Source: Sesamum alatum (lineage: Eukaryota > Streptophyta > Magnoliopsida > Lamiales > Pedaliaceae). Taken from it: 64,000 nt of DNA. Under the pieces are notes generated by a model, which saw only the letters and a program-made list of their open reading frames with translations, did no database searches and was not told the origin of the DNA. This document shows positions 1-64,000 of this stretch, in pieces. How positions within the stretch are numbered: position 1 is the stretch's first letter; every line of letters begins with the position of its first letter. The stretch lies in NCBI GenBank assembly GCA_034509735.1, contig JACGWO010000004.1, forward strand, positions 16,535,395-16,599,394, written 5' to 3'. The position numbers and the translations under genes are program-made.

Positions 1-3000
1 TGGAGCTCCCACTGACCTTCTTGTATACACAAGGGTCGGATTCGTTTTTGATGAAGTCATAACCCCGTATTACCTCATCAAATCGAATGTTCCAACTCCG
101 GGAAGCTTGTTTGAGGCCATAGATGGACTTTCTGGAGACGACAGACTTTCTGTTCTTCTCCAGCGACCGTGAAACCCTCCGGCTGATCCATATAGATCTC
201 TTCTTCAACGAAGCCGTTGAGGAAGGCCGTTTTCACGTCCATCTGCCATATTTCATAGTCATACCATGCTGCTATGGCAAGCAGGATCCGAATGGATTTA
301 GCCATGGCTACTGGCGAGTAGGTATCCTCAAAATCGACCCCGGGTCGTTGAGTGTATCCTTAGCTACAAGCCTAGCCTTGAAGGTAGTGACCTCTCCATC
401 AACGCCGAGTTTGCGCTTGTAGACCCACTTACAGCCCACTGGCTTAACACCTTTCGGTGGATCTACAAGTCTCCAAACTTGGTTCTCGCTCATGGAGTCC
501 ATTTCGGTTTTCATGGCCTCAAGCCATTTCCCAGAGTCGATGTCTGACATCGCTTCCCCGTATGTCTTAGGATCGTTATCCAGAAGATCGGTCGCACCTA
601 GAAATCCATATCTCACTGGAGGTCTGGATTCTCTAGTAGACCTTCGGAGAACGGGAACGTTAGTGGTAACTGTGGGCGCTGACTGTATCGGAGCCGGCGG
701 TTCAGGGGCCGGGGCTGGCCTGCCTTGAGGTTGTCCTTCATGCTAGCATGTTGGACTTCTCTAGGTAGGTCAGTCCTCCTAGTGTCTATCCTGAATCCTC
801 TAGGTGAGGTTTCCGCGACTGTTTCTGATGACTGAGTTCCATCACTTTGATTCCTCAAGGATCAGCTCATCAGGTTGGATATCCTCCGGGAAGCCTTGCT
901 CCAAGAATACTGCATTCCTTGAAACAAATACCTTTTTGTTCCAAAGGGTCATAAAAGTAATAAACCGCAGTTTTCTTTAGGGTATCCAACGAACCTGCAT
1001 AGACTAGACCTGGATTCTAGTTTATCTCTCACTAACCTCTTGACGTATGCGGGGCTACCCCACACTTTCAAGTAGTTGTAGGATGCAGGCTTGCCGTGCC
1101 ATATCTCATATGGCGTTTGGGTCACTACACTAGTAGGCGCCAAATTCAATAACTTGGCTGCCGTTTCTAATGCATAACCCCAAAACGATAGGGGCAATTT
1201 GGTAAAACTCATCATGGAACGAACCATGTCCAACAGGGTTCGGTTCCTCCTTTCAGAGACGCCATTTAACTGTGGTGTTCCGGGAGGTGTCCATTCTGAT
1301 ATTATACCATGTTCCTTTAGATAATCTAGGAATTCGGCACTAAGGTATTCACCGCCTCGGTCTGACCGTAGGATTTTAATTTTGCAGTTGGTTTTGATTC
1401 TCCACTTCAAGTCTGAATTCTTTAAACCTCTCAAGAGCTTCAGACTTGTACCTCATCAGGTAAACATAACCATACCGTGAATGATCATCGGTGAAGGTTA
1501 TGAAGTAGGAGAACCTACCTCGGGCCTGCGTCCTTAGTGGTCCACACACGTCTGTATGGACCAAGTCCAACAGACCTGTGGCAAGCCTGCTTTGTCCTAC
1601 AAAGGGCTTCTTGGTCATTTTCCCTCTTAGACAAGATTCACAAGTTGGTAGATTCACTCAAGTCCCCAACCTCTAGGTTCTTTGAGTTTACCAACCTTTT
1701 CATCCTATCTTGGGATATGTGACCTAGCCTAGCGTGCCACAGACGTGCGTTCCCGTTATTATCTAATTTCCGTTTGTGTTGAGCGTTAAGAACGAAATTC
1801 GTTTGTTGCAAGATATAGAGCCCATTATGTAATGTACCAAGTAGATGAGCAATTCCACACCTCATCAAATAAAAGCAATTTTTATTGATTTTAAACTCAT
1901 AACCATTTATTGTCTAACAATGGAATGGAAATGATGTTTTTAATCATACTGGGTACAAAATAAACTTGCTCTAATTCTATGCTAATGGTATCACTAATAA
2001 CTAAAGTGGCGGATCCTACTGCTTCTGCCGAGATGGCCTTGCCATTTCCGAGCTTCAGGATCATGTCCCCGCTACTTAGTTTTCTGCTTCTTTTCAACAC
2101 CTGCAAATCATTGCAAATGTGAGCTCCACAGCCGGTATCCAATACCCAAGAGGCAGAATTAGTGACCATGTTAACCTCAATCACAAATATACCTTGGTTT
2201 TGAGAAGAGTTTGGGGCACTCTCTCTTCCAATGCCCTTTCTCACGGCAGTTGATACATATGTCATATGCCTTCGACTGTTGCTTGGAGAACAAACCTTTC
2301 CCTTTCCTTTGCCTTTCCCCTCTTTGGCAATGGAACACTCTGAGTGTTCGTAGCTGCTATGACTGCCTTTCCTTCCCTTTCTTCCTTTTCCAACGTCCGG
2401 CGCCCTTGCCTTTCGTCTTGGAAGTAGAAGCACCTCCAAACAATACCGAAGGCGTGGACTTCTTAGTCGTTGCCTCGTATTGTACCAACATATTGATCAA
2501 CTCATGAATACCCTTCTCAAGTGCATTCATGTTGTAGTTGACAATAAATTGATCAAAGGAGGGTGGGAGTGACTGAAGGATCACATCTATGTACGTTTCG
2601 TTATCGAGACCTGCCTTTAGGTCCTCGAGCTTTTCCACTAGGGTAAGCATTTTAACCCCATGTTCTTGTACAGAGGATCCTTCTGTCATTTTAGTTCCAA
2701 AAGAACGCCTTGGTCGCGACATACCTAGTATGCCGGTCCGGGACTGCATAGCAATCCTTAAGGCGAGCCATTATGGAAGGGACATCGTCTAGCCTTTTCA
2801 TATTGCTTCTGAATCTCATTGGTCATCGAAGCAAGTATGATGCTACGAACCTTCCGGTTATCCTTATGCCAAGTCTCGAACGTCTCACGTTCCTCTGGCG
2901 TGGATCCTTCCGGTAAGGTCCTAGGGAGAGGCTCGTCCATGACGTAGCCTTGGTTCTCATAATCCAGGACTATCCTGAGATTGCGCAACCAGTCGTTGTA

Positions 3001-3057
3001 GTTGGTTCCATTAAATTTGTTTGTCTCAAGAATGGTTGAAAGTGGGTTCTTAGACAT
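1..3057 (-). pseudogene. copia gag-pol remnant of B1 (gag, PR, INT, part of RT)
   Basis: On the minus strand the polyprotein starts at 3057 with MSKNPLSTILETNKF, the gag start also seen in the other elements here. In order I see the gag core, a CX2CX4HX4C zinc knuckle around 2250-2290, the protease motif DTGCGAH near 2140, the integrase zinc region and the core motifs HTDVCGPL, RSDRGGEYL and the NGVSERRNRT block (about 1250-1560), then reverse transcriptase with DVKTAFLNG near 230. The window edge cuts it before the YVDD motif. Frame changes near 2770, 1900-1870, 1400 and 300-140 break it into pieces. Normally this polyprotein would copy and insert the element; this copy cannot make it whole. 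Confidence 0.9.
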
Positions 3058-3163
3058 TTTAAAATCTACATGTTGAAAAACAACGCGCGATCAGCAGAAA
3101 GTAAAGACGGTGGTTTGATAAAAATAATTAAATGCTTGGTCTTTAGTCATTTAATCCTCCCAC

Positions 3164-3171
3164 TATTTATA
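3164..3171 (-). promoter_or_regulatory. TATAAATA box in B1 leader, 107 bp before gag
   Basis: The minus strand reads TATAAATAGTGGGAG here. The same string occurs at the matching place in the leaders of A2, B2 and A3. Inferred internal promoter or conserved leader element; no transcript evidence is available. Confidence 0.4.
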
Positions 3172-3434
3172 CGAAAACACGGTACTCTCAAACGTAGTTT
3201 TCGGGAAATCCTTTCCTAGTGGGCTTGGGATCCACAGCGATTTTTCCCATACCCGCTTTTACGATTCGCATGGAAAAGATCCTGTGGGAGGTATTCCATA
3301 CCATTCTCGTTCCACGAGATTCCCAAGATTATTGCCTCACCCTTTTTGCATGATCCCGAGGACTCCAAGCGAATCAATGCTAATTAGGCGTTAGACCGAC
3401 CCAATCGACCGAGCCATGGACCCACTAGTACCCC

Positions 3435-3650
3435 CACGACTCGTGAGACAGGTAGCAGCAGCCCATTTTTCGTTCATAGACATAGTGCAGCTTCTTTTAA
3501 GTACAATAACGTGCCACGACTCGTGAGACCACGCTATTGACCTAAAACAGCTTCCTCACTATGCCACGGATTGGAAGGCATGGACGAACTCCTAGAGTTC
3601 ATGTCCACTTTATCTAGGGTCTAATATTTCAACATTGGTCCAACCAATGT
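3435..3650 (-). ncRNA. Structured leader module of B1: hairpin plus two palindromes
   Basis: Reading the minus strand from 3650: a hairpin ACATTGGTTGGACCAATGT (3650-3632); then a hairpin (3539-3504) with arms CAATAGCGTG and CACGTTATTG around a loop containing CACGAGTCGTG (3525-3515); then a second CACGAGTCGTG (3445-3435), 80 nt further on. The same order and spacing occur in A2, B2 and A3, with stem sequences that differ but still pair. The role is unknown; dimerisation or packaging of genomic RNA is a reasonable guess. Confidence 0.55.
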
Positions 3651-4612
3651 GAGAGTAGTGAATGACCGAGATCTCATAATATATCCATACATTCATCCAT
3701 AATGCATAAATAAAATCCATCCATAGCAGTTATATGATAAATAAAAGCCATTCATCCATCATAATAACCACATGCAAAATTAAAGCCCTAGCACGCCCCT
3801 GTTGGATGATCACAAGCCCGAATCCTATGCGATCCACTGAGCCCGCAGTGGATCTATGGTCAATCTAGGGTTGGTCCTATACTATTACAATAATAGTAAC
3901 CCAATCATCATTCTGATGGGCCTTGGTCTCTTTTTTTCTCTTTCTTCACTTCATGGAAAACGCCAAGGGACCTCCGGTCTGGGCTCTCCCATGTGGTCCT
4001 TCCTTCTTCTCCACCAATTACAAAAATGGAAACCTCACTCCTGTCTACTTCATTACATATAAAAAAATTAGAAACCCCAGCGAAACCCCGGGGGGAGTAC
4101 ATAAGGAGGGAGGTAGAAAGCCTTATTATTCCAAGGCACTAGAAAGAGAGAAGGAGAAAGCAGTTAACAGAGGCACACAGGCCCAACAGTAAATTAAACC
4201 ATGAAGGGAATTCCGGTCTAGGGCTCGTGATCATCCATTTCCATCCAAACACACATAATTACATGATCCAATCACATAATCATAGATATTACCAACAACA
4301 CATGATTTCAATCACAATCAACCTTTTCCAAGATGAAGCAATAAAATGAACATGTGATATAAACGAACGTGTGAAAAATAAAACACAAATATTGGTAATA
4401 ATATTTTTCTCGTTTTAGGAAAACCTTTCCTCATTATTTTAAGTAAAATAACCCCGGGATTCCAAATCCTTTATTTTACTCCTAAAATAATGTCTTTAGG
4501 AATTTAGGAAAATTGATACCCAAAAACGAATTTTTCAGATTATTCAAATTAAAACTGAAAATAAATTTAACAAATAAAATAATAATGCTAGGGCTTCAAA
4601 AAAACATAGCTG

Positions 4613-5268
4613 CTAGCAGCCGGCCGCCGGCCGCCTGCCAACCGGCAGCAGCCGGCAGGCCGTGCGCGCAAGGGGCAGCAGGCCCAGCCTGCTGCCGCCT
4701 GCGCGCGCAGGCACTGCCTGGCCGGGCGCCGGCGCGCAGGCCCCGCTTGCCTGCATGCGCGCGCGCCTCGGCCAGCGAGCGCTGCGGCGACTGGTGTTCC
4801 GGCAGGCCGACGCGCGCGCAAGGCTCCTTTGCTGTGCGCGCGCGCTGGCCTGCTGGCCACCGGCCGCATCCCTGCGTCGCGCGCCAGAGCGCGCGCAGCA
4901 GACGCGCACTGGGCATGCCTGCCGGGCGCGCGCGCAGACGCCTCCGTCTGCGTGCGCGCGCGCCTGGCGGCGCGCCTGGTGCCCGTCCGCGCGCGGGCTC
5001 CTCCGCCCGCCAGCCTTGCGCGCGCCGCGCATGGGCGCGCCTACCGGCGCGCGCGCGCGCAGATTAACAACACCTCTGTCTGCCGCGCGCGCGGCGCCTG
5101 GAGGCGTTTCCATGCGCGCACGCCCGCGCGCAGCCAACTGCCGGCTGCGCGCTGCCCCTGGCGCGGCCGGCAGCGCGCACGGCGCGCAGGCTTCCCATGC
5201 CTGCGCGCGTCTGCCCTGCCGGCAGCGCTCGGCTGCGCGCGGCCAGCCTTCCCGGCTGGCCGGCTGTG
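4613..5268 (-). repeat. GC-rich CG-alternating island in B1 leader (about 650 bp)
   Basis: A sharply bounded block rich in GCGCGC, GGCCGG and CTGCCGG runs, set in otherwise AT-rich leader. It shows no coding pattern: long open frames exist on both strands only because stop codons are scarce in such sequence. Shorter versions sit at the same place in A2, B2 and A3. Confidence 0.7.
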
Positions 5269-5478
5269 ACGTTTTCTCGTTTTTCAGATTAATTCCCATC
5301 CCGATTCCCAAGAAAAAACAGAAAAATACCAATATTCAGCAATTCACATGAAATTAAAAGCAATAAAAATAACATGCTTCAAGAATCAAGAAATTCAAGA
5401 TTTAATTACAACATGCTATTTTCACGTTTCAGTGCTTAAAACGCACATAAAGCGCCCTAGGCCTATACGCACACCGAA

Positions 5479-5495
5479 CCGGGGCTCTGATACCA
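5479..5495 (-). other. Primer-binding site of B1 (initiator tRNA-Met)
   Basis: The minus strand reads TGGTATCAGAGCCCCGG, three bases after the end of the LTR. This matches the 3' end of plant initiator tRNA-Met, the usual copia primer. Confidence 0.9.
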
Positions 5496-5498
5496 CCC

Positions 5499-7542
5499 TG
5501 AAAGATTATGTGGGATCGTCCCGGGAAAAAGCGCGAATGCGGAAGCGCGGTATACTATGAAAAATTAAACGGAATTTAAACATGCTTTTAAATTAAAAAC
5601 ACGTTTCAAAGGGTGTGCCTTTGAAATTTTCCCGGGCAATTCGGTGTATCTCATGAACGTATAACATAAAATAAATCATGGAGGCCAATAGGGTTGAAAA
5701 TTAAAAGAAGGACGAAAAATTTAAAACGAGACCTACCCGTTTGTCGTTTTCGTCTTCAACGGCTACACGCGTTGTTCCCCGTTTTGCACCAAGATCCCGT
5801 CTTTGAGACCCTCTAATTCGTGACACACGATCCACCCACGTATCTTGCACGTCGTGCTAGCAACGAACAAAGTGTAATAATTTTGGAGTGGATGAATCAA
5901 TAACAACATTATCAATTAATGGTATTGATTCATCAAGATTCTAATGTTCCAAAGAACAAAAGAATCAAGAAAACTATTTTCTTGAGAGAGAGAGGGGCGG
6001 ACGAGGGGAGAGAGAGAGAAACCGTGTGTGTGTGTTGTGTGTGTGTGTTGGAGTTTCATCATCATGTAAATTGTAGGATGCTAGGGGTTTATATAGAAGA
6101 GGAGTTTTTAAAATCCTCTTTAAACTCCTCTTTTAAGAACTCTAATTTGACTAGGATTTTGACCTAGTCAAAGTCCCTAGTCAAACTAGTGTTTTGACCT
6201 AGTCAAAACGATCCTAGCCATCCATCTCTCCCATTAATCTCAACCGTTGATTTAATTTAATTTAATGGAAATATTAAAAAACCTATTTAAATATTTCCAA
6301 GAGGCTAAATAAATATAAATATTATTTAAGCCCCAATTAAATAAATTCCTTTGATAAATCCAATTTATCAATTTATAATTCCTTCTATCAAATAGAAAGA
6401 ATTATTTCTCCAAGAAAAATAAAGGTCCCGATTTAAATCTAATTAATCATTCCCTTCACTCCAATATTAATTCCAAATTAAATATTTAATTGTGTGTGGA
6501 TAGTCGTGTGACTCTTTAGGTTCACCATTCAGTTTAGACTTGGTCGGATTCCTAGAATCCGTCCCGTTACCATGGGTGGCCATCTAGCAACGGTCCATGG
6601 CACTAGAGACTAGGTGAAATATTCAGGGATGAACATTTAGGCTCTTAATTTGAGGATAACAGTAGCGCTTGTCTTAGTGTCTTCGTCTCATCACTTAGTG
6701 TCTTTAGGGCACGGATAACGCAGGTACCCATCTTGGACCCTAAGTGTCGGTCTGTCCTCACTAAACGCCGCAAGGAAACCTTCCTTCTGTTCAGTCACTG
6801 TGGCCACAGTTTTAGGGACACAAGACCTAGAGCATACATGATGAGACTCAACTGTCAAAACCTATTGACAATAAGGAGACAGAATAATCCTTTCTTGGAA
6901 CTACTGTCACTTTGGCACACCAGGACTGCACTAGACATGGCTTATGACTACCAAAGAGAATTCTGGCAATCTCTCACCATATCTAAGAATACAGTTCTGA
7001 TGTAACAGGTAAACTCAGTAATTCCTCAAAGTCAAAGGACTTTGACCTGTACCGTTGGAACCGGGAATACTCGTCATACCTTGCGACCATACTCAAGGTC
7101 CTCCGTAGACGGTTCCCACGAGTCACCTCAGTCAGCTGCATCCTAGCAGGCTAACCCACTAACACTGCTTAGCGATCTCGTCACCTCGTCGATGAAACAC
7201 GACAGCAGATGCTTAGTGCAAGTCTCAAATGGAATCCCGGTACCCCATTTTCGGGATTCCTTGACTTGGAGATTTCCCGGACTGATTCGGGAAGACTGAT
7301 TCCATTGGACCTACCTCCAAGCGTAGTCCCCAGTCCCCGAAGTTGATTCTCAATCCGTTGGGCTTTTGTTTGCGTAGTGAACAGATATGGAAAAATAGGT
7401 GCAAGTGAACACAAACAAAAGTAATTGCCAAATGAAAATTCACTTCTTTATTCATTAATGATTTATCAAAAACACCTATAATTGTCTAGACATAGGTTAC
7501 ATATACCCGCCAAAATTGGCTTACATGGTCACTATTCTAACA
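5499..7542 (-). repeat. Family B LTR (5' LTR of B1)
   Basis: About 2.04 kb. On the minus strand it starts with TGTTAGAATAG and ends with ATAATCTTTCA, so it has TG...CA ends. The primer-binding site follows directly. The same LTR type occurs at 59207-61205 and, incomplete, at 45834 and 63151. It contains GT-rich (6025-6050) and GA-rich runs but no gene. Confidence 0.9.
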
Positions 7543-10500
7543 TCTCCGTCATAATGCTCCGCATGAACGAGATTTATGCGGTTCTGGATAGGCATATTAG
7601 ATATGCCACCACAAAAGCATTCTTTGGCACTAAGCTTGCTGAAGGAGCGTCTGTACAGAGTCATAGGGTCAAGATGCTCTCCCTAGTGGAGAAACTCGAG
7701 GACCTTAAAGCTGGGCTTAACAATGACACGTACATTGACGTGATCCTTCAGTCGCTTCCTCCATCCTATGACCCGTTTGTTGTAAACTACAACATGAACG
7801 GACTTGAGAAGTCTATTCATGAGTTGATCAACATGCTGGTCCAATACGAGGCAACGACCCACAAGTCGAGGCCGGGGGGCGGTATTGATAGGAAAGGCTT
7901 CGACCTCCAAGGCGAATAGCAAAAGGGCCGAACGCTGGAAGAGGAAGAAGGGCAAAGGGAAGACGGTTGCGGCCCCTGCTCGTGCTCCGGGCGACCCTGT
8001 TGCTCCGGTTGGACCAAGCAAAGGGAAAGGGAATGCCCATGGTTCTCAGCAGTCCAAAGCAAATGATGTCTGCATGCATTGCCAAGGGAAAGGGCATTGG
8101 AAGAGGGAGTGCCCACAACTCCTCTCCAACCCAGGTATGTTTGTGTTCAACAGTCTAATTGGATTATGACTGCAGAACACAAACGAAAATGTAATGATCA
8201 TAATAACGCACGGATATGGCATGCAAGGTTAGGTCATATCTCTAAAGATAGGATAAGAAGGTTGGTGGACTCAAAGAGTCTAGAATTAGACAATTTAGAC
8301 AACCTACCGACCTGCGAATCCTGTCTGAAGGGAAAGATGACCAAGAAACCCTTTGTTGGAAAAAAGTACGCTAGCCAGTAGTCTATTGGATTTGATCCAT
8401 ACGGATGTCTGTGGCCCACTAAATACTCAGGCTAGAGGTGGGTACTCGTACTTCATAACCTTTACCGATGATCACTAACAGTATGGTTATGTTTACCTGA
8501 TGAGGTACAAGTTTGAAGCCTTTGGAAGGTTTTAAGGAATACAGACTTGAAGTAAAGAACCAAACCGATTGAAAGATCAAAGCCCTTCGGTCGACCGGAG
8601 GTAGAGAGTATTTGCGTGGTGAGTTTTACTGATTTATCTAAAAGAGAATGGGATTCTCTCTCAATGGACCCCTCCTAGAACACCGCACCTTAATGGTATG
8701 TCTGAAAGGAGGAATCAGACCTTGTTGGACATGGTCCGATCCATGAGTTTTACCGAACTCCCCTTCCTTCTGAGGATACGCTCTGAGACGGCGGCCGAAG
8801 TTTTTGAACTTGGCGCCATCTAAAAAGGTATCCCAAATGCCATATGAGATATGGCATGGCAAGCCTGCCTCCTACAAATACTTGAAAGTGTGGTGTTGCC
8901 CCACATATGTCAAGAGATTAGTGGGAGATAAACTGGACTCAAGGTCTAGTTTATGCAGGTTCATCGGCTATCCGAAAGAAACTACGGGGTATTATTTCTA
9001 TGATCCCTCCAAGAAAAAGATTTTTGTCTCGCGAGACGCAGTGTTCTTTGAAAAAGGTTTTCCATCGGATAGTCGACGCGATGAGGTGCTCCTTGAGGAA
9101 TCAAGTGAGGTACCCCATGAGGTGACAGTGACATCTGAGCCAGTAGTTCCCACTGATATTGTTCCAGTCCTCCGTAGGTCGACCTGAGTATCCCATGCAC
9201 CTGATAGGTATGGATTTCTGGGCCTGGCCGGTCAGTTGGATAATGATCTAAAGACATACAAAGAAGCGATGTCGGACATCGATTCGGACAAGTGGCTTGA
9301 GGCCATGAAATCCGAGATGGACTCGATGGGTACAAACAAGGTTTGGACCCTAGTAGACCTACCCAAAGGGGTAAAACCCATAGGGTGTAAATGGGTCTAC
9401 AAACGTAAGCTTGGAGCTGACGGGGAGGTTACAACCTTCAAAGCCAGGCTTGTGGCGAAAGGTTACACTCAGTGACCCGGGGTCGATTTTGAGGAAACCT
9501 ACTCGCCCATAGCAATGGCCAAGTCCATTCGGATACTGCTTGCCATAGCAGTATGGTATGACTATGAAATATGGCAGATGGACGTGAAAACGGCCTTCCT
9601 TAACGGTTTCGTAGAGGAAGAGATCTATATGGATCAGCCGGAAGGTTTCACAACTGTTGGAGAAGAGCAGAAGGTCTGCCGTCTCCAAAGGTCCATCTAT
9701 GGCCTCAAACAGGCTTCCCGAAGCTGGAACATACGTTTTGATAAAGTCATACGGGGATATGATTTCATCAAGAACGAGTCCGATCCTTGTGTATCCAAAA
9801 AGATCAGTGGGAGCTCAATTGCGTTTCTGGTGCTTTACGTGCATGACATCTTGCTCATTGGGAATGATGCTAAGATGTTGGATACCACTAAAGCTTGATT
9901 GTCAATGCAATTCTCCATGAAGGATATGGGCGACGCATCCTACATCCTTGGCATCAAGATCTACAGGGATAGATCTAGAAGGATGTTAGGAATGGCCCAG
10001 TCCTCGTATATTGAGAAAGTCTTGAAGAGATTCAAGATGGAGAACTCAAAACGAGGATTCCTTCCAATGACGCATGGAATTAAGTTATCCAAGAAGCAGT
10101 CTCCTAAGACTGATGAGGAGCTTAAACGGATGTTGGACATCCCCTATGCTTCAGCTGTAGGCAGCATTACAGTATGTTGTTCAGTGCACTAGACCTGAAG
10201 TGGCTTTCGCTTTGAGCGTAACTAGTCAATATCAGTCGTGTGTCGGAGAGGCGCACTGGAGTGCAGTCAAGACTATCCTGAAGTACCTGAAAAGGACTGA
10301 GGACATGTTCTTGATCTACGACGGTGGAGAGTTGATACTAGAAGGCTATAGCGACGCTAGCTTCCAATCGGATGACGATGATGCCAAGTCTCAGTATGGT
10401 TTTGTATTTAGACTAAATGGTGGCGTGGTTACTTGGAAGGGTTCCAAGCAGGCTACCACGGCGGACTCCACCATAGAGTTTTGAATACATAGCGGCTTTG

Positions 10501-10826
10501 GAAGCTGCTAAAGAGTGGTTTGGGTTGATGAGCTACATCCAAGGGTTGGATGTAGTACCCTAGCATTGCTAAGCCTGTAATTATCTTTTTATGATAACAA
10601 CGGGGCGATGGCGCTAGCAAAGGAACCGAGATCTCATCACGATCCAAGCATATTCTTAGACGCTACCATCTGCTTAGAGAGATGGATAGCAGGAGTGACG
10701 TTCGGTTGGACCGAGTCAGCTCCGCAGAAAAACATAGCAGATCCACTTGCTAAGCCCATGTCGCAAGTTGCCCATACTCACCATCTGGATAAGAGGTTCG
10801 AGGTCAATTGGTGATTGTCTTTAGGT
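7543..10826 (+). pseudogene. copia gag-pol remnant of A1, protease deleted
   Basis: It begins inside gag, keeps the zinc knuckle CMHCQGKGHWKREC (about 8070-8113), and then jumps at 8145/8146 straight into the region before integrase. Compared with A3 about 370 bp are missing, including the protease motif DTGCGAH. Integrase (8200-8950), reverse transcriptase (9300-9900, with DVKTAFLNG and a YVHD in place of YVDD near 9840) and RNase H (10200-10700) are recognisable but hit by stops near 9187, 9474 and 9897 and by several frameshifts. The YVDD change and the missing protease each would abolish function. Confidence 0.88.
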
Positions 10827-10838
10827 CAAGTGGGAGAT
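10827..10838 (+). other. Polypurine tract of A1
   Basis: CAAGTGGGAGAT lies directly before the 3' LTR and would prime plus-strand DNA synthesis. The same tract, read on the minus strand, borders the LTRs at 57442 and 61205. Confidence 0.8.
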
Positions 10839-13072
10839 TGTTAGAATAGGTGACCAGAAAGGCAATACCTTTGGGATTTGTAACCTATTATACAACTCGA
10901 TGTAAATGTAATATTATTATGTGATGAATAAAATGAGTATTTGTCACTTCTGGTGTTTACTTTGTTGCGCTCATTTCACATTTGTTAAAACGATGTTTAA
11001 ACTTATATCGCAACAAAGCCCAACAGACCATGGATAACAACTCGTGCAGTTGGGACACGCATTGGATGGTGGTCATGAAACCAACTGATTAAGAGTTGGG
11101 TTTGAAACGTTCCAAGTCGAGGACCTCGAGATAGGGCATCGAGAGTCCTATTGAGACTTGCGTCAAGAATCGTGTTCATTGGATGAGTGTCGTGTTTCAT
11201 CGGCGACAGGCGTGGGACGCCTGCACGATCTTGATGGGTTGGTGGACTGGGATCGAGCCGACTGGACTGACTCGCGGGGATCATCATATGGAAGCCTTGG
11301 AGGCTTGGTCGGTATGATTGGATTTCCCCGGTTCCGATAGTACGGGAGTAATCCTCAGACTTGAGGAATCATGGCAGTTGCATGCACAGGACGGATGTAT
11401 CTTGGATCTAGCGAGAGTTGATCATTCTGTAAGATGATCATCATAAGCCTTGTCCAGTGCAGTCGAAATGTGTAGCAAGGACGGTGGATTCCAAGAAGAG
11501 GATCCGTCCCCTGTCAGTATGTGACAGAGGTATCTCCTATGCACTCGGAGACACGTTCATGCTGTTTAAAGCTATGGCCACAGTGGTTGGTTGAACAGGG
11601 AATGGTTTCCCATGTCGACACAATTAAGCATACGTGGTCTCGAGTATTAAGCATAGATGCCTAGTCAAGGATGGAAACCAACGCCCAATTCCATACCTTA
11701 GACTAAGGCCGGGACACGGTAGACAGAAGGATCGTACCCATACGGAATCAGCGCCTAAATGTTCACGCCAATTCGCCTAGTCTCTAGTGCCATAGACCGT
11801 TGCTAGACGGCCACCCATGATAACGGGCCCTTTTGAAACAGGGGCCCAAGTCTAGCTGAGGGTAAACCTAAAGGGTCACACACAAATCACCGACGAGGTT
11901 GAGAGATCGACTTGGAGTCAATCTCGAAGGATAAATAAGTAATTGGATTACTTAAGGGAAAGTCCATTGGATGGACGGGCCAATATTGTATCGGGGCCTT
12001 CGTTTAATCGGTAAATTGGATTTTCGATTAAATATGGAAAGTTGAGACGTTGAGACGTTGGATCTTTTAATTGGATTAAAAGATCAACGGGAATAATTTA
12101 AATGGACATTAAATTGGATTTAATGTTGGGTTCATCGTAATTGGATTACGATAAAACCCGGTCCGTTAAATTTTATCCGAGAGGAGAAATAATTTCTATT
12201 TTGGAATAGGAAGAAGTTGGACTTGTTCCCTTAATTAAACATGGCCGAGATGCTCCCTTGGAGGAAACAAAATCAGCCATGTTTAATGCTAGGTGGTATG
12301 TTGACTTATCTCTTTTGGAAAGAGACAAATCAACTCCAATCAAGCTCTTCCCTTTTGGTATGATTTGATCATACCATAAATTTTGGTAGGTTGGATTGAA
12401 CAATTGATGGTGATTGATTGGAATGCTCTAGACATCCTTGAATGAACCTAGACACATTCCAATAATCACATTAATTATGTATATATATTAGAATATACAA
12501 CACCAAGCATAAGGGATTCATTATTCATCTTTTTCTAGGAAAAAGAAGAAGAGAAAAATCGGATCTCCTCTCCCTCTCTAACTCTCGGTTTTCTCCTCCT
12601 CCCTTTCACTTGTGTTCTTCACTTGGTTTTGAATCAAGAAGAAGAACAAAGTAAGTTTAAGAGAGCACTAATTCATAGTGTTCTTCTCTTAAACTGATTC
12701 CTTCTTAAACCCGTTCTTTTCTAGCAAGAAGAACGTATGTTTCTTCCGGTGTGGTGTGGATCACCTTTGGAGAATCCATACGTTTGGATTTCGTGAGCAT
12801 TCCGGAGAAGGAACAACATAAGTAGCCGGGAGCACACGCTAAACAATCAAAGGTAACAATTTTATTACGCTTTGATTGATTTATATATATCTATAGCCCT
12901 ATGTGTTTAAATATACATTTCTAATATTTACACATTCTACATCAAACGCCCGGTTGAGCATCCAAGGTACACCCCTTGGGATTCGTTTATTTAAATTAGA
13001 TTTAAATTTACGCGTTATTTCTCGCTTTTCTCGCTTCCGCTCGCGCTCCCGGACGGATCCGCTTATCCTTCA
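10839..13072 (+). repeat. Family A LTR (3' LTR of A1)
   Basis: About 2.23 kb, starting TGTTAGAATAGGTGACC and ending CGCTTATCCTTCA. It is the same LTR type as 13975-16198, 20165-22391, 48105-50332 and 55216-57442. Low-copy DNA resumes at 13073 with GTGAC. Confidence 0.9.
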
Positions 13073-13713
13073 GTGACACTCTTCGTCCTCTCCGATTTTG
13101 AATTGCAGTTGAGGACTATAATTAAAAAATTAACACAGTTATTCCAAAGGTCGCCGAGAAATACTAAATTTCTCAAAAATTAGCACATTTTTTGGCACGT
13201 GTTGTCCCCTTTAATTTGGGTTTTTAAAAAAAAAAAATGGTCAATTTTGCTAATGAGAAATTTTTTACCTATTGACGTTGGACTAACGTGCCACCCCCTA
13301 TAGTTATAGGACCAAAATTGTATTTTTCCATATGTAACTCATCCCAAATCAGCAAAAGTGGCCAGAAAATTTTCAAAAAATAATCCAAATTAACTAGGTC
13401 ACGTGCAAGGTATGTGATAATTTCCAGCCAATGTACCTATCTTTGGTTTGATTTGGACTAGATGGGATTTGTTTTAATCACCATCCTCAATTTGAATTTC
13501 AACACCAGACAAGACTAAAACTACCACCACACTATACTTAGTGGACCAAAATTGCTTTTTTTTCCTGTAATTTAATTTAAGCTGTTGACTTCTGCACAAT
13601 CTTATTCATAACAATAAAATTAGTATATTTTTGTTCCTTTTTTCCATTCCAATAATAAAATATACATGGGCCTAAAAAGTAATAGATGTGTAATGCCATC
13701 AAGAACATAAATT
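13073..13713. other. Low-copy AT-rich spacer upstream of tRNA-Phe
   Basis: No gene, repeat or transposon end could be recognised here. It has an A-run near 13228 and is otherwise AT-rich. Confidence 0.5.
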
Positions 13714-13718
13714 GCGGG

Positions 13719-13752
<34 letters not shown>

Positions 13753-13786
13753 TTGAAGGTCGCGTGTTCGATCCACGCTCACCGCA
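13714..13786 (+). tRNA. tRNA-Phe (anticodon GAA)
   Basis: A 73-nt cloverleaf: acceptor GCGGGGA with TCACCGC, D arm, anticodon stem TCAGA/TTTGA around CTGAAGA (anticodon GAA), and T arm GCGTG TTCGATC CACGC, ending with A73. The G5:A68 mismatch in the acceptor stem is, from memory, normal for plant tRNA-Phe. The one change I notice is T40 where plant copies usually have C, giving a G30:T40 wobble. There is no intron. Internal A and B boxes are present. A run of nine T (13787-13795) follows at once as the Pol III stop. It supplies phenylalanine tRNA to cytosolic translation. Confidence 0.95.
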
Positions 13787-13795
13787 TTTTTTTTT
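13787..13795 (+). terminator. Pol III terminator of tRNA-Phe
   Basis: Nine T residues directly after the tRNA 3' end. Confidence 0.85.
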
Positions 13796-13974
13796 GTGAA
13801 CTTTAAGCACATTTATTTTGTTGATTTGTAGTTATGGTTATCATGCTAGGTATGGGAGCAATTGCAGTGTCCATAATATGTTCGACAAAATGCTCATTCC
13901 ACAAACTGCACTTGGAGAGCATACAACCCGTTTGATGGAATCCTCAATTTCTACTATCTTCATGGCTTCATAAC

Positions 13975-16198
13975 TATTAGAATAGGCGACCAGAAAGTCA
14001 ATAGGTTTGGCGATTTGTAACCTATTATACAACTCGATGTAAATGCAATATTATTACGTGATTAATAAGATGAGTATTTATCACTTTTGGTGCTTACTTT
14101 GTTGTGCTCATTTCACATTTGTTAAAATGGTGTTTTACTTATATCGCAACAAAGCCCATAGACCACGGTTAACAACTCGAGCAGTTGGGCCACACATTGG
14201 ATGGTGGTCATGAAACCAACTGATTGAGAGTTGGGTCTGAAACGTTCCAAGTCGAGAACCTCAAGACAGAGCATCGAGAGTCCTATTGAGACTTGCATCA
14301 AAAGTCGTGTTCATTGGATGAGTGTCGTGTTTCATCGACGACAAGCGTAGGACGCCTACACGATCTTGATGGGTTGGTGGACTGGGATCGAGCCGACTGG
14401 ACTGACTCGCGGGGATCATCAAATGGAAGCCTTGGAGGCTTGGTCGGTATGATTGGATTTTTCCGGTTCCGATAGTACAGGAGTAGTCCTCAGACTTGAG
14501 GGATCATGGCAGTCGCGTGCACAGGACGGTTGTATCTTGGATCTAGCGAGAGGTGATCATTCTGTAAGATGATCATCATAAGCCTTGTCCAGTGCAGTCG
14601 GAATGTGTAGCAAGGACGGTGGATTCCAAGAAGAGGATCCGTCCCCTGTCAGTATGTGACAGAAGTATCTCCTATACACTCGGAGGCACGTTCATGCTGT
14701 TTAAAGTTGTGGCCACAGTGGTTGGTTGAACAGGGAATGGTTTCCTGTATCGACGCAATGAAGCATACATAGTCTCGAGTATTAAGCATAGATGCCTAGT
14801 CAATGATGGAAACCGACGCCCAATTCCATACCCTAGACTAAGGCCGGGAGATGGTAGACGGAAGGACCGTACCCGTACGGAATTGGCGCCTAAATGTTCA
14901 CACCAATTCACCTAGTCTCTAGTGCCATGGACCATTGCTAGACGGCCACCCATGGTGGCGGGCCCTTATGGGACACGGGCTCAAGTCTAGCTGAGGGTGA
15001 ACCTAAAGGGTCACACACAAATCACCGAGGAGCTTGAGAGATTAAGTTGGAGTCAATCTCGAAGGATAAATAAGTAATTGGATTACTTAAGGGATAGTCC
15101 ATTGGATGGAGGGGTCGATATTGTATCAGGCCCTCGTTTAATCGGTAAATTAGATTTTTGATTAAATATGGAAAGTTGAGATGTTGGATCTTTTAATTGG
15201 ATTAAAAGATCAACGGGAATAATTTAAGTGGACATTAAATTAGATTTAATATTGGGTTCATCGTAATTGGATTACGATAAAACCCGGTTCGTTAAATTTG
15301 ACCCGAGAGGAGAAATAATTCCTATTTTGGAATAGGAAAAAGTTGGACTTCTTCCCATAATGAGCATGGCCGAAATGCTCCCTTGGAGGAAGCCAAAATC
15401 AGCCATGTTTCATGCAAGGTGGTATGTTGACTTATCTCTTTTGGAAAGAGACAAATCAACTCCAATCAAGGCCTTCCCTTTTGGTATGATTTGATCATAC
15501 CATAAAAGTTGGTAGGCTTGATTGAAGAATTATGGTGATTGATTGGGATGTATCTAGACATCCTTGGATGAACCTAGACACATTCGAATAATCACATTAA
15601 TTATGTATATATATGAGTATATACAACACCTTGTAAAAATGTGAATCATAATTCATCTTTTTCTAAAAAAAGAAGAAGAAAATTTGGCCCTCTCCTCTGT
15701 CTCTAACTCTCGGACGTCTCCCCTTCTTTCTACTTGTGTTCTTTACCTGATTTTGAATCAAGAGAAAGAAAAAAGTAGGTTTAAGAGAACACTAATTAAT
15801 AGTGTTTTTCTCTTAAACCGATTCCTTTGTAAACCCGTTTTCCTCTAGCAAGGAGAACGTGAGTTTCTTCTGGTGTGGTGTGGATCACCTTTGGAGAATC
15901 CATACGTTTGGATTTGTGATCATTCCTGTGAAGGAACAACGCAAGTACCCGAGCGCACAATAAATCTATAAGGTAATGGTTTATTACGCTTTAGTAGATT
16001 CTTTATTATTTTCATCTATGCCCTATATGTTAAGTGTATTATTTAAACGTTAATACATCCTACATCGAACGCCCAATTGAGCACCCAAGGGTACACCCCA
16101 TGGGATTTCGCTTTATATGCGATTTATTTTAAATTACGTATTGCATTTGCGCTTTCTCGCTTCCGCTCGCGCTCCCAGGCTGATCTGCTTGTCCTTCA
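13975..16198 (+). repeat. Family A LTR (5' LTR of A2)
   Basis: About 2.22 kb. The expected first bases TG are TA here; the end is GTCCTTCA. It lies 189 bp downstream of tRNA-Phe. Together with the left half of 24159-25238 it shares features near the 3' end (an ATGCGATTTA stretch) that the other A LTRs lack, so it may be a subtype. Confidence 0.88.
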
Positions 16199-16200
16199 AG

Positions 16201-16216
16201 TGGTATCAGAGCCCGG
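16201..16216 (+). other. Primer-binding site of A2 (initiator tRNA-Met)
   Basis: TGGTATCAGAGCCCGG lies two bases after the LTR and is complementary to the 3' end of initiator tRNA-Met. Confidence 0.9.
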
Positions 16217-16460
16217 TTCAATGTAAGGGACATAGATCTATGTGCTTGGCATGATCTACTTGCTTTTATAGTTTTAATGGCATGTTAGATTACATAATGT
16301 ATGAATAATATTATGATTCAATTGTTTGAATTTGATGGACTTTTGGCATGCTTATTTTATTAGATTGGATCTAAAATTGCATGTTCATTTTCAGATTATT
16401 ATTACTGTTTTTGTGCTAAAAATGATGTTGAAAAACATGAAAAAAAAAAAATTGAACCCC

Positions 16461-16630
16461 GATCGCTGGCTGGCCGGCAGGCACGCGCAGGCCTGGCCAG
16501 CATGCATGCTGGCAGGGGCGGCCGCGCATACCGCGCGCATGTGGGTGCCTGCACACGCTGGGCTTCGGCCAGCGTGCGCGGGCGCGCTGCCTTATGCGCG
16601 TGGCTGGCTGGGGGGGCACAACGGCTGGGC
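16461..16630 (+). repeat. GC-rich island in A2 leader (about 170 bp)
   Basis: The same type of block as in B1 but about a quarter as long. It shares its right border (GCACAACGGCTGGG then GTTTTGTGC) with the A3 island. Confidence 0.65.
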
Positions 16631-17462
16631 TGTTTTGTGCTTTTTTTCGACATTTTTTGGAAAATTTGATTTTCTATATTTTCTGCGCATTATTCTGAAA
16701 ATGTATTGATTTTGCACATTTGATTTTGGAATAATTGGATTATTCCTTAGATTAAATTTGCCTAATTAATTTGGGATTAATACATGCATTAGATGCATTG
16801 TTTGTAATGTCCATTAAATTTGAAATTTGAATTTTGCATATTGTTTATACATTTATGCTTTCGTGATGTTGGACATCACTTGGATATTTGGAATATCCAT
16901 TGGTTTTATGCATGATTATTTGGAATAATTGTGTCATGTGCGTTGATGGAATCAACATGGGATGATCACAAGAGCCTAGACCTTGTGTATGGATGAATGT
17001 ATGATCATTTAATTTCTGTTGGGTGGGGTCTACGTGCCTCTTGTTTTGGGACTATCATCTCCCGTATTTTCAGCCTCATGATGTTAAGGCTTGTTTTCAT
17101 TATTACCAATGAATTACTTTCAATTGTAATGAGAGTAGATAAGATTGGTGAGGTTTTAATTTTAACAAGCATATGGAGTTGGAGACGCCAAGGTGGAGCA
17201 TCAAGGCGTGAAACAAGAGCATTACAAGGCCCATTGGAATGACAATGGGCATATTATGATTGTAATAATTTAGGACCACCCTAGACAGACCATACACTCA
17301 CAGCAGGCTCAGTGGGTCGCATAGGTTGGGCTTGTGATCATCCTAACAGGGGTATACTGTGTTTTCTGCATGCGGCGTATTTATTTATCGCTTTAAATAT
17401 AGGATATTTATGCATGCTAAAACACCATAATGTGATGAGGTCTCGGTCGTACACAAACTCTC

Positions 17463-17678
17463 ATTTGGTTGGACCAAATTAAATAGTAGGCCCAAAATGG
17501 ACTTGGATCAAAATGGTATTTTGATCTGTCCGAGCCTTCCATCCACAGCAATGTGGTGAGGAAGCTACCACTACCCAAGTGTAGCCTCACGAGTCGTGGC
17601 ACACTTGGACTAGGGGAAAGCTGCACCATTGTTGAACAAAAAGACTGCGCTCGCTGTTTCCCTGTCTCACGAGTCGTA
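17463..17678 (+). ncRNA. Structured leader module of A2
   Basis: The hairpin ATTTGGTTGGACCAAAT (17463-17479) is followed by a hairpin at 17575-17608 with arms CCAAGTGTA and CACACTTGG around the loop palindrome CACGAGTCGTG (17588-17598). A second palindrome, CACGAGTCGTA with its last base changed, lies at 17668-17678. Spacing between palindromes is 80 nt, as in B1 and B2. Confidence 0.55.
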
Positions 17679-17941
17679 GGGGGCGATAGTTTGAGGCATG
17701 ATTTGGTTGATGGGTCGGGCCCAACACTGAGTAACATGGTTCGCTTGGATTCCTCGGAACCATGTGAATAGGTGAGGCAAAATATCTTGGGAATCTCATT
17801 GGATGAGAATGATATTGGATATCTCCCACGAGGTCTTCTTCATGTGAATCGTAAAAACAGGGCATGGAGATTACGCTTGTGGATCCCGAGCCCACTAGGA
17901 AATGGTTTACCGAAACTCCGCTTAAGAGTGGCGGACTTTCG

Positions 17942-17949
17942 TATAAATA
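17942..17949 (+). promoter_or_regulatory. TATAAATA box in A2 leader, 97 bp before gag
   Basis: TATAAATAGTGGGAG, as in the other three leaders. Possible internal promoter. Confidence 0.4.
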
Positions 17950-18045
17950 GTGGGAGGGTTAAAGACTAAAAGACCAAGTCTTCAACTTGAACAATAATAT
18001 TACCATCATCTGCTAATTCTACTTTACATTTTCATTAATGTAGAT

Positions 18046-19529
18046 ATGTCTAAGAATCCATTAACCATGGTACTTGAGACTAATAAATTCAACGGAACGA
18101 ACTACTTGGATTGGCTGAGAAACCTGAGGATTGTCCTCGATTCGAGAACCAAGGCTACGTCTTGGACGAGCCGCCGCCGATCGACTTACCAAAGGGGTCC
18201 ACGCCAGAAGAACGTTTGACGTTCGGGAAATGGCATGAGGACAACCGGAAAGTACGCAGTATCATACTGGCTTCAATGTCTAACGACATCCAGAAGCAGT
18301 ATGAGGGCTGGAGAATATCTCCGCCATAATGCTCCGCATGAACGAGGTTTATGCGGGTTTGGATAGGCATATTAGATATGCCGCCAGAAAATCATTCTTT
18401 GGCACCAAGCTTGCTGAAGGAGTGTCTGTATAAAGTCATGGGGTCAAGATGCTCTCCCTAGTGGAGAAACTCGAGGACCTTAAAGATGGGCTTAACAATG
18501 ACACGTACATTGACATGATCCTCCAGTCGCTTCCTCCGTCCTATGACCTGTTTGTTGTAAACTACAACATGAATGGACTTGAGAAGTCTATTCATGAGTT
18601 GATCAACATGCTGGTCCAATACGACGCAACGACCCACAAGTCAGCGCCGGCGGTATTGATAAGAGAGGCTTCGACCTCCAAGGCGAATGGCAAGAGGGCC
18701 GGACGGTGGAAGAGGAAGAAAGGGAAAGAAAAGACGATTGCTGCCCCTGCTCGCGCTCCAGGCACCCCTATTGCTCCAGTGGGACCGAGCAAAGGGAAAG
18801 GGAAGGCCCGTGGTTCTCAGCGGTCCAAGGAAAATGATGTCTGCATGCATTGCCAAGGGAAGGGGCATTGGAAGAGGGAGTGCCCACAACTCCTCTCCAA
18901 CCCAGGTATGTTTGTGGTTGAAGTAAACATGATAACTAATTCTGCTTCATGGGTATTGGATACCGGGTGTGGTGCTCACATCTTCAATGATTTGGAGGCA
19001 CTGCAAAGAAGCAGAAGGCTAACCAAGGATGAGATGATCCTGAGGCTAGGCGATGGCAAGGTCGTTACTGCAGAAGTTGTAGGGTCAATGGAGTTAGCTA
19101 TTAGTAGTCATGTTAGGATTGTACTGAACGACTGTTTCTATGTACCTAGCATGATTAAAAATATTGTTTCGATCCTGGTCCTTGATAAGGAGGGATTTGA
19201 ATTTACCATCAATAAAAATGTTTTTTTCATTATTAAAGATGGTATTTCTTATCTGCTTGGTACATTGGTCAATGTTCTGTACATACTTCAACAGTCTAAT
19301 TGGATTATGACTGCAGAACACAAACGAAAACATGATGATCATAATAACGCACAGATATGGCATGCGAGGTTAGGTCATATCTCTAAAGATAGGATAAGAA
19401 GGTTGGCGGACTCAAAGAGTCTAGAAATAGACGATTTGGACAACCTACCGACCTGCGAATCCTGTCTGAAGGGAAAGATGACCAAGAAACCCTTTATTGG
19501 ACAAAGCACGCTAGCCAGTGGTCTGTTGG
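18046..19529 (+). pseudogene. copia gag-protease-integrase N-part of A2
   Basis: The gag starts at 18046 (MSKNP...). One base is missing near 18140 compared with A3, shifting the frame early in gag; further stops or shifts lie near 18329 and 18432. From 18449 one long frame covers the end of gag, the zinc knuckle CMHCQGKGHWKREC, protease (DTGCGAH near 18960) and the integrase zinc region (HARLGH ... CESCLKGK) before the sequence ends at the breakpoint. The missing catalytic core of integrase and all of RT make the copy non-functional. Confidence 0.88.
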
Positions 19530-19539
19530 ACAAAGCACG
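19497..19539 (+). repeat. 14-bp templated duplication at the A2 breakpoint
   Basis: TTGGACAAAGCACG occurs at 19497-19510 and again at 19526-19539, exactly where A2 sequence ends. Intact copies (A3 near 53560-53595) have only the first. This is filler copied from nearby sequence during repair. Confidence 0.75.
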
Positions 19540-19662
19540 ACAGTTAGATAAATACAACACTAAAATTAATAACTGGTGACCTGAGTGATTAGCTTTGGTA
19601 TGTCAGTATTCGTACTAGGAGGCATCTTGTTCAGCTAGATGGACTAGGGAGGTCCTTTTTTT

Positions 19663-20150
19663 GAGAATTCTCTCAAGAGGGTTGAGGAGCTGGAGGAGGT
19701 CAACCGCCGGCTGAGGCAGGTAGTAAAGAAGAGGGATGAACTCCTGTAGAGGATACCACCCACATCCGTCTCTTGAGGGATAAGGTAACCAGCCTGCACA
19801 TCCGCCTGGAACAGGCTACGCTGCAGACAGAGCAAGTGAGGAAGGAGGGGATTCACACCTATCCAGAGATGGAGGAAGGATAGGGTATGCTGGAAGGATC
19901 CTGGCGGCGTCACCTAGCGAGGTATACGAAGACTCCTGAATTCCACATCTTATTGGTGGACAGGGCCCTAAAGTATTACTATCACGGGTTTCAAACTTGT
20001 GTCCAAGAATTTGCGGTCGTGGGCTATCCACATGCCGACATCGATGCCTTCTTCCTGGATGAAAAAATGGGCTTGGCCACTGCCCCTGATCCTGATAATG
20101 AGGGCCTTGTTGTTGTGCCTGAGAGTCCTCCTACTGAAGAGGACTACTAG
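19663..20150 (+). pseudogene. C-terminal part of a plant 'putative gypsy-type transposase' protein
   Basis: The frame from 19663 gives a coiled-coil segment (LKRVEELEEVNRRLRQ...), a stop near 19749 and shifts, then a clean stretch (19887-20150) with EFHILLVDRALKYYY and an acidic tail ending EEDY. This matches the C-terminal part of a widespread plant transposon-carried protein (Pfam name 'putative gypsy type transposon'); its N-terminal domain type is seen separately at 45348-45833. Function is not established. The continuation after the solo LTR (22392-22480, Pro- and Gly-rich) belongs to the same tract. Family assignment is from memory of the pattern. Confidence 0.5.
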
Positions 20151-20164
20151 ACCTCACAAGTTAG

Positions 20165-22391
20165 TGAAGAACAAGCGGATCCGCCCGGGAGCGCGAGCGG
20201 AAGCGAGAAAGCATGAAAAGTGCGTAAATTAAATCAAATCTAATTTTAAAATACGAATCCCAAGGGGTGTACCCTTGGGTGCTCAACCGGGCGTTCAATG
20301 TAGGATGTGTAAATATTAGTATCATATATTTAAACACATAGGGCATAGATGTATATTAAATCAATCAAAGCGTAATAAATCGTTACCTTTGATTATTTAG
20401 CGTATGCTCCCGGCTACTTGCGTTGTTCCTTCTCCGGAATGCTCACAAAATCCAAACGTATGGATTCTCCAAAGGTGATCCACACCACACCGGAAGAAAT
20501 ACACGTTCTTCTTGCTAGAAAAGAACGGGTTTAAGAAGGAATCGGTTTAAGAGAAGAACACTATGAATTAGTACTCTCTTAAACTTACTTTGTTCTTCTT
20601 CTTGATTCAAAATCAAGTGAAAAACACAAGTGTAAGAGAGGGAGAGAGGCCGAGAGTGTGAGAGAGAGGAGAGGACTTTTTTCTTCTCTTTTTCCTAGAA
20701 AAAGATGAATAATGAATCACTTATGCTTGGTGTTGTATATTCTAATATATATACATATTTAATGTGATTATTGGAATGTGTCTAGGTTCATCCAAGGATG
20801 TCTAGATTCATTCCAATCAATCACCATCAATTCTTCAATCAAGCCTACCAAAATTTATGGTATGATCAAATCATACCAAAATGGAAGAGCTTGATTGGAG
20901 TTGATTTGTCTCTTTCCAAAAGAGATAACTCAACATACCACCTAGCATGAAACATGGTTGATTTTGCTTCCTCCAACGGAGCATGTCGGCCATGTTTAAA
21001 TAAGCGAAGAAGTCCAACTTCTTCCTATTCCAAAATAGGAATTATTTCTCCTCTCGAGTAAATTTAACGGACTGGGTTTTATTGTAATCCAATTATGACG
21101 AACCCAATATTAAATCCAATTTAATGTCCATTTAAATTATTCTCGTTGATCTTTTAATCCAATTAAAAGATCCAACGTCTCAACGTCTCAACTTTCCATA
21201 TTTAATCGAAAATCCATTTACCGATTAAACGAAAGCCCGATACAATATCGGCCCGTCCATCCAATGGACTTTCCCTTAAGTAATCCAATTACTTATTTAT
21301 CCTTCGAGATTGACTCCAAGTCGATCTCTCAACCTCCTCAGTGATTTGTGTGTGACCCTTTAGGTTCACCCTCAGTTAGACTTGGGCCCGTGTCCCACAA
21401 GGGCTCGTTACCATGGGTGGCCATCCAGCAACGGTCCATGGCACTAGAGACTAGGTGAATTGGCGTGAACATTTAGGCGCCGATTCCGTACGGGTACGAT
21501 CCTTCCGTCTACCGTCTCCCGGCCTTAGTCTAGGGTATGGAATTGGGCGTCGGTTCCCATCCTTGACTAGGCATCTATGCTTAATACTCGAGACCACGTA
21601 TGCTTCATTGCGTCGACATAGGAAACCATTCCCTGTTCGACCAACCATTATGGCCACAGCTTTAAACAGCATAAACGTGTCTCCGAGTACATAGGAGATA
21701 CCTCTGTCACATACTGACAGGGGACGGATCCTCTTCTTGGAATCCACCGTCCTCGCTATATATTCCGACTGCACTGGACAAGGCTTATGATAATCATCTT
21801 ACAGAATGATTACGTATCGCCAGATCCAAGATATAGCCATCCTGTGCACGCGACTGCCATGATTCCTCAAGTCTGAGGATTACTCCCGTACTATCGGAAT
21901 CGGGGAAAATCAATCATACCGACCAAGCCTCCAAGGCTTCCATATGATGATCCCCGCGAGTCAGTCCAGTCAGCTCGACCCCAGTCGACCAACCCATCAA
22001 GATCGTGTAGGCATCCCACGCCTGTCGCCGATGAAACACGACACTCATCCAATGAACACGACTCTTGACGCAAGTCTCAATAGGACTCTCGATGCCCTGT
22101 CTCGAGGTCCTCGACTTGGAACGTTTCAGACCCAACTCTTAATCAGTTGGTTTCATGACCACCATCCAATGCGTGGCCCAACTGCACGAGTTGTTATCCA
22201 TGGTCTGTGGGCTTTGTTGCGATATAAGTTAAACACCGTTTTAACAAATGTAAAATGAGTGCAACAAAGAAGGTACCATTGGTGACGAACACTCATCTTA
22301 TTCATTACATAATAATATTACATTTACATCAAGTTGTCAAATAGGTTACAAATCGCCAAACCTATTGGCTTTCGGGTCACCTATTCTAACG
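20165..22391 (-). mobile_element. Solo LTR, family A
   Basis: A full-length (about 2.23 kb) family A LTR in minus orientation with no internal sequence on either side. The flanks GTTAG (20160-20164) and GTCAG (22392-22396) match at 4 of 5 bases, as expected for an old target-site duplication. On the minus strand its first base pair is CG rather than TG. It probably arose by recombination between two LTRs of one element. Confidence 0.85.
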
Positions 22392-23540
22392 GTCAGGTGG
22401 TGGAGGAGGCAGCCCCTCTGCGAACTGAGCCTCCTACTGCAGCTGGTGAAGGAAATGTGCCCCTTCCTGCTGGTAAATAAACATGCCCCTCTTTTATGCA
22501 AGAAGAACCATTTTAAGTTTATGTTGAATATTTGATATCTCCTACGCGAGGTTTGAAAGTGCCCGAGTGTGGGCTTGGATATTTTTGTTGGGTGATGGCA
22601 CATTGATGCCTTGGATTCTATTTCTCCTCCTCCTCCTTTCTATGAATGGTTTATAAAGTTTGCTTCTACACTTCCTGAAAAATGTTTGTTGTGGATTTTG
22701 GATGAATATGTTTGCTACCTTACTTCTGATTTTCTGCCGGTTAGTGAAATAAATTATAGGGAATGCCCCAGTTTGCTTATTGTGATATGCTTAGTTCGCC
22801 CAATGTAAATTCTTCCTGTAGGTGGTTAGTGTTAGGAGGAAGGAGAAGACTTTCAAGTCTCAAGATAAGTGTCAGAACTAGCTTAAAATAACAAGTTTTG
22901 ACCTGCAATGCATGTTTTATAATAATAGGAAGTAGGTGTCTCGTATATAATGTGCCTAGCAAAATAAGCTAGCTAGAAACACTTGAACATGTGTCTTAGT
23001 GATACAACCTTTCAGTGGTTCTGCCTAATTAAGGATATACTATTGGAGCTAGGGATCTGTTTGCTTGTTTAAAGGCTCTGATGTATGATACTTAGCTTTG
23101 AATGCACTTCTCTGTCAATTGAGTAGGTTGGCAGTGTCTACCTTGTTAGCTTGGTATAGGCCTAGAGACGTTAAATGCAGCGGAAATTAGAGTTTAAATT
23201 ATAATACAATATTGTAATTAGCGATCAAATTGCCCGTCTCATTGCTACTGTGATGCGGATCTCATGCATACAGGAGTCAATTGAATAGTTTAGGATACCA
23301 ACCTTGGTGTCTGCCAGTTGATGTGGATGATGTGAAAGTTCTCAAGAATGATCCCCACCCAAGCAATCGGTGGAAAATAGCTACTAGTCCTTAGGCATGG
23401 TGAAAACGTTCCTGTAATCATTTGGGTTATGAACACAGACATCTTCCCTCTAAAGTTAGTTCACACCACCTATGATGGAATCTCCGATAATCCTATGCTA
23501 GTAAGCATTAGAAGACAAGTTTGATTCTTCTTCTTATAAA
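22392..23540. other. Tract without recognisable gene
   Basis: The first 90 bp continue the gypsy-type transposase fragment. The rest is AT-rich and shows no coding frame, transposon end or repeat that I can support. Confidence 0.4.
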
Positions 23541-24158
23541 AGGACAAACTTGTTTTGTGATATTAAGAAGAGAAGTTCAACTTTGCTTCTTCATCTTCAA
23601 AAAGAAGAGTTCAATTTTGCTCTTCTTCTTACATAAGGACAACCTTGTTTTGTTAGATTAAGAAAAGAAGTTCAACTTTGCCTCTTCATCTTTAAGAAGA
23701 AGAGTTCAATTTTACTTCTTCTTCTTACATAAGGACAAACTTGTTTTGTCATATTAAGAAGAGAAGTACAACTGTGCTTCTTCATCTTTAAGAAGAGGAT
23801 AATCAATTTTGCCTCTTCTTCTTACATAAGGACAAACTTGTTTTGTCATATTAAGAAGAGAAGTTCAACTTTGCTTCTACTTCTTACAAAAAGACAAACT
23901 TATTTTGTCATATTAAGAAGAGAAGTTTGACTTTGTTTCTTCATCTTAAAGAAGACAAATCCAACTTTCTATCTTCATCTTCAAGAAGACAAGTTCAACT
24001 ATGCTTCTTCATAAGAAGACAAATTCAACTCTGCTTCTTCGTCTTCAAGAAACAAGCTCAATTTTGCTTCTTCATAAGAAGTCAAACTCAATTTTGCTTC
24101 TTCAAGAAGATAAATTCAACTTTGCTTCTTTGTCTTCAAGAAAACAAGCTCAATTTTG
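23541..24158 (+). repeat. GAA/TTC-rich degenerate tandem array, 95-97 bp units
   Basis: The marker AGGACAAACTTGTTTTGT recurs near 23541, 23636, 23732 and 23829 (periods 95, 96 and 97), then in a shorter form at 23891. Each unit contains AGAAGTTCAACTTTGCTTCTTC-like runs, and the last 200 bp decay to a 30-40 bp pattern. The frame at 23927-24158 is a by-product of the repeat. Confidence 0.8.
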
Positions 24159-25238
24159 TGAAGGACAAGCGAATCCGCCCGGGAGCGCGAGCTGAAGCGA
24201 GAAAGCGCAAATGCAATACGTAATTTAAAATTAAATCGCATATAAAGCGAAATCCCAAGGGGTGCACCCTTGGGTGCTCAACCGGGCGTTCGATGTAGGA
24301 TGTGTTAATATCAAAAACATACATAAAACACATAGGGCATAGATGAATAGTGAAGATCTACTAAAGCGTAATAAACCGTTACCTTGTAGATTTTACGTGT
24401 GCTCGGGTACTTGCGTTGTTCCTTCACCGGAATGCTCACAAATCCAAACGTATGGATTCTCCAAAGGTGATCCACACCATACTGGAAGAAACTCACGTTC
24501 TCCTTACTAGAGAAAAATGGGTTTACGAAGGAATCGGTTTTAGAGAAGAACACTATGAATTAGTATTCTCTTAAACCTACTTTGTTCTTTCTCTTGATTC
24601 AAAACCAAGTGAATAACACAAGTAGAAAGAGGGGGAAGTGGTCGAGAGTTAGAGATAGAGGAGAGAGCCGAAAATGCTTCTTCTTTCTCCTAGAAAAAGA
24701 TGAATTATGATTCACATATGTGAGGTGTTGTATATACTCATATATATACATAATTAATGTGATTATTGGAATGTGTCTAGGTTCATCCAAGGATGTCTAG
24801 GTACATCCCAATCAATCACCATTAATTCTTCAATCAAGCCGACCAAATTTTATGGTATGATCAAATCATACCAAAAGGGAAGGGATTGATTGGAGTTGAT
24901 TCGTCTCTTTCCAAATTTTATGGTATGATCAAATCATACCAAATCGTACCCATTTTCGAGATTCCTTGACTTGGAGATTTCCGGACTGATTCGGCGGGAC
25001 TGATTTCATGGACCTACCTCCAAGCATAGTCCCAGTCCCCGAAATAGGTTTTCAGTCTGTGGGCTTTGTTTGCATAGTGAACAAATAGATACAAAGCAGT
25101 AAAGTGAACGCAAACAAAGTAATGCCAGAATAAATTTCACTTCTTTATTCATTAATAGTTTATCAAAACACTAAAATTGTATAGACATAGGTTACATTTT
25201 GCCCGCCAATATTGGCTATATGGTCACCTATTCTAACA
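24159..25238 (-). mobile_element. Chimeric LTR: left part family A, right part family B
   Basis: The left part (24159-24943) follows a family A LTR of the 13975 subtype; the right part (about 24945-25238) follows the start of a family B LTR. Terminal sequences are intact (TGAAGGACAAGC on the left, TTCTAACA on the right). The junction lies beside a 33-bp direct duplication (24843-24875 and 24911-24943). The flanks TTTTG and TTGAT are not a target-site duplication, so this is more likely a deletion product than an insertion of a hybrid. Confidence 0.75.
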
Positions 25239-26665
25239 TTGATACCTCGAACTCTGCACAGATCATATCCATGTTTCGACCACCAAGAAGAATAAGGGAG
25301 GCCACCTTCGTGTGACCGTGGGGGGAATATAAGCTGGAAAATGAGGGGTCTCGGAAGCCATGGCACCCCTGAGGTAGGGAACAAACACCCCATCCCACAC
25401 CCGCCATCGGAGCCCAGAGACCAGTAGTTCTCGCTTGCGGAACAGAGACTGTCAAGTGAAGGACAGGGAGTAGCCAAGACAGGCGTTGAAGAATGTGGAA
25501 TTTGGGAAGTATAAATAATTTTACAAATTAACTTTTAACTAATGGATCAAAGTTCAGTTAAAAATCAATTTTACAAACTAAATTTTAACTAATGGATAAT
25601 TGTTTCAATAAAAATGTTGTTGGCAAATTATTTAACCACTTTGGGGTTTTATACAACATTAATGTGATGTGGGTGCCCAATTATGTAATAAGGCATCATT
25701 TACTAAGCTGGAAGGGATTATGGGGAGATTAATTATTGCATAGCTAAGTGAGGGATAAAGTATGTCTGCAACCATAGGTTTATAGGTGTGGGAATTGAGA
25801 ATTTGTTTGGATTAGTATTTTTCAAATAGTGCATTTATAGGTATTAGGTAGGTGCTAATGACCAACTTTTATAATTTAAATTATTTAATGAAAAAAATTC
25901 CACATGGCAAGACATTGTGTCTTGTCAATGTCTTGTCATATTCAATAACTCTCTCTCTCTCTACAAACCAAAAAATAGGAAGGAGATAGAGGAGGGGCGG
26001 GTGTGTAAATTTGTTAGAGAAAAGCGATAAGATATGAAGTGACTTTTGATGTGTATTGTCAAAGCTGCATGACAACCAAGAAGGAAAGCTAGTGCGAAAA
26101 GGTAAAATGATTCCTAACCACAGAAACCGAGACCTACCTATATAGGGGAAGGAAACGACAATTATTGTAATGGAAAAGGTAGCGGGAGGGCTTTTTCCAC
26201 TGGGAAAAGGCAATTTTGACCGAAAATGTAGAAAACAAATGACATCCAGGTGCTCCAAACAGTCTAAAACGTGGAAATGGATTTTGGAAATAAAACCAAA
26301 AGCCACGTTGATATCTTGTTTACCTTGTATGATGAATTGATGGATTACTGTGAGATAATTTTATCTGGTATTTACTTTTTATTGTTTGATATGAGATAAA
26401 TTATTGAATTGACCATAATGCCCCTATTAAGACGAAAATGTCCATTTTAATATGTCAACTCATAAAATACAAAATATTTGAAACATGAAAGAAGTCATAT
26501 ATATATATATGTATGAAGATATGTATCTTCACAGAAATCTCCACAGCAATGCCCGTCTCAACGTGTCAACTCCATGGAAAGTTACTCCCCATTGACCAAA
26601 TTGTGTCAGACTTGTCAAGTCTGTCCATCATGGCTTTTCTATAATTCTACCCATTTTAAATTATT
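25239..26665. other. Unassigned AT-rich tract
   Basis: The first 240 bp are GC-richer and open on the minus strand (25163-25477), but I recognise no protein. A short CT run sits near 25948-25962 and an AT run near 26499-26511. No gene is supported. Confidence 0.4.
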
Positions 26666-27011
26666 GGCAAAATAATATTTCTAGTCCCATAAGATAGGGG
26701 GTTCAACACATTTAATTCTCTACTTTACGGGATTTTCAAAATGGTCCCAAAATTGAGAATACTCGACACATTTAGTCATCAACGGTCCCAAATTAAGAAA
26801 ATGCGACACATTGAGTCTTCTACTTTACGAGATTTATGGGACTAAATGTGTCGACTTTTCTCAATTTTGGGGACCATTTGAAAATTTAGCAAAGTATAGG
26901 ACTACATGTGTCGAGTTTCTCTAATTTTAGAATCATTTTGAAAATATAGTAAAATAGAGGACTAAAAATGTTGAACCCGCTATTTTTTGGGACTAAAATT
27001 ATAATTTCTCC
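26666..27011. mobile_element. MITE with long terminal inverted repeats and 9-bp TSD (Mutator-type)
   Basis: A 346-bp element whose ends are inverted repeats: GGCAAAATAATATTTCTAGT on the left against GGAGAAATTATAATTTTAGT on the right, with similarity continuing inward for most of its length. It is flanked by the exact 9-bp duplication TAAATTATT (26657-26665 and 27012-27020). A 9-bp duplication is typical of Mutator-like transposons. There is no coding capacity. Confidence 0.8.
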
Positions 27012-27200
27012 TAAATTATTTTCGTTAATCTCCAAGGAAAAATGAGGGCAAACATGAAAGTCAGAATGTAGTCTTTGGCCTTTGGACTTGATGGGATAAG
27101 TTATCCCAACTCCAAAGGTGGAATACTTATCATGGCCTCATCCATCCCAAGCTCGGGTTCTTCAGCCTAACCTAGGCCTGGAGTTTTGCAAATAAAATTT

Positions 27201-27541
27201 AGGGTACATTACATTTTGCCATTCGAACTGTGCTCATTTTTACACTGTCATTTGAACCGTTTTTTTTTTTTTTTGTGTGTTAACTTACCATCTCAACTTT
27301 GTGAAAGTTGTACTATGCATATATGACCGCTGTTTGGTTGATTTTTCTGCCGCAAAAATATCACTTGCAGTGCACATGCCGGAGAAAAATCACTACATTG
27401 CCCTTAAATATCACATATGCAATGTATGTGATTTTTTTTGGCAAAATATTGAGAAAAAATGGTCATATATGACAAGTGCAATTTTTACAAAATTGAGATG
27501 GTAATTGACAAAAAAAAGAAGGGCAAAATGTAATTTACCAT
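27201..27541. mobile_element. Second MITE, about 341 bp
   Basis: Terminal inverted repeats AGGGTACATTACATTTTGCC (left) and ATGGTAAATTACATTTTGCC (right, reversed). Flanks are A/T rich and share AAAATTT, so the exact duplication length is unclear. A T-run lies at 27260-27274. It is non-coding. Confidence 0.6.
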
Positions 27542-27603
27542 AAAAATTTAAGATCGTTCCAACCCACTTTAGTGAATGAGGGCTAAATTAATAAACATCC
27601 TAC

Positions 27604-28554
27604 AATGTTTGAAACTCGGACTGTTGATTGAATCGAAATTGAGTGGGTCAAGGGTCACTAGTTTGACCGTCGGGTGAATCGTGATCAAATCAGTGATGTC
27701 ATAATAAAAAATATATATAAAATTATATTAAAGTAATTAAAAATACAAAAATATAAATAATTTTATTTTTAAGTTACATAGGAACTAAAAGTATCAAAAA
27801 ATTAGATAGTAAAATAAGTATATCAAAGATTTAGGCCCAGAATAAAATAGACGAATTGCTTTAATAACAAAATTAACGAAATATTTACCATTATAATTAA
27901 GTTATAACTAATTTTATGGCCAATAAATAGTTAGTATCCCACATTTTTAAAATATTATATAAAATCTTATCAAAAAATTAGATAGTAAAATAAAGTATAT
28001 CAAAGGTTTAGGCCCAGAATAAAATAGACGAATTGCTTAAATAACAAAATTAACGAAATATTTACCATTATAATTAAGTTATAACTAATTTTATGGCCAA
28101 TAAATAGTTAGTATCCGACATTTTTAAAGTATTATATAAAATCTTATTCTATTAATTATTTAATAGAAACTTAAGCAATCAGATGAGATAAAAAAAATAA
28201 TTGGATTATGGACTTAATGAGTTTGTTCATTTATAAATATATAATTCAAATAATTATAAAATATCGATGTTGATTTGTTGGTTTTTTCTCAATTTCTCTA
28301 TGAAATATCATGATTCAATTTCAAATTGTATCAATTTTTAAATTTTTTAAAAAAATTCATGAATCGGCCGGTTCACTTGATTCGGGATCGGGTCAACTTT
28401 GTCACCGGTTCAACCGGCGGTTCGAGCGATTTTTAAAAAATAAACGAATTTTGAGACTATTCCGATTTTATGAGTTGGACCGAATCATTTTGAGAATTGA
28501 ATCACGATTTTACCGGTCTAACGTGTCGATACGGACTGAATTTTAAAACACTGA
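27604..28554. mobile_element. Degenerate DNA-transposon-like element with GTTTTAAAA-type ends
   Basis: The left end (ATGTTTGAAACTCGGACTGT) and reversed right end (GTGTTTTAAAATTCAGTCCGT, one base longer) are similar, and CATCCTAC (27596-27603) and CGTCCTAG (28555-28562) could be an 8-bp duplication with two changes. The right part is rich in CCGGTTCAACCGG-like motifs. It encloses the 176-bp tandem duplication. hAT- or Mutator-like origin is possible; I cannot decide. Confidence 0.35.
27793..28144 (+). repeat. Tandem duplication of a 176-bp unit
   Basis: The unit starting ATCAAAAAATTAGATAGT at 27793 recurs at 27969 with few changes. It includes TTAGGCCCAGAATAAAATAG and ends in AAAATCTTAT. Confidence 0.85.
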
Positions 28555-28616
28555 CGTCCTAGATGGCTCAACTAAGACCGGCCCACGTTCAAATTGGATT
28601 TCAATTCGATCGATAA

Positions 28617-29082
28617 TGTTATGATATTGCTGGGAATGAATTAGAGAAGATACAAAAAGTTGCTTTTCAACTGAAACTTCATAAAATTAGGCTGAAATTG
28701 GAATGTCTTTGATTACAAGGGAATTGCTAGTTATAGTCATAACCCTAACAGAAAGATAGGTTAATTAATGGAAACGTGAATTCAGAAGGAATCTGGAAAT
28801 GGAGCTGCAAGGTGCAGTAATGGAAGTTGCCTAGAGTGGGTGCTCAGGCAATTGGGGGTTTTTTGAGCTGAGAGCTAATGCGGGCCGTTGGATGGGCGTG
28901 GATCTTGTCCGTTGGATTTAGGTGGTCCCCTTCCCGAAACGACGTCGTTGTAACTTAAATTAGGGTTTCCTGACTTATGCAAAACACTATCGTCTGCTCC
29001 CAAAGCTGAGCCCTGGATCGGGCGGCTGAATTTAATCCTCAACGGACGGCTAAGATTAAATCTTCCAACTGAAGTCGTAACA
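28617..29082 (-). repeat. Chromovirus 3' LTR
   Basis: 466 bp, with TGTTATGATATTG at one edge and GTCGTAACA at the other. It contains TTAGGGTTT, the reverse of the telo-box AAACCCTAA. Confidence 0.93.
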
Positions 29083-29103
29083 CTGCCTCCCTGTGGAGTT
29101 GAC

Positions 29104-32100
29104 CCTCGTCCCTGGGGGTCAGTCTCAAAGTCTAGAAATTTGGATACGAGGTCGTAGTAGTCTTCCCAAGTTGCCTCATCTGCGATGTAGTTTTCCCATG
29201 CAACCAGGACCTGGGGTACTGCCTTGTTTCGTCTGGATATCAGTCGTCGGCCAAGGATCTTAGATGGATAAACCCTGCAAAACCATGATCAGAAAAAAAC
29301 AGGTAATGTAGGTGAAGGTGTGTACTTGTGTCCGATTTTCTTTTAGAGTAGTGAGACGTGGAATATAGGGTGGATATTTGCAGAGGGTGAAAGTTTCAGT
29401 CTATAGGCAACCTCGCCTATCCTCTCTAAAATCTGGAAGGGGCCATAGTATTTAGGAGCTAGCTTCAGATTCCTCCTTAGCTGTAGTGAATTCTGGCGGT
29501 AAGGCTGTAACTTCATATAGACCCAGTCCCCTACTATGAACATCCTCTCAGTTCTGTGTTTATCAGCATAAGTTTTCATGCGGTTCTGTGCTTCGGCCAA
29601 GTTAGTTTTTAGCATACTCAATAACCTCCCCCTTTCTTCCAAGTATGCATCAACATCAGTCTGAGCCGTGGGGATATAGGGATCAATAGACAAAGGGTCG
29701 AGCAGATATCCATATAACGCCTGGAACGGGGTCAGTTTGAGGCTAGTATGGAAGTTCGTATTGAACCAGTATTCGGCTAACGAGAGCTACTTGTTCTAAT
29801 GCTTCGGCCTTAGGTGACACATGCACCTAAGATAGTTTTCTACACACTGATTAACCCTCTCCGTTTGGCCATCAGTCTGAGGGTGGTAAGCCGTAGATAA
29901 GTTCAATGTTGTCCCCAATAACTTGAAGAGCTCCTTCCAGAATGCACTGGTAAAAATCTTCTCCCGGTCTGAGACAATGTTCCTTGGCAACCCATGTAGT
30001 TTATGTATATGATCCATGAAGACCCTAGCTACTCCTTCTGCAGTAAAGGGATGAGTGAGGGCAATGAAATGCCCATACTTCGTTAACCGATCTACTACCA
30101 CTAGAATACAATCCTTGCCCTCTGACTTAGGGAGGCCTTCTATCAAGTCCATAGAGATAGAGGCCCAGGCTTGGTTGGGAATAGTGAGGGGTTGGAGCAG
30201 GCCTGGATAAGGGACATTTTCTGATTTTTGAACGCTGGCATACATCACAGTTCTGAACCCACAAGACCACATCGTCTTTTAACTCGGGCCAGTAAAACAT
30301 ACTTTTGACACACTGGTATGATCCATTGATGCTTGCGTGCCCTCCAATGGCTGTGTCATGGAGCAGCCTGATGATGTGCTCCCTCAATTCTGTGTTTGTT
30401 CCTACATAGATCTTCTGATCTTTCCGTAGTATTCCTCCTTGCAAACTATAGGATGGGTAGGCTAAGTCCTTTACTACCTTAGCCTGAATGATAGAGGTAA
30501 TTTCTTGGTCTCCTTCATAACTCCTTTGAACATCAATGATCCAATTGGGTATAACCACAGTGATGGTCATGCAGCCTTCCTGTTCTCTTTTGGATAAGGC
30601 ATCAGCAACCTTATTTTCTTTCCCTTTCTTATACTGCACCTCATAGTCTAGGCCTAGAAGCTTAGAAATCCACTATTGTTGTAGGGCAGTCTCCACCTTC
30701 TGCTCCAGAATGTGTTTCAAACTTTGGTGATCTGTTTTGATCACGAAATGGTGTCCGATAAGATAATGCTTCCATTTCTGTACTGCCTGCAGGATTGCCA
30801 GAAATTCTTTTTCATAGACTGATAGCCCCAGATTCCTAGGACTCAAAGCCTTGCTAAGGAAAGCTATTGGCCTTTGATTCTGCATAAGAACAACACCTAT
30901 CCCCTTCTCGCATGCATCAGCCTCGATCACGAACTGCTGAGAAAAATCAGGAAGAGCCAAAATTGGAGCCGTTGTTAAAGCCTGTTTCAGACACTCAAAA
31001 GCATTAGTGGCAGCAGGAGACCACTTGAACCCGTCCTTTTTGAGTAATTCTGTCAGGGGCTTACTTATGACCCCATAACCCTTAGTAAACTTCCTATAGT
31101 AACCGGTCAGGCCAAGGAAGCCTCTCAACTCCTTCACAGTTTTAGGTAGTGGCCAGCTCCTCATGCATTCTACCTTCATAGGATCAGTAGCTACCCCTTC
31201 CTGTGAAATGATATGGCCTAGGTACTCGATGGATTCCCTTCCAAAGTCACATTTACTTCTTTTAGCATACAATTTGTTTTGCCTGAGTAAATCCAATGTA
31301 ACCCCAATTGTTTTAAATGATCTGCCCAATTCTTACTATACACCAGTATGTCATCAAAGAACACCAATATAAACTTTCTTAACTAAGGAGCAAAGACAAC
31401 ATTCATTAAGGACTGAAATGTAGATGGTGCATTGCAAAGTCCAAAAGGCATGACCAGAAATTCGTAATGGCCCTGATGTGTAACAAAATTGGTTTTAGGT
31501 ACATCCTCTTCATGCATTCTTATTTGGAAATAACCAGAACGTAAATCGATTTTTGAGAAAAAAACAGGCTCCATGTAACTCATCTAATAGCTCATCAATG
31601 ATTGGGATTGGAAAGCTATGTTTCACAGTGAGGTTGTTTAGATACCTATAATCCACACACATTCGCCATGAGCCATCTTTCTTTTTGACTAATAAAACTG
31701 GGGAGCCAAAGGGGCTTTGGCTTGGTTGGATAATACCTTCTTTTAACATACCTTTAACAATAACTTCGATTTCTCCCTTCTGAGCATAGGAGTACCTGTT
31801 GGGATGCATCTTCTTGGGTACTACATCAGGTTTGAGGGTTATTTTATGCTCGATTGTCCTTCTAGGAGGTAAGCATTGAGGCTCCTGGAACAAGTCAGTG
31901 TAACTTGTTAATAGTTGCTCGATCTCTGTGTGAGTGTTATCAGGGGGAGGGACTGTAGATATGGAGTGCAGCTGGCCTACAAACCCGTAGGCCCCTTCAT
32001 TCACCAATTTAGACATGCTTTTTGCTGTGATAAGATGTAGCTCAGACTGTTGGGTAAGTGCTTGTAACCCCATTTTCTTTCCATTCCTAGATATGGTGAC

Positions 32101-32166
32101 TGTCATTGCCTGGTAGTCATATTCCACTGGACTGTAATGTCTCAACCAATCGCCTCCTAACACCAT
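29104..32166 (-). pseudogene. Chromovirus RT, RNase H, integrase and chromodomain
   Basis: Reading the minus strand: reverse transcriptase (32050-31330) with [33 protein letters not shown] and FFDD at the YxDD site; RNase H (31050-30620) with IEADACEKGIG and KTDHQSLKH; integrase zinc region (about 30340-30230) with GGH and CDVCQRSK; integrase core (30180-29800) with MDLIEGLP, SDREKIF and HPQTDGQTERVN; then the GDWVYMKLQPYRQ segment. The tail (29283-29104) encodes a chromodomain-like stretch containing VLVAWENY and EATWEDYYDLV, which defines chromoviruses. Stops near 31383, 30673 and 29343 and frameshifts near 31570, 30200, 29796 and 29300 disrupt it. Confidence 0.9.
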
Positions 32167-33627
32167 GTGACACCCCCCCCAAGGTCAAAGTTCGTACGGG
32201 GTAGGTAAAGACTTGTCCCTGGATTTCCCATGTGAATGTTGGGCAATATAGCTGACTAATCATCCTTCTACCATCAGCTACACTGACCATCATGGGGCTA
32301 GTTTGTTCCAGATGACATCCCAGTCTTTGGGCTGTTTCCTCATCCAGGAAACAATGGGTACTTCCCCCATCAATGAGCAGCTGTAGGTCCTGATTATAGG
32401 CTCTACCCTTCACTTGAAATATATTGAAGTCAGTATTACCTCTGATTGCATTTATGGAGATGGTCATATCTTCCTCTCCCTCTGCCTCAGTTCCCTCCCT
32501 GTCCTCTTCACCCATGGCAGCTTCAGCCATGGCTGCTTCTTCTTCAGTCATAATATAGTACACGAATCGGTGCTTACATTTGTGTCCAGGTCTGAACAAC
32601 TCATCACAATTAAAGCAAAGGTTTTTGGCCCTGCGTTCATTCATTTCTTCTTCTGAGAGAATCCGTCTGGCTGGGTTACGAGGGTTAGGGTTTCTTGGGA
32701 AAATTGGTTTAGGTGGAGGATGGTATGTTTTTTGGAATGTAGGTTTTATGTGAGTAGGTTTAGGAAAGGTGAAGTGTTTGGAGTGGTTGGTGGGTATTAG
32801 TTTGGAGTTAGGGTTCATGAGTTGGAGGATGGCTCTTACTGTTTGTTCCTGGTTTTTTGTGTAGGCTAAGGCTTGGTGAAGTCTGGTAGGATGTAAGGAA
32901 ATCAAGAAACAAGTAACAAAGTAGCTTTCAGTAAAATCACAGTGAAAGATCATTACATGAGATCTCAGCTCCTCAAATCGCTCAAAGTATTGGTCCACTG
33001 TGCTTAATCCTTGTTGTAATGTGTTAAATTCGCCCAATATAGCACCAGGGTCCACACCTTCAAAACGTTCATATACAGCTTCAATGAAGTGTTGCCAATC
33101 TGGGAGGTCCTTCCCCTTACTCAGACCTTGAAACCAGCGCTCAGCCCTTCCATCCAGATAGATGGATGCAAGGGCCACCTTCTGATCTTCAGGAATGGTG
33201 TAGACCATCTGAAAATACCACTGGCACTTACGAATCCATCCCCTTGATTCGTCACCATTGAACCTAGGGAGTTCTATGTTAGATAGTGATGGTGGCTTGT
33301 TTTGATCGCCAGAAACATCCGATTCAACTGGTACACTTGGTGGTCTCTCTCTTGGTGAAGCTGGTTTTTCACCTGAGGCTAATTGTTCCCTATTGTTTTT
33401 TTTTGCATTTGCTCCATCATACACTGCATTTGTAACTGGAGGGCTTTCTGGCCTTCCACTAACTCGGTATAGGAGTGTTGCAGGCCCGCCTGCAAACTCA
33501 TCGAATTATCGAACTGGGCTCTCATCTGCTCTTCACTAACTTGGCGTTTCGATTTTTCTTCCATTATCCATAATTCTTGTTTTTTTTTAACATCCATGAT
33601 TTCCTTCATTCTGGTACTGTCTGCCAT
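32117..33627 (-). pseudogene. Chromovirus gag and protease
   Basis: The gag probably starts at 33627 (MADSTRMKEIMD). A long coiled-coil N-part is followed by a frame change at a homopolymer near 33394-33402. From 33424 the frame carries the gag core (PRFNGDESRGWIRKCQWYF, FEGVDPGAILGEFN), a zinc knuckle with CFNCDELFRPGHKCK, and the retropepsin motif LIDGGSTHCFL. This would form the particle and process the polyprotein. It overlaps into the RT frame near 32166-32117 with a shift. Confidence 0.9.
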
Positions 33628-33647
33628 GGTAAGTAAGGCCGAGGATA

Positions 33648-33667
33648 GCCTTGCTCTGAATGCCAAA
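33648..33667 (-). other. Primer-binding-like site of the chromovirus
   Basis: Directly after the 5' LTR the minus strand reads TTTGGCATTCAGAGCAAGGC. This resembles TGGTATCAGAGC, the initiator tRNA-Met site, with one extra base and one change. It is degenerate, or uses a slightly different primer. Confidence 0.55.
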
Positions 33668-34133
33668 TGTTATGATATTGCTGGGAATGAATTAGAGAAG
33701 ATAGAAAAAGTTGCTTTTCAACTGAAACTTCATAAAATTAGGCTGAAATTGGAATGTCTTTGATTACAAGGGAATTGCTAGTTATAGTCATAACCCTAAC
33801 AGAAAGATAGGTTAATTAATGGAAACGTGAATTCAGAAGGAATCTAGAAATGGAGCTGCAAGGTGTAGTAATGGAAGTTGCCCAGAGTGCGTGCTCAGGC
33901 AGTTGGGGGTTTGTTGAGCTGAGAGCTAATGCGGGCCGTTGGATGGGCGTGGATCTTGTCCGTTGGACTTAGGTGGTCCCTTTCCCGAAACGACGTCACT
34001 GTAACTTAAATTAGGGTTTCCTGACTTATGCAAAACGCTGTCGTCTGCTCCCAAAGCTGAGCCCTGGATCGGGCGGCTGAATTTAATCCTCAACGGACGG
34101 CTAAGATTAGATCTTCCGGCTGAAGTCGTAACA
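33668..34133 (-). repeat. Chromovirus 5' LTR, next to the UTP4 promoter
   Basis: 466 bp, with the same ends as the copy at 28617. Its right edge is 198 bp before the UTP4 start codon. It also carries TTAGGGTTT near 34012-34020. Confidence 0.93.
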
Positions 34134-34331
34134 GATACCCGTTTCTTCCTATGCGGATCCGGCAGGGTTAGAAATTCAGATACGTGCGCGCTAAAACCGT
34201 GGGCAAGAAAACCTAACCCTAACGTCGCCCACTTTTCCGCTCTCTTTCTCTGATGCTCCGTCCTCCCTCTTCTCGACACACGTCACACAGTGTAGAATAA
34301 GAAGAATTCTCAGGCGATTCGTGATTGAGAT
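34134..34331 (+). promoter_or_regulatory. Remaining proximal promoter and 5' UTR of UTP4
   Basis: 198 bp lie between the chromovirus and the UTP4 ATG. They contain AACCCTAA (34215-34222), a telo-box core often found in plant ribosome-biogenesis promoters, and pyrimidine-rich tracts (TTTCCGCTCTCTTTCTCT) typical of transcription start regions. No clear TATA box is seen. Confidence 0.5.
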
Positions 34332-37300
34332 ATGCTTAAAGTCTTCAGAAGCTCAGTGGACTGGAATCCCTCAGCGGTTGTAGCCCTAGCGACGAGCGCG
34401 GACGGCTCTCAGGTCGCCGCGGCTCGCGCCGATGGCTCGCTCGAGATTTGGCTGATATCCCCCGGGTCCGTCAGCTGGCATTGTCAACTTGTACGAAATT
34501 AAATCAATCTTTTGTTTTGGAAAAGGATAAGTTCAATCAGTTGTGTTAAAAAAAAAATTGAGAACAGATCTTAACACTATTGTTTGGGGTATTCGTATGT
34601 AGATTATACATGGGGACCCTAATTCGAGAGTGTCGTCATTGGTGTGGTGTCAGTTTGGGGCGAGAGGCGGGTCGACGGTGGGTCGGTTGTTCTCATCCAG
34701 CATTAATGGGTCTGTTTCCGAGTGGGATGTTTTGAGTTTGAAGCAAAAGGTAAATATTTCTGTGGAGATATGCTATGTGTCAGCTAAAGTTTTCAGTATG
34801 CTGCTCTTTTTTTAAATATTGCAGATTAATGAAGAAAGATATTGTGCATTCAGTTGTTCAATGATTCCAAGTAGCTGAACTAAATGTTTTTAAGAAAGCA
34901 AATTTGTATAAATGAAATACTGTTCTGTACATCGAATCCAGGTTGCTTCCCAAGTTCACTATCCGGTTTGTTGAACTGACTTAGTTGAATGAAGAATAAA
35001 TTTTGGGGTTTTGATGATTTGAGGAAATAGCCAGATTTTATTGGTTCTTAACATCCAATAAGGGCAAGAGGCTAGGAAGAACTAGGATTCTTTAAAGTGC
35101 TTTTTCATGTGGAAACTCATTAAACATGTTAAATGTAGTTTGTGTTGGTTTTTTGAACTTTTTGTCTTTATTCTTGGTTGATAAATTGCAAATACCTGTT
35201 TATTATTTGTTTTATCTTGAGATATGCTTATAAATTTTAGAGATTGTTCTAAGTAACCTTTGTTGGTCAAATTGCTCATGTTTTAAGCTTGATTATGTTA
35301 TTAACAGAGTACATTATTTTCCATTGTTCACTTCAGGCGGTTCTGGATTCTATTGGAGTTTCCATATGGCAGATTGCTGCAGAACCATTTAATGATTTGC
35401 AGCTCAATGTAAAGCAGGAACCTAAGTTATATGATAATGGTCATGCTAGTCCTTCAAGTAGTAGTGGCATTGACGAAGTGGAGAATAGTGGCAGTGATAA
35501 CGACAATGATAACAATACAAATGCTGTTGAACTTCACGAGGACAATGATACAGAGAATACCCGTCTAGCAATGGCGTGTGATGATGGTTGTGTGCGAATC
35601 TACTGCATTTCTGAATTTGAAAAACTTACTTACAAAAGAACATTACCAAGGGTCAGTGGTGAGATAGCTCGCCTAGTTAGTTTGAAGAACTCGTTTTGTT
35701 ATCCTTGGTTCAGGTGTATCAATTGAATTATATTACATTGTTTGCAGGACGGACATTAAGTGTGACATGGAGTCCTGATGCGAGTCGGATTTATTCAGGG
35801 AGTAGTGATGGGTATGCCAATATTTATGTTGTATGATATCCATGAATTGGGAGTAGTAGATTATGAGAATACAGCACATATACTTTTGATTTTGAATATA
35901 GATGTAATTCTAAACCATTTCTGATGTAATGTTATCTGTTTAGGTCTTGATGATTTGATTTATGTATAGGTTCATTAGGTGTTGGGATGCTGAATTGGCT
36001 CATGAGATCTACAGAATAACTGCTGGGCTTGGAGGTTTGGGTAGTGGAAGTGATCTTTGCATATGGTCATTGATTGCATTGAGGTAAGTTCAATCTGCTC
36101 ATTTTATGTTGTTGCCTTATGGATTTGGTATCGTCTGCACTGCAGATGGAAATTGGACTATGTCATCACAAGTTTATCTGCTTTCTGTGTTTCTTCATGG
36201 TGTGTTTTTTTGGTTTCAGATGTGGGACTGTTGTCAGTGCTGATAGTTCTGGTACTGTACAGTTCTGGGACAGTCAGTTTGGAACTCTTTTGCAGGCACA
36301 TTCTTATCACAAGGGAGATGTAAATGCTTTAGCAGCATCGCCTGGACATAAAAGAGTGTATTCTGCTGGTTCTGATGGTCAGGTATGGTTGTCAGCCTTT
36401 CTGATTGCATGGTTACATTGTCTGGCTGTCAGTGATTTCTTCTCTGTTGTAATTTTGCATTTTGTATTCATCTCAATAAAATTTTGCCACGAGATTTTAT
36501 GGATTGCAGATTTGTTTGGTTACATGAGGTCTATCATGCTTGGGCAAATTTTACCTTTCTTTTTCTTTTCATGTGGTTCCTTACGCTATCCTGAATACCT
36601 TACTCTCCTTATTTTGTCATGGTGGTTAGGATACCTTTCAGTACCTTTGTCTCATAAATCAGTGTATTAACGTTTTCATTCTAGGCCATTTAGATGTTTG
36701 AAAAATTCTTGAAATTGTATATTCTAAGATGTTTTCATAATCTTTGCCGTCCTGCTCCAATTTTGTGTCCTCTTATCATATAATGTCCTCTGCAATTTAC
36801 TTTTTCAACATTTATAAGCTATAGAATACTGATATTGGAGCTGCGTTTTTTAGGTTATACTCTATAAACTTTCTAGTGATGCTGTTGGGTCTGGTGATGG
36901 ATACTTCATGCCCGAAGCTATTAAGAAATGGATCTATGTTGGCTATGCAAGAGTTCATACACATGATGTGAGGGCATTGACCATAGCGGTACCTATCAGC
37001 CATGAAGGTAGGTTTATTCCTTCATTGTGTCTTCTGTAACTCTCTGATATTACGGGCAAAACAATTGTGCTGTTTGGTTTCCTCTTCTCTTCTTTTATGA
37101 CTTCTAGTCTCTGAAATCCAATTTCTCCATTCTGTTCTCATCAGTAGATATGCCACCTGAGAAAAAGGTGAAGAGGCCACGTGGCTGGGAGAAGCCACTT
37201 GATTTCAGTTACCATAAGTGGGCTCGTTTGGGTTGGCCGATGCTTATCTCAGGTGGTGATGACACTAAACTTTTTGTATATTCTGCCAAAGAGTTTACCA

Positions 37301-40300
37301 AATTTTCTCCACATGATATTTGTCCTGCACCACAGAGGACGCCCCTGCAACTTGTGCAGAAAACAGTTTCCAATCAGACTCCTTTGCTTTTGGTCCAGGC
37401 TTCTCACTGGTTAGATATTTATTGTGTGCGTCTGAAAAATGGTGCTGTCTCTGATAACAGTCATGGGCCATCTGGGGGGCTTGCAACCACGGATTTAGTG
37501 GCACGAGTTAAATGTAAAGCTTCTCGGAGGATCATATGCAGTACGATATCCTCATCAGGCACATCATTTGCTTACTCCGACCGTGTGAAGCCCAATCTAT
37601 TTGAATTGAAGAGAAGTAAATTAGAAAAGGGCTCCTGGACTGTAAATAAAAGGCAGCTCCCAAGGAAGTTACCTTTTGCCCACTGCATGGTCTTCAATTC
37701 TGATTCTTCATGGTTGTTATTAGCTGGGAATGACAGAAAAATATATGTATGTTACCTTTCTCACTTTTGTTTCCAGTCAACATGCTTCTTGCTTGAATAT
37801 CTCTATGTCTTCTTTTCCTGGGTTTATCATATGTCTTTTTGGATGTTGATCTGAGGTCCACAATGGAATGCTGTTAAGATGTACATTATTCATACAGCCG
37901 GTAAGGCAATTTGGTATTTATGTTCACAAATTCATGCATCTGCATACATGGAGATGTGAAAGCATGGAGTATACTGGTGCTCCTATATGCATTATGTTAT
38001 AGATCATACAAGGAAAAATTTCTAGTTGGCTGTATATTTGTTTGAAGTGCTAAACTATACAGATGCTAAACAATGTTAGTCTGTGGAGGGAGTTCCTGGT
38101 ATTAAATTTACTGTTCTGTCATCTGAGAGTATTTGTTGTGAGGTGGAGACCCTTTGGGAAGCAGGACTGTTTCTGTATTTCATGGCACCTTGGAATTCTG
38201 GAGTGCATTAAGTAATGTGATTTCTGCTCTGGAAGAAACTTGGCACCTTCCGCTTGTTTTATATGTTGATGCCTCATTTACCGGAGGGTTTTCTGTTCAC
38301 TTTGTGTGTTTCATTGAAGGGCAGTAGATGAAAAGAACCTTGTGGCAGTATTCTGGGTGTCATGCTTAATTTTCTGAGCTGAACAGCCTGAACTATATGA
38401 TATATATGTAGATGAATACCTTTGTTACAAGGAGTAAATTTTGAGAGTTTCAATCAAGGATATATATTAATGGAGTTCTCTTGCTAACGTTGCTCATAAA
38501 TACCTCATGGATAGTTTCCATTGGTTGATGGAGTTGCCCTACTATGATTCCGCGTCTGTAGAACTTCCTTTGTTTAATTGTTGAAAGAAGCATATCGGAG
38601 TGAACCTGTATCCTATACATACATCTTAGTGGGTCTCTTTAAAATATGATGCTAACGAGTATTGCTCGATGTGTCAAGTTCATTGTATGTTCTAGTGTTT
38701 TACCTTTGCTTGTAAATTTTAAATATGATTTCGTTTGAACTCTTGTTTATTACACCCATATGGCTCTGCTTGTCATATTTGTTTGTTAGAATTATTATTT
38801 TTCATATTTTGGGCTAATGAGCAATTATCAAAATGGGGGCCAAACAAATGCTCCTGCAATAGACTAATCTTTTCCTCTAAATCGAAAAAGTTGAATGAAT
38901 AAACAAATGGTAGAAGGTCGTGAAAGGTCTCTTCATATAGGTTTACGGTTTATGGAAGGTTATGTGTTTCTGCAATTTTGTCTCTTAATACTTATCATCT
39001 TGCTGCAGGTGGTGGATGTGGGAAGTGTAGCGCTAGTTCATGTCTTCATTCCTCGTTCCAAAGATGAAGCTGAGGAGTTGCCACCTAGTGAACCTCCCAT
39101 TACAAAAATGTTCACTAGCATGGACGGCAAATGGCTAGCTTCCGTCAACTGCTTTGGAGATGTATATATTTTCAATCTCTGGTCATTGAGGTTGGATTTT
39201 TTGAGGCCTTTTAGCTTTCGGTTCGTTGAAACATAATTGGGACCATTGGTGCATTGCTCTTTGTTTTCAATTTAGAAAAGGGGTCCAATAATTTGTTGAA
39301 GCAGCTATTAGCATGGACAAATATTTACACAACTTAAGCGTTTTTTTTTTCTTAAATACTTTTATTTATTAATGTCTTGTTAAGATAAATAGTTATTGAA
39401 AAATTAATGTTGAACTTTATCTTTGTCATTTTGTTGATTTTTCATCTTTTGGTTGAGAAAGTTTGTTCATTGTCAGCTCAAGAGACTAAATCTTCCTGTC
39501 CACTCTCTTTCTTGTGTGTTTATAAACAGCTATATCTTTTTTGAGGATATCTTCAGCATTTCTGTCCCTGATTTTATAACAATGTTGATCAGAAACATGA
39601 CATGTTTTGGCATACTAAGCTGCTAATATCGTCTGTCTTTATTCTCATTACTAATTTTTGAGGCTCTGCGTGGAAAAATATATTGGCCAAGTCCAAGGCT
39701 CAATTTTGTCTTTTAAACTGCTGATCAACATATTTCCTTGGATTCCTTGTGTATAATATATTAATTCTTTTCTTGCAGACAACACTGGTTCATATCTAGA
39801 TTGGGTGGAGCCTCCGTTATGGCAGGTGGTGTTACTCCTCGAGACAGCAGCATTCTTATCATCTCCACCTCTTCAAATCAGGTTTATGCATTCGATGTGG
39901 AGTCCAAACAGATGGGGGATTTGTCCATGCGGCATACATTTTCCTTACCAAGAAGATATCAAGAATTTCCTGGAGAAGTGATTGGCCTTTCATTCCAGCC
40001 ATCCACTAGTTCATCTTCAGTTATTGTCTATAGTCCCAGGTATTTATTTATTCCATTCCATGACAGGGGGAGCTTTTTATTTCTTTCTGGTCATTGTAGT
40101 CTTTGGAAAAAAAATTCCCCTAGCCTTTTCTATTGCCATCATCTTTTAGGGTATCGGTCTGATTTTCTGTTCTTTATATGTGAACAATAAAGCTTCAATG
40201 AAATGGTTATTGCTAGTGGACTTAATCATGGAAGGTGGTAATTCACTCATCTTCTGGGTGAAAATTAATGAAAATCAGGCTGAATTGGTTTATTCAGATA

Positions 40301-41047
40301 CCCTTAAATAGATGATAATCCTTTGTATCCAAGTATATTGTCCTTAATGATCAAAGGGGATTTTCGGTACTTCTGTGCTTTACAATGTAATTGGCAGCCT
40401 CCAACCGAAATCCCAAACAACAATTTATCATTTGTGGAAAAACCTTGTTAAGGTGCGTGGCTGACCTAAAAGGATATAACATTTTTAACTCTTCATGATT
40501 ATTTGATTTGGATAACAAGTTGTTTATTTTATGCCGTACTAAAATTTTCTGTAAAATAAATCTGCTGTATCATGAATGATATGGATTTTGGTGTCGTCCT
40601 TGGAAAAATGTGCAAATCATTTAGTTCCTTTAGTGGTGTTTATTCAGCAAGTTCTCTTATTTTCTAATGGTTTATTTAGTCAGTTCTCAATTTCTCCAAC
40701 AATTCCCAATACTGAAAAAACAACATGTTTGATGCTTCAGGGCAATGTGCTTGATCAACTTTGGGATACCTGTTGATAGAGACGACGATACTGACTTGGG
40801 AACTGATCTTGGATTGACTTCAAGAAAATTACACAACAATGGAGTGCTAAAACGTAAATTGAAAGTTCACGAATTGGAAACTAAACATGGTGGTAAAAAG
40901 AACTTTGAATTTTGTGCTTTCAGAGATTCTGTTTTATTTGTTGAACATCTTTCTAAAAATTCTGTATTGGTCATAGACAAACCATGGACACAAGTACTCC
41001 AGACTTGTGAATCCCGTCCTGTGCACAGACATATTTTTGGGACATAA
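34332..41047 (+). CDS. UTP4: UTP4 homologue (U3 snoRNA-associated WD40 protein, cirhin/POPCORN family)
   Basis: An 11-exon gene. Exons by splice sites and frame: 34332-34490, 34603-34749, 35337-35658, 35748-35811, 35970-36083, 36220-36382, 36854-37007, 37145-37746, 39009-39190, 39779-40039, 40741-41047. All introns are GT-AG. They join to 2475 nt, 824 residues plus stop, close to the Arabidopsis protein as I remember it (about 815). WD40-type motifs include GSLEIW, GSVSEWD, GFIRCWD, GTVQFWD and GDVYIF; an acidic, Ser/Asn-rich loop is encoded in exon 3. The C-terminus ([11 protein letters not shown] ... PVHRHIFGT) is diagnostic of the family. UTP4 acts in the nucleolus in the t-UTP part of the small-subunit processome, which starts 18S rRNA maturation. 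No disabling change is visible. The exact start of exon 2 is uncertain by one base. The largest intron is 37747-39008. Confidence 0.93.
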
Positions 41048-41368
41048 TAACCTTGAATACATGTGGGCTTTTTACAGCCTATTAGGCGGGAAGGTTACAA
41101 ACGTTGCCTCCTATCATTTTTGATCCTGCTTTCCTTTTTCCGACAATCACCAGGGGGGATTAGGGGTACGAGTTCTTTTAGTCTTGACCATGTACAATTT
41201 ATTAGTTTTATTTACAAATGAGCAATATTGATTCCAAACATTTATTAATGTGCCAGTACCGTGCATTGTTTTCATGTTATATATTTATACAGATATCCAC
41301 TAGCTTTTCATGTGTTGTGAATTTAAGCTCACATTTCCTTTACTAATGTGAATTTAAGCTCAGACTGT

Positions 41369-42030
41369 CTAAGAGCAATCTTTTGTGGCATGGGATTCAT
41401 TTTTCTCATACCCATGGCAGATTGGACATTCACTACCCTTTCCATTCCTTTTTCCAGGAGATTGGATGCCGTAGGTGTAGCATTGTGGCAAAATTTCCAC
41501 ACGAAGATCTTGACTTAGGCACGTTGTAGTCCCAGATGAACTTCCAAATATTGTTATCCATTGACCAATTCGCCCATTGTTTGCTTGTAGTTGTCTCTCC
41601 AGCATGCTCGTAGTTGAAGTCCTTTGTAAAATGCTAAACAATTCAATTCGGGTACGCGTGTCGTGCGAGGGAACTGATGCAGTAAGTTTGGCATCCTAAG
41701 AACAAACATGTTCCAAGTTATGGTCTCAACATCAATTAGATAACTGATAGTAGCCTTTTGGAACATAGGGTCGGCCAAACAGCCATCGATAGCCTGCCAT
41801 CGCTTAGCTCCTTTGCTGCAGAGATTCTTCACCAGGTGTTGCAGATTCCAAAATTGTATAAGGAAGAGTCTCTGGAAAGTAGTGGGCCTTGATAATCCTG
41901 ATTAAGAGATTGTCGGGTTTACTGCTGAGCTTCCAAGCTTGTTTAGCAAGAAGCGACATGTTAAAATCCTTGAAGTCTGATGTGTTGCTCTCGCAGGTGC
42001 ATGACTTATCGTATAGCACTTAAGACATTG
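41369..42030 (-). pseudogene. LINE-type non-LTR retrotransposon remnant (RT C-terminal region)
   Basis: On the minus strand, three frames in succession show the end of a plant LINE reverse-transcriptase protein: DFKDFNMSLLAKQAWKLSS (near 41970-41910), CSKGAKRWQAIDGC (near 41800), and a zf-RVT-like CPICHGYEKNESHATKDC (near 41380). Frameshifts separate them. Only the last 650 bp or so remain, about 320 bp after the UTP4 stop. 5' truncation is usual for LINEs. Confidence 0.75.
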
Positions 42031-43265
42031 TTCCCATGAGGAAGACTGATTAGTAGATTTGTGCAACTTTAATCAGTTCAGCGAATAATTGAAGATGTAA
42101 TAAGTTAGAATTAACTAAACCAAAAAGCAATTCAATGTGCTCGAGAAAATCGACATGGATGGTTGTTTAGTTTTACCACAACGATTGTTCAATGAGTATC
42201 ACTCCTAACATGAATAGTTGAATTGAAACAGGAATTGTCCTAATATTGGTTTCACCTCGTTTCGGGCGTATGAGATGCTGTATTTAATAAGTTAAATTAC
42301 CTATTTTGATTGAGATGAATGTATATAAACCCATTAGAGTTGAATACAATTGACCCCATGTGTTAATTAAAAAGAGTAAAAGATTCTGCTGTAAAAAAAA
42401 AAAAGCGATTTATCTTTCCGTATTTTTCAAAATAAAACAAGAAGTCCTCGTCGGCGAATTTGTGTGTTTTCACATGCCTTTGCTAATTTTTTTTTCCGCT
42501 TTTTAAACTTTAATTATACAATTGCGTTTGTAACTTTACCTAAAAATCGTTGAATTTGATTTGAGTCTAAGGTCGAAGTTTTACTAGTCGATGAATGGTA
42601 CGGATTTTACTTACATCAAATCAATGCTTTAAAAATTTTAAATATATTGATTAAAATTATATATATGTAATATATATTTATATATATACAATTAAAATAT
42701 ATATTAAATATATATATAGTTATATATACTGTGGTTGAGGGGAAGGGGGAGAGAGATCTGAAGTGAAGGGAGAGGGAGGCAAGGCAGAGATAGGAGGAGG
42801 GGGAGGGGGAGGGGGAGGGGCGGCAGAGGGATGAAGATGGAAGGAAATAAATTAAACAATTATATTATTATTGTATATTAATATTTTAGGAAAATATTTA
42901 GGAGTTGAATCAGATGCATGTGCTCCGCCAATTGTAGGATTGGCTCCTTCAGTCCCTTGCGTAGGTCTTTGTTTGTCCTTATTTGTTGAAGTTTCACTGG
43001 GGATTTGTCCTTGTCTAAATAGCTTTCGTTTTCTTTGACTGGATATTCTGCGAGAATCACTTTTTCATACTCTTTCATAAAATATTATCATAAATGATAA
43101 AGCATAAAAAGCTTATTAAACTACAAACATCGAATCGAGGTGTTCAGTTTTGATTGCATAGTTGAAAATAATAATAATGTCAAACAACTCAATGTCGTAT
43201 GCATTTAGTCATGATATCAAATTCTTGTCCCATTTTTGTTTTTGTTGTAGGCTTTGATTATTCTA
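42031..43265. other. AT-rich tract with simple repeats
   Basis: An (AT)n/TATATA run lies at about 42655-42735, then a GGGGGA/GAGGGA purine run at about 42734-42835. No supported gene. Confidence 0.55.
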
Positions 43266-43415
43266 TATGCCTCAAGAAAATCTTAGCTCCGGGGCTTTTC
43301 TATGGTGTGCCTCAAGGAAGCTTTTGCTTCGGGGCTTTTGTGTGCCTCAAGTAAGCTTTAGCTTCTGGGCATTTTTTTATGTGCCTTAAGGGAGCTTTAA
43401 TTTCGGGGCATTTCT
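43266..43415 (+). repeat. Minisatellite, about 4 copies of a 45-50 bp unit
   Basis: The unit GTGCCTCAAGGAAGCTTTTG followed by CTTCGGGGCTTTT recurs four times, with variants CTTAGCTCC, CTTTTGCTTC, CTTTAGCTTC and CTTTAATTTC. Confidence 0.75.
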
Positions 43416-43690
43416 TTGATTTTTATTTCACTACCCCATATTTGGGGATATGCTTGTTGTGACGATTATTCTTCACGATAAGTGCATTTTCTCTTTTTGC
43501 TTTTTAACTATTGTCACGTCGCACATTTAGCTCAAAGAAAAAAGTTTTAGGATATTTAATATAAATAAAATGAAGTTATTAAGCATTTATTTTAGGATAA
43601 TATATATTTTTTATACTTGAAATTTAAGAGATATTATATTTTTTTTAAAAATGTAATTAGGGGAATATAGAAAAAGAGAGCCAAAAAACC

Positions 43691-43877
43691 TGCACACAGA
43701 AGGCGGGAGAGCCAAGAAATCCCCGTACCATCTCCCCCTCGAACCAAAAAATAGTTCTTTTATTACGTATTTTCTTGTTAGATGGACCGCACACAGGAGG
43801 GGGAGAGCCGAGAAATCCCCGTACCATCTCCCGCTCGAACCAAAAAATAATTCTTTTCTTATGTGTTTTCTTGTCAG
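43691..43877 (+). repeat. Tandem duplication of about 90 bp
   Basis: GCACACAGAAGGCGGGAGAG... (from 43691) recurs as GCACACAGGAGGGGGAGAG... (from about 43789), each followed by AAATCCCCGTACCATCTCCC and ending TTTTCTTGT. Confidence 0.8.
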
Positions 43878-43972
43878 GTGGATGCTCCTATCCTAACAGA
43901 GGTTATCTATACAATCATATGAGTCTTCTAACCAATACTACCATCCAACGACGTACCTATATACAAAGACTA

Positions 43973-44340
43973 CTATGCTTTTTCCATATCTTCAAAAACG
44001 CCAAGCTGACCTTCACGCAATATATCTGAAGCAATTGGACTACCACCATATGGACTCTGTGCTAATGCTAATCCAGCAACCTTATCTTTCAGTTCATCCC
44101 AATACATGGGTAAAGCAGCGGCGACATCTACTCCACCTTTACTAAGGCCAAGTAGCAAAACTTGTTTCTTGGAACCCCAATACATTTCTTCTATATACTC
44201 CTTTATCTTTTTGGCATTCTTATTCAAAGCCTCACTGTGAATTTTGACTATATAGCAGGTGAGACCCATCTTCAACTTGTTTCTGTGTTCACGAAATAAA
44301 GAGGTCCATGGTTGCTGAAAAGACCGTGGTTCATAGGTAC
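43973..44340 (-). pseudogene. Fragment of a plant alpha/beta-hydrolase-like gene
   Basis: The minus strand encodes KMGLTCYIVKIHSEA, a lipase-type nucleophile elbow GLSKGG, and LAQSPYGGSPIASDILREGQ. This matches an uncharacterised plant alpha/beta-hydrolase family. A frame change near 44285 separates it from the upstream part, in which the other frame reads GLFSNHGPLYFVNT. Only a middle piece is present; the frame ends at 43973. Upstream (44341-44605) the joined frame reads FTDLVLGAFFCTRYLSLV in GC-rich sequence of unknown origin. It looks like captured exon sequence, not a working gene. Confidence 0.6.
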
Positions 44341-44704
44341 GACAGCGAACGAGGCTGAGGTAGCGCGTGCAAAAGAACGCGCCGAGGACGAGGTCGGTGA
44401 AGGAGAGCGCCACTAGCGAAGATCTCACCAGGGGCCGCCGGATCGCGTCCATGCCGGAAAAGGGTCTCCGGTTCTTCACTCCTTCTTGATGGGTGATGGG
44501 CGAGTGCCGACGCGTGGGATGTTGGACGGGGACACGCACGGCAGATCCAGGTAGATCGACGGACGACGGTCCGGTGGGCATGCGTGTGGCCGAAGACGTG
44601 CCCAAAAATGTTTCCGGTGATCGAGCAGCGGCGGCGGCAGTAGATGTGGTGGAGCTGGAGATGTATTTTTTCTTGATTCTTCTTCTTCAATCGATTCTCC
44701 TAAC

Positions 44705-44824
44705 CTTCTCCCGTGCGCCAGGCTCGACATGAAATCCACGCCTTGATAGCATTAACGAATCATCAGCTTTTTGGGAACGGAATTTGAGAGCGGAGAGAGC
44801 AGTTTTACTAAGTAAAAAAGCCAT
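44705..44824 (-). pseudogene. Single exon resembling plant succinate dehydrogenase subunit 7
   Basis: A 40-codon exon on the minus strand starts at 44824 with [19 protein letters not shown] and runs to HVEPGAREK, followed by a splice donor GTTAGG. It resembles the N-terminus of the small mitochondrial SDH7 protein of plant complex II, from memory. I find no matching second exon downstream. It probably is a captured first exon, though a gene with a distant second exon is not excluded. Confidence 0.4.
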
Positions 44825-44980
44825 TTCTCTACACTCAAAGGTCACAAAAAAATGTATGTATTGAGATGAGTTCACAGAATCAGATGGCAGTGTGAGAATA
44901 CTTTCTCCTATGACGTAAAGTCAAGAAAAATCAAGAAGAGTCTTTCCACCCTAACACTACACGTCCCCTTCCTCGGCGGT

Positions 44981-45133
44981 ATGCAAGCTCTTGTTCCTCC
45001 CAAGAGTAGGTTGGATCTTCTGAATGCGAAACCGCCGCCGAATTATGTTGCCGGGCTCGATCGTGGTGCTGCGAGCTTCACCACCCGTTCGGATATTGGT
45101 CACGGGCATTTTCCCTCTCACGGTCTGTCTTGA
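44981..45133 (+). pseudogene. Fragment of a PRP6/STA1-type splicing-factor gene (PRP1 N-terminal domain)
   Basis: A 50-codon frame reads PPKSRLDLLNAKPPPNYV, then AGLDRGAASFTTRSDIG, before a novel tail and a stop. The stretch PPPNYVAGLGRGATGFTTRSDIG marks the N-terminus of the U4/U6.U5 tri-snRNP protein PRP6 (STABILIZED1 in Arabidopsis), from memory. Only this short piece is present and similarity ends after SDIG. It is on the opposite strand from the two gene fragments to its left. Confidence 0.65.
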
Positions 45134-45347
45134 CGCGTTGAACATAGTGAAGAGTAACTTTTTTCCTGCAAGGGGCAACAAGGAACAAGTGGGATGACAA
45201 GAAAAATAATATATGAAGAGGAAGAGATAACAAAAGACAAAATCATGTACCAACAGAAATTAAGGACTTGACATCAAGGAGTTGGTCAAACAACCCTGCT
45301 CGAATAAATGACATGCGGAGATCATAGACAGGATCAGGCATGAGGGG

Positions 45348-45833
45348 CTACTCCCCCCAAGGAGTCGCCAACCCCCAGTTTAGGTCTTTTACATAAAGAA
45401 ATTTTTTCTTCCAAGGACCTTTCGAGGAAGCACCACCCTCCAAGAATTTACAGCCACCTGGGGGATAGAAGTAGAAGTAGGAGTCGTTGGGGACCTTCCT
45501 AAGTGTGAACAGAGTGTAGAAAGCCTCGAAGGAGGGGGTCAAGTCGAGATCCCTAAAGCGTTGAAGGAACCCCTTGTAGCATATGAAGGAGTTGGGGGTA
45601 AATTGGCTAATACTCAGAGTAGTGCGTGTAATTATCTCTAACAATAGAAGATGAGGGGGAAGTGCGAAACCTGAGGCAAAAAAGGACAAGTAGGCTGTGA
45701 AGAATCCCGAGGGAGGATGTTTGATCCTATCACCAACACTAGGGAGGAGGAGGGTGAACTCAGAAGAGGGGTTGATTTTGCTCTCAAGAATATGAAACTC
45801 TTCATCCATGATGCGGCAGCGAGACTTAGATTG
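45348..45833 (-). pseudogene. N-terminal domain of a plant 'putative gypsy-type transposase' protein
   Basis: The minus strand encodes HPPSGFFTAYLSFFASGFALP, then a hydrophobic helix, LTPNSFICYKGFL and a Tyr/Phe-rich KVPNDSYFYFYPPGG region, the pattern of the Pfam domain 'putative gypsy type transposon'. The right end is cut by insertion of the B2 LTR at 45834. The complementary C-terminal type is at 19663-20150. Function unknown. Confidence 0.55.
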
Positions 45834-46275
45834 TGTTAGAATAGGTGACCATGTAGCCAATCTTGGCAGGCGAAATGTAACCTATGTGTAGACAATTTCA
45901 AGGATTTGATAAAACATTAATGAATAAGAAGTGATATTCATTTGGCATTATTTTGTTTGTGTTCACTTTATCTGCTTTATATATCTGTTCACTACACAAA
46001 CAAAGCCCACGGACTGAAAATGTATTTCGGGGACTGGGACTACACTTGGAGGTAGGTCCATGAAATCAGTCCCGCCCGAATCAGTTCGGAAATCTCCAAG
46101 TTAAGGAATCTCGAGAATGGGTACCGAGATTCCCCTTGAGACTTGCACTAAGCATCTGCTGTCGTATTTCATCGACGGGTGACGAAGGTTGTCTAAGCAA
46201 TTTTAGTGGGTTAGCCTGCTAGGGAGCAGCTGACTGAGGTGACTCATGGGAACCGTCTTACGGAGGAGCTTGAGT
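45834..46275 (+). repeat. Truncated family B LTR of B2
   Basis: Matches the start of the LTR at 63151 as far as CGGAGGA..CTTGAGT, then breaks off. Confidence 0.85.
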
Positions 46276-46482
46276 CGATCCATACGGCCTGCGCAGAGCA
46301 GGCGCATGCAGGCGGCCGACAGGTTGGCGCGCGCGGGCAGAGGTGCCTGCGCGCGCGGCAACCTGCCAGCGCGCACGGGCGTGTCAGTGCTGCCGACCAG
46401 GCGCGCGCGCAGGAAGGCAGGGGCCTGCGCGCGCGCGTCAGGGCCGGCAGAGTGCTGCCGGTGGCGGCGGCCGGTTGACGTC
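46276..46482 (+). repeat. GC-rich island of B2 leader (about 200 bp)
   Basis: CG-alternating, like the other islands. Open frames within it are artefacts of composition. Confidence 0.65.
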
Positions 46483-47334
46483 GTCGTTTTCTCGTTGTTT
46501 TAATTTTTTGGAATATTCTAAAAAAATCATTGTATTTAATTCTGCATATTTTCTATAAGAACATTATTTGGGAGGTTGAGTTTATTGGATTTGGAATCCC
46601 GGGAATAACTTACCTACAATAATGAGGAAGGGTCTTCCTAAACGAGAAAAATTATTGCCAACGGTTGTACCATATTTTTCATACGTAGTTCATTTATTTA
46701 TCATGGATTGATGTGATTGATAATCATGGAATATTAGCATGTTTTTATGTGATTGGATCATGTGATTATGTGTGTTTAATGGACATGGATGATCGCAAGC
46801 CCTAGACCGAATGTATGGTTTAATTTTATGTTGGGCCTGTGTGCCTCTTTCTGCTCTCTGCTTTCTCCTTCTCCCCTTCTAGTTGCCTTGAAATAATAAG
46901 ACATTCTTTCTCCCTCCTTATGTACTCCCCTGGGTTTTCGTTGGGGTTTCTTTTTACATATGTAATGAGAGTAGAATAGGAGTGAGGATTTTATTTTTAT
47001 GTATTTGGTGGAGAAGAAGGAAGGTCCACATGGAGAGCCCAGAATGGTGGATCCAAGGCGTTTCCATGAAGAGGTGAAAGAGAAAAGAGACCAAGGCCCA
47101 TCAGAATGATGATCGGGTTACTATTAATGTAATAGTGTAGGACCAACCCTAAATTACCATAGATCCACTACGGGCTCAGTGGGTCGCATAGGATTCAGGC
47201 TCGTGATCATCCAACAGGGGCGTGCTAGGCTTTAATTTTGCATGTGGTTGTTATGATGAATGAATGGTTTTATTTATCGTATAACTGCTATGGGATGCAA
47301 TTTATTTATTTATGCATTATGGATGAATGTGTTT

Positions 47335-47339
<5 letters not shown>

Positions 47340-47368
<29 letters not shown>

Positions 47369-47369
47369 G
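47340..47369. repeat. (AT)n microsatellite in B2 leader
   Basis: An uninterrupted run of about 14 AT units. Confidence 0.9.
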
Positions 47370-47393
47370 AGATCTCGGTCATTTACAACTCTC

Positions 47394-47628
47394 ACATTGG
47401 TTGGACCAATGTCCAAATATTAGACCCTAGACAAAGTGGACATGGACTCTAGGAGTCTGTCCATGCCTTCCAATCCATGGCAATAATGAGGAAGCTGATT
47501 TAGGTCGATAGCGTGGTCTCACGAGTCGTGGCACGTCTATCGTGCTTAAAAGAAGCTGCACTGTGTCATGAACAAAAAGTAGACCACTGTTACCTGTCTC
47601 ACTAGTCATGGAGGTAGCAGCGGGTCTA
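47394..47628 (+). ncRNA. Structured leader module of B2
   Basis: The hairpin ACATTGGTTGGACCAATGT (47394-47412) is followed by a hairpin at 47506-47542 with arms CGATAGCGTG and CACGTCTATCG (one bulged T) around the palindrome CACGAGTCGTG (47520-47530). The second site is CACTAGTCATG (47600-47610). It sits between CTGTTACC (47587-47594) and GGTAGCAG (47613-47620), with outer arms TAGACC (47580-47585) and GGTCTA (47623-47628), so a second hairpin is well supported here. Confidence 0.58.
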
Positions 47629-47849
47629 TGATTCGGTTGATTGGGTGGGGTCTGACGTCCGATTAGCATGATTCGCTTGGAGTCCTCGGGATCATGTGAA
47701 AGGGTGAGGCAATTATCTTGGGAATCTCTTGGAATGAGAATGGTATGGTATACCTCCCACAGGATTCTTCCCATGCGAATCGTAAAAGCGGGATATGGGA
47801 AAATTAAATGTTTATCCCGAAAATGACTTTTGAAAGTATCGTGTTTTCG

Positions 47850-47857
47850 TATAAATA
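47850..47857 (+). promoter_or_regulatory. TATAAATA box in B2 leader, 107 bp before gag
   Basis: TATAAATAGTGGGAG, placed as in B1. Confidence 0.4.
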
Positions 47858-47963
47858 GTGGGAGCATTAAATGACTAAAGACCAAGCATTTAATTATTTA
47901 TCAAAACTTCCGTCTTTTAAATTCTGCTGATCGAAAGTTCTGTTTTTAAAATGTAGATTTAAA

Positions 47964-48104
47964 ATGTCTAAGAACCCATTATCAATCATACTTGAGACCA
48001 ACAGTTCAATGGAACAAATTACAACGACTGGTTGCGCAATCTGAGGATAGTCCTAGATTACGAGAACCAAGGCTACGTCATGGACGAACCTCTCCCTAGG
48101 ACCT
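47964..48104 (+). pseudogene. copia gag start of B2, cut by A3
   Basis: It begins MSKNPLSIILETN, then a base is lost relative to B1 in the AATTCAATGG region, and it ends after CCCTAGGACCT where the A3 LTR starts. The gag continuation should follow A3 to the right. Confidence 0.8.
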
Positions 48105-50332
48105 TGTTAGAATAGGTGACCAGAAAGCCAATAGGTTTGGCGATTTGTATCCTATCTGACAACTTGATGTAAATGTAATATTATTATGTGATGAATAAGA
48201 TGAGTATTCGTCACCAATGGTACCTTCTTTGTTGCGCTCATCTTACATTTGTTAAAATGGTGTTTAACTTATATCGCAACAAAGCTCACAGACCATGGAT
48301 AACAACTCGTGCAGTTGGGCCACGCATTGGATGGTGGTCATGAAACCAACTGATTAAGAGTTGGGTCTGAAACGTTCCAAGTCGAGGACCTCGAGACAGG
48401 GCATCGAGAGTCCTATTGAGACTTGCGTCAAGAGTCGTGTTCATTGGATGAGTGCCGTGTTTCATCGGCGACAGGCGTGCGACGCCTACACGATCTTGAT
48501 GGGTTGGTCGACTGGGGTCGAGCCGACTGGACTGACTCGCGGGATCATCATATGGAAGCCTTGGAGGCTTGGTCGGTATGATTGGTTTTCCTCGGTTCCG
48601 ATAGTACGGGAGTAATCCTCAAACTTGAGGGATCATGGCAGTCGCGTGCACAGGACGGCTGTATCTTGGATCTGGCGAGAGGTAATCATTCTGTAAGATG
48701 ATTATCATAAGCCTTGTCCAGTGCAGTCAGAATGTGTAGCGAGGACGGGGGATTCCAAGAAGAGGATCTGTCCCCCTGTCAGTATGTGACAGAGGTATCT
48801 CCTATGCACTCGGAGACACGTTCATGCTGTTTGAAGCTGTGGCCACAGTGGTTGGTCGAACAGGGAATGGTTTCCTGTGTCGACCCAATGAAGCATACGT
48901 GGTCTCGAGTATTAAGCATAGATGCCTAGTCAAGGATGGGAACCGACGCCCAATTCCATACCCTAGACTAAGGCCGGGAGACGGTAGACGGAAGGATCGT
49001 ACCCGTACGAAATCGGCGCCTAAATGTTCACGCCAATTCACCTAGTCTCTAGTGCCATGGACCGTTGCTAGACGGCCACCCATGGTAACGGGCCCTTGTG
49101 GGACACGGGCCCAAGTCTAGCTGAGGGTGAACCTAAAGGGTCTCACACAAATCACCGAGGAGGTTGAGAGATCGACTTGGAGTCAACCTCGAAGGATAAA
49201 ATAAGTAATTGGATTACTTAAGGGAAAGCCCATTGGATGGACAGGCCGATATCGTATCGGGCTTTCATTTAATCGGTAAATTGAATTTTCGATTAAATAT
49301 GAAAAGTTGAGATGTTGAGACGTTGGATCTTTTAATTGGATTAAAAGATCAACGGGAATAATTTAAGTGGACATTAAATTGGATTTAATATTGGGTTCGT
49401 CGTAATTGGGTTGCGATAAAACCCGGTCCGTTAAATTATACCCGAGAGGAGAAATAATTCCTAATTTGGAATGGGAAGAAGTTGGACTTCTTTCCTTAAT
49501 TAAACATGGCCGACACGCTCCCTTGGAGGAAGCAAAATCAGCCATGTTTCATGCTATGTGGTATGTTGACTTATGTCTTTTGGAAAGAGACAAATCAACT
49601 CCAATCAAGCTCTTCCCTTTTGGTATGATTTGATCATACCATAAATTTTGGTAGGCTTGATTGAAGAATTGATGGTAATTGATTGGAATGAATCTAGACA
49701 TCCTTGGATGAACCTAGACACATTCCAATAATCACATTAATTATGTATATATATTAGAATATACAACATCAAGCATAAGTGATCCATTATTCATCTTTTT
49801 CTAGGAAAAAGAGAAGACAAAAATCCTCTCCTCTCTCTCAATTTTCGTGCTCTCTCCCTCTCTTACACTTGTGTTCTTCACTTGATTTTGAATCAAGAAG
49901 AAGAACAAAGTAAGTTTAAGAGAACACTAATTCATAATGTTCTTCTCTTAAACTGATTCCTTCCTAAACCCGTTCTTTTCTAGCAAGAAGAACGTGTGTT
50001 TCTTCCGGTGTGGTGTGGATCACCTTTGGAGAATCCATACGTTTGGATTTCGTGAGCATTCCGGAGAAGGAACAATGCTAGTAGCCGGGAGCATACGCTA
50101 AACAATCAAAGGTAACGGTTTATTACGCTTTGATTGATTTCATTTATATATCTATGCCCTATGTGTTTAAATATATGTTTTAATATTTACACATCCTACA
50201 TCGGACGCCCGGCTGAGCACCCAAGGATACACCCCTTGGGATTCGCGTATTTTGAATTTGATTTAAATTTAAGCACAATTTCTCGCTTCCTCGCTTCCGC
50301 TCGCGCTCCCGGGCGGATCCGCTTGTCCTTCA
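48105..50332 (+). repeat. Family A LTR (5' LTR of A3)
   Basis: 2228 bp, with TG...CA ends intact (TGTTAGAATAGG ... GTCCTTCA). Confidence 0.92.
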
Positions 50333-50334
50333 AG

Positions 50335-50350
50335 TGGTATCAGAGCCCGG
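50335..50350 (+). other. Primer-binding site of A3 (initiator tRNA-Met)
   Basis: TGGTATCAGAGCCCGG two bases after the LTR. Confidence 0.9.
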
Positions 50351-50600
50351 TTCGATGTATGGGGCGTAGATCTATGTGTTTGGCATGATCTACTTGCTTT
50401 TAAATGGCTTTTTTGGCATGTTAGATTACATAAATATATGAATAATATGATGATTCAATTGTTTGGATTTAATGGACTTTTGGCATGCTTAATTTTGTTA
50501 GATTGGATCTAAAATTGCATGCTTATTTTCAGAATAATATTAATGTTATTGTGCTGAACCAGTTTTGAAAAACAAAAAAAAAATAAAAAATTTTGGGATC

Positions 50601-50690
50601 GGTCGGCAGCGCGCGCAGATGCGCGCACAAGCGCGCGCGTCCCTGTGGGCGCGGGCGGCCGGCCAGCACAACGGCTGGGTCGTTTTGTGC
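50601..50690 (+). repeat. GC-rich island in A3 leader (about 90 bp)
   Basis: The shortest of the four islands, with GCGCGC repeats; its right border is shared with A2. Confidence 0.65.
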
Positions 50691-51529
50691 CGTTTTTCGA
50701 CTTTTTTTCGGAAAATTCGATTTTCTGTATTTTTCTGCACGATATTCTGAAAATATGTTAATTTTGCATTTTTGATTTTGGGATAATTGGATTATTCCTT
50801 GAATTAAATTTGCTTAATTAATTTGGGATTAATACATGCATTGGATGCATTGTTTAAATTGTCCATTAAATTTAAAATTTGAATTTTGCATATTATTTGT
50901 ATATTTATGCTTTTGTGATGTTGGACATCACTTGGGTATTTGGAATATGAATTGGTTATTTATGCATGATTATTTGGAATAATTATGTTATGTGAGTTGA
51001 TGGAATCAACATGGGATGATCACAAGAGCCCTAGACCTTATGTATGGATGAATGTATGATCATTTATTTTCTGTTGGGTGGGGCCTGCGTGCCTCTTGTT
51101 TTTGGGACTATCATCTCCCGTATTTTCAGCCTTATGATGTTAAGGCTTGTTTTCTTTATTACCGATGTATTACTTTCAGTTGTAATGAGAGTAGATAGGA
51201 TTGGTGAGGTTTCAATTTTAACAAGCAATTGGAGTCGGAGACCCCAAGGAGGAGCATCAAGGCGTGAAACAAGAAGCATTTCAAGGCCCATTGGAATGAC
51301 AATGGGTTTATTATTATTGTAATAATTTAGGACCACCCTAGACAGACCGTAGACTCACTGCGGGCTCAGTGGGTTGCATAGGTTGGGCTTGTGATCATCC
51401 TAACAGGGGTATACTATGTTTTCTGCATGCGACGTACTTATTTATCGCTTTAAATATTGGATATTTATGCATGCTAAAACACAATAATGTGATGAGGTCT
51501 CGGTCATACACAAACTCTCATTTGGTTGG

Positions 51530-51748
51530 ACCAAATTAAATATTAGGCCCAGAACGGACTTGGATCAAAATGGTATTTTTGGTCTGTCCGAGCCTTCCAT
51601 CCACAGCAATGTGGTGAGGAAGCTACCACTACCCAAGTGTGGTCTCACGAGTCGTGGCACACTTGGACTAGGGGAAAGCTGCACTATTGTTGTGAACAAA
51701 AAGACTGCGCTCGCTGTTTCCCTGTCTCACGAGTCGTGGGGGTGACAG
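51530..51748 (+). ncRNA. Structured leader module of A3
   Basis: The hairpin ATTTGGTTGGACCAAAT (51530-51546) is followed by a hairpin at 51633-51666 with arms CCAAGTGTG and CACACTTGG around the palindrome CACGAGTCGTG (51646-51656). A second perfect palindrome lies at 51728-51738 between the weaker arms CTGTTTCCC and GGGTGACAG. Spacing is 82 nt because of a 2-base insertion. Confidence 0.58.
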
Positions 51749-52000
51749 TTTGAGGCATGATTTGGTTGATGGGTCGGGCCCAACACTGAGTAACATGGTT
51801 CACTTGGAGTCCTCGGGACCATGTGAATAGGTGAGGCAAAATATCTTGGGAATCTCATTGGATGAGAATGATATTGGATATCTCTCACAGGGTCTTTTTC
51901 ATGTGAATCGTAAAAGCGGGGCATGGAGATTACGCTTGTGGATCCCAAGCCCACTAGGAAATGGTTTCCCGAAACTCTGCTTGAGAGTGGCGGACTTTCG

Positions 52001-52008
52001 TATAAATA
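52001..52008 (+). promoter_or_regulatory. TATAAATA box in A3 leader, 98 bp before gag
   Basis: TATAAATAGTGGGAG, placed as in A2. Confidence 0.4.
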
Positions 52009-52105
52009 GTGGGAGGGTTAAAGACTAAAAGACCAAGTCTTCAACTTGAACAATAATATTACCATCATCTGCTAATTTCTGCTTTACATTTTCATTAATG
52101 TAGAT

Positions 52106-55100
52106 ATGTCTAAGAACCCGTTAACCATGATTCTTGAGACTAATAAATTCAACGGAACGAACTACTCGGACTAGCTGAGAAACCTGAGGATTATCCTTGA
52201 TTTCGAGAACCAAGGCTACGTCTTGGACAAGCCGCCACCGAGCGACTTTCCGGAGGGGTCCACGCCTGAAGAACGTTTGACGTTCGAGAAATGGCATGAG
52301 GACAATCGAAAAGTACGCAGTATCATACTGGCTTTGATGTCTAACGACATCCAGAAGCAGTATGAGAGGCTGGATAACGCCTCCGCCATAATGCTCTGCA
52401 TGAACGAGGTTTATGCGGTTCCGGATAGGCATATTAGATATGCCGCCACAAAAGCATTCTTTGGCACCAAGCTCGCTGAAGGAGCGTCTGTACAGAGTCA
52501 TGGGGTCAAGATGCTCTCCCTAGTGGAGAAACTCGAGGACCTTAAAAGCTGGGCTTAACAATGACACGTACATTGACGTGATCCTCCAGTCGCTTCCTCC
52601 ATCCTATGACCCGTTTGTTGTAAACTACAACATGAACGGACTTGAGAAGTCTATTCATGAGTTGATCAACATGCTGGTCCAATACGAGGCAACGACCCAC
52701 AAGTCGGCGCCGGCGGTATTGGTAGGAGAGGCTTCGACCTCCAAGGCGAATGGCAAGAGGGCCGGACGCTGGAAGAGGAAGAAGGGCAAAAGGAAGACGG
52801 TTGTGGACCTTGCTCACGCTCTGGGCGTCCCTGTTGCTCCGGTTGGACCGAGCAAAGGGAAAGGGAAGGCCCGTGGTTCTCAGCGGTCCAAGGCAAATGA
52901 TGTCTGCATGCATTGCCAAGGGAAAGGGCATTGGAAGAGGGAGTGCCCACAACTCCTCTCCAACCCAGGTGTGTTTGTGGTTGAAGTTTATATGATTACT
53001 AATTCTGCTTCATGGGTATTGGATACCGGGTGTGGTGCTCACATCTGCAATGATCTGCAGGCACTGCAAAGAAGCAGAAGGCTAACCAAGGATGAGATGA
53101 TCCTGAGGCTAGGCGATGGCAAGGCCGTTGCTGCGGAGGCCGTATGATCACTAGAGTTAGCCATTAGTAGTCATGTTAGGATTGTACTGAACGACGGTTT
53201 CTATGTACCTAGTATGATTAAAAACATTGTTTCCATCCCGGTCCTTGATAAGGAGGGATATGAATTTACCATCAATAAAAACGGTTTTTTCATTATCAAA
53301 GATGGTATTTCTCATCTGCTTGGTACATTGGTCAACGGTCTGTACATACTTCAACAGTCTAATTGGATTATGACTGCAGAACACAAACGAAAACGTGATG
53401 ATCATAATAACGCATAGATATGGCATGCGAGGTTAGGTCATATCTCTAAAGATAGGATAAGAAGGTTGGTGGACTCAAAGAGTCTAGAAATAGACGATTT
53501 GGACAACCTACCGACCTGCGAATCCTGTCTAAAGGGAAAGATGACCAAGAAACCCTTTGTTGGACAAAGTACGCTAGCCAGTGGTCTGTTGGATTTGATC
53601 CATACAGATGTCTGTGGTCCACTAAATACTCAGGCTAGAGGTGGGTACTCGTACTTCATAACCTTTACCGATGATCACTCACGGTATGGTTATGTTTACC
53701 TGATGAGGTACAAGTCTGAAGCCTTTGGAAGGTTTAAGGAATACAGACTTGAAGTGGAGAACCAAACCGGTCGAAAGATCAAAGTCCTTCGGTCGGACCG
53801 AGGTGGAGAGTATTTGAGTGGTGAGTTTACTGATTATCTAAAAGGGAATGGGATTCTTTCTCAGTGGACCCCTCCTGGAACACCGCAGCTTAATGGTGTG
53901 TCTGAAAGGAGGAATCGGACCTTGTTGGACATGATCCGATCCATGATGAGTTTTACTGAACTACCCCTTCTGGGATACGCTCTTGAGACGACGGCCAAAG
54001 TTTTGAACTTGGCGCCATCTAAAAGGGTATCCCAGGCGCCATATGAGATATGGCATGGCAAACCTGCCTCCTACAAATACTTGAAAGTGTGGGGTTGCCC
54101 CGCATATGTCAAGAGATTAGTGGGAGATAAACTGGACCCGAGGTCTAGTTTATGCAGGTTAATCGGCTATCCGAAAGAAACTGCGGGGTATTATTTCTAT
54201 GATCCCTCCAAGCAAAAGGTTTTTGTCTCGCGAAACGCAGTGTTCTTGGAAAAAGGTTTTCCATCGGATAGTCGACGCGATGAGGTACTCCTTGAGGAAT
54301 CAAGTGAGGTACCCCATGAGGCGGCAGTGACATCTGAGCCAGTGGTTCCCACTGATATTGTTCCAGTCCTCCGTAGGTCGGCCAGAGTATCCTATGCACC
54401 TGATAGGTATGGATTTCTGGGCCTGACCGGTCAGTTGGATAATGATCCAAAGACATACGAAGAAGCGATGTCGGACATCGATTCGGGCAAGTGGCTTGAG
54501 GCCATGAAATCCGAGATGGACTCGATGGGTACAAACAAGGTTTGGACCCTAGTAGATCCACCCAAAGGGGTTAAACCCGTAGGGTGTAAATGGGTCTACA
54601 AACGTAAGCTTGGAGCTGACGGGGAGGTTACAACCTTCAAAGCCAGGCTTGTGGCGAAAGGTTATACTCAACGACCCGGGGTCGATTTTGAGGAAACCTA
54701 CTCGCCCATAGCAATGGCCAAGTGCATTCGGATACTGCTTGCCATAGCAGCATGGTATGACTATGAAATATGGCAGATGGACGTGAAAACGGCTTTCCTC
54801 AACGGTTTAGTAGAGGAAGAGATCTATACGGATCAGCCGGAGGGTTTCACAACTATTGGAGAAGAGCAGAAGGCCTGCCGTCTCCAAAGGTCCATCTATG
54901 GCCTCAAACAAGCTTCCCGAAGCTGGAACATACGTTTTGATGAAGTCATACGGGGATATGATTTCACCAAGAACGAGTTTGATCCTTGTGTATACAAGAA
55001 GATCAGTGGGAGCTCAGTTGTGTTTGTGGTGCTTTACGTGGATGACATCTTGCTCATTGGGAATGACGCTAAGATGTTGGGTACCACTAAAGCTTGGTTG

Positions 55101-55215
55101 TCAACGCAATTCTCCATGAAGGATATGGGCGAGGCATCCTACATCCTTGGCATCAAGATCTACAAGGATAGGTCTAGAAGGATGTTAGGAATGGCCCAGT
55201 CCTCGTACATTGAGT
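52106..55215 (+). pseudogene. copia gag-pol of A3, truncated in RT
   Basis: The start at 52106 gives MSKNPLTMILETNKF. An early TAG replaces TGG near 52173, one extra A near 52547 shifts gag, TGA near 53145 and TAG near 53415 interrupt the part between protease and integrase. The frame from 53466 is then open to 55215. Domains in order: gag, zinc knuckle CMHCQGKGHWKREC, protease DTGCGAH (near 53030), integrase zinc region, core with HTDVCGPL, RSDRGGEYL and NGVSERRNRT, and RT with DVKTAFLNG and YVDDILLIGND (near 55040). RNase H is missing because A4 sits there. Confidence 0.9.
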
Positions 55216-57442
55216 GAAGGACAAGCGGATCCGCCCGGGAGCGCGAGCGGAAGCGAGGAAGCGAGAAATTGTGCGTAAATTTAAATTAAATTCAAAATAC
55301 GCGAATCCCAAGGGGTGTACCCTTGGGTGCTCAACCGGGCGTGCGATGTAGGATGTGTATATATTAAAACATATATTTAAACACATAGGGCATAGATATA
55401 TAAATGAAATCAATCAAAGCGTAATAAACCGTTACCTTTGATTGTTTAGCGTATGCTCCCGGCTACTAGCGTTGTTCCTTCTCCGGAATGCTCACGAAAT
55501 CCAAACGTATGGATTCTCCAAGGTGATCCACACCACACCGGAAGAAACACACGTTCTTCTTGCTAGAAAAGAACGGGTTTAGGAAGGAATCGGTTTAAGA
55601 GAAGAACACTATGAATTAGTGTTCTCTTAAACTTAGTTTGTTCTTCTTCTTGATTCAAAATCAAGTGAAGAACACAAGTGTAAGAGAGGGAGAGAGCACG
55701 AAAATTGAGAGAGAGGAGAGGATTTTTATCTTCTCTTTTTCCTAGAAAAAGATGAATAATGAATCACTTATGCTTGGTGTTGTATATTCTAATATATATA
55801 CATAATTAATGTGATTATTGGAATGTGTCTAGGTTCATCCAAGGATGTCTAGATTCATTCCAATCAATCACCATCAATTCTTCAATCAAGCCTACCAAAA
55901 TTTATGGTATGATCAAACCATACCAAAAGGGAAGAGCTTGATTGGAGTTGATTTGTCTCTTTCCAAAAGAGATAAGTCAACATACCACCTAGCATGAAAC
56001 ATGGCTGATTTTACTTCCTCCAAGGGAGCGTGTCGGCCATGTTTAATTAAGGAAAGAAGTCCAACTTCTTCCCATTCCAAATTAGGAATTATTTCCCCTC
56101 TCGGGTATAATTTAACGGACCGGGTTTTTATCGTAATCCAATTACGACGAACCCAATATTAAATCCAATTTAATGTCCACTTAAATTATTCCCATTGATC
56201 TTTTAATCCAATTAAAAGATCCAACGTCTCAACATCTCAACTTTTCATATTTAATCAAAAATCCAATTTACCGATTAAATGAAAGCCCGATACAATATCG
56301 GCCCGTCCATCCAATGGACTTTCCCTTAAGTAATCCAATTACTTATTTTATCCTTCGATATTGACTCCAAGTCGATCTCTCAACCTCCTCGGTGATTTGT
56401 GTGTGATCCATTAGGTTCACCCTCAGCTAGACTTGGGCCCGTGTCCCACAAGGGCCCGTTACCATGGGTGGCCGTCTAGCAATGGTCCATGGCACTAGAG
56501 ACTAGGTGAATTGGCGTGAACATTTAGGCGCCGATTCCGTACGGGTACGATCCTTCCGTCTACCGTCTCCTGGCCTTAGTCTAGGGTATGGAATTGGGCG
56601 TCGGTTCCCATCCTTGACTAGGCATATATGCTTAATACTCGAGACCACGTATGCTTCATTGCGTCGACACAGGAAACCATTCCCTGTTCGACCAACCACT
56701 GTGGCCACAGCTTCAAACAGCATGAACGTGTCTCCGAGTGCATAGGAGATACCTCTGTCACACACTGACAGGGGGCGGATCCTCTTCTTGGAATCCACCG
56801 TCCTCGCTACACATTCTGACTGCACTGGACAAGGCTTATGATAATCATCTTACAGAATGATTACCTCTCGCCAGATCCAAGATACAGCCGTCCTGTGCAC
56901 GCGACTGTCATGATCCCTCAAGTCTGAGGATTACTCCCGTACTATCGGAACCGGGGAAAACCAATCATACCGACCAAGCCTCCAAGGCTTCCATATGATG
57001 ATCCCCGTGAGTCAGTCCAGTCGGCTCGACCCCAGTCGACCAACCCATCAAGATCGTGTAGGCGTCCCACGCCTGTCGCCGATGAAACACGGCACTCATC
57101 CAATGAACACGACTCTTGACGCAAGTCTCAATAGGACTCTCGATGCCCTGTCTCGAGGTCCTCGACTTGGAACGTTTCAGACCCAACTCTTAATCAGTTG
57201 GTTTCATGACCACCATCCAATGTGTGGCCCAACTGCACGAGTTGTTATCCATGGTCTGTGGGCTTTGTTGCGATATAAGTTAAACACCATTTTAACAAAT
57301 GTAAGAATAGCGCAACAAAGAATGTACCATTGGTGACGAATACTCATCTTATTCATCACATAATAATATTACATTTACATCAAGTTGTGAGATAGGTTAC
57401 AAATCGCCAAACCTATTGGCTTTCTGGTCACCTATTCTAACA
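55216..57442 (-). repeat. Family A LTR (3' LTR of A4)
   Basis: 2227 bp with both ends intact; very similar to the A3 LTR in inverse orientation. Confidence 0.92.
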
Positions 57443-57456
57443 ATCGCCCACTTAAC
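57443..57456 (-). other. Polypurine tract of A4
   Basis: The minus strand reads TTAAGTGGGCGAT next to the LTR; two changes from CAAGTGGGAGAT in other copies. Confidence 0.65.
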
Positions 57457-57545
57457 CTAAAGCGAATCACCCATTGACCTCAAACCCATCTTATCCAGAT
57501 GTTGAGTATGGGCAACTTGCGACATGGGCTTAGTAAGTGGATCTG

Positions 57546-59206
57546 CTATGTTTTCTGCGGAGCTGACTCGGTCCATCCGAACGTCACCCCACTAACCATC
57601 TCTCGGAGCAGATGGTAGCGTCTAAGAATATGCTTGGATCGGTGATGAGATCTCGGTTCCTTTGCTTGCGCTATAGCCCCGTTGTTATCGCAGAAGATAA
57701 CCACTGGCTCAGCGATGCTAGGTACTACACCCAACTCTTGGATATAGCTCTTCATCCAAACCGCCTCCTTAGCAGCTTCCGAAGCTGCTATGTATTCAGA
57801 CTCTGTGGTGGAGTCCGCCGTGGTAGCCAGCTTGGAACTCTTCCAAGCGACCACGCCACCATTAAGTCTGAACACATAACCAGACTGAGACTTGGCATCA
57901 TCGTCATCCGACTGGAAGCTAGCGTCGCTATAGCCTTCCAGTATCAACTCTCCACCGCCGTAGATCAAGAACATGTCCTTAGTCCTTTTTAGGTACTTCA
58001 GGATAGTCTTGACTGCACTCCAGTGTGCATCCCCGGCACACGACTGATATCGACTTGTTACGCTCAAAGCGAAAAGCCACATCAGGTCTAGTGCATTGAA
58101 CAGCATACTGTATGCTGCCTACGGCTGAAGCATAGGGGATGTCCAACATCCTTTTAAGCTCCTCATCAGTCTTAGGAGACTGCTTCTTGGATAACTTAAT
58201 TCCATGCCTCATTGGAAGGAATCCTCGTTTTGAGTTCTCCATCTTGAATCTCTTCAAGACTTTCTCAATGTACGAGTACTGGGCCATTCCTAACATCCTT
58301 CTAGACCTATCCCTGTAGATCTTGATGCCAAGGATGTAGGATGCCTTGCCCATATCCTTCATGGAGAATTGCGTTGACAACCAAGCTTTAGTGGTACCCA
58401 ACATCTTAGCGTCATTCCCAATGAGCAAGATGTCATCCACGTAAAGCACCAGAAACGCAACTGAGCTCCCACTGATCTTCTTGTATACACAAGGATCGGA
58501 CTCGTTCTTGGTGAAATCATATCCCCGTATGACTTCATCAAAACGTATGTTCCAGCTTCGGGAAGCTTGTTTGAGGCTATAGATGGACCTTTGGAGACGG
58601 CAGACCTTCTGCTCTTCTCCAACAGTTGTGAAACCTTCCGGCTGATCCATATAGATCTCTTCCTCTACGAAACCGTTGAGGAAAGCCGTTTTCACGTCCA
58701 TCTGCCATATTTCATAGTCATACCATGCTGCTATGGCAAGCAGTATCCGAATGGACTTGGCCATTGCTACGGGCGAGTAGGTTTCCTCAAAATCGACCCC
58801 GGGTCGTTGAGTATAACCTTTCGCCACAAGCTTGGCTTTGAAGGTTGTAACCTCCCCGTCAGCTCCAAGCTTACATTTGTAGACCCATTTACACCCTACG
58901 GGTTTAACCCCTTTGGGTGGATCTACTAGGGTCCAAATCTTGTTTGTACCCATCAAGTCCATCTCGGATTTCATGGCCTCAAGCCACTTGTCCGAATCGA
59001 TGTCCGACATCGCTTCTCCGTATGTCTTTGGATCATTATCCAACTGATCGGTCAGGCCCAGAAATCCATACCTATCAGGTGCATGGGATACACTGGCCAA
59101 CCTACGGAGGACTGGAACAATATCAATGGGAACCACTGGCTCAGATGTCACTGCCGCCTCTTGGAGTACCTCACTTGATTCCTCAAGGAGTACCTCATCG
59201 CGTCGA
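57546..59206 (-). pseudogene. copia RT and RNase H of A4
   Basis: Reading from 59206 on the minus strand: the end of integrase, RT with DVKTAFLNG and YVDDILLIGND (near 58440), and RNase H with YSDASFQSDDDDAKSQSGYVF and CDNNGAIAQAKEPRSHH (57900-57640). One frame change near 58050 splits RT from RNase H; otherwise it is well kept. The expected end of the protein near 57460 is altered. Confidence 0.88.
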
Positions 59207-61205
59207 TGAAAGAAACCGGTGGATCGTCCCGGGAATTGCGCGAATGCGGAAGCGCGATAAAACTAAACATACAAAAATTAAAGCATGCTTTTAATTTAAA
59301 AGAACACGCTCAAGGGGTGTGCCCTTGAGGTTCCCGGGCGTTCGGTGTATCTCATGATCATAAAGCATGTAAAGAAATCATGGAGGCCATAGAGTTTGAA
59401 AATTAAAGAGGGACGAAAAAAGTAAAACGAGACCTACCCGTTGTCGTTTTCGTCTTCAACGGCTACTCGCGTTGTTTCCCGTTTTGCACCGAGATCTCGT
59501 TCTTGAGACCCTCCAAATCGTGACACACGATCCACCCACGTATCTTGCACGTCGTGCTAGCAACGAACAAGTGTATATTTTTTGGAGTGGATGAATCAAC
59601 AACACGTTATCAATTAACGGTATTGATTCATCTAAGTTCTAATGTTCCAAGAACAAAAGAACTAAGAAAAATATTTTCTTGTTGGAGAAAGAGAGAGGGC
59701 GGACGAGAGGTAAGGAGAGGGGAGAGTGTGTGTTGTGTGTGTTTTCCAAGAATCATCATCCTTCAATAGTTGGAGGCTAGAGGTTTATATAGAGGAGGAG
59801 TTTAATCCTCTTTAAACTCCAACTCTAAGAACTCTAATTTGACTAGGATTTTGACCTAGTCAAAGTCCTAGTCAAACTAGTGTTTGACCTAGTCAAACAA
59901 ATCCTAGCCTTCCATCTCCCCTTTTCCATCTCAACCGTTGATTTTAATTTAATAGAATATTTAAAGCCCATTAAATATTCCAAAAGGCTAAAAGAATAAA
60001 TATAATATAATAAATAAATATTATTATTTATTCTAAGCCCATTAAATCAACCCTTTAATAAATCCTATTTATTAATTTAATTCCCTTTATCAAATAGAAG
60101 GAATTAATTTCTCCAAGAAAATATAGGACCCGATTAAATCTAATTTAATCATTCCTTTACTCCAATATTTAATTCCAAATTAAATACTAAGTGTGTGTGG
60201 ATAGTGTGTGACTCTTTAGGTTCACCTTTCAGCTAGACTTGGTCGGATTCCCAGAATCCGTCCGTTACCATGGGTGGCCATCTAGCAACGGTCCATGGCA
60301 CTAGAGACTAGGTGAAATATTCGGGGATGAACATTTAGGCTCTAACAGTACACTTGTCCTTCTGTCTTCGGTCTCATCACTTAGGGTCTAGGGCACGGAA
60401 AATGCAGGTACCCATTTTGGACCTAAGTGTCGGTCTGTCCTTATTAAACGCCGCAAGGGAAACCTTTCCCTTCTGTTCAGTTACTGTGGCCACAGTTTTT
60501 AGGGACAAGACACAGAGCATACATGAGACTCAACTGTCAATGCCTTTTGACAGGAGACAGATCCTTTCTTGGAAACTACTGTCACTTTGTGCACCCGAGC
60601 TGCACTAGACATGGCTTATGACTACTCAAGAGTATTTTGGCAATCTCTCACCATATCTAAGATACAGACCTGATGCACAGGTAAACTCAGCAGTTCCTCA
60701 AGTCAAAGGACTTGGCTTGTACCGTTGGAATCGGGAATACACGTCACACCTTGCTGACCATACTCAAGGTCCTCCGTAAGACGGTTCCCGCGAGTCACCT
60801 CAGTCAGCTGCTTCCTAGCATGCTGACCCACTAACACTGCTTAGACGACCTTCGTCACCCGTCGATGAAATACGACAGCAGATGCTTAGTGTAAGTCTCA
60901 AAGGGAATCCCGGTAACCATTTTCGGGATTCCTTGACTTGGAGATTTCCGGACTGATTCGGTAAGACTGATTTCATGGACCTACCTCCAAGCGTAGTCCC
61001 AGTCCCCGAAATCGTTTCTCAGTCCGTGGGCTTTGTTTGCGTAGTGAACAAAAATGTAAACGCAGATAAGTGAACGTAAACAAAGTATTGCCATATGAAT
61101 TTTCACTTCTTTATTCATAAATATTTTATCAAATACCAAAGAATTGTCTAGACATAGGTTACATATTCCTGCCAAAATTGGCTTACATGGTCACCTATTC
61201 TAACA
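59207..61205 (-). repeat. Family B LTR (3' LTR of B5)
   Basis: About 2.0 kb, TGTTAGAATAGGTGACC to GATCCACCGGTTTCTTTCA on the minus strand. The last 15 bases differ from B1. Confidence 0.9.
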
Positions 61206-61220
61206 ATCTCCCACTTGACC
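61206..61220 (-). other. Polypurine tract of B5
   Basis: The minus strand reads GGTCAAGTGGGAGAT next to the LTR. Confidence 0.8.
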
Positions 61221-61221
61221 T

Positions 61222-63150
61222 TTAAAGCCAATTGCCCATATGCTTAATCTCCATCTTCTCAAGATGTTGCGTATGAGCGCTCTGCGACATAGGCTTTGTC
61301 AGCGGGTCTGCTGTGTTGTCTGCCGAGTTGACTCGGTCCATCCGGACGTCACCTCTTCCTACCATTTCTCTAAGAAGATGGTAGCGTCTAAGAATGTGTT
61401 TGGAACGGTGATGAGATCTTGGTTCCTTTGCTTGCGCTATAGCGCCGTTGTTATCACAGAAGATGACAACGAGCTCGGCGATGCTAGGCACCACACCCAA
61501 CTCTTGGATGTAGTTTCTCATCCAAACTGCTTCCTTAGCAGCTTCTGAAGCTGCTATGTATTCATCCTCTGTGGTGGAGTCAGCAATGGTTGCTTGCTTG
61601 GAACTTTTCCAAGCTGCTACTCCTCCATTGAGTTTGAATACGTACCCCGATTGAGACTTGGCATCATCGTCATCAGACTGGAAGCTAGCGTCGCTAAAGC
61701 CTTCCAGAATTAGTTCTCCATTGCCATAGACTAGGAACATTTTCTTAGTCCTCCTTAGGTACTTAAGGATGCCCTTAACAACATTCCAATGTGCCTCTCC
61801 TGCGCAGGACTGATATCTGCTTGTCACGCTCAAAGTGTACGCAATGTCAGGCCTAGTGCAGTGGACCGCATATTGTATGCTACCTACGGCAGAAGCATAG
61901 GGGATGACCTTCATCCTTTCAAGTTCCTCATCAGTCTGTGGGGACTGTTTCTTGGATAACTTGATCCCATGCCTCATTGGAAGGAATCCTCGTTTGGAGT
62001 TGTCCATTCGATATCTCTTTAGGACTTTCTCCATATACGAGTTTTGGGTGAGTCCTAACATCCTTTTAGATCTGTCCCTGACAATCTGGATGCCTAGGAT
62101 GTAGGAGGCTTCACCCAATCCTTCATGGAAAACTGGGTTGACAACCATGCTTTTGTGTTTTCTAACATTCTAACGTCATTACCAATGAGCAGAATGTCAT
62201 CTACATAAAGCACTAGGAACACTATTGAGCTCCCACTGACCTTCTTGTATACACAAGGATCAGATTCGTTTTTTATGAAGTCATAACCCCGTATTACTTC
62301 ATCAAAGCGAATGTTCCAACTTCGGGAGGCTTGTTTGAGGCCATAGATGGACTTCTGGAGACAACAGACTTTTTGCTCTTCTCCAGTGACCGTGAAACCC
62401 TGCGGCTGATCCATATAGATCTCTTCTTCAACGAAACCGTTGAGGAAGGCCGTTTTCACGTCCATCTGCCATATCTCATAGTCATACCATGCTGCTATGG
62501 CGAGTAGAATCCGAATGGACTTAGCCATGGCTACTGGCGAGTAGGTATCCTCAAAATCGACCCCGGGTCGTTGAGTGTATCCCTTAGCTACAAGCCTAGC
62601 CTTAAAGGTTGTGACTTCTCCATCAACGCCAAGTTTGCGCTTGTAGACCCACTTACAGCCAACTGGCTTAACACCTTTCGGTGGATCTACAAGACTCCAG
62701 ACTTGGTTCTGGCTCATGGAGTCCATTTCGGCTTTCATGGCCTCAAGCCATTTCCCGGAGTTGATGTCAGACATCGCTTCTCCATAAGTCTTAGGATCGT
62801 TATCCAAAAGATCGGTCGCACCTAGAAAGCCATATCTCATTGGAGGTCTGGACTCTCTAGTGGACCTACGGAGAACGGGAACGTCAGTGGTGACTGTGGG
62901 CGCTGACTGTATCGGAGCCGGTGGTTCAGGAACCGGGGCTGGCTGTTCCTGAGGCTGTCCTTCATGCCTAGCATGTTGGACTTCTCGAGGTTGGTCAGCC
63001 CTTCGGCTGTTTATCCTGAATCCTCTAAGTGAGGGTTCCGCGGCCTCCTTTGATGACTGGATTCCATCACTTGATTCCTCAAGGATCAGCTCATCAGGTT
63101 GGATATCCTCCGGGAAGCCTTGCTCCAAGAACACTGCATTTCTTGAAACA
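61222..63150 (-). pseudogene. copia RT and RNase H of B5
   Basis: From 63134 on the minus strand: the proline-rich linker after integrase, RT with DVKTAFLNG and YVDDILLIGND (near 62195), then a single frameshift near 62100-62148. RNase H follows (FSDASFQSDDDDAKSQSGYVF, CDNNGAIAQAKEPRSHH) and ends in a normal C-terminus near 61222. With one visible lesion it is the youngest-looking pol here, but it lacks its 5' part within the window. Confidence 0.9.
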
Positions 63151-64000
63151 TGTTAGAATAGGTGACCATGTAAGCCAATTTTGGCGGGTATATGTAACCT
63201 ATGTCTAGACAATTATAGGTGTTTTGATAAATCATTAATGAATAAAGAAGTGAATTTTCATTTGGCATTACTTTGTTTGTGTTCACTTGCACCTATTTAT
63301 CCATATCTGTTCACTACGCAAACAAAGCCCACGGACTGAGAATCAATTTCGGGGACTGGGACTACGCTTGGAGGTAGGTCCATGGAATCAGTCTTCCCGA
63401 ATCAGTCCGGAAATCTCCAAGTCAAGGAATCCCGAAAATGGGTACCGGGATTCCATTTGAGACTTGCACTAAGCATCTGCTGTCGTGTTTCATCGACGGG
63501 TGACGAGGATCGTCTAAGCAGTGTTAGTGGGTTAGCATGCGAGGACGCAGCTGACTGAGGTGACTCGCGGGAACCGTCTTACGGAGGACCTTGAGTATGG
63601 TCTGCAAGGTATGACGAGTATTCCCGGTTCCAACGGTACAGGTCAAGTCCTTTGACTTGAGGAATTGCTGAGTTTACCTGTACATCAGGGCTGTATCTTA
63701 GGTATGGTGAGAGATTGCCAGAATTCTCTTTGGTAGTCATAAGCCATGTCTAGTGCAGTCCTGGTGTGCAAAAGTGACAGTAGTTTCCAAGAAAGGATCT
63801 GTCTCCTGTCAATAGGCTTTGACAGTTGAGTCTCATGTATACTCTAGGTCTTGTCCCTAAAACTGTGGCCACAGTGACTGAACAGAAGGGAAGGATTCCC
63901 TTGCGGCGTTTAGTGAGGACAGACCGACACTTGGGTCCAAAATGGGTACCTGCATTTTCCGTGCCCTAGACTCTAAGTGATGAGACCGAAGACAGAAGGA
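63151..64000 (+). mobile_element. Start of element B6: family B LTR, plus strand
   Basis: TGTTAGAATAGGTGACCATG starts at 63151 inside the B5 coding region, with target sequence AAACA (63146-63150). The first 850 bp of a B LTR are visible and then the window ends. Whether it is a full element or a solo LTR cannot be seen. Confidence 0.85.

Follow-up and report, generated by a model that had tools for sequence, protein, structure and literature searches.

The 3′ part of the leader in two families of Ty1/copia elements, A and B, which lie nested in the 64-kb stretch of DNA analysed here (the window), appears to act in cis as an RNA domain of the genomic transcript, in which about ten hairpins combine mostly fixed apices with stems that change in a compensating manner. 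With moderate confidence, we propose that this leader domain is the encapsidation signal of these copia elements, recognised by Gag, and that its apices aid genome pairing. The original prediction, a tandem dimerisation or packaging signal, holds in so far as the leader has a covarying, RNA-type structure and, chiefly on the strength of a subfamily termed E3, seems to have a cis role on the genomic RNA. The domain would be transcribed in full.

Copia-type gag, integrase and reverse transcriptase domains (Pfam) are found downstream of the window leaders. In A3, A2 and B1, the leader runs from an exact primer binding site, TGGTATCAGAGC, at 50335-50346 (plus strand, preceded by the LTR at 48104-50332), 16201-16212 (plus) and 5484-5495 (minus), respectively, to the gag AUG within ATGTCTAAGAA, and the domain lies between LTR and primer site on one side and copia-type gag on the other, as is expected of a Ty1/copia leader. 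The primer site was not seen within about 1.4-1.5 kb upstream at any of the eight other loci; several of these stretches do not extend far enough to include it. The gag start codon is at 52106..52108 (plus) in A3, and the AUG is at 18046 in A2, 3057 in B1 and 47964 in B2, a copy whose 5′ end was not found. The hairpins are located downstream of the primer site by about 1.3-1.4 kb in A3 and A2 and by 2 kb in B1. Similarity between A and B leaders starts at about position 51282 of A3 and amounts to about 71% from there up to gag, while the 5′ parts of the A and B leaders have no match to each other. The resulting domain of about 770 nt holds the hairpins H1 and H2, and about 55 nt separate its end from the gag AUG. 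Two further features of the leaders were observed. A very GC-rich stretch with several frames open on both strands occupies 4610-5335 in the 5′ part of the B1 leader, and a mini-ORF consisting of ATG and an immediate stop codon is present just 5′ of the gag AUG (52097-52108 in A3, and homologous sites). The mini-ORF lies at most 24 nt upstream of the gag AUG in 64 of 81 fetched leaders with an exact gag start; over the same distance, eight have an ATG without an immediate stop and nine have no ATG.

The original prediction had placed a hairpin in each of the four window leaders, with arms that differ between copies yet still pair, and both points were confirmed for B1 (3504-3539, minus strand), A2 (17575-17608), B2 (47506-47542) and A3 (51633-51666), as was, in each leader, a repeat of the motif 80-82 nt farther downstream. 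H1 is indeed a hairpin, but it is longer than described: with an AGCT/AGCT stem and an outer stem below it, the structure reaches 93-98 nt (A3, 51604..51696, plus; A2, 17546..17638, plus; B1, 3473..3569, minus; B2, 47476..47573, plus). H2, which had been given a hairpin of its own in B2 alone, is predicted to fold in all four leaders (A3, 51703..51763, plus; A2, 17643..17704, plus; B1, 3412..3467, minus; B2, 47578..47633, plus), with weak support for its inner stem. H1 and H2 are real, but rather than a two-hairpin unit they are part of a chain of about ten. The loop region taken to be constant corresponds to the 16-mer GTCTCACGAGTCGTGG (51642-51657, plus, in H1 of A3, with the same apex in H2 of A3), which is exact in five of the eight window hairpins but changed in both hairpins of A2 and in H2 of B2.

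The palindrome within this apex does not form the open loop that had been suggested. In the predicted fold, UCACG pairs with CGUGG, AGU forms a triloop and GUC a 5′ bulge, and the extended stem with a GAGTC loop, mentioned originally as an alternative, is in fact the preferred prediction. The palindrome is self-complementary at 10 of 11 positions and would be mostly paired within the apical stem, with only AGU open; its arms are paired in five of the eight predicted hairpins, the other three being the copies with a changed apex. The self-complementary sequence in an exposed loop that characterises a DIS was therefore not found at the H1/H2 palindrome. The window contains 30 matches to CACGAGTCGTG with up to two mismatches against 6.8 expected, the motif matching both strands and some matches lying inside LTRs. 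A further pairing is available to TGAGG (51615-51619, before the AGCT stem) with TCTCA (51644-51648) of the H1 apex. Of 98 H1 sequences, 96-98 could form it, and it equals the consensus fold of a badly registered alignment; it could represent an alternative fold, i.e. a switch, or merely two invariant words.

When the four window leaders were aligned by sequence only, 97.6% of the 127 cells of the 32-pair H1 structure were standard pairs and nine of the 32 pairs had changed on both sides, compared with 25-47% of cells and one to three such pairs in slid controls. The covariation score was 0.411 versus 0.078-0.130 for the slid versions, and none of 500 shuffles reached it. Four of five measures lay above nearly all of the 500 shuffles; the fifth, further pair types, was as high in 413 of them. 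In a simple simulation of the nine variable H1 pairs between A3 and B1, all pairs were kept in 504 of 1,000,000 trials. Single-sequence fold z-scores of the window hairpins, ranging from -0.2 to -6.0, were of no help. Raw energies were lower on the sense strand for all eight hairpins, and composition-corrected z-scores for six of the eight.

In the 527.7-Mb host genome, reversed patterns served as controls for the copy counts. The 16-mer has 13,773 exact copies (reversed pattern, 0), and the 100 places listed are mostly pairs 79-84 nt apart. Searching for H1 by its flanks alone, with the loop left free, returned 4,512 copies (control, 0), and the exact 16-mer is present in 80 of the 100 such copies listed, as counted by eye. 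We fetched 116 leader stretches, of which the first 56 were picked by the exact motif, and so give no measure of loop constancy, and the later 60 were deliberately chosen to be diverse. As read by eye and from the folds of 33 copies, they fall into subfamilies with different H1 stems; for example, the arms are CCAAGTGTG/CACACTTGG in A, CAATAGCGTG/CACGTTATTG in B, CTAAAGCGTG/CACGTTTTGG in C, CGATAGCGTG/CACGACTATCG with one bulged A in E3, and CCATTCGTG/CACGTTTGG with internal mismatches in D; the stem of subfamily G has internal mismatches as well. In viral contigs, two loci match the 16-mer, two other patterns had no match and a pol piece had no relative. A scan of prokaryote genomes, run without a control, gave four matches, which are taken as chance. 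Protein relatives (best 120 of 7,663) are led by Sesamum, with a best identity of 83%, which makes a plant of that order the probable host. The matches listed include copia pol proteins under the names Escherichia coli, Clostridioides difficile and Kitasatospora cathayae, which are probably plant DNA in bacterial assemblies.

The diverged copies allowed covariation to be assessed beyond the window. Among 120 leaders (116 fetched and four from the window), 85 start gag exactly, and out of this subset a test set of 16 copies was drawn that share less than 88% pairwise identity and are not too gapped, two of them being window copies. The scan covered every pair of 13-nt windows separated by no more than about 90 nt and compared the duplex energy within the same copy with that of arms dealt among copies. 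The H1 stem ranked first of 6,282 arm pairs on both measures, z and energy difference (-10.3 for native and -6.9 for swapped arms). Altogether, 25 pairs in six places (H1 stem, H1 outer stem, H2, Hf, Hd and Hj) had z<-3 and one pair had z>3, whereas minus-strand pairing rules gave 11 and none; because the windows overlap, these counts are not independent.

The chain of about ten hairpins spans 51282..52051 (plus) in A3, starting where A and B leaders become alignable. Folding of both families had pointed to additional hairpins whose loops are fixed and whose stems have changed, and Ha, Hb, Hd, He, Hf, Hg and Hi were named in this way beside H1 and H2, before genome copies were seen. In a full-arm test with 20,000 permutations on the 16 copies, seven of these nine reached p<=0.002, and two had no covariation. 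The supported seven (A3 positions, all plus strand) are the H1 stem (p=0.00005; outer stem, p=0.00015); H2 as a whole (p=0.00045); Ha at 51282..51311, with the loop GAATGA in A3, B1 and B2 (p=0.0012); Hd at 51513..51543, whose stem covaries across subfamilies (p=0.0001); He at 51556..51594, whose stem sequence is replaced between subfamilies (p=0.00005); Hf at 51790..51830, with the apex GGAGTCC (p=0.0001); and Hi at 51884..51946, with the loop GAATCGTAAAAGCGG in A3 and B1 (p=0.002). Hj (51968..52002, p=0.00005) and Hk (52013..52051, p=0.008) were derived from the scan of the same copies. Hb (p=0.62), Hg (p=0.64) and the inner H2 stem (p=0.10) were unsupported in this arm-permutation test. Among the seven copies below 80% identity, p was 0.0004 for H1, 0.0019 for Ha, 0.0024 for Hd, 0.009 for He, 0.0125 for H2, 0.017 for both Hf and Hj, 0.07 for both Hi and Hk, and 0.13 for the H1 outer stem. 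Native pairing was stronger under sense-strand than under minus-strand rules in 10 of 13 rows, equal in one and weaker in two, and the arms covary under minus-strand rules too. Covariation is hence well supported for H1, and the support is good for several other hairpins.

Other approaches were less informative. Custom-written R-scape-like all-pairs tests, which model the tree, found no pair at E<0.05 either among 21 leaders or among 98 H1 sequences, where the best pair had E=0.075, and a two-set version had no usable outcome because the consensus fold of its alignment missed the hairpin. Significant covariation in a larger alignment, on which the original prediction hinged, was thus obtained with the arm-permutation tests but not with the all-pairs tests, and it is with these non-significant tree-aware results that the leader has the conserved RNA structure expected of a packaging signal. 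In the first arm-swap between A and B, the leader exceeded the controls in one direction (7 of 13 versus 5 of 36, p=0.008) but not in the opposite one (3 of 12 versus 7 of 36). Among the 97 ranked in the A/B arm-swap, H1 came first and third and one LTR hairpin second and fourth; this A-family hairpin (48681-48706) has arms that differ from those of B yet pair. With sliding consensus folding, the leader could not be told apart from gag and pol controls, and a column-pair scan on the gapped alignment was of no help. At the curated threshold, Rfam had no family for the leader domain, a tRNA being the sole match in the window to reach it; with E up to 5, the domain had a single, weak match, to mir-466 on the opposite strand (E=1.5).

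The strongest functional clue seems to be subfamily E3, in which the domain appears to be wanted by the RNA itself. A 25-mer tag of E3 has 582 exact genome copies (control, 0). Downstream of the leader, 15 of 16 copies examined have a decayed gag remnant and no pol match within the 3 kb (four copies) or 5 kb (11 copies) covered, and the remaining copy has another element there; two of the 15 are near-duplicates (99.87%). Retention of the leader next to a gag and pol that no longer work, as expected of a packaging signal, is therefore seen in these 15 copies. E3 copies are 92-98% identical to one of their number over most of 3 kb, and dispersed. E3 is apparently a dispersed, non-autonomous copia subfamily, and we infer from this identity that it multiplied in its decayed state using the proteins of its relatives. 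In the one copy checked, an exact primer site follows an LTR end that is 65% identical to that of B. Three E3 copies compared with A3/B1 have a leader identity of 0.71-0.80 and a gag identity of 0.61-0.64 with 11-14 frame-breaking gaps, versus 0.70-0.98 for the leader and 0.73-0.97 for gag, with 2-10 such gaps, in five gag-bearing copies. In E3, preservation of the leader is thus roughly on a par with that in gag-bearing copies, which does not apply to gag. H1 folds in all four E3 copies tried, with the full outer stem in three. For comparison, among 16 copies of other subfamilies covered over 3 kb, 14 have some integrase or reverse transcriptase match, mostly in broken frames; of the other two, one has only gag and one has no match. 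Leader retention in E3 may partly come from recent descent. Nevertheless, since the leader is kept despite a decayed gag and no pol match, these sequences favour a cis signal on the genomic RNA rather than a DNA site or a structure that helps gag to be translated.

A cis signal on the genomic RNA could serve purposes other than packaging, namely nuclear export, stability or the organisation of reverse transcription. All evidence favouring a cis role is compatible with such a function, as is the distance of 1.3-2 kb between the domain and the primer site in the window copies. However, no specific feature indicates export, stability or reverse transcription, and the repeated self-complementary apices better match dimerisation; we consider this explanation rather unlikely. 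We regard as unlikely that the domain is an IRES or another translation device, i.e. a structured 5′ UTR at the gag AUG that lets ribosomes skip the long leader. The hairpin chain stops about 55 nt short of the gag AUG, and the leaders carry many upstream AUGs (56 in A3, 60 in A2 and 57 in B1, excluding that of gag), which would fit such a device, yet E3 retains the domain with a decayed gag.

The palindromes might instead act at the DNA level as factor-binding sites on a promoter, with TATAAATAG downstream as an internal gag promoter. Sirevirus repeats have been proposed as DNA sites for a promoter-acting factor (PMC2829016). The palindromes here are invariant and nearly constant in spacing, TTCGTATAAATAGTGGGAG occurs 4,754 times in the genome, and arm covariation extends to minus-strand rules. 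All four window leaders also have TATAAATAG and, 34 nt downstream from TATA to CA, the invariant AAAGACCAAG (52028-52037 in A3); the TATA block, TTTCGTATAAATAGTGGGAG (51996-52015 in A3), is with 20 nt their longest invariant run. An internal TATA promoter for gag as a general feature was nevertheless dropped, because the TATA form varies across subfamilies: TATAAATAG is present in 54 of 92 fetched leaders with AAATAGTG, and others have TAGAAATAG, AAGAAATAG or CAGAAATAG, so that the conservation among family members expected of an internal plant promoter is lacking. In these other subfamilies, TATA becomes TAGA, AAGA or CAGA while AAATAGTGGGAG is largely kept, and TTCGTAGAAATAGTGGGAG occurs 1,154 times in the genome. 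The invariant part is, moreover, asymmetric, with GTCT on one side only, and many hairpins with covarying arms are unexpected for binding sites. The DNA-level site, offered originally as an alternative, is thus disfavoured by the covarying arms and, weakly, by strand asymmetry, and seems very unlikely. Least probable of all is chance combined with shared descent, whereby choosing hairpins in related copies creates apparent covariation. All copies are indeed related and from one genome, the tree-modelling tests were not significant, and when 400 arm pairs were drawn at random from the domain, without removing the real hairpins, 12 fell at p<0.005 and eight at p>0.995. On the other hand, H1 came first among 6,282 pairs and held in the seven copies below 80% identity, seven of nine pre-named hairpins held, and the E3 leader outlasted its gag.

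For the encapsidation signal that we prefer, a mechanism can be outlined. Gag might recognise the fixed exposed letters, i.e. the GUC bulge and AGU triloop present in both H1 and H2, together with fixed loops of the other hairpins. This encapsidation step is proposed because of E3 and the parallel with barley BARE2, which is reported to be unable to make Gag and yet to have its RNA packaged (PMC3735527). The apices of H1 and H2, which are identical and self-complementary, and perhaps that of Hf, could help two genomic RNAs to pair in the particle, a step suggested by the palindrome and by cofold energies. Homodimers of H1, H2 and Hf were calculated to gain 12.2 kcal/mol over two monomers, those of Hd and Hg 11.0 and those of five other hairpins 1.6-5.4 kcal/mol, whereas H1 with H2 would gain 0.9 kcal/mol over two monomers in a cofold model that excludes kissing loops. 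The predicted dimer preference of the palindrome hairpin is not unique, being common to three other hairpins of the domain. Tentatively, the domain might be a modular encapsidation array of about ten fixed apices on interchangeable stems, in which the GAGUC palindromes of H1, H2 and Hf link genomes at two or three points and E3 is packaged by its relatives.

The untranslated leader of Drosophila copia has an enhancer role. That leader region resembles the present domain in being a regulatory copia leader but acts on chromatin or DNA, unlike the RNA domain proposed here, and the two are likened by role alone (PMC2443393). The retroviral psi (SL1-SL4)/DIS leaders likewise have stem-loops 3′ of the primer site and 5′ of gag, with self-complementary apices (PMC3902901, PMC5454406); here, in contrast, a much longer chain lies 1.3-2 kb from the primer site, has fixed apices on freely varying stems and is known from sequence alone. 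The kissing-loop model of Ty1, itself a Ty1/copia element, has two intermolecular contacts made by hairpin apices, but it involves a pseudoknot and, close to the 5′ end of the RNA, two unlike hairpins that complement each other (PMC5454406), whereas our apices are identical, palindromic and far downstream. BARE1/BARE2 is likewise a plant copia system with a gag-defective subfamily, and conserved dimerisation and packaging signals are mentioned; RNA pools are separated there by two TATA boxes, the excerpts considered describe no structure of these signals (PMC3735527), and E3 differs in that the stretches covered contain no pol whatsoever. Sirevirus repeats, too, are palindromes that recur in non-coding regions of plant copia elements close to a TATA box. 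They are located in the LTRs and close to env, however, and are interpreted as DNA sites (PMC2829016), whereas ours are leader hairpins with covarying stems. E3 apparently resembles LARD elements, non-autonomous LTR elements kept mobile by relatives, but differs from them in its gag remnant and in a family that includes gag-bearing members (PMC10741241).

To our knowledge, little is known about how plant retrotransposons choose RNA for packaging. Leaders for packaging and dimerisation are of a known kind; a covarying multi-hairpin leader domain in plant copia elements, and a subfamily that isolates this domain from coding, are new as far as the open-access literature shows. Among the titles and abstract openings listed from that literature, which leaves out most subscription journals, none describes a leader structure of this kind, and according to the BARE study fairly little has been established outside BARE (PMC3735527). 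If correct, the modular array would amount to a packaging domain for plant copia elements that was recognised from sequence alone. In this one genome, natural variation offers leaders in their thousands, subfamilies that are clearly distinct, and an apparently parasitic family in which cis signals and coding needs come apart; packaging and dimerisation can therefore be tested directly on short RNAs.
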